A stretch of DNA of 64,000 bases from Candidatus Accumulibacter necessarius (GTDB taxonomy: Bacteria > Pseudomonadota > Gammaproteobacteria > Burkholderiales > Rhodocyclaceae), in assembly GCA_017302435.1 (NCBI GenBank), contig JAFLDL010000002.1:1-64000 (forward strand), in the 5' to 3' direction. Both the position numbers and the translations under genes were made by a program. Position 1 is the first letter of the stretch; every line of letters begins with the position of its first letter. This document shows positions 1 through 64,000 of this stretch, piece by piece. The notes under the pieces were generated by a model, which saw only the letters and a program-made list of their open reading frames with translations, had not been told where the DNA came from and ran no database searches.

Positions 1-166
1 GAGCGGAAATCTCGAAGCCGATCGCGAAGTTGGGGTAGCTGCAGGCGGCGCTCCAGGCGGCCGGGGCGCTGAGCAGGACGGCGATGGCGAGGAGGGCGCG
101 GGGGGTCCAGCGGGGCCAGCGCGGGCAGCGGGGTACAGTCGGAGACGGAGCGCGGGGTCTCTTCAT
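1..166 (-). CDS. N-terminus of an exported protein, cut by the window edge
   Basis: Reading leftward from an ATG at 166-164 there are 55 open codons to the window edge. The peptide has a basic, proline-rich start of about 22 residues, then a hydrophobic stretch (ALLAIAVLLSAPAAWSAAC), which looks like a Sec signal peptide with a cleavage site after AWSA. The mature part begins CSYPNFAIGFEIS. The protein cannot be assigned to a family from this fragment. The call rests on the signal peptide and the uninterrupted frame; it could be a chance frame in GC-rich DNA. Confidence 0.5.
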   Translation of the reverse strand, partial: MKRPRAPSPTVPRCPRWPRWTPRALLAIAVLLSAPAAWSAACSYPNFAIGFEISA

Positions 167-407
167 CCTGGGGGTCCTGGCGTCTGGCGGTGACTGACCG
201 TGAGTGAGCAGTTTGCGGAGCGTTCCCTGAGGCGCTGTCGAGCGGCCCGAGGGTATCCGGTCTTTGGCTCGCTGTGTTCAGCGACCAATCTTCAGAACGG
301 AAAAACCCCCAAGGCGACACCGGGAATTTCAACTTATTTGCAAGGGAATTGCAAGGGGGACACGTCAGGGCAATTGCATGAATCTTATACAAGACCGAGC
401 AGGAATT

Positions 408-1248
408 AAAGGGACAGGCAGGAGTTAAAGGGACAGTATCCTTAACTCCTGACCCGCATGGCGGGGCGGGCGAAAGTGACACGACTTGCGGGGTGGCGGC
501 AGCCGGTTATCCGCATCACGTGACCGAACCAGGTAAGCGTTGTCACCACAGCCTTCCGTTTTCTGATGGCGACCCATCTGGAGCACTTGTGCCCGATGCC
601 AGCTGGCTGCGCCAGGCCCGGGGCTGAGGTCCGGCCGTACTGCCTGGTTTGGCACAAGGGTCATCTGATCTTGGTGCCGCAAGCCACCAATGGGCTGCTC
701 CGTGCGATTGGCGAAACCCACCGACGTTTCGTCCGACGGATCAGTCACCGTGGCGGGTTGTGGGGTCATCTCTGGGAGGAATTCCGTCCCTCATTCTTGC
801 TTGATGAGTCTCAGCTCGTGGCCGCCGCACGGTACCTCGAGAGCCACCACGGCTCGGGGTGGCTATGCAGTCACCCGGATGGTCGGCCGCCGTCCGGCGT
901 TGGCTCGTACCTGAGCGGCGAGGACGGTCTGATGGTCGGGGTTGCGCCAATAGTCGCTCTGTTTGCGAACTGGCGAAGCTGCCTGCACGAAAGCAGCCGA
1001 CGAATCCCTGGCGGAATAGCGGCTACACACGCGCGGACAGGACGGCGCGCTGGGCGCGGAAGCGCGTGTCAAGGCACGGGAAGCTCGACTGGAACGAAAG
1101 CGGCAGGCGTCGAAGCAAGCAGCGGAGTCGAAACCATTCAGCGCTGAGAGTGTCCATGGCTTTAGTGACAATCGGGCGGGAATGAGTTGAGTTGAGGATG
1201 CCACGGCGCAATAATTCGGCGTCAATTTAGTATACTGTCCCCGAATTA
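408..1248 (+). mobile_element. Decayed RAYT (IS200-like, REP-associated tyrosine transposase) element
   Basis: The segment is bracketed by related inverted motifs. On the left (410-440) the sequence AATTAAAGGGACAG occurs, followed by a second ATTAAAGGGACAGTAT-like copy. On the right (about 1226-1246) is GTATACTGTCCCCGAATTAA, the reverse complement of the same signal. The interior carries shifted fragments of a RAYT protein (separate entry). Repeated ends and a broken single-copy transposase are typical of a REP-associated transposase locus that has lost function. The exact ends are estimates. Confidence 0.6.
458..1150 (+). pseudogene. REP-associated tyrosine transposase (Y1/HUH family), frameshifted
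   Basis: Pieces of the Y1 transposase fold can be read in order but in different frames. First comes a start near 458 (MAGRAKVTRLAG), then GYPHHVTEPGKR in a shifted frame, where the family has GxPHHVTQRGN. From about 566 there is YCLVWHKGHLILVPQ, corresponding to the family's YCLMPNHVHLI, then AIGETHRRFVRRI, LWEEF and AARYLESHH. The HUH histidine pair is degraded (HKGH), and at least two frameshifts separate the blocks, so the product cannot be active. RAYTs normally mobilise or maintain REP sequences; this copy is a relic. Confidence 0.6.
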
Positions 1249-1513
1249 ATGGGTATGTGCTGGTTCGTGGATTCCTTCACGGTATTCTGGAAGCGGTGCT
1301 GTTAAGCTGGTTTTGAGTCAAAGGCAGGTGGATGTTGCAGGGCAGGTGTCGGAGACCGCTGTTTCTGACCGTAGTGCCGCTTTTAGAAGAAAAACCTAAC
1401 TTTTGGTATGGACTTTCTCTATAATGATGTTGCGCTGCAACAATAGCCAGCTGACGAGGTCACCTTTGGTCTGTCGCAGTCCTTGGCTTCGTCGGTATTT
1501 CTGGAGTACTCGC

Positions 1514-1861
1514 ATGAAAGCACCAAAGATCTTACCGTGGATCGCCCACAAGACCGGCATCAGTGAGGAGCTCGCGCTCAAGCTGTGGCGGCGGGCGGCG
1601 GGCGAAGCTGAAGTCATCGCGGGCTGCTGCAACAGTTCAGACTATTATCGCCTGGCCGTCGAACGCTTTATCGACTTCGCGGAAGCTGAAGGCAATCGCT
1701 CGGTGGTACGCGAGACGGTCGGTTCCAGGACATGCATTTCCTGGCTGTGGCGCCACCAGAACCGGATCTCGAAGCTCAACCTGATCACGGTGCATAACCT
1801 CGTCAGGCTATGGCAAGCCAACCTCAGCGACTTGCTCGGCGGACAGAAACACGCTGCCTGA
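1514..1861 (+). CDS. Conserved hypothetical protein, 115 aa
   Basis: The ATG at 1514 opens MKAPKILPWIAHKTGISEEL. Residues 1-65 resemble a small helical protein that I recall from betaproteobacterial genomes (KILPWIAxKxGISxELALKLWRRAAGEAE); no function is known to me. The C-terminal half (VVRETVGSRTCISWLWRHQNRISKLN) is not recognised and may be a recent extension. No signal peptide or membrane segment is visible. Upstream in-frame codons exist from 1403 but read poorly, so the internal ATG is preferred. Confidence 0.55.
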   Translation: MKAPKILPWIAHKTGISEELALKLWRRAAGEAEVIAGCCNSSDYYRLAVERFIDFAEAEGNRSVVRETVGSRTCISWLWRHQNRISKLNLITVHNLVRLWQANLSDLLGGQKHAA

Positions 1862-1952
1862 GAAGGGGAGCCGAGCACACTGCCCGATGGGCGAGCATTC
1901 TGCTGTTGCAGTGCAGGCCTGCACGCGTCCGCACGGCGGCTAGACTGCCGCC

Positions 1953-2543
1953 ATGCGAGCAGACTGGAGCGACGAACGATTGATGCTGGCCTACCGTGCG
2001 GGTGACGCCGAGGCATTCACGGCACTGTACCAGCGCTATCGCGGCTCGCTCTATCGCTATCTGGCGCGGCAATGTGGCAACGCGGCGATTGCCGAAGAGC
2101 TCTATCAGGATATCTGGATCAAGGTGGTCAACGCGCGCGCCGACTATGAACCGCTGGCCCGCTTCTCAACCTGGATTTTCCGCATTGCCCATCACCGGCT
2201 GATCGATCACTACCGCAGGCACGCCCACCAGTTGCTGGCGCAGTTTGCGCCGAACCCTGGTGATGACGACCCGGATGGCGCCGATGAAATGATCGCGATG
2301 CTGCCTGCGCCGGGCCACGAGACGCCGCACGCCCTGCACGAGCGGCAGACAACGGCACAACGGATCTGTCTGGCGTTGGCAGCTTTGCCGCCTGTCCAGC
2401 GCGAAGTCTTTCTGCTCGCCGAAGAGGGCGGCATGACCCTGGAGGAGATCGCGGTCGCCACCGACACTGGCCGCGAAACGGCCAAGAGCCGGCTGCGCTA
2501 CGCGCTGAGCAAACTCCGGCAGTCGCTGCAGGATCTGTTATGA
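1953..2543 (+). CDS. RNA polymerase sigma factor, ECF (sigma-70 family)
   Basis: A 196-residue ECF sigma factor. Region 2 is at about residues 10-90 (LYQRYRGSLYRYLARQCGN, ELYQDIWIKV, FSTWIFRIAHHRLIDHYRR). Region 4 is at about 130-195 (LALAALPPVQREVFLLAEEGGMTLEEIAVATDTGRETAKSRL), a helix-turn-helix that binds the -35 element. The linker is long and acidic (PGDDDPDGADE). The gene's last codons overlap the ATG of the next gene in an ATGA arrangement, so the pair is translationally coupled, as is usual for a sigma/regulator pair. The stimulus and regulon are unknown. I recognise the fold, not a named orthologue. Confidence 0.9.
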   Translation: MRADWSDERLMLAYRAGDAEAFTALYQRYRGSLYRYLARQCGNAAIAEELYQDIWIKVVNARADYEPLARFSTWIFRIAHHRLIDHYRRHAHQLLAQFAPNPGDDDPDGADEMIAMLPAPGHETPHALHERQTTAQRICLALAALPPVQREVFLLAEEGGMTLEEIAVATDTGRETAKSRLRYALSKLRQSLQDLL

Positions 2544-3262
2544 CCGAGCCGCGCCCTGATTCTCCAAGCGATCCCGAGATCTCGCGACTCTATCGGCAGC
2601 ATTCGACTGACGAGCCGTCGCCGGCCGTCGACCAGCGTATTCTGGCTGCGGCGCGGGCGGCGCTGGCCGGGCGGCCGGCAAACCCCCGCGGCGGTTGGTG
2701 GCAGCGCTGGCGTACGCCCCTGGCTCTGGCGACGACACTGCTGCTGACCGTCACGCTCTCGGTGCTGCACGAGCGGCAGCCCGCAGAACTGCCTGCGGAG
2801 CGGGGGCTGCGGCAGTCGCTACCGCAAGTGCGTGGCGATGAACCGCAGAGCAGCAAGGCAGAGCAAGCGGCTTCCGCTGCCGCCTCGAAAGCCGCCAGAC
2901 CCGCCACCGCCGCCGGGCCCGCGAGCTTGCCGGCGGCGGGCCGTGCCGAGGTGCCACCGCCTGCTGCCAAGAAGACTGAGCGTGATGCTCCCGTGACCGC
3001 TGACAACGCGGCTGCCGGGGGGCGATCAGCGGCCGCGGAGCGCAAGGCGGCACCGGCTGCGATAACCCAGGAAAGCTCTCCTGCCGCGACCACCTCGCCC
3101 GCCGCCAGGTCGCGGGCGGAAGGCGTTCGCACGCCAGCAGTCTGGCTCGAAGAGATTCGTTCGCTGCGCCGCGCGGGCCAGACCGATGCGGCCGAACGGC
3201 AGCTCCGTGAGTTCCGTCGGGTTCACCCCGATTACCCGTTGCCGGAAGAGTTTCGGCAGTGA
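2540..3262 (+). CDS. Membrane protein coupled to the ECF sigma factor (putative anti-sigma)
   Basis: 240 residues, overlapping the sigma gene by 4 bases. There is a cytoplasmic N-terminus of about 55 residues, one membrane segment (about 58-76, PLALATTLLLTVTLSVL), then a long Ala/Pro/Lys-rich linker (about 95-195) and a C-terminal helical tail (WLEEIRSLRRAGQTDAAERQL) that resembles a TPR-like motif. It lacks the HxxxCxxC zinc signature of classical ZAS anti-sigma factors. Position and single-pass topology suggest it holds the sigma factor at the membrane, but this is inferred from context. The low-complexity linker may span the periplasm. Confidence 0.7.
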   Translation: MTEPRPDSPSDPEISRLYRQHSTDEPSPAVDQRILAAARAALAGRPANPRGGWWQRWRTPLALATTLLLTVTLSVLHERQPAELPAERGLRQSLPQVRGDEPQSSKAEQAASAAASKAARPATAAGPASLPAAGRAEVPPPAAKKTERDAPVTADNAAAGGRSAAAERKAAPAAITQESSPAATTSPAARSRAEGVRTPAVWLEEIRSLRRAGQTDAAERQLREFRRVHPDYPLPEEFRQ

Positions 3263-3340
3263 TCTGAACTGCGCTTAACCCCATTCGCTGGCAGCCGGCG
3301 TTTACACGGTGATCTACTCACCTCACTCAAGGAGACCGTC

Positions 3341-4132
3341 ATGAAAAACTTCGCCGCCCTGCTCGCCGCCCTTCCTCTTGCCGGCTGCATCAGCCTGGCC
3401 GACGCCGGTGCTCTGGTCGACGTCAGCGTCCTCGACCGCAGCAGTGGCCAGGAACTGGAGGTCTACCGCCACCGCGGCCGCCTCTACGTCGCCGGGAAGC
3501 CCGGCAATCGTTACGCCGTGGTCCTGCGCAACAAGGGTTCCGGCCGCGTCTTGACCGTGCTCTCGGTGGACGGCGTCAATGCACTCAACGGCCAGACCGC
3601 CGCCACTTCGCAATCCGGCTACGTCCTGTCGGCCGGGCAATCGGCGGAGATCGCCGGCTGGCGCAAGAGCATGGACGACGTCGCCGCTTTCTATTTCACC
3701 CGCCTTGAAGACAGCTATGCCGGCCGCACCGACCGGCCGCAGAACGTCGGCGTGATTGGCGTCGCGGTCTATCGCGAAGTCGCGCCACCGCCGCCGCAGG
3801 TGACGATGCCGTCACGTGAAGCGGACGCCGCGGGCAAGGCCGAGAGCGCCTCGCCGAACGCAGCCGCCAAGGCCGCCGCGCCGGCCAGTGAGGAAGCTCG
3901 CGACCGGCAGGCGGCAAGTCGTCTGGGTACCGGCCATGGCGAGCGGATCAGCGCGCCGACCCAGTACACCGAGTTTCGCCGCGCCAGCGAGGCGCCCGCC
4001 GAGATGCTCACCATTTACTACGACAGTCGTGCCCGGCTCCTTGCCCAGGGTATCATCCCGCGCCCGCGGCCGACGCCGAATCCCTTGCCAAATCCCTTCC
4101 CGGGTGGCTTCACGCCCGATCCCCGCAGTTGA
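3341..4132 (+). CDS. Exported hypothetical protein, 263 aa
   Basis: Starts at an ATG preceded by a good ribosome-binding site (AAGGAG, about 8 bases upstream). The N-terminus (MKNFAALLAALPLAGCISLADAG) is a signal peptide; PLAGC could serve as a lipobox, but signal peptidase I cleavage after ADA is also possible. Residues 25-145 form a likely beta-rich domain (VDVSVLDRSSGQELEVYRHRGRLYVAGKPGNRYAV). The remainder is Ala/Pro-rich and ends in a proline repeat (PRPRPTPNPLPNPFPGG). It lies 78 bases after the putative anti-sigma gene and may share its transcript. No function is recognised. Confidence 0.7.
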   Translation: MKNFAALLAALPLAGCISLADAGALVDVSVLDRSSGQELEVYRHRGRLYVAGKPGNRYAVVLRNKGSGRVLTVLSVDGVNALNGQTAATSQSGYVLSAGQSAEIAGWRKSMDDVAAFYFTRLEDSYAGRTDRPQNVGVIGVAVYREVAPPPPQVTMPSREADAAGKAESASPNAAAKAAAPASEEARDRQAASRLGTGHGERISAPTQYTEFRRASEAPAEMLTIYYDSRARLLAQGIIPRPRPTPNPLPNPFPGGFTPDPRS

Positions 4133-4180
4133 CCTGGCGACTTTCCAGGCGCCGGCGGAGCAGGGCAAAGCGCGTATGCG

Positions 4181-4186
4181 TATAAT
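4181..4186 (+). promoter_or_regulatory. Probable -10 box for leuS
   Basis: A perfect TATAAT lies 35 bases before the leuS ATG, in the 89-bp gap after the preceding gene. No convincing -35 element is visible 17 bases upstream. The same kind of -10 also precedes proA and the adenosyltransferase gene in this window. Confidence 0.35.
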
Positions 4187-4215
4187 TCAGGGCTTCGCCC
4201 ATCTCTGGATCATGA

Positions 4216-6837
<2,622 letters not shown>

Positions 6838-6856
6838 GATTTCGAGGAAAAGCATC

Positions 6857-7369
6857 ATGCGTGCTGCGCTGCAGTCGATCTGGCTGGTCTTTGCCCTGGC
6901 GCTGCTCGCGGCGTGCGGTTTTCAGTTGCGGGGTGCCTACACCCTGCCTTTCGAAAGCCTTTACCTGGCCGTGCCCGACTATTCGGTGGTCGGTGCGAAC
7001 CTCAAGCGTGCCATCCGCGCCTCGGGATCGACGCGGCTGGCGTTGACGGCGAGCGACGCGCAGGCCACCTTTGTGCCCGGCGCGGAGTATCGTGACCGGG
7101 TGGTCCTCTCGGTTTCGGGTACCGGCCGAGTCAGCGAGCTGCGTCTCCGTTACCTGTTTTCCTACCGGTTGACCGACGACAAGGGCCGCGATCTGGTGGC
7201 GCCGGGCAGCGTCGAACTGATCCGTGATCTGACTTACGACGACTCCAACGTGCTTGCCAAGCAGCAGGAGGAAACACTGCTCTGGCGTGATATGGAGAGT
7301 GATCTGGTGCAGCAGTTGATGCGCCGGCTGGCGGCTGCCAAACCGGTGTTTCAGGCCGCTGCCGAATAG
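6857..7369 (+). CDS. lptE: LPS-assembly lipoprotein LptE
   Basis: 170 residues from the ATG at 6857, which has GAGGAAA just upstream; an earlier in-frame ATG inside leuS is less likely. The signal peptide ends in the lipobox LLAACGFQLRG, so the cysteine becomes the lipidated first residue. LptE is an outer-membrane lipoprotein that plugs and helps assemble the LptD barrel for export of lipopolysaccharide. The mature sequence (GFQLRGAYTLPFESLYL, RVSELRLRYLFSYRL) and its position between leuS and holA are diagnostic. Confidence 0.95.
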   Translation: MRAALQSIWLVFALALLAACGFQLRGAYTLPFESLYLAVPDYSVVGANLKRAIRASGSTRLALTASDAQATFVPGAEYRDRVVLSVSGTGRVSELRLRYLFSYRLTDDKGRDLVAPGSVELIRDLTYDDSNVLAKQQEETLLWRDMESDLVQQLMRRLAAAKPVFQAAAE

Positions 7370-7387
7370 CGCACAGGGTCGCCGGCG

Positions 7388-8392
7388 ATGCAGATCAAGG
7401 GTGAACAGCTCGCAGCGCATCTCGAACGCGGGCTGCAGGCGGTCTACCTGGTCTATGGCGACGAACCGCTGCTGGTCATCGAAGCTGCCGACGCGATTCG
7501 CGCGGCAGCCCGCCGTCGCGGTTTCGACGAGCGCGAAGTGCTTACCGCGATCGCCGGCTTCAACTGGAACGATCTCTATCATGCGGCTGGCAGCCGGTCG
7601 CTGTTCGGTGGGCGCACGCTGATCGACCTGCGCGTGCCGACCGGCAAGCCGGGGCGTGAAGGCAGCGCGGCGCTGCAGGCGTATTGCACGCGCCCGTCGC
7701 CGGATTCGCTGCTGCTGGTGAGCATGACCGGCGTCGACTGGCGGGAGGAAAAGGCTGCCTGGATGAGTGCCATGCTCGCGGCCGGTGCAGTCGTCAAGCT
7801 GGTGCCGCCAGGTCTGGCCCAACTGCCGGCCTGGATTGCCGGCCGCCTCGGTCGTCAGCAGCAAAGCGCCAGCGCGGACGGCCTGCTCTTCATTGCCGAG
7901 CGTGTCGAGGGAAATCTGCTCGCCGCACATCAGGAGATTCTCAAGCTTGGCGTGCTTTACGCGGAGGGCGCTCTGAGCGTCGAGCAGATACGCAACGCCG
8001 TGCTCAATGTCGCCCGTTATGACCTCGACGGTCTACGCGAAGCGCTGCTTGCCGGCGACGTGGCGCGCCTGATGCGCACCCTTGACGGTCTGCAGCAGGA
8101 GGGGGAGGCGCCGCTATTGGTTCTCTGGGCGATGACCGAAGACCTGCGCGCCCTGGCGCAGATCAAGCTGGGGCTGGCCAGACGCCAGCCGCTGGATGCG
8201 CTCCTCAAGGAGGCGCGGGTATGGGGAGCGCGTCAGACGCTGATCAGGCGCGCCTTGCAGCGGCTCGATGGGCAGCGGGCGGAGGCGGCGCTGGCGCATG
8301 CTGCGGCCATCGACCGGATGATCAAGGGGGTGGTTGACGGTGACCCCTGGGATGAGTTCCGGCAACTGGGGCTGCAGATCGCGGCTGCCTGA
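7388..8392 (+). CDS. holA: DNA polymerase III subunit delta
   Basis: 334 residues, typical of HolA, the subunit that opens the beta sliding clamp within the clamp-loader complex. The N-terminal domain starts MQIKGEQLAAHLERGLQAVY and contains LVYGDEPLLVIEAADAIR, the usual HolA opening. It continues through an AAA-like module (FGGRTLIDLRVP; LLLVSMTGVDWREEKAAW) to a helical collar domain. It starts 18 bases after lptE, in the conserved leuS-lptE-holA order. Confidence 0.96.
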   Translation: MQIKGEQLAAHLERGLQAVYLVYGDEPLLVIEAADAIRAAARRRGFDEREVLTAIAGFNWNDLYHAAGSRSLFGGRTLIDLRVPTGKPGREGSAALQAYCTRPSPDSLLLVSMTGVDWREEKAAWMSAMLAAGAVVKLVPPGLAQLPAWIAGRLGRQQQSASADGLLFIAERVEGNLLAAHQEILKLGVLYAEGALSVEQIRNAVLNVARYDLDGLREALLAGDVARLMRTLDGLQQEGEAPLLVLWAMTEDLRALAQIKLGLARRQPLDALLKEARVWGARQTLIRRALQRLDGQRAEAALAHAAAIDRMIKGVVDGDPWDEFRQLGLQIAAA

Positions 8393-8420
8393 ACCGGTGC
8401 TGGTCAGGCCGGGCGCCGGT

Positions 8421-8666
8421 TCAGGAACTGGCGGTGTCCGGGTCGGCTGCCGGCGCGTCGGGAGCCAGATGCTCCCAGAGACAACCGGCCTTTTCGCCAC
8501 GCACGTCGTTCAGGCCACGGCTGTTCTTGGCTTGCACCAGGCACTCACCCTCACAATCTTCGCTGACGACCACCAGGCGCAGTTCGCTATCGACCCTTCG
8601 CTCGCCGTCCCAGTAACTGCAGGTGGCACAAACCTTCACTTCAGCGGGCAGGATCAGTTTTTTCAT
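8421..8666 (-). CDS. Small cysteine-rich protein, 81 aa
   Basis: The chosen ATG (8666) gives MKKLILPAEVKVCATCSYWDGER. Five cysteines are arranged as CATC, CEGEC and a later single C (AGCLWEHLAP), suggesting metal binding such as zinc or an iron-sulfur site. No signal peptide or membrane segment is present. The pattern CATCSYWDGER recalls a small conserved protein of Rhodocyclales-type genomes, with no assigned function. It is convergent with holA and divergent from proA. A longer in-frame extension upstream would overlap the proA promoter and is unlikely. Confidence 0.65.
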   Translation of the reverse strand: MKKLILPAEVKVCATCSYWDGERRVDSELRLVVVSEDCEGECLVQAKNSRGLNDVRGEKAGCLWEHLAPDAPAADPDTASS

Positions 8667-8725
8667 GGTCGGCAAAGGTAAAAGGCGGGATGAGGCTAAG
8701 AGTGTGTTTCTTTCCAGAGGTTCCG

Positions 8726-8756
8726 TTGACGCTCGCGCACCGTCGGTGACTATAAT
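8726..8756 (+). promoter_or_regulatory. Sigma-70-type promoter of proA
   Basis: TTGACG at 8726-8731 and TATAAT at 8751-8756 are separated by 19 bases, slightly longer than the optimum. The -10 box lies 29 bases before the proA ATG. Confidence 0.5.
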
Positions 8757-8785
8757 CAGGCTTTCAGCAGCGCCGGGCAAGTCTC

Positions 8786-10042
8786 ATGGACATCGAGCAG
8801 TACATGCAAACCGTCGGCAGGAACGCACGTGAGGCGTCGCGCCTCATCGCCCGCGCCGACAGCCATGCCAAGAACAGCGCCTTGCGCGCCATCGCGGCGG
8901 CGATCCGGCGGGAGAGCGACGCGCTGGTTGCCGCCAATCAGGATGATCTCGCCGCTGCGCGTACTGCCGGTCTCGAACCGGCTCTGCTCGATCGCCTGAC
9001 GCTCTCGACGAAGGGCGTGGCGGCGATGGCCGAGGGCGTCGAGCAGGTCGCCGCCTTGCCCGACCCGGTCGGCGAGATCAGCGACCTCAAGTTCCGGCCG
9101 AGTGGCATCCAGGTCGGCCGGATGCGCGTACCGCTCGGGGTGATCGGGATCATTTACGAGGCCCGCCCGAACGTCACCGCCGACGCCGCGGCCCTGTGCC
9201 TGAAGTCGGGCAACGCCTCGATCCTGCGCGGCGGCTCGGAAGCGATCCGTTGCAACCAGGCGATCGCGGCGCTGGTCCAGGAGGGACTGGCCGGCGCCGG
9301 CTTGCCGGCCAATGCCGTACAGGTGATCGGGACCACCGACCGCGATGCCGTCGGGCACCTGATCAGGATGCGCGAGTTTGTCGACGTGATCGTGCCCCGT
9401 GGCGGCAAGGGGCTGATCTCGCGATTGCTGGCCGAGGCGCGTGTGCCGATGATCCAGCACCTCGATGGCAACTGCCATGTGTACGTCGATGACGCCGCCG
9501 ATGGCGAGAAAGCACTGCAGATCGTTGAGAACGCCAAGACACAACGCTACGGCACCTGCAACACGGCCGAGTCGCTGTTGCTGGCTCGTTCCGTTGTCGC
9601 CCGCCTGCTGCCGCCGATCGCCGCGATGCTGACGCAGAAGGGCGTCGAGATACGAGGCTGTCCCGAGACCGTCAGCTGGGTCAAGGAGGCGAAGGCCGCG
9701 AGCGAAGAAGACTACGCCACCGAGTTTCTGGCGCCGATCATTTCGCTCAAGGTGGTAGCCGGACTTGATCAGGCGATCGAGCATATCAATCAGTACGGGT
9801 CGCATCACACCGACGCCATCGTCACCGAGAATTACACGTCGGCGCTGCGCTTCCTGCGCGAAGTCGATTCGGCCTCGGTGATGGTGAATGCCTCGACCCG
9901 TTTCGCTGATGGTTTCGAGTACGGTCTCGGTGCCGAAATCGGCATCTCGACCGACAAGATTCACGCACGCGGCCCGGTCGGTCTGGAAGGGCTGACCAGC
10001 CAGAAGTGGATCGTTTTGGGCAACGGCGAGGTGCGCCGCTAG
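8786..10042 (+). CDS. proA: Gamma-glutamyl phosphate reductase
   Basis: 418 residues, the normal ProA length. The enzyme reduces gamma-glutamyl phosphate with NADPH to glutamate-5-semialdehyde, the second step of proline synthesis in the cytoplasm. Characteristic aldehyde-dehydrogenase-superfamily segments include [44 protein letters not shown] and the catalytic-cysteine segment [15 protein letters not shown]. The C-terminus ([24 protein letters not shown]) is strongly conserved. proB is not adjacent. Confidence 0.97.
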
Positions 10043-10102
10043 TCGTTGCCGGTTTCTCCAGATTCATCAAAGCAGCTTGACCCAAAAAGCAAAGGAGATT
10101 GT

Positions 10103-10675
10103 ATGAAGCGCTTGCTGATGGCGGCCGTTGCCGCCCTGTCCTTCAATCTGGCGGCGGCTGTCGAAGTGGCCGGTGTGAAGTTCGACGACAAGATCCACGT
10201 CGGCACTGGCGACTTGGTGGTCAATGGTGCCGGTTTGCGAAAGAAAGCGGTCTTCAAGGTCTATGCGATGGCCCTCTACCTGCCCGAGAAACGCGGCGAC
10301 GCCGAGGCGGTGCTGGCGGCCAAGGGGAGCAAGCGGATTGCGATCAGTCTGTTGCGCGACCTCTCGGCGCAGCAGTTCGTCGAGGCGCTGCAGGAAGGGG
10401 TGGCCAACAACCATTCGGAAGCTGAAATGGCGGGGCTCAAGGATCGCCTGAAGCAGTTTTCCGACACGCTGCTTGCCGCCGGTGAGCCCAAGACCGGTAC
10501 CAGTGTCGTCATCGACTGGCTGCCGGAGAGCGGCACACGACTGACGATCAACGGCCAAGTCAAGGGCAAGGACATCGCCGGTGAGGATTTCTACAGGGCG
10601 CTGCTGAAGATCTGGCTCGGCAACAAGCCGGTGCAGGATGACCTCAAGCAGGCGCTGCTTGGCAAGCCGTCCTGA
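10103..10675 (+). CDS. Exported chalcone-isomerase-like protein
   Basis: 190 residues from the ATG at 10103, which sits 6 bases after AAAGGAGAT. The signal peptide is MKRLLMAAVAALSFNLAAA. The mature part (VEVAGVKFDDKIHVGTGDLVVNGAGLRKK, FKVYAMALYLPEK, RIAISLLRDLSAQQF) matches the chalcone isomerase-like fold widespread in Proteobacteria. It is presumably periplasmic. Bacterial members are not known to act in flavonoid synthesis, so the biochemical role is open. It lies between proA and ogt, with no obvious pathway link. Confidence 0.85.
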   Translation: MKRLLMAAVAALSFNLAAAVEVAGVKFDDKIHVGTGDLVVNGAGLRKKAVFKVYAMALYLPEKRGDAEAVLAAKGSKRIAISLLRDLSAQQFVEALQEGVANNHSEAEMAGLKDRLKQFSDTLLAAGEPKTGTSVVIDWLPESGTRLTINGQVKGKDIAGEDFYRALLKIWLGNKPVQDDLKQALLGKPS

Positions 10676-10693
10676 GGGCTGCTGCCGGCCGTG

Positions 10694-11182
10694 ATGCGCC
10701 CGCTGGCCGAGCCCGCTGCGACCGGTTACCAGGCGGTGATCCCTGCTGCCGGTTTCAGCCTTGGCGTGCGTTGCGACGAGAACGAAATCCACCGGATCGA
10801 TTTCCTGCCGCCGACCCCCGAAGTCGCTCCGGGCAATGCCCTGGCAGCGGAAGCGGCGCGCCAGATCGGCGCCTACCTGGCGGACGCCGAATTCGCTTTC
10901 GACCTGCCCCTGCGCCCATCGGGGACACCGTTCCAGCGCCGCGTCTGGCAGCAGATCGCGGCCATCCCGCCGCACCAGACGCGCAGCTACGGCGAAATTG
11001 CCAGGGCCTTGCACAACGCACCGCGGGCGGTCGGCCAGGCCTGTGGCGCGAATCCCTTCCCGGTCGTCGTTCCCTGCCATCGGGTCCTGGCGGCGGCTGG
11101 CGGACTCGGCGGATTCGCGCGGCACAGGGCGGGCTTTCTGCTCGACGTCAAGCGCTGGCTGCTGGCGCATGAAGGTCGCTGA
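10694..11182 (+). CDS. ogt: Methylated-DNA--protein-cysteine methyltransferase
   Basis: 162 residues from ATG 10694 (an in-frame GTG lies directly before it). It repairs O6-alkylguanine by transferring the alkyl group to its own cysteine. The active-site motif PCHRVL is present (VVVPCHRVLAAAGGLGGF), as are the DNA-binding helix SYGEIARAL and the asparagine-hinge region GQACGANPFP. The N-terminal domain is short, like Ogt rather than the Ada fusion. Its last 14 bases overlap the ATG of xerD. Confidence 0.93.
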   Translation: MRPLAEPAATGYQAVIPAAGFSLGVRCDENEIHRIDFLPPTPEVAPGNALAAEAARQIGAYLADAEFAFDLPLRPSGTPFQRRVWQQIAAIPPHQTRSYGEIARALHNAPRAVGQACGANPFPVVVPCHRVLAAAGGLGGFARHRAGFLLDVKRWLLAHEGR

Positions 11183-12083
11183 GCCCGACCCCACCGATCT
11201 CGCCGAGATCGATTCCTTCTGCGACACCTTGTGGCTGGAAGACGGCCTGGCCAAGGCGTCTCTGGCGAGCTATCGCAGCGACCTGGTGCAACTGGCGACC
11301 TGGCTCGGCGAGCAGCAACTCGGCAGCCTGTGCCGCATTGACGAGGCCACCCTGCTGCGTTTCGTCGCCACTCTCGCGCAAACGCTGCGTGCGTCGTCGC
11401 AAGCCCGCTACCTGTCGACCCTGCGCCGCTTCTACCGGTACCAGTTGGCGCATGGCCGGCGCAGCAGCGACCCGACGCTGAAGATCGCCATGCCGGCGAG
11501 GCCCTCGCGACTGCCGAAAGTGATTTCCGAAGCGCAGGTCGAGCGCCTGCTCGCCGCGCCCCAGGTCGAAACGATGCTCGGGCAGCGTGACCGGGCGATG
11601 CTCGAAACGCTCTACGCCACCGGCCTGCGGGTCACCGAGCTGGTCGGGCTCAGGCTGCACGAATTGAATCTTGACATGGGCGTCGTGCGCATTTTCGGCA
11701 AGGGCGGCAAGGAGCGCCTGGTGCCGCTGGGCGAGGAGGCGCGTGACTGGCTGCGACGCTATCTGGCTGACGGTCGGCCGGCGTTGCTCGAAGGACGCCA
11801 GAGCGACGACCTGTTCGTCACCGGTCGCGGCTCGGCGATGACCCGGCAGGCTTTCTGGCAGCTGATCAAACGCTATGCGCTGCAGGCGGAAATGGATCCC
11901 GCCCGCCTGTCACCGCACGTGTTGCGCCACGCTTTTGCCACCCACCTGCTCAACCATGGCGCCGATCTGCGCGTCGTCCAGCTTCTGCTTGGCCATTCGG
12001 ACATCTCGACGACCCAGATCTACACCCACGTCGCGCGCGAGCGGCTCAAGGTTCTGCATGCCCAGCACCATCCGCGTGGCTGA
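11169..12083 (+). CDS. xerD: Site-specific tyrosine recombinase XerD
   Basis: 304 residues from ATG 11169, overlapping ogt by 14 bases. It resolves chromosome dimers at dif together with XerC. The N-terminal SAM-like core-binding domain covers about residues 10-100 (FCDTLWLEDGLAKASLASYRSDL). The catalytic domain carries the tyrosine-recombinase residues: Arg in ATGLRVTELVGL, Lys in FGKGGKERLVPLG, HxxR in SPHVLRHAFATHLL, His/Trp position in LGHSDISTTQIYTH, with the nucleophilic Tyr in IYTHV. Length and sequence favour XerD over an integron or phage integrase. Confidence 0.95.
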   Translation: MKVAEPDPTDLAEIDSFCDTLWLEDGLAKASLASYRSDLVQLATWLGEQQLGSLCRIDEATLLRFVATLAQTLRASSQARYLSTLRRFYRYQLAHGRRSSDPTLKIAMPARPSRLPKVISEAQVERLLAAPQVETMLGQRDRAMLETLYATGLRVTELVGLRLHELNLDMGVVRIFGKGGKERLVPLGEEARDWLRRYLADGRPALLEGRQSDDLFVTGRGSAMTRQAFWQLIKRYALQAEMDPARLSPHVLRHAFATHLLNHGADLRVVQLLLGHSDISTTQIYTHVARERLKVLHAQHHPRG

Positions 12084-12138
12084 CGACGGCCTGCTTCGCT
12101 GGGCGCCGACTTGCCAGTGAGTTACCAGTGCTTTCGTT

Positions 12139-12723
12139 TTAGCGGTTGAGGTAGCGCAGGACGCCCGGCGTCCGTGGCTGGCCCTGCCGTTGTCGCGGCT
12201 GTTCCCCGCCAGTGGCGTCGATTTCAAGCAACGTGATGCTGCCGAAAGCGAGCGGCAGCTGGCTCCAATCGCCGATCGGCAACTGCAGCCAGTAGCCGAG
12301 CAGGGCACGGATGGCGCCGGCGTGCGTAACCAGCGCGACGCTGTCGCCGCGCAGACCGCGGACGCAGTCGACGACGCGCGCCTGCAGTGCGGCCGCCGAT
12401 TCCCCGCCCGGCGGGGCGAAGTGCAGGACATCGGCCGCCCAGGCATCGAGCAGGCGGCGGTCGATCTGGTCCCAGGGCTGTCCCTCCCAGGCGCCGAAAT
12501 CGATCTCCAGCAGGCGACGGTCGTATCGCGCCTGCGGGTGCAAGGCCTCGGCCAGGTCGCGTGCGCGTTGCAAGGGACTGGCAATCACCGGCGTGTCGGC
12601 GGGCAGCAGCGGCCGTAGACGCTCGGCGATCGGCTGTGGATCTTCGGCCTCGACGTCGAGCTGGCCGTAACAGATGCCGGCGGCCAGAAGCGGGCGCGGG
12701 TGGCGGATCAGGAAAAGTTGCAC
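12139..12723 (-). CDS. cobC: Alpha-ribazole phosphatase / histidine phosphatase family protein
   Basis: The chosen GTG (12723) begins VQLFLIRHPRPLLAAG, giving 194 residues and a 16-base overlap with the end of cobS. The RHP catalytic motif (LIRHPRP; usually RHG/RHT), the second arginine (ASPLQRARDLAEAL) and the late histidine (VALVTHAGAIRALLGYWL) mark a histidine phosphatase. CobC dephosphorylates alpha-ribazole phosphate for cobalamin lower-ligand assembly. The direct coupling to cobS supports this assignment over a generic phosphoglycerate mutase. Confidence 0.87.
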   Translation of the reverse strand: MQLFLIRHPRPLLAAGICYGQLDVEAEDPQPIAERLRPLLPADTPVIASPLQRARDLAEALHPQARYDRRLLEIDFGAWEGQPWDQIDRRLLDAWAADVLHFAPPGGESAAALQARVVDCVRGLRGDSVALVTHAGAIRALLGYWLQLPIGDWSQLPLAFGSITLLEIDATGGEQPRQRQGQPRTPGVLRYLNR

Positions 12724-13460
12724 AGCAGCCCGCAGTAGAACGCCACTTCGGAAAGCTGCTGCGTGGCGCCGAGGCAATCGCCGGTATAACCGCCGATCTG
12801 TCGCCGGAACAGGCGCGCCAGCCAGAGCGTCGCCAGTGCGGCAAACAGGCAGCCGAGCAGCGCCGCGAGCGGCGGCAGCAGCAGCAGCGGCAGCAGGGCG
12901 GTGAGCCCGGCAAAGCCGAGTTCGCCCCAACTGATGCGCGTCGCCAGCGGCTTCGCCTTGCCTTCGTCGCGGACATAGTCGAGACCGCGCAACAGCGTCG
13001 TCGCCGCGAAGCGGGAGAGGGTGTGACCGGCCAGCAGGGCCAGCGGAATCTCCAGCAGGTCAAGCTCGATCAGTGCGCAGAAGCGGGCGAGCAGCAGCAT
13101 TACCAGCGCGACGGCGCCGAAGCTGCCGATGCGCGAGTCCTTCATGATCGTCAGGATCTGCGCCTTGTCCCAGCCGCCGCCGAAACCGTCGACCATGTCG
13201 CTCCAGCCGTCTTCGTGAAATGCACCGGTCAGATAGAGTGAGCTGGCCATGGCCGCCAGCACTGCCAGCGTCGTCGGCAAGACGCAGGAAGCGAGGACGA
13301 AGACCAGCGCGGCGATGGCGCCGATCAGCAGTCCGACGGCGGGAAAGTAGCGCGTCGCCCGATCGAGCGACTCGCTGCTGTGACCCACCCAGGCCGGGAC
13401 CGGCAGCCGCGTGAAGAAGCGCAGCGCGCCGAAGAAGTATTCGAGTTCGCGTTTAAGCAT
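12708..13460 (-). CDS. cobS: Adenosylcobinamide-GDP ribazoletransferase (cobalamin synthase)
   Basis: 250 residues. This integral membrane enzyme joins adenosylcobinamide-GDP and alpha-ribazole (or its phosphate) to make adenosylcobalamin. The hallmark start is visible (LEYFFGALRFFTRLPVPAWVGHS), followed by RATRYFPAVGLLIGAI, the GAFHEDGWSDMVDGFGGGWDK acidic motif (residues around 90-110) and several hydrophobic helices. It is translationally coupled to cobC. No cobalamin riboswitch could be recognised upstream. Confidence 0.95.
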   Translation of the reverse strand: MLKRELEYFFGALRFFTRLPVPAWVGHSSESLDRATRYFPAVGLLIGAIAALVFVLASCVLPTTLAVLAAMASSLYLTGAFHEDGWSDMVDGFGGGWDKAQILTIMKDSRIGSFGAVALVMLLLARFCALIELDLLEIPLALLAGHTLSRFAATTLLRGLDYVRDEGKAKPLATRISWGELGFAGLTALLPLLLLPPLAALLGCLFAALATLWLARLFRRQIGGYTGDCLGATQQLSEVAFYCGLLCNFS

Positions 13461-13842
13461 CGGCTGGCCGCTGGCAGGAAAAGCCCAGGCCCAACACGCT
13501 TGGCTGGCCTAGCGGTGGCCGGGGCAGGTGGTGCCGCCGAAAAGCGGACTGAGCTGTCGCAGCTGTCGCGAAAGTCGCTCCGGCTGGTGGCGGGCAGGAA
13601 CTGAATGGCGACTGGCGGCGGCTTGCGCTGGTGGCGGGCATCTCTCGGCGTATCTCGGGAATTGAGTGCGATGGTATCCCGATATGCCGCCTGCGGGCCA
13701 TAGCCGCTTGTCTGGCACTGCGCACCGGCCTGGTTGACGTTATCATCCGACGCTGCGGCGGGAGGGAAACGCTTCGGGAGGGAAACGGTCCGTCCGTCGT
13801 GCCGCGCAGCAGTCACTTTCTTTGCCCTGAAGATTGAAAACA
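13461..13842. other. Divergent intergenic region between cobS and the MT-A70 gene
   Basis: About 380 bases without a supportable gene. It contains a short tandem GGGAGGGAAAC repeat (about 13760-13789). I looked for a cobalamin riboswitch toward cobS and found no clear B12-box (GCCACTG context). Promoters for both flanking genes must lie here, but none is distinct. Confidence 0.5.
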
Positions 13843-14499
13843 ATGACCCAGCATTTTCCCGAGGCCGGCGCCGCCCTGCTCCGACGCGTCGGTGGACAAA
13901 AGTTCCACACCGTCCTCGTGGATCCGCCGTGGCAGTTCCAGAACCGCACCGGCAAGATGGCGCCCGAGCACAAGCGCCTGAACCGCTATGCGACGATGAC
14001 GCTGGACGACATCCTGGCGCTGCCGGTAGCCGAGGTTGTCGAAGATCCGGCACACCTCTACCTGTGGGTGCCGAACGCGCTGCTGCCGGAAGGGCTGCGG
14101 GTCCTCGCCGCCTGGGGTTTCCAATACAAGAGCAATATCGTCTGGCACAAGATCCGCAGGGATGGCGGGCCGGACGGGCGCGGGGTCGGCTTCTATTTCC
14201 GCAACACGACCGAACTGGTCCTTTTCGGTGTCCGGGGAAAGAACGCCCGCACGCTCGCTCCCGGCCGCCGCCAGGTCAATATCATCAAGAGCCGCAAACG
14301 CGAGCATTCTCGCAAGCCCGACGAGGCCTACGATCTGATCGAGTCGTGCTCGTCCGGCCCTTTTCTCGAGATGTTCGCCCGCGGCTCGCGTGCTGGCTGG
14401 GTGAGCTGGGGCCACCAGGCCGACGACTACTCGCCCGACTGGCCCACCTATGCCCACCACTCGCAGGCTGAAACCGACGATGCTCCGACCACGGGGTGA
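13843..14499 (+). CDS. MT-A70 family adenine-specific DNA/RNA methyltransferase
   Basis: 218 residues from the ATG at 13843 (a TTG three codons earlier is possible). The catalytic DPPW motif is in VLVDPPWQFQNRTG, near residue 27, and WGFQYKSNIVWHKIRR, GFYFRNTTELVLFGVRGK and KPDEAYDLIE follow in MT-A70 order. The family methylates N6 of adenine. There is no adjacent restriction enzyme or specificity subunit, so it is an orphan methyltransferase. The target sequence cannot be predicted. Confidence 0.88.
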   Translation: MTQHFPEAGAALLRRVGGQKFHTVLVDPPWQFQNRTGKMAPEHKRLNRYATMTLDDILALPVAEVVEDPAHLYLWVPNALLPEGLRVLAAWGFQYKSNIVWHKIRRDGGPDGRGVGFYFRNTTELVLFGVRGKNARTLAPGRRQVNIIKSRKREHSRKPDEAYDLIESCSSGPFLEMFARGSRAGWVSWGHQADDYSPDWPTYAHHSQAETDDAPTTG

Positions 14500-14716
14500 G
14501 GCGGCGGCCGCCGGCCCGGTAGCCTGGCCTGGCTCGATTGCCCTCACCATTCGGTACGGACATCCAGGCCTGGTCTCGCTCGGCAATCTGCGTGTGTGAG
14601 TGGCGCTTGCCGGGCGTCAAAAGCGAGATCTTGGCAAAACCATTCGACTCCGGCGCTTCCGGTTGCTATTCTGATCGACGCAACGCCTTTCACATCCTTA
14701 CACTGGAGCACTCAAA

Positions 14717-15061
14717 TTGGGCAAGAAGCTTTACATTGGCAACCTCGCTTACACCGTCGGCAAGAGCGAGCTCGAACAGATGTTCGCCGCGCACGGTACC
14801 GTCGTCTCCGCGCAAGTGATCACCGACCGCGAAACCGGACGCTCGAAGGGCTTCGGTTTTGTCGAAATGGGCTCCGATCAGGAGGCGCAAGCGGCCATTG
14901 GCGCACTTGCCGGCAAGAGCCTGGATGGCCGCAGCCTGACCGTGAACGAAGCCCGGCCGCAGGAAGGCCGCAGCGGTGGTGGCGGTGGCGGTGGCGGCTT
15001 TGGCGGTCCCCGTCGTAGCGGCCCTGGTGGTGGCGGTGGTGGCGGTCGCGGCCGCTATTGA
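14717..15061 (+). CDS. RRM-domain RNA-binding protein
   Basis: 114 residues starting at a TTG codon (14717) that opens the canonical GKKLYIGNLAYTVGKSELEQ. RNP2 is LYIGNL and RNP1 is KGFGFVEM (about residues 43-50), so a single complete RRM spans residues 3-80. The C-terminus is glycine/arginine-rich (SGGGGGGGGFGGPRRSG), as in bacterial cold-inducible RNA-binding proteins. It probably acts as an RNA chaperone in the cytoplasm. GGAG lies about 9 bases upstream of the TTG, and no ATG gives a complete RRM. Confidence 0.93.
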   Translation: MGKKLYIGNLAYTVGKSELEQMFAAHGTVVSAQVITDRETGRSKGFGFVEMGSDQEAQAAIGALAGKSLDGRSLTVNEARPQEGRSGGGGGGGGFGGPRRSGPGGGGGGGRGRY

Positions 15062-15162
15062 TGTGAGCGGTGGCCGGCATCCCGCGACGCTTGCCTGAAT
15101 GATGCGACCCCTGCGAACCCCCAACCGGTTTGGCCGCTGCTGCGGCAATGAGAGGACATAAC

Positions 15163-15339
15163 TTGGTAAAACCAAACTATCAGTTCGAAAAGCGTCAGCG
15201 AGAGCTTGAGAAAAAAAGGAAGCAGGAGGAGAAGCGCCTGCGCGACCTCGCGGCGAAGAATGCGCCGGACAGCGGTTCGGCAGACTCGGCTGGCGGCCCG
15301 GAGTCACCTGAAGCGGAAAACCCGGGCACCAACAGCTGA
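15163..15339 (+). CDS. Small lysine-rich conserved protein, 58 aa
   Basis: The likely start is TTG at 15163, 6 bases after AGAGGA, giving VKPNYQFEKRQRELEKKRKQ. Residues 5-40 are a highly charged helix rich in K, R and E, probably a coiled coil, followed by an acidic, Ser/Pro-rich tail. Small proteins with the opening KPNYQFEKRQREL recur downstream of RRM genes in betaproteobacteria as far as I recall; their role is unknown. An ATG at 15148 would add five residues. Confidence 0.65.
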   Translation: MVKPNYQFEKRQRELEKKRKQEEKRLRDLAAKNAPDSGSADSAGGPESPEAENPGTNS

Positions 15340-15412
15340 GTGAAACGACAGATCGAGTTGCGTGCCGGTGGGCACAAAACTCGAGGTTCAAGATCATCGA
15401 CCTACGACAGCA

Positions 15413-15436
15413 AAAAGCCCCCTTGCGGGGGCTTTT
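15413..15436. terminator. Bidirectional rho-independent terminator
   Basis: AAAAGCCCCC, a TTG-centred loop and GGGGGCTTTT form a perfect 10-bp stem with A and T runs on both sides. It lies between the small lysine-rich gene on the plus strand and icd on the minus strand, and can end transcription from both. Confidence 0.9.
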
Positions 15437-15461
15437 CTTGTTCGTCAGGTGAACGGGGTGC

Positions 15462-16691
<1,230 letters not shown>

Positions 16692-16999
16692 GCCAACTCC
16701 ATATAGTGTGGTTTGGTGGTATCCGATTCGGGTACCAGCACCGGTGCCTTGCCGCTCACGGCGGTCGCTCGGAAGCTGCAGATCGGACGATGCTGCATTC
16801 GTGGGCACGAGGGATCTGTCTGAAGCAAATTCGCCTGCGGCACCACGCGTAATTATGTCGCAAATACAGGCGGGCTGCCAGCACATTCAGTACCGCGCAA
16901 GGGTCTCGAATGGCTGCCTGGAAAAGCACGCTGTGGCTTGCTGCGGTGCGCCAGGCCGAATGCTACAATCCTGCCACCCCAGACCATCAGGCTTGCTCC
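16692..16999. promoter_or_regulatory. Shared divergent control region of icd and aceK
   Basis: 308 bases separate the two starts. A TACAAT at 16964-16969 lies 30 bases before aceK and may be its -10. No gene is supported inside. Any regulator bound here could coordinate the two genes. Confidence 0.4.
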
Positions 17000-18751
17000 A
17001 TGGATATTTCGACTGTTGCAAACGTGCTCGCCCAACGCATTGCCGAGGCGATGATCGATGGCTTCAATCGGCACTATCGACTGATTCGGTCCTATGGCCA
17101 GCAAGCGAAGCTGCTGTTCGAGGCGGCTGACTGGAGGGGTGTCCATGACGCCGTGCGCGAGCGCATCCGTTCCTACGACGAAAGGGTCAGCGAAACCGCC
17201 GAGCTGTTGTGCGCCAACTTCGCTGCCGCTTCGCTCGACGATGCGACCTGGCAGCAGCTCAAGCTGTTCTACATCGGGCAACTGATCAACCACAAGCAGC
17301 CTGAACTCGCCGAGACGTTTTTCAACTCGGTTTGCTCGAAGATCCTGCACCGAACGTATTTCAACAACGACTATATCTTTGCGCGTCCCGCCGTATCGAC
17401 CGCGTACATCCAGTCTTACCCGCCGACCTACCGCAGCTACTACCCGGCGCAGCGCGGCCTGCGGAATACGATCCGGCAGATCATCGTCGATTTCGACTGG
17501 CAACGCCCCTTCGAGGATCTCGACCGGGACGTGGATTACGTCATGCGCACGGCGGAAAGGCGGGTTGGCAAGTGGCCAGCAGCCGAGGCCAACGCCCAGA
17601 TCCAGGTCCTGCACTCGGCTTTCTACCGCAACAAGGGGGCCTACGTTTTTGGCAAGGCGATCAACGGTCACGACGAAGTTCCCTTTGCCATTGCCGTGCT
17701 GCACACGCCGGAAGGCAAGCTGGTGCTCGACACGATCCTGCTCGACCGCTGGCTGATCAGCGTGCTGTTCTCGCTGTCGCGTGCCTATTTCATGGTAGAC
17801 ATGGAAGTGCCTTCGGGCTACGTGGACTTCCTGCGCAGCATCATGCCGAACAAGCCGACATCAGAGCTCTACACCATGCTGGGTCTTGGCAAGCAGGGCA
17901 AGACGCTGTTCTTCCGTGACCTCAAGCAGCACCTTCGCCATTCCGAGGATCAGTTCATCATTGCGCCGGGGATCGCCGGTCTGGTCATGCTGGTATTCAC
18001 GCTGCCATCCTATCCCTACGTTTTCAAGCTGATCAAGGATGTCTTCGGTGCTTCGAAGGAAATGGACCGGGCAACGGTCAAGCGGAAATACCTGCTGGTG
18101 AAGCAGGTCGACCGGGTCGGCCGCATGGCGGACACGCTTGAGTTCTCGCAGGTGGCGCTGCCCCGCAAGCGCTTCTCGGCTGAACTCCTTGAAGCGCTGC
18201 ATACCCTGGCGCCATCGCTGCTCGAGGAAGAGGGGGACGATCTGGTGATCAAGCACCTCTACATCGAACGTCGCCTGACGCCACTCAACCTCTATCTCGA
18301 CTCGGCGACGCCGGAGCAGATCGACCACGCCGTGCTCGAATACGGCAACGCCATCAAGGAACTGGCCTGCGCCAACATTTTTCCGGGCGACATGCTGTGG
18401 AAGAACTTCGGCGTCACCCGCTACAACCGGGTCGTGTTCTATGACTACGACGAAATCGAGTACATGACGGACACCCACTTTCGCGTCATCCCGGAAGCGC
18501 CGTACCCGGAAATGGAGATGTCGGGCGAGCCCTGGTATTCGGTGGGCCGGCACGATGTCTTTCCGGAGGAGTTTGCCAGCTTCCTGCTGGGCTCGCCGAA
18601 GGTGCGCTCGGCCTTCCTCAAGTACCATCGGGCGCTGCTCAACGTGAAGTTCTGGCAGACCGCGCAGGACAATATCCGCGCCGGACACGTCGAGGATTTC
18701 TTTCCCTACCCCGAAGATCTGCGTTTCTGCAGGGCGTTTGCCGGCAGCTGA
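17000..18751 (+). CDS. aceK: Isocitrate dehydrogenase kinase/phosphatase
   Basis: 583 residues from ATG 17000, matching AceK length (about 578-600). The bifunctional enzyme phosphorylates or dephosphorylates Icd on its active-site serine to switch carbon flow between the TCA cycle and the glyoxylate shunt. Family segments include a regulatory N-terminal half (YFNNDYIFARPAVSTAYI) and the ATP-binding half with APGIAGLVMLVFTLPSYPYVFK, ELACANIFPGDMLWKNFGVTR and VVFYDYDEIEYM. It is divergent from icd rather than in an aceBA operon; no isocitrate lyase or malate synthase gene is in the window. Confidence 0.97.
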   Translation: MDISTVANVLAQRIAEAMIDGFNRHYRLIRSYGQQAKLLFEAADWRGVHDAVRERIRSYDERVSETAELLCANFAAASLDDATWQQLKLFYIGQLINHKQPELAETFFNSVCSKILHRTYFNNDYIFARPAVSTAYIQSYPPTYRSYYPAQRGLRNTIRQIIVDFDWQRPFEDLDRDVDYVMRTAERRVGKWPAAEANAQIQVLHSAFYRNKGAYVFGKAINGHDEVPFAIAVLHTPEGKLVLDTILLDRWLISVLFSLSRAYFMVDMEVPSGYVDFLRSIMPNKPTSELYTMLGLGKQGKTLFFRDLKQHLRHSEDQFIIAPGIAGLVMLVFTLPSYPYVFKLIKDVFGASKEMDRATVKRKYLLVKQVDRVGRMADTLEFSQVALPRKRFSAELLEALHTLAPSLLEEEGDDLVIKHLYIERRLTPLNLYLDSATPEQIDHAVLEYGNAIKELACANIFPGDMLWKNFGVTRYNRVVFYDYDEIEYMTDTHFRVIPEAPYPEMEMSGEPWYSVGRHDVFPEEFASFLLGSPKVRSAFLKYHRALLNVKFWQTAQDNIRAGHVEDFFPYPEDLRFCRAFAGS

Positions 18752-18778
18752 GGTGGCGGCCTTGCCAGGGCTCTTTCT

Positions 18779-19127
18779 TCAGCTCACCAGAATGGTGTGG
18801 AAGTCATTGACGTTGGTCAGCGTCGGTCCGGTGACCAGCAGGCTGTCGATCGCCGAGAAGAAACCGTAGGCGTCGTTGTCGAGCAGTGCGGCGCGCGCAT
18901 TCAGCCCCAGCGCGGCCGCCCGCGGCAGCGTGTGCGGACCCGATCACGGCGCCCGCGTTGCTTTCCGAGCCGTCGATGCCGCCGATGCCTTGCCAACGCC
19001 GACGACCAGCATCCGCCCGGTGCGCTCGCCGGGCAGGTGAGGCGGACGGCAACGGGCCCTGGGCAGCAGCGGCCATCGCGGCCGCGCACAGGCTCTTCAG
19101 GAAACGGACTTCCGCGGCGTCAGGCAA
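18779..19127 (-). pseudogene. Glycerate 2-kinase (MOFRL/TtuD type) relic with a large internal deletion
   Basis: Reading leftward from 19127, the first part (RFLKSLCAAAMAAA, then in a shifted frame RTGRMLVVGVGKASA) matches the N-terminus of glycerate 2-kinase. The sequence then jumps to the C-terminal signature GIDGSESNAGAVI and, after another shift, to LDNDAYGFFSAIDSLLVTGPTLTNVNDF and the stop. An intact enzyme is over 400 residues, so about 800-900 bases are missing. The relic is separated from hyi, a gene of the same glyoxylate/glycerate pathway, only by a hemerythrin gene. Confidence 0.7.
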
Positions 19128-19231
19128 GGACCCTCTCCTTCGCGTTGCGAATTGTTGATCGATATCAAAACGTCACGCTGCCGTCTGCGTACGCTTGAGT
19201 GTCCAAGATAACCAGTTCCTGAGGACAGCTC

Positions 19232-19717
19232 ATGAGTGCAGCAGATCTGATCCAGTGGTCCGATGAGTTCAGCGTCAACATCCAGGAAATCGACGAGCAG
19301 CACAAGGTGCTCGTCGGCCTGCTCAACGAGTTGCACCAGGCGATTCGCGAGCACCACGGCAAGGCGACCTCAAGGGAAATCCTCAACCGTCTGGCGGAAT
19401 ATACACGGACGCACTTTCTGCTCGAAGAGAGCCTGATGCGTCTGACGCACTACCCAGGTCTCGAGATCCACAAGCAACAGCATCAGGACTTGATGCACCA
19501 GGTCGAGGCGCTGCAGCACAAGCTCACCAAGGAAGACGTTGCGATCAGTTTCGAGTTGCTGCATTTCCTGCGCAACTGGCTCATCCAGCACATCAACGAC
19601 AGCGACAAGCGTTTTGGCGCACACTTCGACAAGGTGGGCCTGGCCGCGTACGCGCACTGGAGCAAGGACGTTGAACGAACGATGAAGAAGAAAAAATGGT
19701 GGTGGAAGTTCTGGTAA
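19232..19717 (+). CDS. Bacteriohemerythrin
   Basis: 161 residues with the di-iron hemerythrin pattern: WSDEFSVNIQEIDEQHKVLVGLLNEL, then HFLLEESLM, HKQQHQDLMHQV and WLIQHINDSDKRFG, supplying the conserved His, Glu and Asp ligands. The protein binds O2 reversibly and may store oxygen or sense it. The C-terminus is a short basic/aromatic tail (MKKKKWWWKFW) that could touch the membrane. It stands alone between the glycerate-kinase relic and hyi. Confidence 0.93.
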   Translation: MSAADLIQWSDEFSVNIQEIDEQHKVLVGLLNELHQAIREHHGKATSREILNRLAEYTRTHFLLEESLMRLTHYPGLEIHKQQHQDLMHQVEALQHKLTKEDVAISFELLHFLRNWLIQHINDSDKRFGAHFDKVGLAAYAHWSKDVERTMKKKKWWWKFW

Positions 19718-19751
19718 GCCCGGGCTCAGCGGGCCGTTCCTGGCCGGCTGC

Positions 19752-20552
19752 CTAGCGCTTCAGCCAGTCCCTCGCCCAGCCCAGGCCGCTCTCGGTATCG
19801 GCCAGCGACGGTCGGTACTCACACCCCAGCCAGCCATGGTAACCCAGACGGGCGAGCAGGGCGAACAGGAAGGGGTAGTTGATCTCGCCTGTTCCCGGTT
19901 CGTGCCGTCCCGGATTGTCGGCCAGCTGGAAGTGCGCAATGCGGGCGATGTGGGTCTCGATAGTGCGCGCCAGATCCCCTTCCATGATTTGCGCATGGTA
20001 GATGTCGTACTGCAGCCAGAGGTTGGTCTCGGCCATCTCGGCCAGCAGGGACAGGGCCTTCGCCGGCGTATCCAGCCAGAAGCCGGGGACGTCGACCCGG
20101 CTGTTGATCGGCTCGATCAGCAGCCGGATGCCGTTGGCTGCCAGGCGCTGAGCCGCATGCCGGAGGTTGGCCTTGAAGGTCGCCCGGATTTCGGCCTCCG
20201 GGACGCCCGCAGGGCGTACGCCGGCAAGGCAGTTCAGTTGCCTGCAGCCGAGCGCGCGGGCGTAGTCGATGGCCTGTTCGACACCCTCGCGGAACTCGGC
20301 CTCGCGCCCCGGCAGGCAGGCGATCCCTCGCTCGCCACTGTCCCAGTCGCCCGCCGGCAGGTTATGCAAAACCAGTACCAGACGGTTTTCTCGCAGGAGT
20401 CGGACCAGATCGTCGCGGTCGCAGGCGTAGGGAAACATGCACTCGACGCCGCGGAAACCCGCGCCGGCCGCGCGCGCGAAGCGATCCGGAAAGGCGACGT
20501 CGGTGAACAGGAAGCTCAGGTTGGCGCTCAGATTCAGAGGCGGGGCGGGCAT
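19752..20552 (-). CDS. hyi: Hydroxypyruvate isomerase
   Basis: 266 residues from the ATG at 20552 (MPAPPLNLSANLSFLFTDV); an in-frame ATG at 20603 would add 17 poorly conserved residues. It is a xylose-isomerase-like TIM barrel that interconverts hydroxypyruvate and tartronate semialdehyde. Diagnostic stretches are GFRGVECMFPYACDRDDL, LHNLPAGDWDSGERGIACLP, RLLIEPINSRVDVPGFWLD and LWLQYDIYHAQIMEGDLA. It belongs to the glyoxylate-to-glycerate route with Gcl, GlxR and glycerate kinase. Only the kinase relic is nearby, so the pathway here seems broken or dispersed. Confidence 0.9.
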   Translation of the reverse strand: MPAPPLNLSANLSFLFTDVAFPDRFARAAGAGFRGVECMFPYACDRDDLVRLLRENRLVLVLHNLPAGDWDSGERGIACLPGREAEFREGVEQAIDYARALGCRQLNCLAGVRPAGVPEAEIRATFKANLRHAAQRLAANGIRLLIEPINSRVDVPGFWLDTPAKALSLLAEMAETNLWLQYDIYHAQIMEGDLARTIETHIARIAHFQLADNPGRHEPGTGEINYPFLFALLARLGYHGWLGCEYRPSLADTESGLGWARDWLKR

Positions 20553-20635
20553 GCGCAGTCCTTCAGCTGGCCCGTCTTCGTGTTTTTCAGTCGCAACATG
20601 CAATCCTTTCAGCGGGCAACGGTCTGCTCGCTTTG

Positions 20636-21574
20636 CTATTTCAGGGGCAATCCACTACGTCCGCCAATCAGCCAGCCTGCATATTCCTTTGGCAAAGCTC
20701 CGAGTTTTTTCTCAAACAGTTCCAGGTCATCTTGCTTGAACAAGCCTCTCCACTCCCCGACTCGACCTTTGTAAAACAGCGTCTCCGCTTCCCCCTGGAA
20801 CAGTCTGGCGGTCCGTGGAATCAATGCCATGCCCTCTTCGCGCATTTTCTCAAAGCTGGCGCTATCAGCCAGTTTCGCAAGAGTTGCACGGTCAACCGAT
20901 ACCTCTATGAAATCGGCTATTCTGGCCATTTCCTCAATGAGGTTCTGCTTCAGGTCAGCATAATGAATAAACAGCAAGTTATCCCGGTGCGAAGCTGACG
21001 CATAAGTTTTTTCGAAAGCAAAATATGAGAGAAAAGGGGAACCGTCTTCCTCGCCATCAATAGCACCACGCGTAAGCCAGTTATGGAAGAACTCGGCTGG
21101 ATCCTTCGGAATCTCAGGATAAGGGCGTTGCAGCGTTAAGTCCTGAGCGCCGACTCTGTTCATCGCATCGAGTGACCGATCTGTGTGCGCCAAACAATGG
21201 TTATGGTAGGAGAGGCAGACATCCCTGCCATCCCTTGCGACATGGATGTACTTTACCTCGTCAAAAATCGGCAACCCATCCAGTGGCAGATGTGTCTTGA
21301 TAGATCGCCGATGGGACTGGCGGGCGATCTCGATAGCCAAGGATTCCACTGAGGGACCTGTCCGGCACTCCCACCATGGGAAAACCCCGTCAAGCTCAAT
21401 CGGCTTTGTCGACTGGAATATCAGCAGGCTAACTATGCGCTGAAGCCATGTGGTACCGCTTTTCGGGTAGGTGGCAACTATGACGTCCCCTTTCTTCGGG
21501 ACATAGCCTGCCCAGCGTCGGCTATCGATAAGCCAGGTTCTATATTCTTTGTTGAGGAGGGAGGAATTTGACAT
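20636..21574 (-). CDS. Sulfotransferase (PAPS-dependent, type 1 fold)
   Basis: 312 residues from the ATG at 21574. The PAPS 5'-phosphosulfate loop is VIVATYPKSGTTWLQRI (about residues 30-46) and the 3'-phosphate site is VKYIHVARDGRDVCLSYHNH. The C-terminal PAPS-dimer region RVGEWRGLFKQDDLELFEK is also typical (KGxxGxW-type, here GRVGEWR). It is predicted to sulfate a hydroxyl on a small molecule; the substrate is unknown. Base composition is visibly lower in GC than its neighbours and it starts just after the dehydrogenase stop, suggesting a transferred two-gene unit. Confidence 0.87.
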   Translation of the reverse strand: MSNSSLLNKEYRTWLIDSRRWAGYVPKKGDVIVATYPKSGTTWLQRIVSLLIFQSTKPIELDGVFPWWECRTGPSVESLAIEIARQSHRRSIKTHLPLDGLPIFDEVKYIHVARDGRDVCLSYHNHCLAHTDRSLDAMNRVGAQDLTLQRPYPEIPKDPAEFFHNWLTRGAIDGEEDGSPFLSYFAFEKTYASASHRDNLLFIHYADLKQNLIEEMARIADFIEVSVDRATLAKLADSASFEKMREEGMALIPRTARLFQGEAETLFYKGRVGEWRGLFKQDDLELFEKKLGALPKEYAGWLIGGRSGLPLK

Positions 21575-21654
21575 CACGTTGCACACCATACACTTCGGCC
21601 AGGAGAATAAATCATCATATGCACATACATGGCGAATTTCTGGCCATGTGGGCG

Positions 21655-22785
21655 TCAATCAAAGCGGCAAAGCACTTTGCAATTGTTTTGGGTAACCAGA
21701 TCGGGGGTTTTCAGGTGTTCGGCCAATTCGGAAAGACCGCTAATTACCTTGGTAACAATCTCGTCTATTGGCAAGCGACCATTTTCATATAGCGCGGCGA
21801 GTCGCTCATATATACCCCCCAAGTGCCCCCGAGAACCCATTATGGAAATGTTGCTTGAAATAATGTGGTCGACACTGTCGACAACCAATGCCCGCCCGCT
21901 ACGCGCGAGCAAGCAGACCCTCCCGTTGTGCCGCAGGCGTGTAATCGAGGCTGAAACGAGATCAAGGTCGCCAGATGTATCGATTAGGACATCAAAGACA
22001 CTATGATCGTTTTTGAACTGATCCGGTGTCAGGCTCTCATCCGCCCATTTCCGGGCAAGATTCTTGCGGTATTCAGACGGCTCAACCACACACACGAAGG
22101 ACGCCCCAAAGGCCAGTCTGCACAGCATGACAGTGAGCAAACCAATGGGCCCGGCGCCAAGAATGGCGACACAATCAGACGCAGAAACTGCTGCGTTAAC
22201 ACAGGCCAGGAATGCAACGCCTGCGGGTTCCAGACAGGCAGCGGCCTGGAGCGAGCGATCAGAATTCCCAAACCGCGAAACATCGAATGCCAATATCGCA
22301 GGGATATCCACAACCGTACCAAAAATCCCGTTTACCTCCATCCCGATCAGTTTGGAATTTAGGCACTGATTAAATTGGCCCTGGCGACATGCTTCACAAG
22401 CGTGACAAGATTGGATCGACTCGAACGCGACGAATTGGCAAACTGTCAATCCGGTAACATCGCTGGCGACTTCCAATATCTTCCCCACCCCCTCGTGACC
22501 AATTAATCTCCCCTCATCGGGAAGATAAGCTGGTGCCGAAGACTGGACATAACCCGTTAGCAGGTCCGGGTTAACGAGATGTATGTCCGTCCCGCATATG
22601 CCCGCATAGATCATCTGGACGCGTATATGCCCCGGGAAGATTGGGCCAAGCTGCCGGGATCTGATGTCCAGTTGCGGGTTTCGGTAAAGTTGATGCGGCT
22701 GCGGATTTGCGATCCCGGGAAAGGGGCTGCGCTCAGCTTGCAAATACAGGGCAGACTGTTGGTATTCGTTCAGCATCTTTGTCAA
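21655..22785 (-). CDS. Zinc-dependent medium-chain alcohol/polyol dehydrogenase
   Basis: 376 residues. The GroES-like domain contains the catalytic-zinc Cys (YAGICGTDIHL), GHEGVGKI (the GHE motif) and a four-cysteine structural zinc lobe (CHACEACRQGQFNQC). The Rossmann domain has CVAILGAGPIGLLTVMLC. It resembles the threonine/sorbitol dehydrogenase subfamily, so it probably oxidises a secondary alcohol with NAD(P). Codon and base use is AT-richer than the surrounding genome, as in the adjacent sulfotransferase. The pair may modify a shared metabolite; this is inference. Confidence 0.87.
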   Translation of the reverse strand: MTKMLNEYQQSALYLQAERSPFPGIANPQPHQLYRNPQLDIRSRQLGPIFPGHIRVQMIYAGICGTDIHLVNPDLLTGYVQSSAPAYLPDEGRLIGHEGVGKILEVASDVTGLTVCQFVAFESIQSCHACEACRQGQFNQCLNSKLIGMEVNGIFGTVVDIPAILAFDVSRFGNSDRSLQAAACLEPAGVAFLACVNAAVSASDCVAILGAGPIGLLTVMLCRLAFGASFVCVVEPSEYRKNLARKWADESLTPDQFKNDHSVFDVLIDTSGDLDLVSASITRLRHNGRVCLLARSGRALVVDSVDHIISSNISIMGSRGHLGGIYERLAALYENGRLPIDEIVTKVISGLSELAEHLKTPDLVTQNNCKVLCRFD

Positions 22786-22885
22786 AACATCTACCTCGCC
22801 ATTGGTGCTGGCTTACTGCCCTGAGTCAGCAATGCCTTAAGCCTGGAACGTTGGTTTTTACCAGTCTCGGTATGGGGGATCGAGG

Positions 22886-23239
22886 CTACGTGGAGAATAC
22901 GCACAGCGGCGACATCGGATCACCACGCGTTGTCGGCTCCACCAGGGCGTCGACATCGCTCAGCAAGCTGGCATCCTTGTCAATCAGTTTCTTTCGCCCA
23001 CCTCCGACCGCTCGCGCTCGGAGTTGCACGCCTTGCTCCCCGGCGGACACCGGCGCATTCAGTTCACTCAAACCCGCATGAATCGTGGTGCGCGACAGCC
23101 CAGTCGCCTTGGCGACCAAGCTGACGCCACCACGCCCCAGGCTCCGTGCCTCTGTCGCCGCCCAAAGGCGAAGCGCGGCCTTATCCAGCCTCCCACACAG
23201 CGCTTGATACTTGGCTTCTATGGCTAACTCTTGCTCCAT
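22886..23239 (-). pseudogene. ISAzo13-type transposase, N-terminal fragment
   Basis: 117 codons read MEQELAIEAKYQALCGRLD, RLWAATEARSLGRGGVSLVA, KATGLSRTTIHAGLSEL and VEPTTRGDPMSPL. This is the helix-turn-helix N-terminal quarter of an ISAzo13-family DDE transposase. The frame diverges right after RGDPMSPL and stops, so about three quarters of the protein is missing. It marks the edge of the low-GC sulfotransferase/dehydrogenase island. Confidence 0.75.
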
Positions 23240-23373
23240 GCCGAAACCATAGGCCAGTCACCCTAAATGTTCAAGTCTCTTATGTCTCAGATCTTTACAT
23301 TTTCTGAGATTCCGGAGGAGCTGTGGTCGCAAGCGACCGAGCTCGCCGAGCGCCTGCTCCGTCACCAGAAGGA

Positions 23374-23520
23374 AAGTGGCCCACGGCCGAACTCCACAAG
23401 ATCGAGCCGTTTCACTACCTCGTTTCCCTGCTGCGCCACTCGGCCAAGGTGGCGCTGGATCCGGCGGCCTGGATGCCCTGGAACTACACCGCAGCCCTCG
23501 CGCAGCCAGTGCTCACTTAC
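23374..23520 (+). pseudogene. C-terminal scrap of an unidentified transposase (IS66-like?)
   Basis: A short readable stretch (AELHKIEPFHYLVSLLRHSA, then DPAAWMPWNYTAAL) recalls the extreme C-terminus of IS66-type or similar transposases, which often end in a YL..LQRHA..WMPWNY pattern. No other part of such a protein is present. The identification is from memory of the motif only. Confidence 0.35.
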
Positions 23521-23728
23521 CGCCAGCACCCCTTGATCTGGCTGCCCCAGCGGCGAAAGCGCGGGCTTCCGGCAAACTGGTCCGATTCGGTACGGTCATG
23601 CGTCAGGGCTGCGAGCCCAGGTGCCAGATTGACGCCGTTTGGCCGGGGCTCATATACTCGGTGTGGCGGTGTTGGAATCTCTCTCCGTCCAATCCTTCAA
23701 AGAACCGCACTTACGCCATCATACTTTC

Positions 23729-23762
23729 GCAAGAACTTGCCAAGTTCTTGGCAAGTTCTTGC
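23729..23762. repeat. 34-bp perfect palindrome upstream of the iron transporter
   Basis: GCAAGAACTTGCCAAG, a central TT, then its exact reverse complement CTTGGCAAGTTCTTGC. The stem is 16 bp. Immediately downstream (23763-23821) come shorter copies of the same words: ACTTGCGCC twice and TTCTTGCCAAA in tandem. Its position 85 bases before the substrate-binding-protein start suggests an operator, a hairpin in the leader, or the end of a lost mobile element. Confidence 0.8.
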
Positions 23763-23772
23763 GCGCACTTGC

Positions 23773-23821
23773 GCCATCATACTTGCGCCAGTTTCTTGCC
23801 AAATTCTTGCCAAATTCTTGT
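23773..23821 (+). repeat. Tandem TTCTTGCCAAA-like repeats in the transporter leader
   Basis: TTCTTGCCAAA occurs twice back to back (about 23792-23813), and the phrase GCCATCATACTT occurs at both 23715-23726 and 23772-23783, on either side of the palindrome. The words share the CTTGCCAA core of the palindrome. Confidence 0.65.
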
Positions 23822-23846
23822 TTTCACCTTTTCTAGGAGAACAACC

Positions 23847-24902
23847 GTGGCCGACCCGAAATCCCGACCGACGACCACCCTGCTGCTGGCGTTCATCTTG
23901 GCTGCCTCGACAAGCGCCGTCGCCCAGGAGCGGGTGTTGCGCGTCATCTCTGACCGCACCGACCAGGGCGTCGTACGCCCCGTTCTGGAAGCCTTCGAGG
24001 CCCGCAGCGGCGTCAAGGTGGAAGGCGTGTTCATGGACCAGGGTCTGGTTAACAGGCTCGAATCGCGACCCACCGAGGCAGATGTGGTGATCACCAAGGA
24101 CGCCGAATTGCTTGACATTGCGGCACAGCGCGGCCTGCTTGATCCGCTCAAGTCGGCCAAAATTCGTGCCGCCGTGCCGTCGGAGTTCATGGACCCAGCC
24201 GACCGGTACTTCGTCGATGCCTACCGGGCGCGAATCATTTTCTACTCGAAGGCGCGGGTCAAACCCAGCGATCTGTCAACTTACGAAGATCTGGCAAGCC
24301 CCAAGTGGAAAGGCCGCATTTGCCTGCGCTCGGGTAGCCACGACTACAACCTGGCGCTGTTTGGGCAGTTCTTTGCCTCGTTCGGCGAGGCCAAGGCCAA
24401 GGCCGTGATCTCGGGCATTGGCAGCAATCTGGCCCGAGCACCGAAGGGCAATGACCGCGAGCAGGCCAGGGCGATCTACGAGGGCAAGTGTGACGTAGCC
24501 CTGATGAACACCTACTATCACCCAATGATGGCCGCCGAGCCCACCCAGAAGGCCTGGGCCGATGCCGTTGGCGTGTACTTCCCCAGTCAGGCCGGCAAGG
24601 GGACTTTCATCATGCGATCCGCGGCCGGCGTCACCAAGGCCACTGCCAACCGCGACCTGGCGCTCGCCTTGCTGGAGTTCATCGTTTCCAGGGAAGGTCA
24701 GCAGTTGATCGTCGACCGTACCAAGCAGTACTCGGTGCGGCCAGACGTGGCGGTGCATCCGCTCATGGTCAGGCTGGGTGCCGAGCAAGGGCTGGTGGAT
24801 GGTCGGTTCAAGATCGACTTTGTGCCGCTCGACTTGATGGCCGGCAAGCGGGAAGAGGTCATCAGGTTCGTCAACGAGATCCGCTTTGACGCCGAGCGCT
24901 AA
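23847..24902 (+). CDS. Fe(3+)-type ABC transporter, periplasmic substrate-binding protein
   Basis: 351 residues from GTG 23847, 6 bases after AGGAGA. The signal peptide is VADPKSRPTTTLLLAFILAASTSAVAQ. The mature part is a FbpA/AfuA-like type II binding protein: ERVLRVISDRTDQGVVRPVLEAFEARSGVKVEG, WKGRICLRSGSHDYNLALFGQF, YEGKCDVALMNTYYHPMM and PSQAGKGTFIMRSAAGVTKA. A tyrosine pair of the YY type (NTYYHP) is consistent with ferric-ion binding. It is first in a three-gene import operon with permease and ATPase; other metals or thiamine cannot be excluded. Confidence 0.9.
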   Translation: MADPKSRPTTTLLLAFILAASTSAVAQERVLRVISDRTDQGVVRPVLEAFEARSGVKVEGVFMDQGLVNRLESRPTEADVVITKDAELLDIAAQRGLLDPLKSAKIRAAVPSEFMDPADRYFVDAYRARIIFYSKARVKPSDLSTYEDLASPKWKGRICLRSGSHDYNLALFGQFFASFGEAKAKAVISGIGSNLARAPKGNDREQARAIYEGKCDVALMNTYYHPMMAAEPTQKAWADAVGVYFPSQAGKGTFIMRSAAGVTKATANRDLALALLEFIVSREGQQLIVDRTKQYSVRPDVAVHPLMVRLGAEQGLVDGRFKIDFVPLDLMAGKREEVIRFVNEIRFDAER

Positions 24903-24918
24903 CGCGACCTCCCTGCCG

Positions 24919-26532
24919 ATGCCCGGGTGGGCGAGCAGGCGGGCCGACATCAGCGCTGCCGGCTTGGCACGGCTGGTCTTTACGCTGGCGTTGGGAGGCT
25001 GTGCGCTGCTGCCGGCGGGCTACCTGCTGTGGGCGGCGCTGCCTGTGCTTTTCGATGGTGGGTGGCTGGCCCACTTTGCCAGCACGACGCTGCCCCACCA
25101 GGCGCGGACCAGTCTGTGGGTGGCGCTGGAGGCGGCTGTGGTGGCGTTTGCCGTCGGCGCGCTGCCGGCGGTGGTGGTGTCGCGCTTCGACTTTCGCGGC
25201 CGCCGGTTGGTCACCGTGCTGGCCTTGCTGCCGCTGCTGTTTGCGCCCTACGTGACCGCTGGAACGTGGACCGTGATGTTCTCGTGGGCGTTTTTTGAAG
25301 GACGGCATGCGCTCGCCATTCAGCACGGGCTAGCCTGTTCGCCCTACCTGTTCATCATCTTTCGAGTCGCTGCAGCACGCATCCCAAGCGCTTTTTCCGA
25401 ATTGGCGGCGGCGCTGGGTCTCGGCCCCTGGCAGCGGCTGCTGCGCGTGCACGTGCCGACCTATGCGGTGCCGGTTGCGGCCGGGCTGATGATCGTTCTT
25501 GCCCAGACCATCGGTGACTATGCGGCGGCCGAACGCCTGGGCATCGACACCTTGAGCGTCGGCGTGCATAACCTCTGGCTGGCCAGCCAGAGTTCCTCGG
25601 TGGCGGCGGTCGTCTCGGTAGTGATGATCGTGCCGGCGGTGTTCGCGGTGGCTGTGGCGGCCTGGGCAGCCACTTCGATCATCAGCCAGAATCCGATTCC
25701 GCCGGCTGCCGCCGCTGCATGTCGCAAGCCGCTCGCCCGGCCTTTGGCATGGGGGTTGGTGGGGTTCAGCCTGCTGTGCTCGCTGCCAGCCTTCTGGATC
25801 CCCGAGGTCCTCACCGTGCGCTGGGCCTGGATCAAGTGGGACCGTACCCGCTTTGCCGCCATTCCGGGCGACATGCTCAACGCGGCCGGCACGTCGCTGT
25901 GTACCGCGCTGGTAGTGGCGGCAGTCTGCGCCCTCACCGCCCTGCTGCTGCGCTCGGGTGGCCGCTCACGCCTCGCCGAACGCGCGCCCTGGCTATTCCT
26001 GAGCAACTACTTCCTGCCTTCACTGGTATTGGCGTTGGCTTTCGTGATGATGAGTGCGGACGGATCGCTGGGCGCGCAGTGGCTCGGTTCGTGGCGCGAC
26101 AGCCGCCTTCTGGTCGTGGTCTCGGAGGCCTTGCGCTTCATGCCGTTCGCCATGCTGCCGGTGCTCGACGCTCTGCGACGCACCCCGCAGGCGACCATTG
26201 AGGTCGCCCGCACGTTCGGTGCCGGGCCGGTGCGTGCGCGAATGGTGGCCTTTGCCGGGCATCTCTGGCCGGCTCTCCTGCTGGGCTGCGCGCTGGTGTT
26301 CATGGAGTCGCTCAAGGAACTGGACATGAGCCTGATGCTGCAGCCTTTCGGCTATACGTCGCCAGCGCTGAAGATCTACGCCTTCTCACGGAACCAGAAC
26401 ATGGACCGCGCGGCGGTCTGGGTATTGATCACCCAGGTTCTCATGCTGCTGCCACTGCTTCTTCTGTGCTGGCGCATGAACCGACTCGGGGCTCCCGGGC
26501 GTGCCGGCAGCGGGCAGTCAGCCGGGGCGTGA
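24919..26532 (+). CDS. ABC transporter permease, fused double unit (FbpB-like)
   Basis: 537 residues from ATG 24919, 16 bases after the binding-protein gene. About 12 hydrophobic helices are arranged as two repeats of the BPD-transport permease fold. EAA-like loops are near SAFSELAAALGLGPWQRLLRVHVP (residues about 165-190) and TIEVARTFGAGPVRARMVAFAGH (about 435-455), which dock the ATPase. This fused architecture is usual for ferric-iron importers such as FbpB. Confidence 0.9.
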   Translation: MPGWASRRADISAAGLARLVFTLALGGCALLPAGYLLWAALPVLFDGGWLAHFASTTLPHQARTSLWVALEAAVVAFAVGALPAVVVSRFDFRGRRLVTVLALLPLLFAPYVTAGTWTVMFSWAFFEGRHALAIQHGLACSPYLFIIFRVAAARIPSAFSELAAALGLGPWQRLLRVHVPTYAVPVAAGLMIVLAQTIGDYAAAERLGIDTLSVGVHNLWLASQSSSVAAVVSVVMIVPAVFAVAVAAWAATSIISQNPIPPAAAAACRKPLARPLAWGLVGFSLLCSLPAFWIPEVLTVRWAWIKWDRTRFAAIPGDMLNAAGTSLCTALVVAAVCALTALLLRSGGRSRLAERAPWLFLSNYFLPSLVLALAFVMMSADGSLGAQWLGSWRDSRLLVVVSEALRFMPFAMLPVLDALRRTPQATIEVARTFGAGPVRARMVAFAGHLWPALLLGCALVFMESLKELDMSLMLQPFGYTSPALKIYAFSRNQNMDRAAVWVLITQVLMLLPLLLLCWRMNRLGAPGRAGSGQSAGA

Positions 26533-26578
26533 TGGCTTTGGCACGGTCGTATCGAACTTTTTGCGGAGCACTCGCGAC

Positions 26579-27298
26579 ATGCTTTCAGTCAGATCTCTAT
26601 CGCGGGTGATCGCCGCTCGGGCGGTGGTGTCGGAGGTGTCCTTCAATATGGCGCCAGGGGAGGTTCTCGCCATCCTGGGTCCGTCAGGCAGCGGCAAGAC
26701 GTCCCTGCTGCGCATGATCGCCGGCTTCGATGCGCCCACCCGTGGCAGCGTGCATCTGCATGGCCAGGAGGTTTCAACCGCCGGCAAAGTGCGCGTGGCG
26801 CCCGAGCACCGGGAGGTGGCACTCGCGTTCCAGGATGCCACCCTGTTTTCACACCTCGATGCCGTGGGCAATGCCGCTTTTGCCATCCGGGCGGTTGACA
26901 AGGCGACGCGGCAGGCACGGGCCCGCGAGGTGTTGCGCGACATGGGATTGACGGCGATGGACGGCCGCGATGTAGCCACCCTGTCCGGCGGCGAGGCGCA
27001 GCGTGTTTCGCTGGCCCGGGCGCTCGCCGCAGATGCCAGGCTGCTGCTGCTCGATGAGCCCTTCGGCAATGTCGATCGCGTCACCCGCGCTGATCTGCTG
27101 GTACGTCTGAAGGCCAGGCTGGCCACTGGCCTGGGGGCGATCATCATCACCCACGATCCGGCAGATGCCGTTGAACTGGGTGCCCGCGTGCTGCTGATGC
27201 GTGATGGAGCGGTGACGGCCGACGGCTCGCACGAGGCCATTGCCACCGGCCAGATGGGCGAATGGGAGCGCTCGTTCCTGCTGGCGGGCAACAACTGA
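26579..27298 (+). CDS. ABC transporter ATP-binding protein (FbpC-like)
   Basis: 239 residues from ATG 26579. Walker A is GPSGSGKTSLLRMIAG (about residues 36-50), the signature is LSGGEAQRVSLARALA, Walker B is LLLLDEPFGNVD, and the switch histidine is in IIITHDPADA. It powers the binding protein and permease encoded just upstream. It lacks the C-terminal TOBE extension of full-length FbpC proteins, so the domain is compact. Confidence 0.92.
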   Translation: MLSVRSLSRVIAARAVVSEVSFNMAPGEVLAILGPSGSGKTSLLRMIAGFDAPTRGSVHLHGQEVSTAGKVRVAPEHREVALAFQDATLFSHLDAVGNAAFAIRAVDKATRQARAREVLRDMGLTAMDGRDVATLSGGEAQRVSLARALAADARLLLLDEPFGNVDRVTRADLLVRLKARLATGLGAIIITHDPADAVELGARVLLMRDGAVTADGSHEAIATGQMGEWERSFLLAGNN

Positions 27299-27453
27299 TC
27301 AGGCGGGCTTCGAGCAGACGGGGAGCCAGGAAAGAAATTGCCAACAGCCCGGCTGGTTGGCCAAAGAGGCTTTGTTTCTACCGGACCCTCTTCCCGGCGG
27401 CCAATGCTGTGCCGCAACAGTTCCCCGCGAGGGAGTTTTGCCGGACCCTCGGC

Positions 27454-27459
27454 TATAAT
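27454..27459 (+). promoter_or_regulatory. Probable -10 box before the adenosyltransferase gene
   Basis: TATAAT lies 27 bases before the ATG at 27486. No clear -35 box is visible at the expected distance. Confidence 0.3.
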
Positions 27460-27485
27460 CCTGTTTTTTGATCAGGAATTGCGGC

Positions 27486-28046
27486 ATGGGCAATCGTCTC
27501 TCGAAAATCGTGACCCGCACTGGCGACGCCGGTACCACCGGCCTGGGTGACGGCACCAGGGTCGCCAAGGACAGCCTGCGGGTCGAGACGATGGGGCAGG
27601 TTGACGAGCTGAACTCGACTATCGGGCTGTTGTTGACCGAAGACATGCCGGATCAGATCCGGCAGGCACTGATCGGCGTTCAGCACGACCTCTTTGACCT
27701 CGGCGGTGAGTTGTGCATTCCGGGAATGACCATGATCAACGAGGCGCAGGTCAACCGGCTCGAAGACCTGGTCGAGCAGTTCAATGCCGATCTCTCGCCG
27801 CTCAAGGACTTCATCCTGCCGGGCGGTACCCGCGCCGCCGCCGTCGCGCACCTCGCCCGGACGGTCTGCCGCCGGGCCGAACGCTGCATGGTGCACCTGG
27901 CGAGTACCGAAACGGTCTCCGACTTTGCCCGCAAGTACCTGAATCGCCTGTCTGATCTGATGTTTGTTCTGGGCCGTGCGCTGAATCAGGCCGGCGGCTG
28001 CGGCGACGTGCTGTGGGTGCAAGGGAAGAATCGTGGCAGCGCGTGA
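27486..28046 (+). CDS. pduO: Cob(I)alamin adenosyltransferase, PduO type
   Basis: 186 residues from ATG 27486 (MGNRLSKIVTRTGDAGTTGLGDGTRV). The N-terminal TRTGDxGxTxLxDG motif binds ATP. FILPGGTRAAAVAHLARTVCRRAER and YLNRLSDLMFVLGRALN are the other conserved blocks. It transfers the 5'-deoxyadenosyl group of ATP to cob(I)alamin, making coenzyme B12. It fits functionally with cobS/cobC and the nickel/cobalt uptake genes in this window. Confidence 0.95.
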   Translation: MGNRLSKIVTRTGDAGTTGLGDGTRVAKDSLRVETMGQVDELNSTIGLLLTEDMPDQIRQALIGVQHDLFDLGGELCIPGMTMINEAQVNRLEDLVEQFNADLSPLKDFILPGGTRAAAVAHLARTVCRRAERCMVHLASTETVSDFARKYLNRLSDLMFVLGRALNQAGGCGDVLWVQGKNRGSA

Positions 28047-28098
28047 TCGCGCGTTTGCGTTTGCAGAGAGCAATCACCCTCTTTGATGGAGTGTCACC

Positions 28099-28656
28099 AT
28101 GGCGACCAGCATTACAGTCATCACCACTGCCAACCGCGCGCGGCGTTTTGCGCAGACCGACGACGCCAGCATGGACCAGATACTCGACAGCCTCAAGCGC
28201 AGCGGCCAGCTGTTCGCGGGCAAGCCGCTGATCATTGGGTCGGCCGCTCAGACGGAGGTGTTCTCCGCGTCGGCGATTGCCTGCGTGGAAATCGAAACCG
28301 ATCGCGATCTGAGCGACCACGTGCCCAGCCCACTGAACCTGACGCTTACCGCCCTGACCGCCGAGCAACGGGCCGAGCCGTTTGCAGGCGGGCTCGAAGG
28401 CGACAACTTCAAGGTGCGGATAGAGTTCTTCTTCCTCGGCGGCTATTCCCTGTACACCAGCGCCGAGGGGGTTCGCAAGGCCGCCCTGGCCGAGCGGCTG
28501 ATGAACCTGACCGGTCTTTTTGAACGTCCGGTGATCAACTATCGACTGGCACAAGGCGGTGTCGGCCTGATGAATCCGCATGCCATGACCCGTTTTGTGA
28601 TCAACCCCGGGGTGCCCGACCTGCCGCGAGATGCCTGGGTGGCAGAAGCAGTCTAA
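28099..28656 (+). CDS. Hypothetical protein, 185 aa
   Basis: The ATG at 28099 opens MATSITVITTANRARRFAQTDDAS. There is no signal peptide, membrane helix or recognised motif. The composition is ordinary for the genome and the frame is unbroken, so it is likely a real gene. The C-terminal part (NPHAMTRFVINPGVPDLPRD) looks structured. It begins 52 bases after pduO and may be co-transcribed with it, and is convergent with the TIR gene. Confidence 0.65.
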   Translation: MATSITVITTANRARRFAQTDDASMDQILDSLKRSGQLFAGKPLIIGSAAQTEVFSASAIACVEIETDRDLSDHVPSPLNLTLTALTAEQRAEPFAGGLEGDNFKVRIEFFFLGGYSLYTSAEGVRKAALAERLMNLTGLFERPVINYRLAQGGVGLMNPHAMTRFVINPGVPDLPRDAWVAEAV

Positions 28657-28689
28657 GCCTGGCGGCTGCACGCTTCCGGCTCGGCGCTC

Positions 28690-29877
28690 CTACAGATTGC
28701 GCGCTGCCCACGTTGCCATCCGCATCAGGATCAACAGCATTGCGGCCCACAAGGCGGTTGCCAGGATCGCCTTGACGCGGCCGCAACCGAAACTGTTGCG
28801 AAAGGCTCCCCAGGCGACGATGGTCCAGACGGCGGCAGAACCCCACACCAGACAGGCGAAGACGAAGAGTGCCGCCGCCGGGCCATGCAGGGCGTTCTCG
28901 AGCAGGGTCCGCGCCTCGGCCATTCTCTGTGCCAGGGGGGCGCTGGTACGAACAATCGCCAGGTAATCGGTGAACACCTCCGGCGCCACCAGTTGCACTC
29001 CTGTCGCTGCGAGCAAGGCGCCGGCGCAAAAGCCGATCCAGCTTCCCGAATAGATGTAGGCGAAAATCAGCGTCACCTGGCGGAACTCGATGCGCGTACC
29101 GACCAGCCGCCAGGCGAGCGTCAGCAGCGCGGTGAGCAGTGTCAGGGTGAGGACGCCGAGGATCACCCCGACAGCGATCCATTCAGCCAGCGACGTCACG
29201 CCGATGCCGAGCAGGAAAGCGAGGTTGCCCAGGACCAGTACCGACAGCAGAAACATGAAGGCGCGCACGTGGTCAAGCACGTGCCCGGTCTGTTGTCTGG
29301 CGATCAGGCGCGTCGGGTGTGCCGTCAGCTCGAGCAGATCGAGCGCCAGCCTGGCAAAGAAGTTGATCCGGCCATCGCTGGCGCCGCTGGAGCCGGGAAT
29401 CGCCTGTTCGGATTCGATCGCAAAACGTGCCTGCAACGTGGCAATCAAACGGTCGACATCGTAGTTCCAGCGCGTTTCCGACAGTTCCGTTGCCTGACAG
29501 CGCGCAAACCGGGCGAGGGTTGGCGGCAACACGGCCGCGGTCGGCATCACGGCGCCCTCGACCAGCACCGGGATGACCGGCACGCCACCGAGCAAGGCCG
29601 ATTCGATCTCCAGTCTGACGAAGTCTCCCTCGTCGTCGAGGCGGCGTTTGCCATTGACGTCGCAAGCGGTCAGCCAGTCCGGTCCGACGACGGCGAGCAG
29701 GACGACCGAGGTGCCGACAGCACGTCGGATCGCTTCAGCGAAATCGTCGCCGGCGGCAATCGACTCGTGGTCGAGAAAGACCCGGGCGGGTCCGAAGTGT
29801 GCCGCCAGGCGGTCGCTGAGCCGCCCCGTGGCACTCTGGCTATCGTGCCGGCGGTAGGAAAGGAAGATGTCGGCCAT
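28690..29877 (-). CDS. TIR-domain membrane protein
   Basis: 395 residues from the ATG at 29877 (MADIFLSYRRHDSQSATGRL). Residues 1-140 form a TIR domain: IFLSYRRHDS, VFLDHESIAAGDDF, VVLLAVVGPDWL and FVRLEIESALLGGVPVIPVLV, where the Glu in RLEIE is at the expected position of the NADase catalytic Glu. The C-terminal half (about residues 195-395) is membrane-embedded with four to five hydrophobic helices (FMFLLSVLVLGNLAFLLGIG; WIAVGVILGVLTLTLLTALL). TIR domains signal or hydrolyse NAD+, often in antiphage defence; here the effector would be membrane-tethered. No defence partner gene is adjacent. Confidence 0.88.
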   Translation of the reverse strand: MADIFLSYRRHDSQSATGRLSDRLAAHFGPARVFLDHESIAAGDDFAEAIRRAVGTSVVLLAVVGPDWLTACDVNGKRRLDDEGDFVRLEIESALLGGVPVIPVLVEGAVMPTAAVLPPTLARFARCQATELSETRWNYDVDRLIATLQARFAIESEQAIPGSSGASDGRINFFARLALDLLELTAHPTRLIARQQTGHVLDHVRAFMFLLSVLVLGNLAFLLGIGVTSLAEWIAVGVILGVLTLTLLTALLTLAWRLVGTRIEFRQVTLIFAYIYSGSWIGFCAGALLAATGVQLVAPEVFTDYLAIVRTSAPLAQRMAEARTLLENALHGPAAALFVFACLVWGSAAVWTIVAWGAFRNSFGCGRVKAILATALWAAMLLILMRMATWAARNL

Positions 29878-30233
29878 GCCTTGCCTCGCGTCAGATGTGC
29901 GGCAACCGGGTCGTTGCGCCGAGAAAGCGCGATATCGGTTCCCGGCCAAACGGTTGGCCAACTGGCCCGACCGTGGCCGGTTGACGAGAGCGAAGATTAA
30001 CCGGAAAGTCTCGCGCAGGCGACAGAAGCCATGCCGGGGGCTATGCAGGCCTTGTCAACAGGGTCAGAGTAAGATATTTTTCCGATAGTTCACACGGATG
30101 AGGGGGCAAGGCCGTGTTTGCGCAAGGCCATGGCGAACGGCCAGCCTGGCGAGCTGGCGCGGCGAGACGTCTTGCGCTTGATCGACGAGGACGCTGTTTT
30201 CTGGCCGGTCCTCATCACAGAAGGGGGAAAGAA
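29878..30233. other. Intergenic region between the TIR gene and the porin operon
   Basis: 356 bases, divergent. In-frame extensions of both flanking genes run into it but show no family similarity. An AT-rich patch at 30069-30090 may hold promoter elements. No riboswitch or NikR-type operator was recognised. Confidence 0.4.
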
Positions 30234-31595
30234 ATGCTGATTCGGCGGAATGGCACCATGGCCAGACCAGTTACCCTGCTGTTCGCCTTGCTACTTGCGT
30301 CGGGGTTTGCCAGTGCTGTCCGGGCTGACGATGCGGCAGAGACGGCGGGCGTCGTCGCCGAGGCCCCGGCCTGGCCGGAATCCACGCTCAGCGGCGACTG
30401 GGGCGGCGCTCGCCAGCGCCTCTTCGACGCCGGTGTCCAGGTGGACCTGGCGTACACCGCCGACTACCTGCGCAACAACCGAGGCGGGTTGCAGCGCGGC
30501 GGGGCCTACATGGGCAACCTCAACCTCGCCCTGCAGCTTGATGGCGAGAAGCTGATCGGCTGGCAGGGCGGTTCGGCGTACCTCTCTCTGATCAGCAACA
30601 GCGGCGGCAGAGTCAACCTCAACAAGGTCGGTAGCTTCATGGGCGTCGACAACCTGGAGGCGCCGGTGAACCGGACCGGCATCTTCGAGGCCTGGCTGCA
30701 GCAATCGTTCCTGGATGACCGGGCGTCGCTGCGTGCCGGTCTCTATCCGATCGACAGCGAGTTCTACGTCACCGATTCGTCGGGCGTCTTCGTCCATCCG
30801 TCGTTCGGGATGGCGGCAGAAGCCGCCGACTTCGGCAGTCTCGCCGGCCCATCGATCTATGCGACCAGCAGTTATGGCGCACGTCTGCGCCTCGATCCCG
30901 ATCCCGCCTGGTATGCGATGCTGGCGGTCACGCGCGGCATTGCCAGCGAGCGCATCGACACGGCCGACCCGAACATGAGTTGGCAGCGCGGCGTTGGCAG
31001 CATGCTGATCGGCGAAGTCGGATTCAGCCCGCTCAAGTCCGGACTGCTCGTCGAGCCGCCCGGCGTGCTCGACGACGCGGGCGACTATTCGCCGATCAGC
31101 AAGCTGGCCATCGGGCTCTGGCGTTTCTCGCCACGTTTCCCGCAACTGTCAGCCGTCGATGCTGCCGGCGAACCGCTCTCCTCGACCCATTGGGGTGCCT
31201 ATCTGCTGGCGGAACAGACGGTCTATCGCGTGCCGGAAACGCCGCGCGACCTGACACTCTTCGCCCGCTACGGATTCACCGACGGCCGGACCAGCACGCT
31301 CGGCTATTCGGTCAGCGCCGGTCTCAGCTTCCGCGGGCCCTTCGCCGGCCGCGAGAACGACACCTTCGGCCTGGCCGCGACACGCGCCCATCCCGACCCG
31401 CAAGGGCGGCTGCAGCTGTCGAGCGAAGCCGGTGTTCCCCTGTCGTCGAACAACGAAACGGTCGTCGAGCTGACCTACCAGGCGCAGGTTCTGCCCGGAC
31501 TGGTCGTGCAACCGCTCATCCAGCGCATCTTCAACCCTGGTTTCTACCTGCCGGACTCGACCGTCGCGGGGGTCCGCCTGCAATTTACCCTGTGA
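30234..31595 (+). CDS. Carbohydrate-selective porin, OprB family
   Basis: 453 residues from ATG 30234, preceded by AAGGGGGAAAG. The signal peptide ends near ASAVRADD. The mature barrel begins STLSGDWGGARQRLFDAGV, the OprB hallmark, then LGLYP-like (RAGLYPIDSEFYVTDSSGVF), and ends in a C-terminal strand terminating GVRLQFTL with the usual aromatic close to the end. OprB proteins are outer-membrane channels. It precedes an ECF-type nickel/cobalt transporter by 121 bases on the same strand, which raises the possibility that it admits the metal or a metal chelate. Confidence 0.88.
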   Translation: MLIRRNGTMARPVTLLFALLLASGFASAVRADDAAETAGVVAEAPAWPESTLSGDWGGARQRLFDAGVQVDLAYTADYLRNNRGGLQRGGAYMGNLNLALQLDGEKLIGWQGGSAYLSLISNSGGRVNLNKVGSFMGVDNLEAPVNRTGIFEAWLQQSFLDDRASLRAGLYPIDSEFYVTDSSGVFVHPSFGMAAEAADFGSLAGPSIYATSSYGARLRLDPDPAWYAMLAVTRGIASERIDTADPNMSWQRGVGSMLIGEVGFSPLKSGLLVEPPGVLDDAGDYSPISKLAIGLWRFSPRFPQLSAVDAAGEPLSSTHWGAYLLAEQTVYRVPETPRDLTLFARYGFTDGRTSTLGYSVSAGLSFRGPFAGRENDTFGLAATRAHPDPQGRLQLSSEAGVPLSSNNETVVELTYQAQVLPGLVVQPLIQRIFNPGFYLPDSTVAGVRLQFTL

Positions 31596-31716
31596 GTATC
31601 GGCGAGCGAAGTTCGCCGGGGCGTGCACGCTCGCCAGCTCGCGCGGGCGGCAAGAAACCGCTGCAGATGCATTCCGCTACGACCGTACGACCAATGTACC
31701 AAGGGAGGCTTGTCTC

Positions 31717-32790
31717 ATGCATATGGCAGACGCACTGATTTCTCCGCTCGTTGGTGGCGCGATGTGGGCGGCCACTGCCGGTCTCACGGTCTACAGCGCC
31801 AGGAAACTCAAGGAGAAAGCGGACGACAGCATGGTGCCGCTGATGGGGGTCCTTGGGGCGTTCATCTTTGCCGCACAGATGATCAACTTCACGATTCCCG
31901 GCACCGGTTCGAGTGGTCACCTCGGGGGAGGCATGATCCTCAGCATCCTGCTGGGCCCTTACGCCGCCTTCCTCACCATGGCGTCCGTCCTCACGGTCCA
32001 GGCGCTGTTTTTTGCCGATGGCGGTCTGCTGGCGCTGGGCTGCAACATCTTCAATCTCGCGTTCTTTCCTTGTTTCATTGCTTACCCGTTCATCTACCGA
32101 AAGGTTGTCGGTGAGCGTCCGACCCGCCGGCGGCTCGTGGTGGGGGCGGTCGCATCGTCGATTCTGGCTTTGCAGATGGGAGCCTTTGGCGTCGTTCTCG
32201 AGACCCTGTTCTCGGGTATATCGGAACTCCCCTTCACCACCTTCCTGCTCTTGATGCTGTCGATCCATCTCGCCATCGGCGTCGTTGAGGGGCTGGTCAC
32301 CGCCGCCGTGGTGACTTTCGTCTGCAAGGCGCGTCCCGAAATCCTGGAAATGGCTGCCGTAGCCCGGCCGCCGGCAACCCCTGCGTTGAAGAATGTTCTC
32401 GCCGGATTGCTCGTGGTGACTGTCGTGACCGGTGGCGCACTGTCCTGGTTTGCGTCAGCCAACCCGGATGGCCTCGAGTGGTCGATGTTCCACACCAGCG
32501 GCAAGGAAGCGCTGGAAGTTGCCGACCAGGGTCCCTACGCGCTGGCTGCCAGGCTGCAGGAAAAGACCGCCTTCCTGCCGGATTACGGTTTCAGGAAGGG
32601 CGAGGAAAAGGAAGTGCCCGCCACCTCAGGCGAGGGAGACGCGGCGGCCGAAGCCGGCAAGGGCAAGGCGGAGGAATGGCCTGACGTCAGCGCCGGGAAA
32701 TCCCTTTCGGGTCTGGTTGGCGCAGCGATGACCCTGCTCCTCGCCGGGCTGATCGGCCTCGGGTTGAGAAGGTCCCAGCGCAAGCGATAA
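31717..32790 (+). CDS. ECF nickel/cobalt transporter S component, CbiM/NikM with fused NikN-like domain
   Basis: 357 residues. The N-terminus MHMADALISPLVGGAMWA carries the metal-binding Met-His-Met start of CbiM/NikM, and TM segments run to about residue 210 (GSSGHLGGGMILSILLGPYAAF; GGLLALGCNIFNLAFFP). The C-terminal part adds a periplasmic segment with PDGLEWS and FLPDYGF and a final helix, corresponding to NikN/CbiN fused to NikM. It selects and binds the metal ion. The neighbouring nikR makes nickel the favoured substrate, but cobalt for the B12 genes nearby is also plausible. Confidence 0.88.
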   Translation: MHMADALISPLVGGAMWAATAGLTVYSARKLKEKADDSMVPLMGVLGAFIFAAQMINFTIPGTGSSGHLGGGMILSILLGPYAAFLTMASVLTVQALFFADGGLLALGCNIFNLAFFPCFIAYPFIYRKVVGERPTRRRLVVGAVASSILALQMGAFGVVLETLFSGISELPFTTFLLLMLSIHLAIGVVEGLVTAAVVTFVCKARPEILEMAAVARPPATPALKNVLAGLLVVTVVTGGALSWFASANPDGLEWSMFHTSGKEALEVADQGPYALAARLQEKTAFLPDYGFRKGEEKEVPATSGEGDAAAEAGKGKAEEWPDVSAGKSLSGLVGAAMTLLLAGLIGLGLRRSQRKR

Positions 32791-32801
32791 GCCGGCGAGT
32801 C

Positions 32802-33614
32802 ATGGAGAAAACCGGGTCATCCCTGCTTGACCTCACTTACCTGGACACCCTTTCGGATCAGGATACGCCTGTCCATCGGCTCGACCCACGGGTCAAACTG
32901 CTCACCACGCTGCTCTTCATCGTCTGCGTCGTCTCGTTCAACAAATACGAGCTGTCGGCACTGCTTCCCTTTGTCATCTACCCCATTGTTCTGGTGGCTC
33001 TCGGCAACCTGCCGCTCGGCTACCTCCTGAAAAAGGTCCTGCTGGCCGCGCCTTTCGCCTTCCTTGTCGGCATCTTCAATCCGCTTCTGGATCGCGCCGT
33101 TCTGGTCCATCTGGGTCCGCTCGAGATCTCCGGCGGCTGGGTTTCCTTTGCTTCGATCATGCTCCGTTTCGTCCTGACGGTCAGCGCCGCCCTCATTCTT
33201 GTCGCCAGCACCGGCTTCAATGCAGTCTGCCTCGCCCTGGAAAAAATGGGAGCGCCAGCCGCCTTCACCGTTCAGCTGCTCTTTCTTTACCGCTACATTT
33301 TCGTTCTCGGCGATGAGGCCCTGCGCATGCTCAGGGCGCGGTCTCTGCGATCCTTTGGCGGGCGCGGAATGGCGCTGCAGGTCTCCTCGCTCATGATCGG
33401 ACAGTTGCTGCTGCGTACCCTCGATCGCGCGCAGCGCATCCACCTCGCGATGCGCTGTCGAGGCTTTGACGGGGAAATCCGGATCGCGCGCCAGCTAAGG
33501 ATCGGCGGCCGCGACCTCGTCTTCCTCGTCGGTTGCTCGGCGATCTTTCTCTTCATGCGGCTCCACGATGTGCCCCGATGGCTGGGCGACACGGCCATGG
33601 CGTTGATGCGGTGA
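32802..33614 (+). CDS. cbiQ: ECF transporter T component CbiQ/NikQ
   Basis: 270 residues, with the family's VHRLDPRVKLLTTLLFIVCVVSF near the start, and the ATPase-coupling motifs (LRARSLRSFGGRGM; LAMRCRGFDGEI, the ARG/ARS-type signatures) in the C-terminal cytoplasmic loop. Five or so transmembrane helices. It links the S component to the CbiO ATPase. Its stop overlaps the GTG start of the next gene. Confidence 0.92.
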   Translation: MEKTGSSLLDLTYLDTLSDQDTPVHRLDPRVKLLTTLLFIVCVVSFNKYELSALLPFVIYPIVLVALGNLPLGYLLKKVLLAAPFAFLVGIFNPLLDRAVLVHLGPLEISGGWVSFASIMLRFVLTVSAALILVASTGFNAVCLALEKMGAPAAFTVQLLFLYRYIFVLGDEALRMLRARSLRSFGGRGMALQVSSLMIGQLLLRTLDRAQRIHLAMRCRGFDGEIRIARQLRIGGRDLVFLVGCSAIFLFMRLHDVPRWLGDTAMALMR

Positions 33615-34366
33615 GCCACCCCGTCGTCGAAGTCAGGGATCTGCAGTACACCTATCCCGACGGCAACCCGGCGCTGCGAGGCCTTTCGTTCAGTGTCGCC
33701 CAGGGGGAGACCGTGGCCATTGTCGGAGCCAACGGCGCCGGGAAATCGACGATTCTTCTTCATCTCAATGGTTGCCTGATGCCGCAGGCTGGCACGGTAC
33801 GCATTGGCGATTTCCCCCTGAGCAAGAGAACCCTGCCGGACGTACGACGTACTGTCGGGATGGTCTTCCAGGACCCGGACGATCAGCTGTTCATGCCGAA
33901 GGTCCAGGACGATGTGGCCTTTGGCCCTTTGAACCTGGGGCTGCCGGCCGACGAAGTGGATCGCCGGGTCATGCATGCGCTGTCCATCGTCGGCGCGGCG
34001 CATCTGAAAGACCGCCCGCCGTACAGGCTATCCGGGGGAGAAAAGCGCGCGGTCGCCATTGCCTCGGTTCTCTCCATGTCGCCGACGATCCTGGTCATGG
34101 ATGAACCGACGTCCAATCTGGATCCCCAGGCCCGGCGGCGACTGATCGAGCTGCTGAAGACCTTCGAACAGACGATCATCGTTGCCACCCACGACCTCGA
34201 CATGGCCTTCGATCTCTGTGCCCGGACGATTGTCGTCAAGGAAGGGCGAATCCTCACTGACGGCCCCAGTCGGGAAATCCTGCAGGATGCGGTGCTGCTT
34301 GTTGCCGGCCATCTCGAAAGGCCGCTGCGCCTGCAGGGCTGTCCGGTGTGCAGCCCCCCGGGCTAG
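33611..34366 (+). CDS. cbiO: ECF transporter ATP-binding protein CbiO/NikO
   Basis: 251 residues from GTG 33611, overlapping the cbiQ stop in a GTGA arrangement. Walker A is GANGAGKSTILLHLNG, the Q-loop region is GMVFQDPDDQLF, the signature is RLSGGEKRAVAIASVL, Walker B is ILVMDEPTSNLDP and the switch is ATHDLDMA. It energises metal uptake with the M(N) and Q components. Confidence 0.95.
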   Translation: MSHPVVEVRDLQYTYPDGNPALRGLSFSVAQGETVAIVGANGAGKSTILLHLNGCLMPQAGTVRIGDFPLSKRTLPDVRRTVGMVFQDPDDQLFMPKVQDDVAFGPLNLGLPADEVDRRVMHALSIVGAAHLKDRPPYRLSGGEKRAVAIASVLSMSPTILVMDEPTSNLDPQARRRLIELLKTFEQTIIVATHDLDMAFDLCARTIVVKEGRILTDGPSREILQDAVLLVAGHLERPLRLQGCPVCSPPG

Positions 34367-34392
34367 CCGGCGCCGGGCGCAGTGCCGTCGCG

Positions 34393-34872
34393 TCAGGTCT
34401 TCGGCCGGCTGTGGACGTGCGCCTGGCGCATGTCGCCGGTGGTCGCTGAATGCTGGTGGTGGCCGTGCTCGATGTCTGCCGGTATCAGATTGAGCATGCC
34501 GTGGCGCACGCCCCGCTCGGCCAGCAGCAAGTTGGCGAAGTCGCGTACGGCAGGCGTCGGGCCACACAGGAATACCGTTTCGATGCAATCGTCGTGGTCA
34601 AGATGCGCGTGCATGGTCGACAGCGTGAGGTCGTGATGCCGGTGCTGGAGCGTCGTCAGGCGCTCCGCGAGTTCGCGTTCATGATGGTTGTAGATATAGG
34701 AGAGGGCGGCAATGCAGTTTGGCGCCTCGTCGCGCTGCAGTTGATGCTCGCCGAGCTGCTGCCGCAGCAGGTCGCGTACCGCCTCCGAACGATTGCGATA
34801 GCCCTTGATGCGGATCAGCTCATCGAAGGCTGCGGCGAGTGGGGCATCGAGCGAGATGGTGAAACGTTCCAT
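34393..34872 (-). CDS. nikR: Nickel-responsive regulator NikR
   Basis: 159 residues. A ribbon-helix-helix DNA-binding domain (MERFTISLDAPLAAAFDEL, RNRSEAVRDLL) is followed by a C-terminal ACT-like nickel-binding domain. The nickel ligands lie in TMHAHLDHDDCIETVFL (His, His and Cys) with an additional His in YIYNHHEREL. The tail is His-rich (IEHGHHQHSATTG). It is convergent with the transporter operon. NikR represses nickel uptake when nickel is replete, so the nearby CbiM/Q/O set is the natural target. I did not find a GTATGA-N16-TCATAC operator here. Confidence 0.95.
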   Translation of the reverse strand: MERFTISLDAPLAAAFDELIRIKGYRNRSEAVRDLLRQQLGEHQLQRDEAPNCIAALSYIYNHHERELAERLTTLQHRHHDLTLSTMHAHLDHDDCIETVFLCGPTPAVRDFANLLLAERGVRHGMLNLIPADIEHGHHQHSATTGDMRQAHVHSRPKT

Positions 34873-35064
34873 GCGTGGTGACCTCCAGGATGGCGGCAGG
34901 ACGAACGGGCGGGAGAGCCCGCCGCATCATCGTGCCGGAAGTGCCATTGTCCTTCTTTTTGCCGCTCCGCAGCCAGACGCGGCGCTTGCTGCCCCTTGCT
35001 GCCGACAGGTCGCAGCAGTCCGCGGATGGCGACGCGCGGCGCGGAATGCACTACCATCGTCGCC

Positions 35065-35748
35065 ATGAAAATTCTCATCGTGGACGACGAGCCAGCGATT
35101 TCCGATACCCTGGCTTATGCCCTGCAGACCGACGGCTTTGCCAGCGAGTGCTGCACCCTGGGGGCGGATGCTCTCGCACGTCTGGATGCCGGCGGTCACG
35201 ACCTGGTCGTGCTCGACGTCGGCCTGCCGGACATGAGTGGCTTCGACGTTTGCCGTGCCCTGCGGCGGCGCTCGCAGGTGCCGGTGATCTTTCTCACCGC
35301 CAGGTCCGACGAGGTGGACCGAATCGTCGGCCTGGAACTCGGTGCCGACGATTACGTCGCCAAACCGTTCAGTCCGCGAGAAGTGGTTTCCCGCGTCCGC
35401 GCCATCCTGCGCCGCGCTCGCCCGGAGTTGCAGGCGGGAGGCGCGGCAGTCACCCCGTCGACGCATTTTACGGTCGATAGCGTAGGTCTGCGGATTGCCT
35501 ACCACGGCGTCTGGCTCAGTCTCACGCGTTACGAGTACCTCCTGCTGGCGCTGCTGCTGACGCGGCCGGGCCGTATCCTGAGCCGCGGCCAGATCATGGA
35601 GAACGTCTGGCAGGATTGCGGTGAAAGCCTGGAGCGGACGGTGGACACTCACATCAAGACACTGCGCGGCAAGCTGCGGGCGGTCCGCGCCGACGAGGAG
35701 CCGATTCTGACCCACCGCGGTCTGGGCTACAGCATCGCGGTGCGCTGA
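35065..35748 (+). CDS. creB: Two-component response regulator CreB
   Basis: 227 residues from ATG 35065. The receiver domain has MKILIVDDEPAISDTLAYAL, the phospho-accepting Asp in DLVVLDVGLPDMSGFD, FLTAR and KPF. The C-terminal winged helix (SLTRYEYLLLALLLTRPGRIL, VDTHIKTLRGKLR, THRGLGY) is of the OmpR/PhoB class. It is followed 8 bases later by its kinase and then by creD, so the CreBC identity rests on sequence and gene order. DNA boxes that fit CreB lie upstream of creD. Confidence 0.93.
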   Translation: MKILIVDDEPAISDTLAYALQTDGFASECCTLGADALARLDAGGHDLVVLDVGLPDMSGFDVCRALRRRSQVPVIFLTARSDEVDRIVGLELGADDYVAKPFSPREVVSRVRAILRRARPELQAGGAAVTPSTHFTVDSVGLRIAYHGVWLSLTRYEYLLLALLLTRPGRILSRGQIMENVWQDCGESLERTVDTHIKTLRGKLRAVRADEEPILTHRGLGYSIAVR

Positions 35749-35755
35749 GCGGCCG

Positions 35756-37183
35756 ATGAACATCTCCGTCCGCCTCTTTCTCGGCTACTTCCTGATGGTC
35801 GGCCTGGCCGCGTGGTTCGTTCTCAACATCTTCACCCACGAGGTGGAACCCGGTATTCGTCAGGCCACAGAAGAAACCCTGGTCGACACGGCGCACGTTC
35901 TCGCCGAACTGGCGGCGGTGGAGCTGGCTGCCGGGTCGATGGCCGATGGCGCGTTTGCCAAGGCCCTGGCGGCCGCCCGTGAGCGCTCGCCGCAGGCCAG
36001 CATCTGGGGCGTTCGCAAGGATCGCATCGATTTTCGTGTCTATATCACCGACCGCCAGGGGCTGGTGGTCTTCGACTCGGAAGGCGCGGCCCTGGGCGCC
36101 GACTATTCGCAATGGCGCGACGTGGCGCGCGTCCTCAAGGGCGAATACGGTGCTCGCAGCACGCGCGAGCAGGCCGGCGACGGCAACTCGTCGGTGATGT
36201 ACGTAGCGGCGCCGATCGTGCGCGCGGGTCAGTTGATCGGCGTGTTGTCGCTGGCCAAGCCCCTGTCCAGCGTCCGGCCTTACATCGACCACGCCGAGCA
36301 GCGCGTCAAGCGCGCCGGCTACCTCCTGCTGGCGGCTTCGGCCCTGATCGGGGTGGCGTTCTCGGCCTGGCTGAGCTGGTCGATCAACCGCCTGCGGACC
36401 TACGCCCGCGACGTCTCGGAGGGCCGCAAGGCCGATCCACCGACTTCCGGCGGCCGTCAGTTTTCCGAGCTGGCACGGGCCCTGGCGCTGATGCGCGAGC
36501 GCCTGGAAGGCAAGCAGTACGTCGAACGCTACGTGCAGAATCTGGCGCACGAAATGAAGAGCCCGCTGTCGGCGATCGTCGGTGCCGCCGAGATTCTCGA
36601 AGGCAGTCCCGCCGAGGCCGATCGCCGGCGTTTTGCGGCGAGCGTCAGCGAGCAGGCGCGGCGCCTGCGGGGAATCATCGAGCGCATGCTGATGCTGGCC
36701 CGGGTCGAGCAACTGCAGGCGCCGGAAGAGGCAGTGGTGGTAGACCTTGCAGAGCTGCTGCGGCGCTGCATCAGCGAGCGCAGCATGGTGCTGCAGGCAC
36801 GCCAGCTGAGTTGCCAGCTGGCCATCGGCAGTCCGCTTGGCGTGCGTGGCGACCCTTTCCTGTTGCAGCAGGCGCTGCTCAATCTGCTCGACAACGCCAT
36901 CGCTTTCTCCCCGACCGGAGGAAGCATCGAGGTCGCTCTGCAATGTCGTGAACAGCGCGCCGAGGTGTCGGTCCGCGATCACGGCACCGGCGCTCCCGAC
37001 TACGCGCTGCCGCAGGTATTCGATCGCTTCTATTCCCTGGCGTGTACCGCCACCGGCAAGAAGAGTTCGGGTCTGGGGCTCGCGCTGGTGCGCGAAGTGG
37101 CCCGGCTGCATGACGGCGAAGCCGATTTCGCCAACCATCCCGAGGGCGGGGCGCTGGCCCGCCTGCTGTTTCCCCTGGCCTGA
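35756..37183 (+). CDS. creC: Sensor histidine kinase CreC
   Basis: 475 residues. TM1 is at about 5-27 (LFLGYFLMVGLAAWFVLNIF), then a periplasmic sensor region of about 160 residues, TM2 at about 190-210 (YLLLAASALIGVAFSAWLSW) and a HAMP-like linker. The H-box is NLAHEMKSPLSAIVGA, followed by the N, G1 and G2 boxes (LLDNAIAFSP; VRDHGTG; KSSGLGLALVREV). It phosphorylates CreB. The known input in enterobacteria relates to carbon source and fermentation products; the signal here is unknown. Confidence 0.93.
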   Translation: MNISVRLFLGYFLMVGLAAWFVLNIFTHEVEPGIRQATEETLVDTAHVLAELAAVELAAGSMADGAFAKALAAARERSPQASIWGVRKDRIDFRVYITDRQGLVVFDSEGAALGADYSQWRDVARVLKGEYGARSTREQAGDGNSSVMYVAAPIVRAGQLIGVLSLAKPLSSVRPYIDHAEQRVKRAGYLLLAASALIGVAFSAWLSWSINRLRTYARDVSEGRKADPPTSGGRQFSELARALALMRERLEGKQYVERYVQNLAHEMKSPLSAIVGAAEILEGSPAEADRRRFAASVSEQARRLRGIIERMLMLARVEQLQAPEEAVVVDLAELLRRCISERSMVLQARQLSCQLAIGSPLGVRGDPFLLQQALLNLLDNAIAFSPTGGSIEVALQCREQRAEVSVRDHGTGAPDYALPQVFDRFYSLACTATGKKSSGLGLALVREVARLHDGEADFANHPEGGALARLLFPLA

Positions 37184-37195
37184 GCGCGGCCTGAC

Positions 37196-37232
37196 TTCAC
37201 CCTTGCTTCACAACGCTTCACCGCCGCTTCAC
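37196..37232 (+). promoter_or_regulatory. Two CreB boxes (TTCAC-N6-TTCAC) upstream of creD
   Basis: TTCAC half-sites begin at 37196, 37207, 37217 and 37228. The first pair and the last pair each have exactly six bases between half-sites, matching the established enterobacterial cre tag. The two tags are five bases apart. They lie in the 115-bp creC-creD gap, 67 bases before the creD start, on the coding strand. Confidence 0.85.
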
Positions 37233-37298
37233 CGCCGCTTCCTCGTCTGTTCATCGCCGGGGTCGAGACTTCCTGTGCCATCAACCAGGGAGAATCTC

Positions 37299-38651
37299 AT
37301 GGACAAGAAGCTGTTACTGAAACTCGTCGCCATCGCTGTCATGTCGTTGCTGTTGCTGGTGCCGCTGGCCCTGATCGAAGATCAGATCCGCCAGCGAAGC
37401 TCGCGTCAGGACGAGGTCCAGCGCGGCATCGCCAGTAGTGCTGCCGGCCCGCAGACGCTCACCGGACCGGTGCTGTTGATCCACTATCGGGAAAGACTCG
37501 AGCCAGAGATGACGGAGGACCCCGCCACCGGTCGTCTCCGGAGCATCCCGCGTTTTGCCGAGCAGCGCTTCCATCTGCCGGCGCAGAGCCTGCGCCTGAC
37601 GGGCGAGGCGCGCGTCGAAACCCGCCAGCGAGGCATCTATCAGGCGAGACTCTATCACCTTGATCTGGCGGTCGCCGGGCGCTTTGTGCTTCCGGCGCAC
37701 CTCGGCCTGGACAGCAAACGCACCCTGGTGAGCGCCGAAGCGACGCTGCTGCTGGGCGTTTCCGATCCGCGCGGCGTGGACAACGATCCAGCCGTTAATC
37801 TGTCGGGCACACGGCACCGCTTTTCGACGCCCAAGAGTTCCGCCGTGCAGGGCGACGCCCTGGCTGGCGAACGCCTGGCCATCCCGCTCGGAGCGCTTGC
37901 GCTTGATGGGCCGACGACGCTCGATTTCGACTTCCCCCTGCAGTTGACCGGCACCGAGCGGCTGGCGATCGCACCAACCGGCGAGGCGAACACCATCGCC
38001 ATCAAGTCGGACTGGCGCCACCCAAGCTTCGGCGGTCGCTTTCTGCCCCGCGAGCGGGTGGTCGGCGATGACGGCTTTACCGCCCGTTGGGAGATCTCGC
38101 ATCTGGCGCGCAGCTTTCCCAACACCCTGGCCGCTGCCAAGGGCGGACCGTCGCCTGAAGTGCTCGACATCCAGTTCATCGACCCGGTCAACGTCTACCT
38201 GCAGTCCGAACGTGCCGTGAAGTACGGCATCCTGTTCATTGCCCTCACCTTCGCCGGCTTCTTCCTCAGCGAAGTCCTCCGTCGCTCGCCGATCCACCCC
38301 CTGCAGTACCTGCTGGTGGGCCTCGCTCTGGCGGTTTTCTTCCTGCTGTTGATCGCGCTCTCCGAGCATCTGCCCTTTGTTGCCGCCTACGCGATCGCCG
38401 CGTCGGCGTGTATTGCCCTGATCGGAAGCTACCTCACCGCCGCCCTCGGCGGTCGCCGTCAGGGCTTTGCTTTCGCCGCAGCGCTGGCGGGACTTTACGG
38501 GGTGCTGTATGGCGTCCTGCTTTCCGAGGACAACTCACTGCTGATGGGCAGCGTGCTGCTCTTCCTTGCCCTCGCCGCGATCATGCTGGCGACGCGGCGC
38601 ATCGACTGGTACCAGGTCGGTTCGGTCGTCGCTGCGCGGCCAGCGCAATGA
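37299..38651 (+). CDS. creD: Inner-membrane protein CreD
   Basis: 450 residues from ATG 37299. The N-terminal membrane helix (LVAIAVMSLLLLVPLALIEDQI) is followed by RQRSSRQDEVQRGIASS and a large periplasmic region of about 270 residues (RWEISHLARSFP). Six or so C-terminal helices begin VKYGILFIALTFAGFFLSEVL and include HPLQYLLVGLALAVFFLLL and a final YQVGSVVAARP. This is the CreD architecture. CreD is the main target of CreB in enterobacteria and is tied to envelope integrity and beta-lactam or colicin response. Confidence 0.94.
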   Translation: MDKKLLLKLVAIAVMSLLLLVPLALIEDQIRQRSSRQDEVQRGIASSAAGPQTLTGPVLLIHYRERLEPEMTEDPATGRLRSIPRFAEQRFHLPAQSLRLTGEARVETRQRGIYQARLYHLDLAVAGRFVLPAHLGLDSKRTLVSAEATLLLGVSDPRGVDNDPAVNLSGTRHRFSTPKSSAVQGDALAGERLAIPLGALALDGPTTLDFDFPLQLTGTERLAIAPTGEANTIAIKSDWRHPSFGGRFLPRERVVGDDGFTARWEISHLARSFPNTLAAAKGGPSPEVLDIQFIDPVNVYLQSERAVKYGILFIALTFAGFFLSEVLRRSPIHPLQYLLVGLALAVFFLLLIALSEHLPFVAAYAIAASACIALIGSYLTAALGGRRQGFAFAAALAGLYGVLYGVLLSEDNSLLMGSVLLFLALAAIMLATRRIDWYQVGSVVAARPAQ

Positions 38652-39253
38652 CCGCCGGCAACTGGCTGACCGACCGGGCGTAACCGGTCATCAGCGTGCC
38701 ACCCGCGAGCGCGCCGGCGATCGTCAGCCAGGGACCGATGATCTTGTGCCTCGCCGTCGCCATTGCGTACCGCCAGGGCGGGCGCCCGATGACCGCTGGG
38801 TCTGGCGAGCGCGTCGTCGGGTTCGGCAATGAGGTCGATCGTCACAGCGTCTGCTTACCGTCGCGCGCCGGCAGCACCCCGGCCGCCTGCGACAGCCTGA
38901 CGAAGGTCAGCCCGCAACCGAGTGGATCGGGCAGGGCGGCGACCACTCCCTTGGCTGTCCGCGACGCGGGCCTGTTCATGTGCGCGATGACGATCTCGCC
39001 GGGATTCGCTTGGCGCAGACGTCTGGCCACTGCAGCCGCACCGTGGTCGGCGTTGAGGCTGAAGCCGGCGACCCGGTTGGGATGGCACTTGATCCAGGTC
39101 AGTGTGGCGGCGGCCAAGACATGCATGCAGTTGAGCTTGCCAACCACACGCATCCCGATTTCATCGCCGCGGGCAACGGGTGCCTTGCGACCTCAGGCCC
39201 CGTCTCCTTTTCCTTGCAGCGCCTGGGCCAGGCTTGTGGTCTGGCCCGCTTGC
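38652..39253. other. 600-bp region between creD and fccB holding only relics
   Basis: No intact gene is supported. The minus strand carries a fragment similar to the end of a polysaccharide deacetylase (separate entry). The rest (38652-38841) has overlapping frames but no recognisable protein. Confidence 0.5.
38842..39190 (-). pseudogene. C-terminal relic of a polysaccharide deacetylase
   Basis: Reading leftward, VAGFSLNADHGAAAVARRLR, PGEIVIAHMNRPA and LTFVRLSQAAG resemble the last third of NodB-type deacetylases (Sxxxx..PGxIVLxH). The catalytic N-terminal Asp/His-Asp motifs are absent, and the frame upstream of about 39190 is not family-like. It is therefore a truncated remnant. The assignment depends on one motif block. 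Confidence 0.4.
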
Positions 39254-40567
39254 TCAAGCGAAGCTATCCGCGAAAAGTCCTTCTGCCCAGGTGAACATGT
39301 CCTGATAGTTGTCGCCGTTGGTCCTGGGTGCTTCGCCGAGATCGACGCGGTGCATCCCCTTGCCCTTTAACTTGCCAACGCCATCGTAGATGTCACCGTA
39401 GTTGAAGTTGGCCGAAAGCCAGGAGGCAGTCGTGGAGGTAATCGGGCTGAAGCAGGCCGAGTTGGTGGTGATGTTCTTATCGGGTGACTCCCCGTTCAAG
39501 GAGCGCAGGATGGCATCGGCGCAGATCTTGGCTTCTGCGTTGGCCATGTGGCCGGACTTGGGTACTGCCTTGCCCTCGCTGGCGGGTACCGCGCAGGCAT
39601 CGCCGATCACGTGGACATTCGGGTAGCCGCTGATACCGTAGGTCAGCGGGTCGACCGGCACGAAGCCCTGCGCGTTCAAGACCGGCCATCCGCGATTGAG
39701 ACTGCTGCTGGGGCCAACGGCGGCAGCCCTCTGGTTGGGGATGTAGTTCAGGGCTCGGACGTTAGACCAGTCGCCAGCGCTGGTTTGAATGCTGCGCGTT
39801 TGCGAATTGACCGCTAACACCGTGGCATTGGGAACGTACTCTATCATCCCCTTGTAAATGAAGTTGAAGGCTTCGGTAAAGGCCAGAGGCTCCGCCTGAA
39901 TGCTGGGGTTCGCGTCAAGAACGACGACTTTGGCGAAAATGAGTTTTTTTCTTTTCAGATAATCGGCGACCACGCAGGCGCGCTCATAGGGGCCAGGTGG
40001 GCAGCGGTAGGGCGACTTGGGTACGGTCATGACAAAGGTGTCGCGATCTCGCATGCTTGCCAGTTGCTGCTTCAGCAAGAGGGTCTGTGGGCCGGCCTGC
40101 CAGGCATGCGGGGTGACGTTCGGATCCCAGGGGCCCTCCGGTGGAGGAATGAAGTCAATGCCGGGAGACAGGACCAGATGGTCATATGCCAAAGCCGTTC
40201 CGTCACTAAGGCTGACGGTACCGCTCCCGTAGTTGATCGCCATGACACGACCCTTCTGCACCTTGACACCACGCTTTTCCAGGGCGCTGTAACCTAGCGT
40301 GATACGGTCCATGGACAGGGCACCGGTGACCACGAGGTTGGAAAGAATGCAGGCGATGTGGCTGGGATTCGGGTCCACCAGGGTAACCGCGACCTTGTCG
40401 CCGCCCCACATGCGAAGGTACTTGGCGACCGTAGCGCCACCGAAGCCACCGCCAACGACGACCACGCGCGCAGGGGGCGCAGCGCCAAATGCTCGGGGCA
40501 AAACGGAAATCGCTGAGGCCATTCCGGCCAGCTGCAGGAACCGTCTTCTATTGAAGGTGTGCATCAT
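39254..40567 (-). CDS. fccB: Sulfide dehydrogenase (flavocytochrome c), flavoprotein subunit
   Basis: 437 residues. A twin-arginine signal (NRRRFLQLAGMASAISVLP) sends the folded FAD protein to the periplasm. The Rossmann FAD motif is VVVVGGGFGGATVAKYLR; ACILSNLVV contains the cysteine position involved in flavin attachment or disulfide chemistry, and the second FAD segment is NVHVIGDACAV. The C-terminal flavocytochrome-binding domain (NSACFSPIT; GLFADSFA) is typical of FccB. The enzyme oxidises sulfide and passes electrons to the cytochrome subunit encoded 18 bases upstream in the same operon. Confidence 0.93.
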   Translation of the reverse strand: MMHTFNRRRFLQLAGMASAISVLPRAFGAAPPARVVVVGGGFGGATVAKYLRMWGGDKVAVTLVDPNPSHIACILSNLVVTGALSMDRITLGYSALEKRGVKVQKGRVMAINYGSGTVSLSDGTALAYDHLVLSPGIDFIPPPEGPWDPNVTPHAWQAGPQTLLLKQQLASMRDRDTFVMTVPKSPYRCPPGPYERACVVADYLKRKKLIFAKVVVLDANPSIQAEPLAFTEAFNFIYKGMIEYVPNATVLAVNSQTRSIQTSAGDWSNVRALNYIPNQRAAAVGPSSSLNRGWPVLNAQGFVPVDPLTYGISGYPNVHVIGDACAVPASEGKAVPKSGHMANAEAKICADAILRSLNGESPDKNITTNSACFSPITSTTASWLSANFNYGDIYDGVGKLKGKGMHRVDLGEAPRTNGDNYQDMFTWAEGLFADSFA

Positions 40568-40585
40568 GTTGACGTCTCCCGTTGA

Positions 40586-40909
40586 TTAGTTGTCGTGGCC
40601 GCTACCGCTGTGTGCGGCGAGGTAGTCGGCGATGAGTTTGATCTGGGCATCGGTGTAGCCACGGGCCTGGCGGTCCATGATGCCCTCGACGGGTCGGCGC
40701 TTCATTTCCAGGAGGTCCTTTTGCAGTTCGCTGGCGCTTTTGCCCGCCACTTCGTCAAATCCCGGGCCGTTCCCGTTGGTGCCGTGACATTGGGCGCATT
40801 GGGAAGCCAGAACCTGACCTGCGGGTGGTGCTGCCTGCGCGCCCTGGGAGGCCGCCAGCGCCAGACCGACAGGTATCAGGAATCGTGGTGAAATCGTCTT
40901 CAATGACAT
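40586..40909 (-). CDS. fccA: Class I c-type cytochrome, FccA-like subunit
   Basis: 107 residues with a signal peptide (MSLKTISPRFLIPVGLALAASQGAQA). One haem-binding CxxCH site is present (LASQCAQCHGTNGNG), and the sixth-ligand methionine is likely in EMKRRPVEGIM, followed by YTDAQIKLIADYLAAH. This is a monohaem small FccA form rather than the dihaem version. It lies directly upstream of fccB, whose flavin it would serve as electron acceptor. Confidence 0.88.
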   Translation of the reverse strand: MSLKTISPRFLIPVGLALAASQGAQAAPPAGQVLASQCAQCHGTNGNGPGFDEVAGKSASELQKDLLEMKRRPVEGIMDRQARGYTDAQIKLIADYLAAHSGSGHDN

Positions 40910-41353
40910 CGTTTACTCCCCATAGAAGAAAAGCGCCTACCTCGTTTGTTCGATCGAGCATGGCGAGCAAGTTCCAACATCAATCAGGTCGTTGAGACTG
41001 ACGGTCAGGGATATCCCAGACGCCCGCATGACTATGATGGTCAAAGCTTACAGCAGTCTTAAGGCGGCCAATGGCCTCGCACGCAGTTAAGCGCCAGCTC
41101 CGAGGAGGCCTCTCCGCCGCAGAAGTCGGCACGGACTGTGAAGCGCGCAGCAAGCGGAAATCGGCGTTGCTCCGGGGTAGAATCAGCAGCAGGGCGAGAG
41201 CAGGTGGGCATTTCTACCCATTGGAGTCTAGATAAATGCATATATATCAAGTAGTTAAACTGTATCTCGCCCGACGTATGAACGCTCCGGGCCAGTTGAA
41301 GGGTGGCATCAAGCGTTCCGCAACGTGCTGTTCTGACCGCTGACCTTCATACC
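40910..41353. other. 444-bp divergent intergenic region
   Basis: No gene is supported. It includes an AT-rich island (about 41232-41268) that may hold promoters for the rightward small-protein cluster; the leftward fccAB promoter should lie near 40920-41000. Nothing else was recognised. Confidence 0.4.
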
Positions 41354-42232
41354 GTGAGCACTGGCTTGACAACAAACAGGAATCGCTTTGCCATCACCCT
41401 GGTTTGCCTCGGCATGGCCTTGGGCGCCGAGGGTGTCCGTGCCCAGGCGGACAACCTCATCGAACCTCACTGGCGCATCACGCACACGGTCACCGCGCCT
41501 TGGGCGCCTGCGGCTCCAAGCTCGAACGTGGCACCGCCCTGGGTGGGCCATGCGCTGACGTTTCAGACCAACGCGGTGCGCGGCCCCGGCGTACTGACCT
41601 GCGGCCATGCGGTCATCGAACCGACGCACTATCCGGCCGAAGGTCTGTTTCAGGGCAGCTTGCCCGCCCCGGCGGCGACGGCGGCGCAGGCCTTGGGCAT
41701 CATGCTGCTGCCCCTGGCCGGCGTGCGTCTGACCTGCGACACCGGGGTGTTCGAGTTCCACCGCGTGGATGCCGAAACCCTGTTGCTCGGCCTGGACAAC
41801 CAGGTGCTCACCTTGAGCCGAGCTCCGGGCGCGCTGGCAGAGGCCAACTCGCCCGAAGGCCGAGTGCAGCGGCTGCTCGAGGCTCATTTCAAGGGCGACA
41901 TGGGGTTTACTCCTGCCAGCACCAAGTCCAAGCAAGACTGGCTGTCGATGCGGCTCAAACAGCGCCTTGCGCTCTATTTCGCCAAGCCCGTATCGGCTGA
42001 TGAAGTCCCCGTCATCAACGGCGATCCGTTCACCGACAGCCAGGAATATCCGACGCGTTTTGCCATCAACGAGGCCAGCGTATCGGGCAGCTCAGCCGAC
42101 GTACCGGTGCGCTTCGCCGATGCCTACCGCAACCGCAATGTGACGTACCGTCTGGTGCGAGAGCGCGGCGCCTGGCGGCTGGATGACCTGCTCTACGAAC
42201 AAGGTGAAACCCTGCAAGGCTTGTTGAAGTGA
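41354..42232 (+). CDS. Exported protein with a DUF3828-like C-terminal domain
   Basis: 292 residues from GTG 41354; an earlier in-frame GTG at 41303 and a TTG at 41366 are alternatives. The signal peptide is about NRFAITLVCLGMALGAEGVRAQ. Residues 25-180 contain two cysteines and a META-like heat-shock-lipoprotein feel (WRITHTV; FQGSLP), and the C-terminus (NGDPFTDSQEYPTRFAI, YRLVRERGAWRLDDLLY) matches the DUF3828 pattern. It heads a set of overlapping genes for small exported proteins. Function unknown. Confidence 0.7.
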   Translation: MSTGLTTNRNRFAITLVCLGMALGAEGVRAQADNLIEPHWRITHTVTAPWAPAAPSSNVAPPWVGHALTFQTNAVRGPGVLTCGHAVIEPTHYPAEGLFQGSLPAPAATAAQALGIMLLPLAGVRLTCDTGVFEFHRVDAETLLLGLDNQVLTLSRAPGALAEANSPEGRVQRLLEAHFKGDMGFTPASTKSKQDWLSMRLKQRLALYFAKPVSADEVPVINGDPFTDSQEYPTRFAINEASVSGSSADVPVRFADAYRNRNVTYRLVRERGAWRLDDLLYEQGETLQGLLK

Positions 42233-42861
42233 AACGTCAGTGCTTGTCGCTTTGCCTGGCAGTGCTGAACATGGCAGCAAACGCTGCCAATGCGGCGAGC
42301 TTTGACTGCGCACAGGCGGCCTCGAAGATTGAACAGCAGATCTGCGCCAGCCCAAGGCTCGACCCGCTCGACAGCCGCATGGGCGAAGCCTTTGCAAAAG
42401 CGAAACGCATGTGCCCGGCAGCCGCTGTTCTGAATGCACAGCGCCACTGGCTGCGCGAACAGCGCAATCGCTGCAGCGACGAACCCTGCCTGATCGCCGC
42501 CTACGAGGGTCGGCTCGAGCAACTCACGCAACCAGCGTGTGGCTTACCCCTCGGCGCGCAGACGGAGGCGTGTCCGGTTGGCAGGGAGGCACTGCTCGGC
42601 GCCTGGAAACTGATCTCGCGAGGTGGCCCTTTTGAAGAAATGGCCTTCACGGCAGGCCGCTTTGATTCCTGGTTGCACCAGCGCCCGGAACTCTCCGGTG
42701 CGCGCTGGCGAGTCACCGGCTGCGAACTGCATGTTGAGGAGGCAAACAGCGGCTTCGATGGTCGATACAGCCTGTTGAAGATGACCGGAAACCGCCTGTT
42801 CTTGCGCGAGTCCGGCGAGCGGGAAATTGCCGTTTACCAGCAGATCAAAACCGGGAAATAA
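42229..42861 (+). CDS. Exported LprI-like (lysozyme-inhibitor-type) protein
   Basis: 210 residues, starting at a GTG that overlaps the previous stop (GTGA). The signal peptide is VKRQCLSLCLAVLNMAANAANA. Residues 25-105 (SFDCAQAASKIEQQICASPRLDPLDSRMGEAF, AQRHWLREQRNRC) form the LprI/DUF1311 helical domain with four cysteines in pairs. The C-terminal half (about 115-210) is a META/lipocalin-like beta segment (LLGAWKLISRGGPFEEMAF, GRYSLLKMTGNRLFL). LprI domains inhibit lysozyme in some species; the role here is inferred only from that similarity. Confidence 0.75.
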   Translation: MKRQCLSLCLAVLNMAANAANAASFDCAQAASKIEQQICASPRLDPLDSRMGEAFAKAKRMCPAAAVLNAQRHWLREQRNRCSDEPCLIAAYEGRLEQLTQPACGLPLGAQTEACPVGREALLGAWKLISRGGPFEEMAFTAGRFDSWLHQRPELSGARWRVTGCELHVEEANSGFDGRYSLLKMTGNRLFLRESGEREIAVYQQIKTGK

Positions 42862-42885
42862 GCACTTCAACGAAAGGACGGTGCC

Positions 42886-43284
42886 TTGCCACAGCTTGCA
42901 ACCTTGCCGATAAGCCATCGCTGCCTGTTCATGGCCTTGCTGGCGATGGGGTGCCACGCGCCCATCAGCCATGCCGGCGCCGATTTTTCCGGCTTTCTGG
43001 CGGATTTCCGCCATGCCCTGGCCGTGAACGATGGCGCCCGGGTGGCCGCACTGACCCGGTTACCGTTCCTGTATGAAGGTCGGGGACGTGACCGTGCCGC
43101 CTTTCTGGCCATCTACCCCCAGCTTTTCAACGCCCCTGTCCGCCGCTGCCTGGCTCGGGCGCAACCCATTGCCGAAGACGGGGCCCAGGTGATCTTCTGC
43201 TCTCCCTACGCGTTCTACTTCCGACCGGTGCAGGGCAGCTGGCGGCTGGTGGAATTCGCTGCCGACGGCGAGGCAGTGCGATGA
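42886..43284 (+). CDS. Exported hypothetical protein, 132 aa
   Basis: Starts at TTG 42886, 24 bases after the LprI-like gene. An N-terminal hydrophobic segment (CLFMALLAMGCHAPISHAGA) acts as a signal peptide or lipobox (AMGC). The mature part, FSGFLADFRHALAVNDGARVA, followed by LTRLPFLYEG and SWRLVEFAADGE, looks like a small alpha+beta NTF2-like unit. The fold is a guess from pattern. It overlaps the next short frame by 4 bases (ATGA). Confidence 0.65.
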   Translation: MPQLATLPISHRCLFMALLAMGCHAPISHAGADFSGFLADFRHALAVNDGARVAALTRLPFLYEGRGRDRAAFLAIYPQLFNAPVRRCLARAQPIAEDGAQVIFCSPYAFYFRPVQGSWRLVEFAADGEAVR

Positions 43285-43421
43285 GCCGCAGCTTGGCCAT
43301 CGTGCTGGGCCAGGCCTTGGCTGCCCCGATGGCCATGCTCCCACCGGCAACACCCTGCCGGCAGCCCGTGTCGCCGACTTTGCGCCCACCCCATGGGCAC
43401 AAGCGGCATGATCCGCGATGA
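43281..43421 (+). CDS. Short overlapping ORF, 46 aa, possibly degraded
   Basis: An ATG at 43281 overlaps the previous stop and the frame ends inside the next gene's ATG, so the spacing fits translational coupling. The peptide (MSRSLAIVLGQALAAPMAML) has a hydrophobic start and a proline/histidine-rich end with no known match. In the adjacent frame there is a readable piece MIRDDDIRDALLATL, so this may be the wreck of a larger gene. Confidence 0.3.
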   Translation: MSRSLAIVLGQALAAPMAMLPPATPCRQPVSPTLRPPHGHKRHDPR

Positions 43422-43816
43422 CGACATCCGGGATGCGCTGCTGGCGACGCTGTAGTCTGCTGCTCCTTCTGGCCGGATGCCAGGGGGAGCCGCCGCCGGA
43501 TACCGCGCAACATTTCCGCGCAGAACTGCATGGGGTATCGATGCATCTGGCGCTCGATGATTGCGAGGTGTTCCGGGTGCTACCGGATGGCCGGCGGGAG
43601 CGGGTGCTGACGACGGATTTCTACCCGATGCTGAGCGTTTGCCAGCGGCAGGAGGTCTCTGCCGATTCCGAATACGTCCTCGTCCAGCTTGGCCGTCAGG
43701 CGTTGGGTGCGGGTGGCTGCTGCGCCACCGACGGCACCTGGCGGAGTCGGGATGGACAACACTGGCAGCGACGCGTGCAGGGACGCTGGGTCGAAGCCGG
43801 CGCTACCCCCCGATGA
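43418..43816 (+). CDS. Small lipoprotein, 132 aa
   Basis: The signal sequence MTTSGMRCWRRCSLLLLLAGC ends in a clear lipobox (LLAGC), so the cysteine at about position 21 is lipidated. The mature part has three or four further cysteines (DDCEVFRV, SVCQRQE, GGCCATDGTWRS) and a short beta-rich domain. No family is recognised. Its stop overlaps an in-frame ATG of the next gene's region. Confidence 0.65.
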   Translation: MTTSGMRCWRRCSLLLLLAGCQGEPPPDTAQHFRAELHGVSMHLALDDCEVFRVLPDGRRERVLTTDFYPMLSVCQRQEVSADSEYVLVQLGRQALGAGGCCATDGTWRSRDGQHWQRRVQGRWVEAGATPR

Positions 43817-43827
43817 AAGGAGAGTGC

Positions 43828-44358
43828 ATGCCTGGAGTGCTCCGTTTCTGGCGCGTTTTCGGTATGGTGGTTGGCCTGCTTGTGCTGCCGTTCCAGGCAG
43901 GGGCTGATGACGATGCTGTACTGGGTCGGGCCGGCGCGCTGCTGTGGGAAATGAGCGAGTTGCACCACGAGTTCGGCGATCGTCACATCGCGCGTGGCGA
44001 CAAGGCTGCTGCCAGCCATACGCCACCACCCGGCGCACCGGAACGTACCGCCCTGCTGGCTGCCGTGCGCAGCGCCCTGCGGCTCGACCGGCGCGTCAGC
44101 CGCTTCAACGTCTTCCACCTGCGTCGCGCCGGAAATTGGGCCTATTTCGAAGGCAACGAGGTCATCGCCCTGGAAGACCACAGCTGGCAGGAAACCGATT
44201 TGACGGTCAAAGCCTTGCTGGTCCGCAGGGGATCAGCCTGGCGAGTCGAAGTCCTGTGGACCCTGCCCGGAAGCGACCGCTTTGCACTGGCTGCCTTTGA
44301 ACAGCGGCTAGCCACCCTGCGCCACACCCACCACCTGCCGGGAGACCTCTTTCCATGA
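43828..44358 (+). CDS. Exported hypothetical protein, 176 aa
   Basis: ATG 43828 is preceded by AAAGGAG and is favoured over the ATG at 43813. The signal peptide is MPGVLRFWRVFGMVVGLLVLPFQAGA. The mature part includes ALLWEMSELHHEFGDRHIAR (helical, His-rich) and a C-terminal segment SRFNVFHLRRAGNWAYFEGNEVIALED, suggesting a beta-sheet domain. Function unknown. It overlaps the next gene by 4 bases. Confidence 0.65.
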   Translation: MPGVLRFWRVFGMVVGLLVLPFQAGADDDAVLGRAGALLWEMSELHHEFGDRHIARGDKAAASHTPPPGAPERTALLAAVRSALRLDRRVSRFNVFHLRRAGNWAYFEGNEVIALEDHSWQETDLTVKALLVRRGSAWRVEVLWTLPGSDRFALAAFEQRLATLRHTHHLPGDLFP

Positions 44359-44723
44359 CCGTGCCTAGCCTCCGTTCTGCTGCTGCTGCCGCCATCCTGT
44401 GCCTTGCTGCATCTGCCTGGGCGGGTGAAAGCGCCGGACCGTTACGCGGCGAATACCGCTTTCATGGCAAGACGCTGATCGACCCGCCGCCGGGTGAGGC
44501 ACGCGACAGCCACTTGGGGTTGGTACTTGAAGGCGGGGCCGCGCGTGACCTGTACCGTCGTTTGAAAGGCCGCGGCGAGCGCGACATCTGCCTGGACGAC
44601 GGCTCGCGCAGCAAGACACAAGGCCCGCTGCGCTGCACCGAACTGGCCGGAAAACGCGGCTGGCGCTGCGAATTCGCGATTCAACTGGATTCACTCACTT
44701 TGGTGCCTGACGGCGCCTGTTGA
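44355..44723 (+). CDS. Exported hypothetical protein, 122 aa
   Basis: Last member of the cluster. Signal peptide MTVPSLRSAAAAAILCLAASAWAGE. The mature protein (GEYRFHGKTLIDPPPGEARD, LYRRLKGRGERDICLDDGS, CTELAGKRGWRCEFAIQLD) has four cysteines and recalls small conserved exported proteins of unknown function that have an HGKTLxDPPP opening. It is coupled to the previous gene through an ATGA overlap. Confidence 0.68.
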   Translation: MTVPSLRSAAAAAILCLAASAWAGESAGPLRGEYRFHGKTLIDPPPGEARDSHLGLVLEGGAARDLYRRLKGRGERDICLDDGSRSKTQGPLRCTELAGKRGWRCEFAIQLDSLTLVPDGAC

Positions 44724-44778
44724 TCGCAGGGACGCGACACATCACGCAGTGGTCTGGCCGTCAGCGGCTTGGTCAAAA

Positions 44779-44848
44779 TGCGCGATTGACGCCGTTTGAC
44801 GAAGGCTCATACCCTGTCGTCGGCACCGTTGTAGCGTCCTATCCTTCG
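44779..44848 (+). repeat. ~70-bp interspersed repeat, copy 1
   Basis: Begins TGCGCGATTGACGCCGTTTG, followed by ACGAAGGC, ATACCCTGTCG and CCTATCCTTC. A second copy lies at 46742-46809 in the same orientation. Both sit just past the 3' end of a minus-strand signalling gene. A partial copy (GATTGACGCCGTTTG) occurs near 23628. Confidence 0.7.
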
Positions 44849-44900
44849 GTGACCCTTGCAACCGGGGCGACCTCACGGTGATGCACCCTAAAGACGCAAG

Positions 44901-46514
44901 TCATAACCTGAAGCGCGAAATCTCCTGAGTAAGGGCGCCGGACATGTTTTTCAGCCTGCTGGCTGAAGCAACAACGTTCTGCATGGCCCGGTCGTTTTGT
45001 TCGATCAGACTGCAGACGTGTTCAATATGCGACTGGATGGCGGTTTCAGTGTCGGTTTCGGAAGTGACGGCCTGAGCGATCTGCTGCACGACCTGACTGA
45101 CTTCACCGGCATTGGCGTTCATCTGGTCAAACGCAGCGCGCGCTTGTTGCGCCAGGCTGACGTTTTCGCCGACCTGCAGCAAACCTGCCGCCATGCCTTC
45201 GACAGCGCGGGTCGTTCCTGACTGTATCGTTTCAACCATGCCCGAGATTTCGGCTGTGGAATGCGCGGTACGTTCAGCCAACTTGCGCACTTCGTCGGCC
45301 ACCACGGCGAAGCCGCGACCTTGCTCACCGGCGCGCGCGGCCTCAATCGCCGCGTTCAGAGCCAGCAGATTAGTCTGGCTGGCAATGTCGGAGATGACGT
45401 TGAGTATCGAACTGATGCGGGTTGACTGGGTGCCCAGTTCCTGAACGTGAGAGGCGGTGGTCCGCACGGATTCGGACATCTGCTCTATCTCGCTGGCGGC
45501 ACGACTGGCCAGTTGTGCCCCGTTAGTCGAACTGCGTCGGGATTCAGAAACGATGCCATTTGCCTTGTCTATCGCAGCAAGTACGTGTTGGAGGCTGTTG
45601 GCCAGGTTTTGGCCATCGGTTACCATCGCCTGGGCTTCTGCCAGCTGTTGATTGCTGCCGGCAGCAACCTTTTCGGCAGCATCGGCCACCTGAGTTGCAC
45701 TCATTTCGACCTCGCGAGCATTTCTCGACATGGCGCTGACCAGGTGGCGCAACTGTTCCTGCATGGATGCAAGAGCCGCCAACAGGCTGCTTTCGTCCTG
45801 CAGACCAACGCTGATTGGTTGCGTCAGGTCGCCGGTCGCGACGGCACGGGCAACCTGGCGGGCGTAGGCCGGTTCGCCGCCCAGTTCGCGACGGACATAC
45901 GCCAGGGTGGAAACGACAGTGAGGCCGCCGATCGTGATGGCAAGCAGCGAAAGGCCGAGAATCGTGTACTGCAACTGCTCAGCCTTGGCAAGCGCTTCTG
46001 CGCGCCGGCTTTCGGTCAGTTTGCGGATGTTGTCGAGATCATCGAGCAAAGCCTTCTTCAAGGCGCGCCAGGTTGGCGTCTCGCGGCTGTTGATAAGTGA
46101 CCGGGCTTCGTCTGCCTGCCCGTTCTTCAGTGCTGCCATCACGGCCCTTTGGGCTTCGGCCTGCGCCGTGACAAGTGCCTCAAGCCGGCCCAGACTATCC
46201 TGGAAGGATTCGAGGTGGGTGCTCGCGCGGCTGGCAAGATTGCGGGCCTCGGCGAAATCCTTGCGAGCCTTTTCCAGATTCTCGTAAGCCTTGGGATTGG
46301 CCGGATCAAGCACGATATTCCGCAAGGCCTGGCCCATCTGCAGGCCTTGTGCATACATTTCGCTGTAGCCTTGCTGGAGCGTGGCGACACCGTCGAGGTA
46401 GGTGCCAAAGCGGGTTGCCGAAGCGCGGAGCCCGCCATAGGCAACGGCGGACGCGGAAATAAAGGCAATGATGATCAGTGCCATGCCCAGAAGCAGGCGA
46501 GTCCGGAAGCTCAT
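44901..46514 (-). CDS. Methyl-accepting chemotaxis protein
   Basis: 537 residues from the ATG at 46514 ([16 protein letters not shown]). TM1 is at 5-27, then a periplasmic four-helix-bundle sensor (about 30-190), TM2 at about 190-212 ([22 protein letters not shown]), a HAMP domain and a long coiled-coil signalling domain. The hairpin tip [26 protein letters not shown] is diagnostic for interaction with CheA/CheW. The ligand is unknown. No che genes are nearby. Confidence 0.94.
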
Positions 46515-46741
46515 GGCTTTCTCCCTGGGTATTGGATTTTCATTGTACGGCTGCGGGAAAGCCAAAGCCATCGCGATCAAACGACCAGAATGAGACTGCG
46601 TTGCCGTTCCGGCGGGTTCACCGCTATTGCGCTGGCCGGCGTGCCGGACGGTACGCCGGCGGCAGCCGCGACCGCCGGGCCAATTGAAGGCCGTGAGCCG
46701 GGGGAAGTTCCGATGGCTCTTCACGGGCTCCCGGGTTCAAG

Positions 46742-46809
46742 TGCGCGATTGACGCTGCTTGACGAAGGCGCCGATACCCTCGTCGCTCCCGCTGGATTTC
46801 CTATCCTTA
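46742..46809 (+). repeat. ~70-bp interspersed repeat, copy 2
   Basis: TGCGCGATTGACGCTGCTTG, ACGAAGGCG, ATACCCTCGTCG and CCTATCCTTA parallel copy 1 base for base with a few changes. The last bases overlap the stop codon of the GGDEF/EAL gene. Confidence 0.7.
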
Positions 46810-49800
46810 CGCCCGGGTGTGGTTTAACCAGGCAGCGGCGAATTCCTCCGCCGGCTGCGGGCGATCGTACAGAAAGCCCTGAGCGAGGTCGCAGCCTTGC
46901 TCCAGCAGGATGCAGCGCTGCTCATCGGTCTCCACCCCCTCGGCCACCACGACCAGGCCCAAGTGGTGGCCGAGGGCGACGATGGTCGCAGCGATGGCGC
47001 GATCGTCAGGGTCGGCAACCAGATCGCGCACGAAGCTGCGGTCAATCTTCAGTGCGGCCAGCGGCAGGCGCTTGAGGTAGCTCAGGCTGGAATAACCGGT
47101 GCCGAAGTCGTCCAGCGCCAGTTTCACCCCGAGCCGCTGCAACTGCGCCAGGTTCGTTGCCGTATCCGGGCCGGCTTCCAGCAGCGTCGATTCGGTCAGC
47201 TCCAGCTCGATCGCCCGGGCCGGCAGGTCGTGGCTTTCCAGCACCGCGGCGATCCGGTCGGCCAGCCCAGGCTGGCGGAAGTGGCGGGCTGCGAGGTTGA
47301 TCGCCACCGTCAGCATGGGCAAGCCTTGGCGGCGCCACGTGGCGAGTTGCTGGCAGACCTCGTCGAGCATCCAGTCGCCAAGCGCCACGATCAGGTCGCT
47401 GGTCTCCGCCACCGGGACGAATTCCGCGGGCGGCACCAGGCCGCGCACCGGATGCTGCCAGCGCACGAGTGCCTCGGCGCCGGTCAGGGTGGCATCGGCC
47501 AGCCGGACCTTGGGCTGGTAGTGCGCGCGCAGATGCCCGGCGGCGATGGCCTGACGCAACTCTGCCTCCAGTACCAGCCGCGCCAGGGTCGCGGCATTCA
47601 TCTCCCGGTCGTAGAACACCCGGGTGTTGCGGCCGTCCTGCTTGGCGCGGTACAGCGCGGTGTCGGCGTTCTTCAGCAGATCGGCGAAACTGGTGCCGTC
47701 GTGCGGGTAGAGCGCGATGCCAACCGAGACGCTGGCCCCAAGGCGATGGCTGACTACGGCGAACGGTTCGCGGAGCGCTGCCAGCACCTTGTCCGCGACC
47801 CGCAGCGCACCCTGCTGGTCAGCTTCCGGCAACAGCAGGACGAACTCGTCGCCGCCCAAACGGCACACCGTGTCCTCCAAACGGAGGAGCGCCTGCAGTC
47901 TGCCCGCCACCTGCACCAGCAGCGCGTCGCCCGCGGCGTGACCTAGCGAATCATTGACGTCCTTGAAGCGGTCCAGGTCGAGGAAGAGCACCGCCAGCGT
48001 CTCGCTCCGGCGGGCGGCCAGCGCCAGCGCCAGTTCGGCCCGCTGGGCGAGCAGCGCCCGGTTGGGCAGCGCAGTCAGCGCGTCATAGTGGGCCAGATGC
48101 TCTATACGCCGCTCGGCGGCCTTGAGTTCGGTGATGTCGGTCGCGATGCCGACGTAGTGGGTGACCTGACCGGCGCCGTCTCGAACTGTACTCAGGTTGG
48201 CCAGCGTCGCGCGGCGTTCGCCATCCTTGCGCCGGGCCCAGAACTCGCTCTGCCATACTCCCTCGTCCGCGACGGTCTGCCAGATCGCCTCGAAATACGC
48301 CTCGGGCTGGCGCTCGGACCATAGCAGGCGCGGGCTTCGCCCACGCACCTCGGCCTCGGGATAACCGGTCAGTGTGCTGAACGCCGGGTTCACTGCGATG
48401 ATCCTTCCTTCGCCGTCGGTGACCAGGATCGCATCATGTGTCGCCTCGAAGACCGCCGCCGCCAGCCTCTGGCGCGCTTCTGCCTCCCGGCGCGCGGTGA
48501 CGTCTTCGAGGACGCCGTCGAGCCATTTGACGTCGCCCTGGTCGTCGTAGGCGACGCGCGCGGTCACGGCGCCCCAGAAGGTCGTGCCGTCCTTGCGGCG
48601 CAGGTGGAGCGCCCTGTTGGTGACCTGGCCGTGGCTCAGAATCTCGGTCATGAAGCGAAGTCTTTCCCGGGGGTCGGCGTAGAGATCGGAGACCTGTGCC
48701 TGCAGGAAGTCGGCGTCGGTGGCATAACCGAACATCTGAACAACCGCCGGGTTGGCCTGCAGGAATCGGCCGTGGGCCCCACCGGTGTTCCGATAGACGC
48801 CTATGTTCAGGTTGTCCACCAGCGTTCGATGCTGTTCCTCGCTGACTCGCAGTGCCGCCTCGGCTCGTAGCCGGACGTAGGCGTGACCAATGGCGGCAGC
48901 GGCGGTACGCAGGATGTTTTCCTCGACCTGAGTCCAGACCCTGTCAGTATGGCAATCGTCGAAACCGATCAACCCCCAGAAGTCGCTGTCAACCTGGATC
49001 GGCAGCAGGAGGATCGAGCGGATCTCCTGCGCCGCCAGCAAGGCGCGTTGGGCCTCGGGCAGATCCCGCACCAAGCCCGCGATGGCTGCGCCGGTGCGCA
49101 GGACAGCGTACCAGCCGGGCAGGGTAGCGTCGTAGGAGAGATTCTGCATCTGGGGATTGTCGATCTGCGGGGTGGCGGCGTCGGCGCACCATTCGTAGCG
49201 CTGGCTGAGGAGCGGCGCGCCGCTGGCCGGGTCGATATGGTTCTCGAAGATGTACGACCGATCGGCGGACACCGTCTGGCCCAGGGTCGCGAGAGCCGCC
49301 CCGACGGTGTCGCGCAGGTCGCGCCCGGACAGCAGCAACGCCAGCGCGTCGGCGGTGGCCTGCTGCAAGCGATCGCGCTGGCGTAACGCCTCTTCGGCCT
49401 GCTGACGCTCGGTGATGTCCTGCATGAGGAACAGCAGGCAGGACTGGTGGTCGATGGCGAGGGGACGCGCGCAATATTGGCCGGCGCGCACGGCGCCGTC
49501 CTTGCGCCGGAAAGTGAAGTCGCGGTACAACACTTCGCCGTACCGACGCAGGTCGCTTACCAGCCGGTCCCGGTCGGCCGGATCAGCCCACAGCTTCAAT
49601 TCCAGGGTGGACCGACCGACCGCATCGGCCCGAGAATAGCCGGTGATCTCCTCGAAGCCCGGGTTGACGTCCAGCAAGACGCCGTCGTGCACGCGCGAAA
49701 TGACCACCACGTTCGGCGTCGTCTGAAAAATCCTGGCGAACTTTTCCTCGGATTGCCGTAACTGTTGCTCGGCGTACTGGCGGTCGCTGATGTCGCGGCC

Positions 49801-51711
49801 GACCACCAGCAGGCTCTGGCGCTGCCGTCGATCGTCGAACTGAGGGATCCTGATGACGTCGAAGATTTTCTCGGACCCGTCTGGCTGCGGGAGGCTCTCG
49901 TCGCTCCGGCTGGGCTCACCCCGCTGCCAGGCGAGTTCGTCGCTGTCTTCGAACCGCTGGAACGTCTGCCGGTCAAGCGGGCTGTAGGCAGCCAGTTCGG
50001 CGTCGGTCTTGTCCCGATAAGCGACGCGGTCCAGGCCGAACAACCGCAGTGCGAAAGTGTTGGCTTCCCGCCAGCGCCCGGTGCCGTCCTTGAAGCAGAC
50101 GATATCCGGTATGGCGTCGATCAGCGTGCGCAACTGTGCCTCGCGTGCCTCGAGTGCCGCCGCCACCTGCTTGCGTTCGCTGACATCCTTCATTGTGCCG
50201 AGCATTCGCCGCGCGGCTCCCCGTTCGTCGAGCAGAAACGCGCCCCGGTCTTCGACCCAGCAGTACCCGCCGTCGCTGCGCGCGAAACGATAGTCGAACA
50301 TGTACGGAGCGCCGGCGGCCATCGCGTGGCGCAGCCGGTCGAGAGCTTGCGGCCGGTCTTCCGGGTGAATCAGCGCCGCCCAGGCGTCGATGTCCACTCT
50401 GGCGAAGTCCGCGGGGTCGTGCCCGGTAAGGGTCAGGATTGCGCCTTCCCATTGGATCCGTCCGGTCAGGCAGTCGTAATCGTAGATCATCTGGCCGGTC
50501 AGCAGCGCGACGATCCGGTACCGTTCCTCGCCGGCCTGCAGTTCGGCGGTACGCGTCGCCGCCAACGTTTCTGCCCGCTGCCGTCGGGCGACCAGGACGA
50601 ACAGGTACAGCGCCAGCAGCAGTGTGATCGTGGCGCCGATCGCCAGTGGGAGCCAGAAGTCCTGCGCAGTGGTCGCGCTGCGTCGATGCAGTTCCCAGCC
50701 CATGCCGACAGTCAGCGTCAGGCCGATGACAAAGGTCAGCGTGGCGATTCTCCAGGCCGCCGCCGTCGCTTCCGAGGTACTGCGCTGCGCCCGGTTCTCC
50801 CACACCGCCTGACCGAGCAGCAGCGCCAGAGCGGCCAGCGCTAGAACTCCCGCCAGCGTTCGACTGGTCTGCTGTGCCGTTGCTGAGATCGTCTGCCGGA
50901 TCGGGGTGCGCAGCAGGACCGCCGGTTGCCCGGCCAGATCCACCAGTACTTGAGAGACGAACCCGGCACCGGCCGGGTCCGCTCGCAGTTCGGGCTCGTC
51001 GGCGCGCAGAGTCTTCAGATCTTCGCGCTCCGCCGCCGTCAGACTGGGATCGTTTGCGGCGAGCAGATGGAAAGCGACCTGCGTCTGCTCAACCAGCGCC
51101 CATCGCAACGGTTCGTCGAGAAACCGGCCGAAGACCAGAGCGCCGCGCGCTGGTCCCTTTCCCTGGGTGGTCAGGATGGGACGAGTCGCGAGCAGCAGTA
51201 CGCCGTACTCGGTCAGCAGCAGGCCGGCGCGCGGCTGTTCCCGTTCCAGTGCGGCGTGGAGCAGGGCGCCGATCGCCGGCCGAGTGCCGGAGAACACCGC
51301 CGGGAGGAGGACTCCGCCAAGGTCCGAGTCGTAGCCGCCGGCGTACAGCCGTTCCCCGTGGCGGTCGAGAATCAGGCAGAGATTGACATGGGTGCTTTTC
51401 TCGAGCACGCGCCAGTCGCCGAGGTTGGAGTGAACGAAAGCCGGATTGCGGTCCTCGGCAAACGCGTAAGCGTCGTCCCACGCCGCCCAGTCACCCAACT
51501 TCTGGTCCAGCTGTCGCAACTCGCCCTGGATTGCCGCCCGCGCCCGCGTGCTATCCTCGAGCGCTTGTACACGCTCCAACTCAACGAAGGCAGGCTGGAC
51601 GATCTGGTGGTTGACCCCCCAGATCATGAGCAGCACGACAGCAAACCCGGCAATGGCGCTGAGGACGGCGCGAATGCTGGTGCCAGGGTTGGTGCGAAAG
51701 TCGCCGCTCAT
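46807..51711 (-). CDS. Large membrane sensor diguanylate cyclase/phosphodiesterase (CHASE4-PAS-GAF-PAS-GGDEF-EAL)
   Basis: 1634 residues. TM1 is at about 12-35; a CHASE4-like periplasmic sensor follows (about 55-270, with RLYAGGYDSDLGG); three hydrophobic helices lie at about 285-395. Cytoplasmic modules in order: PAS (about 395-520), PAS (525-640), PAS (655-770), GAF (780-945), PAS (955-1070), PAS (1075-1195), GGDEF (1205-1370, intact LGGDEFVLLLP) and EAL (1385-1630, intact GAEALVRWQHP). Both c-di-GMP domains retain their catalytic signatures, so it could make or degrade c-di-GMP depending on input. Boundaries are estimated by eye. Confidence 0.95.
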   Translation of the reverse strand: MSGDFRTNPGTSIRAVLSAIAGFAVVLLMIWGVNHQIVQPAFVELERVQALEDSTRARAAIQGELRQLDQKLGDWAAWDDAYAFAEDRNPAFVHSNLGDWRVLEKSTHVNLCLILDRHGERLYAGGYDSDLGGVLLPAVFSGTRPAIGALLHAALEREQPRAGLLLTEYGVLLLATRPILTTQGKGPARGALVFGRFLDEPLRWALVEQTQVAFHLLAANDPSLTAAEREDLKTLRADEPELRADPAGAGFVSQVLVDLAGQPAVLLRTPIRQTISATAQQTSRTLAGVLALAALALLLGQAVWENRAQRSTSEATAAAWRIATLTFVIGLTLTVGMGWELHRRSATTAQDFWLPLAIGATITLLLALYLFVLVARRQRAETLAATRTAELQAGEERYRIVALLTGQMIYDYDCLTGRIQWEGAILTLTGHDPADFARVDIDAWAALIHPEDRPQALDRLRHAMAAGAPYMFDYRFARSDGGYCWVEDRGAFLLDERGAARRMLGTMKDVSERKQVAAALEAREAQLRTLIDAIPDIVCFKDGTGRWREANTFALRLFGLDRVAYRDKTDAELAAYSPLDRQTFQRFEDSDELAWQRGEPSRSDESLPQPDGSEKIFDVIRIPQFDDRRQRQSLLVVGRDISDRQYAEQQLRQSEEKFARIFQTTPNVVVISRVHDGVLLDVNPGFEEITGYSRADAVGRSTLELKLWADPADRDRLVSDLRRYGEVLYRDFTFRRKDGAVRAGQYCARPLAIDHQSCLLFLMQDITERQQAEEALRQRDRLQQATADALALLLSGRDLRDTVGAALATLGQTVSADRSYIFENHIDPASGAPLLSQRYEWCADAATPQIDNPQMQNLSYDATLPGWYAVLRTGAAIAGLVRDLPEAQRALLAAQEIRSILLLPIQVDSDFWGLIGFDDCHTDRVWTQVEENILRTAAAAIGHAYVRLRAEAALRVSEEQHRTLVDNLNIGVYRNTGGAHGRFLQANPAVVQMFGYATDADFLQAQVSDLYADPRERLRFMTEILSHGQVTNRALHLRRKDGTTFWGAVTARVAYDDQGDVKWLDGVLEDVTARREAEARQRLAAAVFEATHDAILVTDGEGRIIAVNPAFSTLTGYPEAEVRGRSPRLLWSERQPEAYFEAIWQTVADEGVWQSEFWARRKDGERRATLANLSTVRDGAGQVTHYVGIATDITELKAAERRIEHLAHYDALTALPNRALLAQRAELALALAARRSETLAVLFLDLDRFKDVNDSLGHAAGDALLVQVAGRLQALLRLEDTVCRLGGDEFVLLLPEADQQGALRVADKVLAALREPFAVVSHRLGASVSVGIALYPHDGTSFADLLKNADTALYRAKQDGRNTRVFYDREMNAATLARLVLEAELRQAIAAGHLRAHYQPKVRLADATLTGAEALVRWQHPVRGLVPPAEFVPVAETSDLIVALGDWMLDEVCQQLATWRRQGLPMLTVAINLAARHFRQPGLADRIAAVLESHDLPARAIELELTESTLLEAGPDTATNLAQLQRLGVKLALDDFGTGYSSLSYLKRLPLAALKIDRSFVRDLVADPDDRAIAATIVALGHHLGLVVVAEGVETDEQRCILLEQGCDLAQGFLYDRPQPAEEFAAAWLNHTRA

Positions 51712-51908
51712 GGGGAAAGACCTAATGCAACAAGAATAGCTCCAAAAACGGACAATTCAACCTCCGCTGCAGAGATATTCCTCGCCGCGGCGGCTGCAGT
51801 CAATGAGCGACCCGTTGTGGCACGGTTTGGCGCTTCCTGAGCAGCCGTCTGTCGTCGTTCGCTGCCGCATTCAGGCCAGAGAAGACAGTGCGTACCAGAC
51901 GGATCTTG

Positions 51909-52358
51909 TCATGGTGGCGGCTCAGCGCAACTCCCAGTAGCTCGGCCGACCGTACGTTTCCTTGAGCAGATCGACCAACCGGTCGCCAAAAAGTTATCTT
52001 CAACTTGCGCGTGGCACGCAGCAGCAACCTGCCGTAAGGCGTGCAAGTTACCGGTCCGATCAAGCCGGGTGTGGTGCAGTTCCTGCCGGATGGTGTCGCG
52101 CACCATGTCGGCCAGGGTCAGCCCTTCCGCATACTGGCGCAGGGCCTCGTTCATCATGGTCTGGTAATTGCCGCCGGTCATCTCGGCGCGGGCCTTGAAC
52201 ACCGCCAGGGTGGTGTTGTCCACTCGTATGGTGATGCGCGACTTGCCGCCATGGGCGGCTTGCAGTTTGGCCAAGGCGGGCACCTCGGCGACTGGCTTGG
52301 CGTCGGTGAAATCCAGGTCGGCGTAGCGGTCAAAGATGGGGTCAGAACTGTTGTTCAT
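51909..52358 (-). CDS. brnA: BrnA-type antitoxin (CopG/RHH family), with abnormal C-terminal tail
   Basis: 149 residues. The core (KSRITIRVDNTTLAVFKARAEMTGGNYQTMMNEALRQYAEG) is the ribbon-helix-helix domain of BrnA antitoxins. It follows the brnT frame with a 4-base overlap, the standard toxin-antitoxin order. From about residue 105 the sequence (NLHALRQVAAACHAQVEDNF) no longer looks like BrnA; the natural stop seems lost and the frame runs into unrelated DNA. DNA binding may survive. Confidence 0.72.
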   Translation of the reverse strand: MNNSSDPIFDRYADLDFTDAKPVAEVPALAKLQAAHGGKSRITIRVDNTTLAVFKARAEMTGGNYQTMMNEALRQYAEGLTLADMVRDTIRQELHHTRLDRTGNLHALRQVAAACHAQVEDNFLATGWSICSRKRTVGRATGSCAEPPP

Positions 52359-52612
52359 AGCGCCTCCGTTGGGGGTAGCTTGGCCTTCCAGGCCGAAATT
52401 AGACGCACGGTCTCACCCCGCAACGTCCACACCACAATCCGATCCATGACGCCCATGCCCAAGGTGACGAACCGCTGCTCGCCCACGACATCGAGGTCTT
52501 CCCGTGTCAACGCGTAAGGGTCGAGCAGCACGGCCTTGGCCTCGTCAAAGGTCACGCCGTCATGGTTCAACGGATTGGCGGCGGCCTAGTCTGGATCGAA
52601 CTCAATCGCCAT
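52355..52612 (-). pseudogene. brnT: BrnT-type toxin with in-frame amber stop at codon 9
   Basis: From ATG 52612 the frame reads MAIEFDPD, then TAG (52588-52586), then AAANPLNHDGVTFDEAKAVLL, VGEQRFVTLGMGVMDRIVVWT and RGETVRLISAWKA. The BrnT pattern is clear, and a lysine or glutamate codon at position 9 has become a stop. Internal initiation near 52570 could still give a 71-residue product lacking the first strand. The ribonuclease toxin is therefore probably silenced. Confidence 0.75.
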
Positions 52613-52735
52613 GGCGCCATTGCATGCACAAATCGATGCACGATCAACGTGGATGCATGGGTCATGCGGGCGCTCACGAGGATGTGAGCGGACGTGGCGA
52701 CCGCCGTCAGCCCTGTTGACGGATCACAGCGCAGG

Positions 52736-53335
52736 TCACGCCTCTGCAGCCAGTGCGTCGCGCACGCTCTGGCGCTCGCCGACGCGTTGCTGGAAGGCGA
52801 GCAGCGCCGGCCAGCGGGCTATGTCTATGCCGACCCAGCGGCCCCAGCCGAGGACCGTGAATAGGTAGCCGTCGGCGACGGTGAACTGGTCGCCCATCAG
52901 GTAATCCTTGCCGGCCAGATGGTCGGCGATATAGCCCAGGCGGCCGGCGAGATTCTCCCGCACCAGCTGCTTGTAGTCATCGGGCGTATCGGGCCGGAAC
53001 AGCGGGCTGAAACCCTTGTGCAACTCGGAATTGATGAAGCCCAGCCACTCCTGTAGCTGATAACGTTCGATCGTGTCGGGACGCGGCGCGAGACCACTCG
53101 CCGGCTTGCGGTCGGCGATGTACTGGACGATCGCCGGGCCTTCGGTCAGGCGCAGGCCATTGTCGAGTTCGAGCACCGGCACGTAACCCTTGCGGTTGAT
53201 CGCCGTGAAGTCACTGCCGTCGGCCAGTTTGCGCTGGCGGATATCAACGCGAACGAGTTCGAAGTCGAGCCCGGCCTCGCGCAGCGTGATGTGTGGCGAC
53301 AGCGAGCAGGTTCCCGGGGAGAAGTAGAGTTTCAT
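52736..53335 (-). CDS. gst: Glutathione S-transferase, beta class
   Basis: 199 residues with MKLYFSPGTCSLSPHITLREAG, where Cys10 is the beta-class catalytic cysteine and the TCSLSPHI motif is diagnostic. The glutathione-binding segments are GYVPVLELDNG and LTEGPAIVQYIAD, and the N-capping box and C-terminal helical domain follow (GDQFTVADGYLFTVLGW). It conjugates glutathione to electrophiles in the cytoplasm. Confidence 0.95.
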   Translation of the reverse strand: MKLYFSPGTCSLSPHITLREAGLDFELVRVDIRQRKLADGSDFTAINRKGYVPVLELDNGLRLTEGPAIVQYIADRKPASGLAPRPDTIERYQLQEWLGFINSELHKGFSPLFRPDTPDDYKQLVRENLAGRLGYIADHLAGKDYLMGDQFTVADGYLFTVLGWGRWVGIDIARWPALLAFQQRVGERQSVRDALAAEA

Positions 53336-53485
53336 GTCGTTGCTCCTTTATGGTGGGATGGGGTGCCAGCCGTCGACCGGCTGTGCAGCGCAGACTATAG
53401 GGCCTTTTGGCACGACCGCAAGGGTCGCGGCACCATCGCGGCGAATGGCTTTGCACGAGCGGCATTTGCTGCCACGATAGTGGTC

Positions 53486-54661
53486 ATGGACACTTCACCA
53501 CCGCTTGCCGGTACCCGCGCTGCCTGGCTGCTGGCCGGCGTCGAACTCTTCTTCTCGCTGAGCTGGGTGGTCTACGTCATCTTCCTGCCCGACTTGCTGG
53601 CGCGCGGCGGGGTGGATAAGCGCTACCTGCCGTGGCTGCTGGCCGCCGACCAGTTGCTGTTCGCGCTCGCCGACTGGTCGGTGGGCGTCGCAGTGGACCG
53701 CGCGCGTGCGGCACTGCGCCGGATCGGGCCGCTGCTGGTACTGCTGTCGGCGGTATCGGCTGTGGCGATGCTGCTGCTGCCCTGGCTGGCTGGGACGCCG
53801 ATCCTGTTCCTGCCGATGACGGCTTTGTGGGTGGTCACTTCGGCTACTCTGCGCGCGCCGCCTTACGTGCTGCTGTCGCGTTACGCTGCGCGGGCGGCGA
53901 TGCCACGGCTGGCCGGCATCCAGTTGCTGGGCCTGGCGGTTGCGGCGGCACTGGCGCCGTATCTGGCGATCGTCCTCAAGGGCGTTGATCCGGCGTTGCC
54001 CTTTGCGCTGAGCGCGCTGGCGGTCGGAGTTTCGGCACTGGTGCTGGTCCGGGTCGAGCGCTCGGTACCCGCGGCGCAGCCGGTTGCCCCGGTGGCAACG
54101 GCAGTGCCCGTACACCGCGCGAGCGGGCCGACCTGGGGCTCCTTATTGCTGATCGCCCTGCTGCTCGCCTTCGGCCAGCAGTTGCACACGGCGATCAATT
54201 CGGCGCCGCAGTTCAGGCGTCTGGCGGATCCTGCGCTGTTGCCCTGGCTGCTGCCGGTCTTCTGGATCGGCTTCAGCTTCGGCCTGCTGCTGGTCGATCG
54301 CTTGGTGCGCGGGCGCGGCCCGCTGCCGGTACTGCAACTGGCGTCTGCGGCGGGTGCGCTGGTGCTGAGCATCACCGCCATCGCCGGCTCGCTGCCGCTG
54401 TTGGTGGCCAGCCAGTTCGCCGCCGGGGGTTTCTGGGGTTTCATTCTCTGCGCGTCGATCGGCGTCGCGGCCGAGCGCGGCTATCCGCTGCAGACCGGCC
54501 GCAATACGGGCGCGCTGATGGCGACGCTGGCAGTTGCGGCAATGTCGCGCCTGGGGCTGGCGGCTTCCGGCGCGGCTGACTTCGGATCGCTGCTCGAGTG
54601 GTTGCCGGTGGCGATGTGGGGCGCGGCGTTGGTCCTGCTGTTGCGCCTGCGATCCGTTTAG
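53486..54661 (+). CDS. MFS-like membrane carrier, 391 aa
   Basis: The ATG at 53486 begins MDTSPPLAGTRAAWLLAGVE. About 12 hydrophobic helices, with the cytoplasmic loops rich in Arg (DRARAALRRIGPLL), indicate a Major Facilitator-type transporter, though a classical GxxxDRxGRR motif is only partly seen (VGVAVDRARAALRRIGP). The substrate is unknown. The last about 27 codons recur out of place at 55642-55722. Confidence 0.75.
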   Translation: MDTSPPLAGTRAAWLLAGVELFFSLSWVVYVIFLPDLLARGGVDKRYLPWLLAADQLLFALADWSVGVAVDRARAALRRIGPLLVLLSAVSAVAMLLLPWLAGTPILFLPMTALWVVTSATLRAPPYVLLSRYAARAAMPRLAGIQLLGLAVAAALAPYLAIVLKGVDPALPFALSALAVGVSALVLVRVERSVPAAQPVAPVATAVPVHRASGPTWGSLLLIALLLAFGQQLHTAINSAPQFRRLADPALLPWLLPVFWIGFSFGLLLVDRLVRGRGPLPVLQLASAAGALVLSITAIAGSLPLLVASQFAAGGFWGFILCASIGVAAERGYPLQTGRNTGALMATLAVAAMSRLGLAASGAADFGSLLEWLPVAMWGAALVLLLRLRSV

Positions 54662-54713
54662 CGCTGACGGGTTAGGGGCACCTGCGCTGCGGCGGGCGAC
54701 GTCCCGTCCGTCG

Positions 54714-55199
54714 CTAGCGGCCGGCGCAGTTCGCCTCGATTTCCTGCTGCCGCCGCTGGATCTCGGCGGCGCGTGCCTTGTCGTCGAGATAAACGCGCTC
54801 GCCCCGGTCGTCGAGGCGAGCGACGGTGTTCGCGTTCTGCATGTCCTCGAGCCGTTTCCTGGCGATGAGGCAGTCGCGCTGCAGGCGCTTTGCCGCTGCC
54901 TCGTCTTGCTCCTGTTTGCGGGCAGCCGCGTCACGGTCGATCTGGCGCTGGCGAAACTCCGCCTCCTTCTCCTGCCAGCTCTTGCCTGCCGGTCTGCCGG
55001 CATCGCTGCTGGCTGGCGAATCAGGCTGCGGTTGGCTTGGCACCTCGGGCGGCTTCCGTGGCTTCGGTGCCTGTTGCCCCGGCGGCGGCAACTCCGAGAA
55101 GTGGGTGACCCCCTTCTCGTCGACCCATCGGTAGACCCCCGCGCCCGATGCCGCCGTGGCAACGGCGAGCAGGGCGAAGAGCAGGGCTTGCGGACGCAT
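54714..55199 (-). CDS. Exported DUF4124 protein
   Basis: 161 residues with a signal peptide (MRPQALLFALLAVATAASGA) and then GVYRWVDEKGVTHFSELPPP, the DUF4124 signature (YRWVDExGxxHFS). After a proline-rich linker comes a long charged helix (about residues 70-161, KSWQEKEAEFRQRQIDRDAA) likely to form a coiled coil. It is a periplasmic protein of unknown role. Confidence 0.88.
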   Translation of the reverse strand: MRPQALLFALLAVATAASGAGVYRWVDEKGVTHFSELPPPGQQAPKPRKPPEVPSQPQPDSPASSDAGRPAGKSWQEKEAEFRQRQIDRDAAARKQEQDEAAAKRLQRDCLIARKRLEDMQNANTVARLDDRGERVYLDDKARAAEIQRRQQEIEANCAGR

Positions 55200-55641
55200 T
55201 GTTCACCTCTCTGGCGAGTCTTAAAGCAAAAAGCGTTGGCGCCACCGCCACCGGCCACGCACCAAATTGCCGGCGTCGCTGGTGTTCTCCGGCGTCGGTC
55301 CCCGGCTGCAGCGCTCCCGTCGCAGCCGGGAGACACCGCGAATGGCGGTGCCAGTGCCGATGCCCGGAAAACCCGACAATGTCAGAAACAGCATAGAGCC
55401 ACCACCCGGCGGCGTCAATCATGCCACCCGCCCTGATCCGCCGCCCTGCGGAAACGGAGTCGCGCCTCGGCGAAGAAGCAGGCGCCGCCGTCCGTCATCG
55501 CCAGCGGGTCACACCAGATCACGTCGAAGCGCGCTCCGCGGTGGAGAATGCCTTGCGCGAAGCTGACGAATCGCGCCGGCCCGCTGCTGCCACGCGGCGA
55601 TCCGGACCGGCGCTCGAACCTGGGGCGGGTGGTGGGCGGCC
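55200..55641. other. Intergenic stretch without a supported gene
   Basis: About 440 bases upstream of the DUF4124 gene. No intact ORF or RNA motif could be assigned. A minus-strand frame near 55430-55580 (ARFDVIWCDPLAMTDGG) reads like part of a protein but is short and isolated. Confidence 0.35.
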
Positions 55642-55722
55642 CTCGGATCGCTGCTCGAGTCGTTCCCAGTGGCGCTGTGGGGTGCGGCGCTGGTCTTGCT
55701 GTTGCGGCTGCGGTCGGCGTAA
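55642..55722 (+). repeat. Duplicated 3' end of the MFS-like gene
   Basis: The bases at 55642-55722 repeat the last about 81 bases of the carrier gene at 54581-54661 (peptide GSLLESFPVALWGAALVLLL versus GSLLEWLPVAMWGAALVLLL), each followed by a stop and a similar GC-rich tail. Only the final fragment is present, so it is a relic of a tandem duplication or recombination. Confidence 0.75.
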
Positions 55723-55842
55723 CGCGGATGGGTAGGGATCAGCGCTGCCGCCTTCTGAAGGCCAGCGTTCATAGGCGGGGCCGGTCGTTGCCATGGCACA
55801 ATGCGCTTCACACCATGTCGCCAACCGGGGGATCGAAGGGTG

Positions 55843-56673
55843 CCTGCCACGGACGCATCAACACACGCTTCGCGCATCTTCATCAGCTACCGCCGCGACG
55901 ATAGCGAACTTGCGGCGAGCAGGCTGGCCGACGACCTCTGCCGACAGTTCACCCGCGAGCAGGTGTTCCAGGATTTCGCCAGCATCGACCCCGGCGCGGA
56001 TTTCGTCGACGCCGTTCAGCGCGGGCTCGACACCTGCGCGGCGGTGCTCGTGGTCATCGGGCCGCAGTGGCTCAACATCGTTGACCGGAAGGGGCGCCGT
56101 CGCCTCGACGTTCCCGGAGACTGGGTCAGGCACGAGGTCGCCGAAAGCCCCCGCCGTCCCGGCGTACGCGTCTTCCCGCTGCTGCTTGGCGATGCGCAGA
56201 TGCCTGACGTCGAGGACCTGCCCGAGGATCTGCAGGCCTTGACCCGCCGGCAAGCGTTTCCGCTGACTGTCCGGCACTGGGCCAAGGACGTTGCGGAACT
56301 CATCGGGCACTTGCAGCGGGTTCCCGGTCTTGATCGCACGAGCAGCCCGGTCGATCCGGATCACCTGCCGGTTCCTTCGCCGTCCACAACGCCCGCCAAA
56401 GCGTCGCCTCATCCTGCCGCCGCGACCGACACCTGTGAGGTCCTGCGCGGCGACGCCTGGGTCAAATCGAAGGTCGTCGCGGCAGAACTGCCCGCGGGTA
56501 CGAGCTTTCGCGACGCAGCCGATCTGCCCGAAATGGTGGTCATTCCGGCAGGCAGCTTCTTGATGGGCTCGCCGGAGAGCGAGCCAGGGCGAAGCAATGC
56601 CGAAGGGCCGCAGCATGAGGTCACGATCGCCCGTCCGTTCGCTGTCGGCAGATACGCCGTCACCTTCGACTAG
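55843..56673 (+). CDS. TIR-FGE protein copy 1, 5' part ending at an amber stop
   Basis: The GTG at 55843 follows GGGGGATCGAAG, the same leader as copy 2; an ATG at 55801 is an alternative. Residues about 9-150 are a TIR domain ([47 protein letters not shown]; putative catalytic Glu in VRHEVAES). A Pro/Ser-rich linker leads into the start of an FGE-sulfatase domain ([31 protein letters not shown]), where TAG (56671-56673) replaces what should be Glu of a FDEWDAC-type motif. Unlike copy 2 no membrane helix is seen. The TIR part could still be made alone. Confidence 0.8.
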
Positions 56674-56685
56674 TGGGATGCCTGT

Positions 56686-57225
56686 GTGGCTGCCGGCGGC
56701 TGCAAGCAGAAGCCCGGCGACGAAGGCTGGGGACGCGGCCGGCAGCCAGTGATCAACGTCAGCTGGGAGGACGCGCAGGCCTACGTCGCCTGGCTGACGA
56801 CGAAGACCGGCAAGGGTTACCGGCCGCTCTCTGAGGCCGAGGCGGAGTATGCCGCCCGCGCCGGAAGCACGACGGCGTATCCCTGGGGCGAGGATCCGGG
56901 TACCAACCGGGCCAACTTCGGTTTTTCCGGTAGCCAGTGGAGTGACAAGCAGACGGCGCCGGTCGGCAGCTTTGCGCCCAACGCCTTCGGTCTGTACGAC
57001 ATGATCGGCAACGTCTGGGAATGGACGCAGGACTGCTGGAACGACAGGTATTCCGCTGCGCCAGTCGACGGATCGCCATGGCTCACGGGCGACTGTGGCC
57101 GGCGGGTGGTGCGCGGCGGCTCCTGGCTCGACGGGCCGGGGAGCGCGCGGGCGGCCTTCCGCTTCAGGAACGGGCCCGGGTTCCGGAACTACAATCTGGG
57201 TTTCCGTCTCGCCGAGACGCTCTGA
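56686..57225 (+). CDS. TIR-FGE protein copy 1, 3' part: FGE (C-type-lectin fold) with variable region
   Basis: Same frame as the TIR part, continuing after the amber codon. It reads VINVSWEDAQAYVAWLTTKTGK, PLSEAEAEYAARAGSTT, PWGEDPGTNRANFG, YDMIGNVWEWTQDCWND and RRVVRGGSWLDGPGSARAAF, the FGE-sulfatase (SUMF1-like) C-type-lectin fold. The two active-site cysteines of true FGE are absent at the RGGSW...R region, so it is a ligand-binding rather than a catalytic domain. The last 90 bases match the layout of a DGR variable region. It is shown as a separate frame but is the second half of one gene. Confidence 0.8.
   Translation: MAAGGCKQKPGDEGWGRGRQPVINVSWEDAQAYVAWLTTKTGKGYRPLSEAEAEYAARAGSTTAYPWGEDPGTNRANFGFSGSQWSDKQTAPVGSFAPNAFGLYDMIGNVWEWTQDCWNDRYSAAPVDGSPWLTGDCGRRVVRGGSWLDGPGSARAAFRFRNGPGFRNYNLGFRLAETL
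57127..57216 (+). other. Candidate DGR variable region, copy 1
   Basis: The peptide is LDGPGSARAAFRFRNGPGFR, then NYNLGFRLAE, directly after RGGSW. Compared with copy 2, the constant blocks CCG, CGGGCGGCCTTCCGC, AGG, CGGAAC and GGTTTCCG alternate with codons that differ mainly at positions 1 and 2 (for example CTC/GGC, GAC/TAC, AGC/CTC, TTC/GGC, TTC/GAC). That is the pattern left by adenine-directed mutagenesis of AAC codons. Confidence 0.7.
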
Positions 57226-57285
57226 CCTCTTGCTTCTTTGACTCTTTACCTCTTGCGGCGATTGTGCGGAGAAACGGGGCGGGTA
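57217..57285 (+). repeat. Conserved 3' flank of the variable region, copy 1
   Basis: Following the variable region, ACGCTCTGACCTC and then CTTGCGGCGAT, GTGCGG and GCGGGT are shared with the DNA after copy 2 at 59132-59200, with roughly 80 percent identity by eye over 69 bases and no A-biased changes. It may contain the initiation-of-mutagenic-homing (IMH) site expected 3' of a DGR variable region. Confidence 0.5.
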
Positions 57286-57355
57286 CGCCGGCCCGCTGAC
57301 CGCTGCCGTGGCATAATCCGCTGCACACCATGGTTTCGACCGGGGGGATCGCAGG

Positions 57356-59140
57356 GTGACGACAGACAGCGTGTCAATGCGGGTTGCCCGCATCTTCATC
57401 AGCTACCGCCGAGAGGACAGCGAACTCGCGGCGAGCCGGCTGGCAGAGGACTTGCGCCGGCATTTCGCTCCCGCGCAGGTGTTCCAGGACTTCGCCAGCA
57501 TCGATCCCGGCGCCGATTTTGTCGATGCCGTGCAGCGCGGGCTAGATACCTGCGCGGCGGTCGTGGTGGTGATCGGGTCGAAGTGGCTCAACGTCGTCGA
57601 CAGGAAGGGGCGACGACGCCTCGATGTTCCCGACGACTGGGTCCGGCACGAGGTGGCCGAGAGCCTGCGCCGCCCGGGCGTGCGCGTCTTCCCGGTGCTG
57701 TTGGACCATGCCGACATGCCCAGCCTGGACGATCTGCCCGAGGACCTGCAGGCCTTGACGCGGCGGCAGGCGTTTCCGCTGACCGTGCGCCATTGGGGCA
57801 AGGACTTCGCGGAACTAGTCGAACATCTCCGGCGGGTGCGGGGCCTCGACAGTCGCTCCGAGGTCAGACCGTCGCCAGACGAGACAATCCAGCGCGAGGC
57901 CGGCGTGCCATCGGCGGCCGTTTCCAACGAGGTGGAGCGAAAGACGCCGGCTGCACCCCGGGAGCCGGCACCCGAGGCTCAGCCGTCACCCGATCGAAGT
58001 CTCACCGAAAGTGTGCCGCGCACTGCACGCGGTAGCCAGGATGAGGGACCACTGGACCAGACAGGACAGCGTGCCACCAGTACAAGCGAGCTCTTTCCGG
58101 CCGGAGGACCCGCGGTGTCGTGGAAGCCCCTCGCCGCGATCGGCGCGGTGGTGGCCATTGTGCTCGTCTTTTTCGTTCGGTATGCAGGGCAGGAGAGTCA
58201 ACCTGGGCCTGTGACGGCACCGGCCCAGTCATCGGTTCAAGGCAAGAGAGCGCTGGAGAGATCACCGACGACCTTGACTGCAGGCCAGATCTTTCGCGAC
58301 TGCGACCAGTGCCCGGAGATGGTGGTTGTGCCTGCAGGCAATTTCATGATGGGCTCACCGAAGACCGAAGTCGGCCGGTTTGACCCGGAGGGGCCGCAGC
58401 ACCCGGTGACGATTGCCACGAGCTTTGCTCTGGGCAAATACGAAGTCACGGTGGCTGAGTTCAAGGATTTCGTCCAGGTGACTGGCTATCGGACCGAGGC
58501 CGAACGGAATCCTGACCAGGGGCTGGCCGTATGGGACGAGAAAAAAGACAAATGGGTTTGGTCCAAAGGCCAGAGCTGGCGTAGCCCGGGCTTCGCTCAG
58601 GACGATCGTCACCCCGTGGTGGGTGTGAGCTGGAATGACGCGCAAGCTTACGTCGAGTGGCTGGCAAAACGGACCGGGCAAGCCTATCGCTTGCCGAGCG
58701 AAGCCGAGTGGGAGTACGCGGCGCGCGCAGGGACGACGACGGCACGGTTCTGGGGTAACGATCCGAATAGGGCGTGCGCTTATGCCAATGTGGGCGACAG
58801 GAGTGTCAAGTTGGCGCGTCCGGAGTGGCCGTATGCCATTCACGATTGCGAAGATGGCTTCATCGAAACGGCGCCGGTTGGACGCTTCGCCGCAAATCGC
58901 TTTGCTTTGCACGACATGATCGGCAACGTGTGGGAATGGACGCAGGATTGTTGGAACGACGGCTATGCCGGCGCGCCGAAGGACGGGTTACCGTGGCTCA
59001 AGGGTGACTGTGGTCGGCGGGTGGTGCGCGGCGGCTCCTGGGGCTACACTCCGGAGCTCACGCGGGCGGCCTTCCGCGGCAGGAGCGTGGCCGGGGACCG
59101 GAACAGCGACCAGGGTTTCCGCCTCGCCAGGACGCTCTGA
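57356..59140 (+). CDS. TIR-TM-FGE protein copy 2 (candidate DGR variable protein)
   Basis: 594 residues from GTG 57356. TIR domain at about 10-150 ([59 protein letters not shown]). A Pro/Ser-rich linker follows, then one membrane helix at about 254-276 (WKPLAAIGAVVAIVLVFFV). The FGE/C-type-lectin domain covers about 307-594 (PEMVVVPAGNFMMGSPK, VVGVSWNDAQAYVEWLAKRT, YRLPSEAEWEYAARAG, IGNVWEWTQDCWNDG). The FGE catalytic cysteines are absent. A cytoplasmic TIR with an outward lectin-like sensor is the likely topology. The C-terminal 90 bases vary relative to copy 1. It is the intact member of the tandem pair. Confidence 0.9.
   Translation: MTTDSVSMRVARIFISYRREDSELAASRLAEDLRRHFAPAQVFQDFASIDPGADFVDAVQRGLDTCAAVVVVIGSKWLNVVDRKGRRRLDVPDDWVRHEVAESLRRPGVRVFPVLLDHADMPSLDDLPEDLQALTRRQAFPLTVRHWGKDFAELVEHLRRVRGLDSRSEVRPSPDETIQREAGVPSAAVSNEVERKTPAAPREPAPEAQPSPDRSLTESVPRTARGSQDEGPLDQTGQRATSTSELFPAGGPAVSWKPLAAIGAVVAIVLVFFVRYAGQESQPGPVTAPAQSSVQGKRALERSPTTLTAGQIFRDCDQCPEMVVVPAGNFMMGSPKTEVGRFDPEGPQHPVTIATSFALGKYEVTVAEFKDFVQVTGYRTEAERNPDQGLAVWDEKKDKWVWSKGQSWRSPGFAQDDRHPVVGVSWNDAQAYVEWLAKRTGQAYRLPSEAEWEYAARAGTTTARFWGNDPNRACAYANVGDRSVKLARPEWPYAIHDCEDGFIETAPVGRFAANRFALHDMIGNVWEWTQDCWNDGYAGAPKDGLPWLKGDCGRRVVRGGSWGYTPELTRAAFRGRSVAGDRNSDQGFRLARTL
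59042..59131 (+). other. Candidate DGR variable region, copy 2
   Basis: The peptide is GYTPELTRAAFRGRSVAGDR, then NSDQGFRLAR, directly after RGGSW. Of 25 base differences from copy 1 over 90 positions (counted by eye), 22 are at codon positions 1 or 2 and 3 at position 3. Eight differing codons end in C or T in both copies. Confidence 0.7.
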
Positions 59141-59200
59141 CCTCCTGAATCTTTGATTCCTTACCGCTTGCGGCGATCGTGCGGCGACATGGTGCGGGTC
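59132..59200 (+). repeat. Conserved 3' flank of the variable region, copy 2
   Basis: Counterpart of 57217-57285. It begins ACGCTCTGACCTC and includes CTTGCGGCGATCGTGCGG. It lies partly within the 3' end of the region before nnrS. Confidence 0.5.
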
Positions 59201-59222
59201 AGCCGTCGACTGCCTGTTCTGG

Positions 59223-60383
59223 TCAGTGCTCCTTGCCGTCCACCCGTGCCTGTAGCAGGTAGGGGATGTAGCGCCAGCCAAGGATCGCAAAACAGGCGAA
59301 CCAGCACGCCGCAGCGAGGCTGATCCAGCGCAGGTAGCCGGCCGGATCGATCTGCGGCAGGACGATACGCAGCACGAAGCCGGCGATCATGATCCACAGC
59401 ACGCTCTTGTCGAGGCGGTCGAAGACGACCTTGCGGCCGGTGTGGCCGTTGGCGATACGGATCAGCATCGCCGGGATGATCAGCCCCATGGCGCCGAAGG
59501 TGAACACGTGCATCGACAGCGAACCGAGCCAGGCCGGCTGCCCCGTCTGCTCGACGAACTGCAGCAGCAACTGCGCGACGATCGCCAGGTAGCCGAGGTA
59601 CATGATGCCGATGTCGAGCCGGCGTAGCGCCAGGTGCGGCTGCCAGAAAGCGAAGCGGACGCTGAGCAGCAGCGCCAGCAGCAACGCGATCCACGACGAG
59701 ATCTGCGGCGGCAGCAGGCTGGCGGCGACGAGCAGCACGGCGAGCAGCTTGATCGCCGTGTCGAGCACCCGGTTGCGCAGGATGTCGGCCTGCAGGGCGT
59801 TCTTCATGAACTGGGTGAGCGTTCTTTCGAGCATCACCAGGAAGGCGACGCGGAACAGCGCCAGGGTCATCGCTGCGCCGGTCTGGAAGTGCTCTGTGCT
59901 GAGCAGGAGGTTCTTGGCGACCAGGAACAGCGGCAGAATGATCAGGAAGAAGTAGTTGTCGCGGAAGGCGTCGTCGCGATGGTGGCGGATCAGCGTCCAC
60001 AGCAGCATGGCGACAATGGTGGCGAGGAACAGGTTGCTGGCCAGGCGGAAGATCAATGGTGGCAATTCGCCGGCAAACCACATGCCGGCGCGTTCGAGCA
60101 GCCAGGCCGCGACGAGGACGATCAACGCCGTGCCGTGGTAGCCGCGAACCTTCACCCAGTTCTTGGTCGAGGTGAGCAGGAAACCGCCGAGGACGGCCCA
60201 GCCGAAGCCGAAGAACATCTCGTGCGCGTGCCACTGGCTGGGTGAGAACGGTGCCGGTGGCGGCGTCAAAGAGCCCGAGAAGATCAGCGCCCAGAGCACC
60301 GGCAGGCTGAGTCCCGACAGGCAGGCAAGGGCAAAGAAGGGTCGGAAGCCGACCAGCCACAGCGGGTGGGTTGCAAAGCGCAT
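59223..60383 (-). CDS. nnrS: NnrS family membrane protein
   Basis: 386 residues with about 12 transmembrane helices. It starts MRFATHPLWLVGFRPFFALA, then WHAHEMFFGFGWAVLGGFLL, which supplies conserved histidines for haem and copper, and later MHVFTFGAMGLIIPAMLIRIA and GHTGRK. NnrS proteins are haem- and copper-containing membrane proteins linked to nitric oxide stress and denitrification. No denitrification genes are in this window. Confidence 0.95.
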   Translation of the reverse strand: MRFATHPLWLVGFRPFFALACLSGLSLPVLWALIFSGSLTPPPAPFSPSQWHAHEMFFGFGWAVLGGFLLTSTKNWVKVRGYHGTALIVLVAAWLLERAGMWFAGELPPLIFRLASNLFLATIVAMLLWTLIRHHRDDAFRDNYFFLIILPLFLVAKNLLLSTEHFQTGAAMTLALFRVAFLVMLERTLTQFMKNALQADILRNRVLDTAIKLLAVLLVAASLLPPQISSWIALLLALLLSVRFAFWQPHLALRRLDIGIMYLGYLAIVAQLLLQFVEQTGQPAWLGSLSMHVFTFGAMGLIIPAMLIRIANGHTGRKVVFDRLDKSVLWIMIAGFVLRIVLPQIDPAGYLRWISLAAACWFACFAILGWRYIPYLLQARVDGKEH

Positions 60384-60470
60384 GCCGGCAGCGTCCTCGG
60401 TGGCAAGGAGCGATTGGTGATGGGAGGCGGACAGTATAGCGGCGCGGCCGTGGCCTGTCGTCAGGCAAGC

Positions 60471-61157
60471 CTAGAACGGCGCCGGCGAGCTGAAGCACAT
60501 CGGTCGCCCGCTGGCCGGGTGGACGAGGGCCAGATGATCGGCGTGCAGCAGCAGGCGCTCAGCCTTGTCTGCCAGCGCAGCGCTGCCGTAGAGTAGGTCG
60601 CCGACGATCGGGTGGCCCAGCGCCTGCAGATGCACGCGCAACTGGTGCGTGCGACCGGTCTCGGGCCACAGCGCCAGGCGCGAGGTGTTGCCGGCGGGGT
60701 CATGGCTCAACACCCGGTAGCGGGTCAGCGAGGGTTTGCCGGCCTGCCGGTCGACCTTCTGGCGAGGCCGGTTGGGCCAGTCGGCAGCGAGCGGCAGATC
60801 GATCTCGCCGCTGGTCGATGGCGGTCGTCCGGCAACCACCGCCAGATAGCGCTTCTCGACCTGCCGCGTGGCGAAGGCGATGCTCAGCCGTCGCTGCATT
60901 TCCTTGCCCCTGGCCAGCAGCAGCAGGCCGGAGGTGTGCATGTCGAGGCGATGGACGATCAGTGCTTCCGGATAGCTGGACTGGATGCGCCGGACAAGGC
61001 AGTCCTGTTTCTCTTCGCCGCGACCGGGTACCGAGAGCAGGCCGGTCGGCTTGTTCACCAGCAGCAGGGCGGCGTCGAGGTAAACGATGTCCAACCCGCC
61101 GTCGGGAGGGGCGGCATAAGCGAGGGCGGGAAGGAGTGAAGCGCTGCTTGGGCTCAT
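60471..61157 (-). CDS. RluA-family pseudouridine synthase
   Basis: 228 residues from the ATG at 61157. The catalytic HRLDxxTSGxLLLARG motif is present (VHRLDMHTSGLLLLARG, Asp being the nucleophile), along with LDAALLLVNKPTGLLSVPG, QVEKRYLAVVAG and GRTHQLRVHLQALGHPIVGD. The small size and the missing S4 domain resemble RluA rather than RluC/D. It isomerises uridine in rRNA or tRNA. Confidence 0.93.
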   Translation of the reverse strand: MSPSSASLLPALAYAAPPDGGLDIVYLDAALLLVNKPTGLLSVPGRGEEKQDCLVRRIQSSYPEALIVHRLDMHTSGLLLLARGKEMQRRLSIAFATRQVEKRYLAVVAGRPPSTSGEIDLPLAADWPNRPRQKVDRQAGKPSLTRYRVLSHDPAGNTSRLALWPETGRTHQLRVHLQALGHPIVGDLLYGSAALADKAERLLLHADHLALVHPASGRPMCFSSPAPF

Positions 61158-61299
61158 CTGGCAGGTAGTGGCGGTCCGTAGTCGAATTGTCGCGCCATTT
61201 GCCCGCCGGCGCAGCGCTCGGCAATTCAATTACACTTTGCAGGTATCCTGCGCCGCTGGCGCTGGCAGGAACCAATCCCTACAGGAGAAGCATCTGACT

Positions 61300-62121
61300 A
61301 TGGCCATTCCACAGTTGACGACCCTCGCCATCGAGTTGAGCGAGGGGATCGCCGAGATTCGGCTGAATCGTCCCGAACGTTCGAACGCCATGAACGAAGC
61401 GATGTGGCAGGAACTACGCACAGCCTTCAGCTGGGCCGATGCGACGGCCGCGGTGCACGTCGCAATTCTGAGCGGTGCCGGGCGAAATTTCTGCGCCGGC
61501 ATCGATCTGGCGATGCTGACCGGGGTCGGCCAGGCGGTCGCGCACGCCGACCCGGCGCGCAGCCGCGAGGCGCTGCGGCGGCTGATCCTCGACCTGCAGG
61601 ATTGCCTGTCGAGTGTCGAACGTTGCCGCAAGCCGGTGCTGGCGGCGATTCAGGGCGCCTGCATTGGCGGTGCGATCGACCTGGTGACCTGTTGCGACAT
61701 GCGTTACGCGGCCTCCGATGCGCAGTTTTCGGTACGCGAAATCGACGTCGGCATGACCGCCGATGTCGGCACCTTGCAGCGCCTGCCGCGGCTGGTACCC
61801 GATGGCACCGCGCGCGAGCTGGCCTATACCGGGCGCAGCGTTAATGCGGTGGAGGCAAAGCAGATCGGTCTTGCCAACCAGGTCTTCGAAACGCCTGCGG
61901 CGCTGCTCGCCGGTGTGCGCGCGATCGCGCAGAGCATTGCGGCCAAATCGCCGCTGGCGATTCGCGGCACCAAGGAAATGCTCAACTACGGGCGCGACCA
62001 CTCGGTCGCCGATGGCCTCAACTACATCGCCACCTGGAACGCGGCGATGCTGATGTCGGCCGATCTCGAGGAGTCGATGGCCGCGATGCGCGAACGGCGT
62101 CCGCCCCGCTTCCTCGACTGA
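61300..62121 (+). CDS. Enoyl-CoA hydratase/isomerase family protein
   Basis: 273 residues from ATG 61300, 10 bases after CAGGAG. Crotonase-fold motifs are IRLNRPERSNAMNEAMW, FCAGIDLAML (oxyanion hole), AAIQGACIGGAIDLVTCCDMRYA and FSVREIDVGMTADVGTLQRLP. The DVGMTADVGTLQRLP segment is close to delta-3,5-delta-2,4-dienoyl-CoA isomerase (ECH1-like), whose acidic residues lie there. A role in fatty-acid breakdown is likely. It is followed by an AEC transporter 20 bases later. Confidence 0.92.
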   Translation: MAIPQLTTLAIELSEGIAEIRLNRPERSNAMNEAMWQELRTAFSWADATAAVHVAILSGAGRNFCAGIDLAMLTGVGQAVAHADPARSREALRRLILDLQDCLSSVERCRKPVLAAIQGACIGGAIDLVTCCDMRYAASDAQFSVREIDVGMTADVGTLQRLPRLVPDGTARELAYTGRSVNAVEAKQIGLANQVFETPAALLAGVRAIAQSIAAKSPLAIRGTKEMLNYGRDHSVADGLNYIATWNAAMLMSADLEESMAAMRERRPPRFLD

Positions 62122-62141
62122 GCGGTGCGTCTGCTCGGGCA

Positions 62142-63080
62142 ATGAACACCTTCGCCCATCACGTCGAGCTGGCGGCGCCACTGTTCGTCCTGGTCCTCGC
62201 TGGCTATCTGCTGATGCGCATTTGCGGCTGGCCGAAAGCGATGTCCGAGAACCTGTCGCGCTTCGTTTTCTCGGTCGCGCTGCCGGCGATGCTCTTTCGC
62301 CTGATGAGTGACCTTTCGCAGTTGCCGCCGGTGGACGCACGCCTGCTGCTGGCGTTCTTTGGTGGCTGCCTGATCGTTTTCGTCATCGGCCGTCTGGTTG
62401 CCTGGGGGCTGTTCGCGCTTGATGGCGTCGGCCAGTCGGTTTTTGCCCTGGGCGGCGTATTCTCGAACAACGTGCTGCTCGGCCTGCCGCTGGCCAAGGT
62501 CGCACTCGGCGACGCGGCGCTGCCTTCGGTGGCGCTGGTGCTGGTGTTCAACGCGCTGATCCTGTGGACGCTGCTGACGGTGTCGATCGAGTGGGCACGG
62601 CACGGCAGCTTTTCCCTGCGCGGCTTCGCCAGGACGGCGCGGGGGGTGCTGGCCAATCCGATCGTGGCCGGCATCCTTGCTGGCACACTGTTCGGCCTTA
62701 CCGGGCTACCGCTGCCGGCTTTCGTGGCCTTGCCGCTGGCGATGGTCGGACAGGCAGCGGCGCCGATGGCGCTGCTTGCGCTGGGCATGGGACTCGCCGA
62801 ATACGGCATTCGCGCCGGCTGGCGGATCAGCCTGGCGATCAGCGCTCTGAAGCTGGTCGTGCAGCCGCTGGTGGTCTGGCTGCTGGCGCGCGTGATCGGT
62901 CTGCCGGCGATGGAGACGCAGGTGGTGGTCCTGCTTGCCTCGCTGGCCGTCGGCGCCAATGTGTATCTGATGTCGCGTCAGTTCAGCACGCTCGAAGGGC
63001 CGGTGGCGAGCAGCCTGGTCCTGTCGACGGCGCTGGCGGCACTGACCACGCCTCTGGCCCTGGCGCTGACCGGCAGCTGA
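62142..63080 (+). CDS. AEC family transporter (auxin efflux carrier fold)
   Basis: 312 residues, about ten transmembrane helices in two repeats: LFVLVLAGYLLMRICGWPKAM, FSNNVLLGLPLAKVALGD and ANPIVAGILAGTLFGLTGLPLP. The family moves small organic anions such as malate or auxin-like molecules. Its ATG follows 20 bases after the crotonase gene, suggesting co-transcription. Confidence 0.9.
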   Translation: MNTFAHHVELAAPLFVLVLAGYLLMRICGWPKAMSENLSRFVFSVALPAMLFRLMSDLSQLPPVDARLLLAFFGGCLIVFVIGRLVAWGLFALDGVGQSVFALGGVFSNNVLLGLPLAKVALGDAALPSVALVLVFNALILWTLLTVSIEWARHGSFSLRGFARTARGVLANPIVAGILAGTLFGLTGLPLPAFVALPLAMVGQAAAPMALLALGMGLAEYGIRAGWRISLAISALKLVVQPLVVWLLARVIGLPAMETQVVVLLASLAVGANVYLMSRQFSTLEGPVASSLVLSTALAALTTPLALALTGS

Positions 63081-63095
63081 TTTGCCGGCAGCGTC

Positions 63096-63740
63096 TCAGT
63101 CGCCGCGGCGGCCGCCGGCGATGGCCCGGAGGAACTCGTTGCGCAACTGCGCCGAGCGCTCGAATTCACCGCTGAAGGACTGGGTGATCACACGTTCGTC
63201 GCCGCGCCGGTCTTCTCCGAGCAGCAGACACAACTGCTCGGCCTCGATGACGCAAGCGGCACCGCGTGCCTTGCCGTGCACCATCAGGGCGTCGGCGATG
63301 TCGCGCGTCATCCATTCCTGATAGGTGAAGCGATGGCCGATCGCATCGACCAGGCGTGCGATGCGGCCAAAGCCGTGCAGGCGACCGCCGGGCAGATAGG
63401 CGACGTGTGCCAGGCCACGAAAGGGTACCAGGTGGTGCGGGCAGACGCCGTGCACGGCGATGCCGCGGACGACCACCAGGTCGCTGCGCTGATCGGCAAA
63501 GCCCTCGCCCAGCGCCGCCGCCGGGTCGAGGTCGTAGCCACCAAGCAGGCGGCGTTGCCAGAGTTCCCGCACGCGCTGTGGTGTGCGCGCCATGTGTGCG
63601 TCGTCCGGGGCAATCCCACAGGCGCTCAGCAGGTCGCCGACCGCGCGCTCGAAGGCGGCTCCGTCGAAAGCGTTGCGGCGCGGGATGCCGATGTTGAAGG
63701 CGGGGTCGGTCGGTGGGTCGTGGCTGCTGCAGTCGGACAT
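63096..63740 (-). CDS. folE: GTP cyclohydrolase I
   Basis: 214 residues from the ATG at 63740. It converts GTP to 7,8-dihydroneopterin triphosphate, the first step of folate synthesis. Zinc ligands are in GVCPHHLVPFRG (Cys and His), and EAEQLCLLLGEDRRG supplies the third-ligand Cys; usually the segment reads EAxHxCM. The GRIARLVDAIGHRFTYQEWMT segment is also conserved. The catalytic His/Glu positions appear present. It is convergent with the AEC gene, only 15 bases apart. Confidence 0.93.
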   Translation of the reverse strand: MSDCSSHDPPTDPAFNIGIPRRNAFDGAAFERAVGDLLSACGIAPDDAHMARTPQRVRELWQRRLLGGYDLDPAAALGEGFADQRSDLVVVRGIAVHGVCPHHLVPFRGLAHVAYLPGGRLHGFGRIARLVDAIGHRFTYQEWMTRDIADALMVHGKARGAACVIEAEQLCLLLGEDRRGDERVITQSFSGEFERSAQLRNEFLRAIAGGRRGD

Positions 63741-63975
63741 GGCGGACTTCGATTTTCGGCGGTCGGGCTGGTCATCATACACGCGGTGGCGGGTCGCAGC
63801 AGTCGGCTGGTGGCTGCCGGTTGTGGATTCACCACGCTGTCGCGGCAGCTTGTGATTTCGCTTGACGCAGCCAGCCATGCAGGCTTGTGATGAGCGATAA
63901 TGGCCCGCTTGAAAGATTTTCATGATCACCTGTCAGGCGGGCTGAGGACGCTGGCCTGGATTGGGAAGGACGTTG

Positions 63976-64000
63976 ATGAAGAGCGTTGATGATTTCCGTC
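63976..64000 (+). CDS. Start of a gene cut by the window end
   Basis: ATG 63976 follows GGGAAGGA by 7 bases and reads MKSVDDFR before the window ends. The ribosome-binding site is good, but eight codons cannot identify the product. Confidence 0.35.

Follow-up and report, generated by a model that had tools for sequence, protein, structure and literature searches.

The DNA analysed here (the window) comprises the first 64,000 nucleotides of contig JAFLDL010000002.1 of Candidatus Accumulibacter necessarius. Towards its 3' end lie two consecutive genes on the forward strand, each encoding a TIR domain followed by an FGE-type domain (Table 1). Gene 2 is intact, and its TIR and FGE domains are probably joined by one putative membrane helix. 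Gene 1 is broken by an in-frame TAG, which was absent from the first-pass annotation of this DNA, and its two open pieces were searched for domains separately. Just past the pair are RluA-like and enoyl-CoA-hydratase-like genes and, between, an NnrS-like gene (names taken from the translations).

Table 1. Features of the gene pair in the window, and of the DGR on contig C106 of the related genome G027.
Sequence	Feature	Positions	Strand	Basis or remark
Window	avd 5' end, probable remnant	55556..55618	+	blastn to G027 avd starts; upstream of target gene 1
Window	MFS gene end, partial duplicate (80%) of 54574-54693	55635..55751	+	self-BLAST; between avd scrap and gene 1
Window	TIR-FGE gene 1, probable former DGR target	55801..57225	+	TIR_2 and FGE-sulfatase; TAG at 56671-56673
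Window	variable region 1 (VR1)	57094..57207	+	template comparison
Window	3' flank of gene 1	57223..57300	+	first 34 nt common with targets, then like the G027 target b flank, not the avd start
Window	TIR-FGE gene 2, intact, 594 aa	57356..59140	+	TIR_2 residues 13-134, FGE residues 318-592
Window	hydrophobic stretch, putative single membrane helix between TIR and FGE	58127..58180	+	translation read by eye
Window	variable region 2 (VR2)	59009..59122	+	template comparison
Window	3' flank of gene 2	59138..59215	+	resembles G027 target b flank
G027 C106 (L160)	TIR gene	4087-5496
G027 C106	FGE target a	5528-6565
G027 C106	avd	6606-7001
G027 C106	RT	6985-8058		motif GLPIGNLTSQ
G027 C106	template	about 8077-8190
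G027 C106	FGE target b	8470-9471

The first-pass annotation had proposed that a 90-base site near the 3' end of each gene is a DGR target. A codon alignment of 57127-57216 with 59042-59131 reproduced its count of 25 unlike bases in 90, i.e., 22 at codon positions 1 and 2 and three at position 3, as well as its list of differing codon pairs ending in C or T and the unchanged blocks. From RRVVRGGSW to the stop codon, the two genes differ at 11 first, 11 second and three third positions over 42 codons, whereas upstream of RRVVRGGSW the corresponding numbers are 30, 21 and 60 over 118 aligned codons. Third positions therefore differ at 3/42 in the variable region versus 60/118 upstream (Fisher p=1.4e-7). 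Silent sites are homogenised in the region where first and second positions differ most and, given these counts, the pattern is more than ordinary divergence. Because the homogenisation is confined to the copied tract, it shows that copying into both genes took place after they had diverged.

We searched 28 genomes of the genus, including that of the window. G027, apparently Candidatus Accumulibacter vicinus UBA5574 (an identity that we infer), has at least two DGRs of the type matching the window's variable regions, on contigs C106 and C152. In the former, avd, the RT gene and the template lie between two FGE targets, a and b (Table 1); the Avd protein scores 113.1 bits, passing the NCBIfam Avd cut-off of 80. 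Compared with the G027 template over a 114-nt span, VR1 is changed at 16 of 26 adenines and at 2/88 other bases, and VR2 at 16/26 adenines and 4/88 others. Within an 81-nt core, the same adenine counts stand against 2/55 other bases for VR1 (p=1.8e-8) and 3/55 for VR2 (p=9.5e-8). The tract common to both window genes starts and stops near the template ends. The template used in this test is that of a same-genus genome, not of the window's own; the two and four non-adenine mismatches may mean that the own template differed, or that mutations followed its loss.

As a control, we compared the FGE bodies preceding the variable regions. Mismatches there amounted to 19-35% at bases other than adenine, without adenine bias (mismatch fractions at adenines and elsewhere of 0.25/0.19, 0.25/0.27, 0.37/0.35 and 0.32/0.33, none significant). 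In the best 75-nt stretch, identity to the templates at bases other than adenine was 100% for VR1 and 98% for VR2. The p-value of the adenine bias is not decisive alone, because an FGE gene on contig C24 of the same genome, which is without DGR traces, also gave p=1.8e-5 against one template, with 80% non-adenine identity; for the same reason, the claim of DGR origin rests on near-perfect non-adenine identity and adenine bias together. Changes in both window genes fall almost only at adenines of the G027 template; within the C-terminal end of a C-type-lectin fold, they affect first and second codon positions. This combination strongly supports the view that VR1 and VR2 are variable regions made by a DGR. 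The check set by the first-pass annotation, that differences should coincide with template adenines, was thus borne out with a sister template; its 90-base site proved real but too short, the template-matching region being longer (VR1 and VR2 in Table 1).

Third positions behave in the same way between genomes. Window gene 2 and G027 target a differ at none of 42 third positions in the variable region versus 44/104 upstream (p=1.3e-8); for gene 1 the figure in the variable region is 3/42. The G027 cassette lies between RluA-like and enoyl-CoA-hydratase-like genes (again named from translations), and since both neighbours also occur beside the window pair, the pair is near the same place as the cassette, rearranged, which adds to the support for a DGR origin of VR1 and VR2.

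The first-pass annotation had regarded the genes as remote targets of a DGR located elsewhere, and had set as a check a search of the genome for an RT and an AAC/AAT template repeat. Neither was found in the draft assembly (88 contigs, scored 100% complete), nor was Avd, and searches with RVT_1, template, bAvd and DGR RT queries revealed no full DGR in it; the remote-target reading is therefore not supported. The RVT_1 profile gave five matches in this genome, all rejected as DGR RTs: in PADLOC, L001 and L002 correspond to RTs of type II-A retrons, L003/L005 is a broken group II intron RT with a match to Rfam group-II-D1D4-3, and L004 matches Drt6/Drt4. Two RT queries found no full-length DGR RT in the genome. 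A template pattern allowing up to three mismatches matched only the two variable regions there; BLAST with the G027 template returned the same two regions and then chance-level matches only (E 0.37 and up), and bAvd (PF22296) gave no matches in the genome at E<=1. A 16-base match inside a group II intron locus (L013) was also at chance level (E 0.74). On contig C5, a match of a second DGR RT type (L234, E 1.1e-4) was rejected as chance: it lies antisense to a TPR-containing gene whose translation reads as OGT-like, and because of this example we do not trust single-sequence matches near E 1e-4. Given the draft state of the assembly, a core could have fallen into a gap between contigs or be carried by other members of the population.

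What the genome does contain are apparent scraps. A stretch upstream of gene 1 (Table 1) matched by blastn the avd starts of both G027 DGRs, i.e., C152 (80% over 55 nt, E 5e-8) and C106 (77% over 62 nt, E 6e-7); in this search, which covered the window and 19 other loci of the own genome, the next best match had an E value of 0.004. At the protein level the likeness is 70% over 20 aa (E 0.002), and the stretch is a probable remnant of the avd 5' end. On contig C25 (L181), a TIR/SEFIR-nSTAND1-FGE gene faces an RT fragment of 66 aa that is 82% identical to residues 302-367 of a 390-residue DGR RT frame on contig C132 of genome G007, i.e., it is the C-terminal piece of a DGR RT different from the G027 type. 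The variable region of the C25 gene differs from the G007 C132 template at 9/16 adenines and 3/59 other bases (p=1.5e-5). In the RT query search this fossil had an E value of 1.8e-4, and because matches of that order are untrustworthy, its assignment rests on the 82% match. Given the fragment and the template-matching variable region, a second, different DGR appears to have decayed in this genome too.

In the genus-wide pattern search, matches occurred in 4/28 genomes: the AAC-rich template form was present only in G027 (two copies), and variable-region forms numbered two in G000, one each in G005 and G015, and three in G027. DGR-type RTs are present in at least 15/28 genomes, a lower bound, as the survey covered 44 RT loci picked from a longer list plus one FGE locus. 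Loci were counted by RT motif (20 loci) or by an RT-like frame with template and variable region (11 loci), and the RT-like locus L219, without a template, was excluded. The template scan gave none at five loci counted by RT motif or examined as DGR-like (e.g., L199, L203 and L208); putative templates at L226, L227 and L230 were tandem-repeat artefacts and were dropped, leaving 28 of 31. Three other FGE genes of the own genome, on contigs C18, C24 and C11, also vary in the C-type-lectin loop, the latter two with adenine bias against some templates. Their best non-adenine identities to any of the 28 templates are 77%, 80% and 65%, respectively.

The sister genome G005, assembled as one contig of 5,169,514 bases, has a variable region, and the genus-wide pattern search found no template matching it in G005. 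G005 and the G027 C106 locus have long blocks in common that are 91-96% identical; by BLAST, G005 has no such match to the stretch with the avd-RT-template core and the target b body. Here TIR is fused in frame to FGE, and the FGE body is closer to target a (0.89) than to target b (0.64). In the 3' flank, nucleotides 1-34 match target a at 32/34 and target b at 28/34, and nucleotides 35-134 match target b at 85/93. BLAST to the b side reaches position 7485 of L162, whereas the a block ends at 7316. Because a-side sequence also aligns with this part of the flank, at 41/51 gapped columns, the b assignment rests on the length of the match (93 columns) and on the BLAST blocks. Had targets a and b recombined at their 3' ends, just such a chimera would be expected, i.e., an a-type body joined to a b-type flank without the core. 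Since its variable region is adenine-patterned (11/19 adenines and 1/56 other bases changed), G005 would have lost the core, rather than G027 having gained it.

In the window, the FGE body of gene 1 is closest to the G027 C152 target (0.80; target a, 0.75; target b, 0.70), and that of gene 2 stands at 0.65 to target b, 0.60 to target a and 0.65 to the C152 target; the b-type label of the gene 2 body rests on an inserted stretch in common and a longer alignment. The flanks match target b at low identity, 24/36 (gene 1) and 27/35 (gene 2), versus 4/6 each for target a, and after both genes the b-side BLAST blocks run about 33 nt further than those of the a side (57289 versus 57256, and 59204 versus 59171). 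In G015, a variable region of the same family (C182) belongs to a gene whose translation, inspected by eye, looks like ATPase-LRR-FGE; its flank gave no resolved junction, and it was not counted as an excision.

We conclude that the window genes are most probably orphaned and frozen former targets of a DGR whose core has been lost from the genome (probability about 0.85). In an ancestor, an error-prone RT acting with Avd would have rewritten the 3' end of each FGE domain (C-type-lectin fold) from an AAC-rich template, with random bases wherever the template has adenine. The avd-RT-template core, absent from the assembly, would later have been lost, leaving two fixed variants, one of them now with a stop codon.

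The pair might instead be active remote targets, diversified in trans by an RT and template present in the cell, whether in an assembly gap, on a plasmid or in a co-resident strain. With so few changes outside template adenines the variable regions do look fresh, at least 15/28 genomes of the genus have DGR-type RTs, the own assembly is in 88 contigs, and trans activity together with within-population structural variants has been reported for Thiohalocapsa (PMC10907252). We nevertheless judge this unlikely: RT, avd and template are missing from an assembly scored as complete, an avd scrap lies beside the genes and an RT fossil on C25, gene 1 is interrupted, and the single-contig sister G005 (5.17 Mb) also has a variable region without a matching template. 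Import of the variable tracts by homologous recombination from a co-resident, DGR-bearing relative would explain why these tracts agree with G027 at silent sites so much more closely than their flanks, but it needs separate imports of two different variants, each ending near the limits of the template, and leaves the avd scrap unexplained, and we consider it quite improbable. Under import, too, the variable-region sequence would be a DGR product. Ordinary paralogues under positive selection on a ligand-binding loop, never part of a DGR, are already contradicted by the template comparison and have only a very slight chance of being correct: C-type-lectin loops tolerate variation, as the C18, C24 and C11 genes illustrate, but selection would not erase third-position differences or place changes on the template adenines of another genome, and those three genes fall well short of VR1 and VR2 in non-adenine identity.

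How orphaning came about is the newer and less certain part of our reading. A DGR with two targets carries built-in direct repeats flanking its core, so that homologous recombination joining the 3' end of one target to the similar end of the other could cut out the diversifier. The core was likely lost from the window's genome by this route, and the present pair likely reflects excision plus duplication, the comparison leaving the order of these steps free. More tentatively, and at slightly less than even odds, we suggest that excision between targets freezes one chosen variant as a fixed TIR-FGE receptor gene, and that this has happened at least twice in the genus, i.e., in the window's genome and in G005. 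If true, excision would be the bacterial counterpart of fixing a receptor once it has been selected.

Orphaned DGR targets are of an already known kind. Published work already describes Accumulibacter DGRs, target proteins with TIR domains, and targets that are degenerate or have no RT (PMC10907252, PMC7517822, PMC8144416, PMC7159879, PMC3521204, PMC2704941). Thiohalocapsa PB-PSB1 (Dore et al. 2024, PMC10907252) has both candidate remote targets and DGR loci that have degenerated. As in the window, its C-type-lectin/FGE targets are tied to TIR, NTPase or peptidase domains, and some loci are without RT or template while their variable regions match templates at non-adenine sites. Unlike the window's genome, where an intact DGR was not found in the assembly and two targets seem to have recombined to cause the loss, PB-PSB1 retains complete DGRs, and its losses are tied to transposons and MITE-like arrays. 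The same source lists Accumulibacter as one of the organisms that have several related DGRs. Cyanobacterial remote variable proteins, among whose targets are TIR-like domains, also persist without a nearby RT (e.g., all3226, with remnant template-variable region homology; PMC7517822), but there the remnant homology lies inside one genome, whereas for the window pair it is near relatives with and without the core that are compared. Also close to the pair is the G027 C106 DGR itself, with a template near-identical at non-adenine sites, related targets and the same neighbour genes; it differs in having TIR and FGE as separate genes and in having the avd-RT-template core. Among the best literature matches listed, none was about excision of a DGR core between two targets, judging from titles and abstract openings, and we do not claim novelty.

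The locus shows what may become of hypermutated sensors once the mutator is gone, and near relatives differ in whether the core is present there. This makes it possible to test whether loss of the diversifier is random or follows the discovery of a useful variant. DGR surveys anchored on the RT miss targets in genomes without one.

Divergence of the TIR domain between the window and G027 is substantial (dS about 0.7). Because the variable regions resemble the G027 template at silent sites much more than their flanks do, either that template has been unusually conserved or horizontally shared, or the variable regions would have been refreshed late. Between the two G027 templates, surroundings included, 6/220 nt differ; their RTs differ at 98/357 third positions. 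In the five TIR comparisons with a window gene, dN/dS was 0.17-0.24, so selection maintained these domains over most of that period; for the G005-G027 TIR pair it was 0.68, with six changes, too few to tell.

A predicted model of the FGE domain (pLDDT 95.7) resembles PvdO, FGE and TvpA by Foldseek. TvpA (2y3c), a DGR variable protein of Treponema denticola, has the same FGE-type C-type-lectin fold as the window domain (phmmer E 3.6e-7; Foldseek E 6e-15, TMq 0.70, with 22% identity in the structural match). Its variable region lies at the C-terminus, like those of the window genes; unlike them, it is not known to have a TIR domain. From its domains, gene 2 could be a sensor in which a cytosolic TIR effector is coupled to an outward lectin-fold recognition surface, now fixed. 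On binding a ligand, that surface would switch on the TIR effector (for NAD+ cleavage or signalling), perhaps in defence or in self/non-self conflict. The TIR domain gave weak PADLOC matches to SAVED_TIR (E 3e-8) and ThsB (E 3e-6).

Within the genome itself, a second contig (C25) carries a gene of TIR/SEFIR-nSTAND1-FGE architecture (FGE being the C-type-lectin-fold domain), separated by a long inverted repeat from a facing fossil of the C-terminal end of a DGR reverse transcriptase (RT). This locus appears to be a second decayed DGR in the genome. Other RTs in the genome include two type II-A-like retrons, on C8 (with an NDT_II-A gene upstream) and C7, and a Drt4/6-like antiviral RT on C81.

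Two of the DGR loci of the same-genus genome G027 (L160 and L163) differed at only 6 of 220 nucleotides across the template and ~100 nt downstream, whereas their RT genes differed at 98 of 357 third positions. This may reflect either conservation of the template RNA or template-to-template conversion.

Further features are listed in the table. In G005, TIR and FGE are fused in frame; its near relative G027 has two separate genes. The FGE gene of G015 (ATPase-LRR-FGE by eye) has a variable region of the same template family as those of the window, and directly downstream lies sequence resembling another template or target end. Contig C125 of G001, a further genome of the genus, carries a complete DGR besides an FGE gene with an in-frame stop codon.

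Coordinates of features in the window and in related loci
Feature	Location	Remarks
Further TIR-domain-like stretch	window 29401-29886 (- strand)	454 aa open frame; 39% to TIR of target gene 2
Partial MFS-gene-end copy	window 55635-55751	80% to 54574-54693; between probable avd remnant and target gene 1
TIR/SEFIR-nSTAND1-FGE gene and facing RT fossil	L181 (own genome, C25) 2000-5218 and 2207-2407	
Inverted repeat	L181 2396-2434	arms ~18 bp, by eye
Retrons	L001 (C8); L002 (C7)	
Drt4/6-like RT	L004 (C81)	
TIR-FGE fusion	L162 (G005) 5727-7280	
Another interrupted FGE gene	G001:C125:27258-27722 (within L161)	in-frame TAG
FGE gene	L231 (G015:C182) 1949-4702
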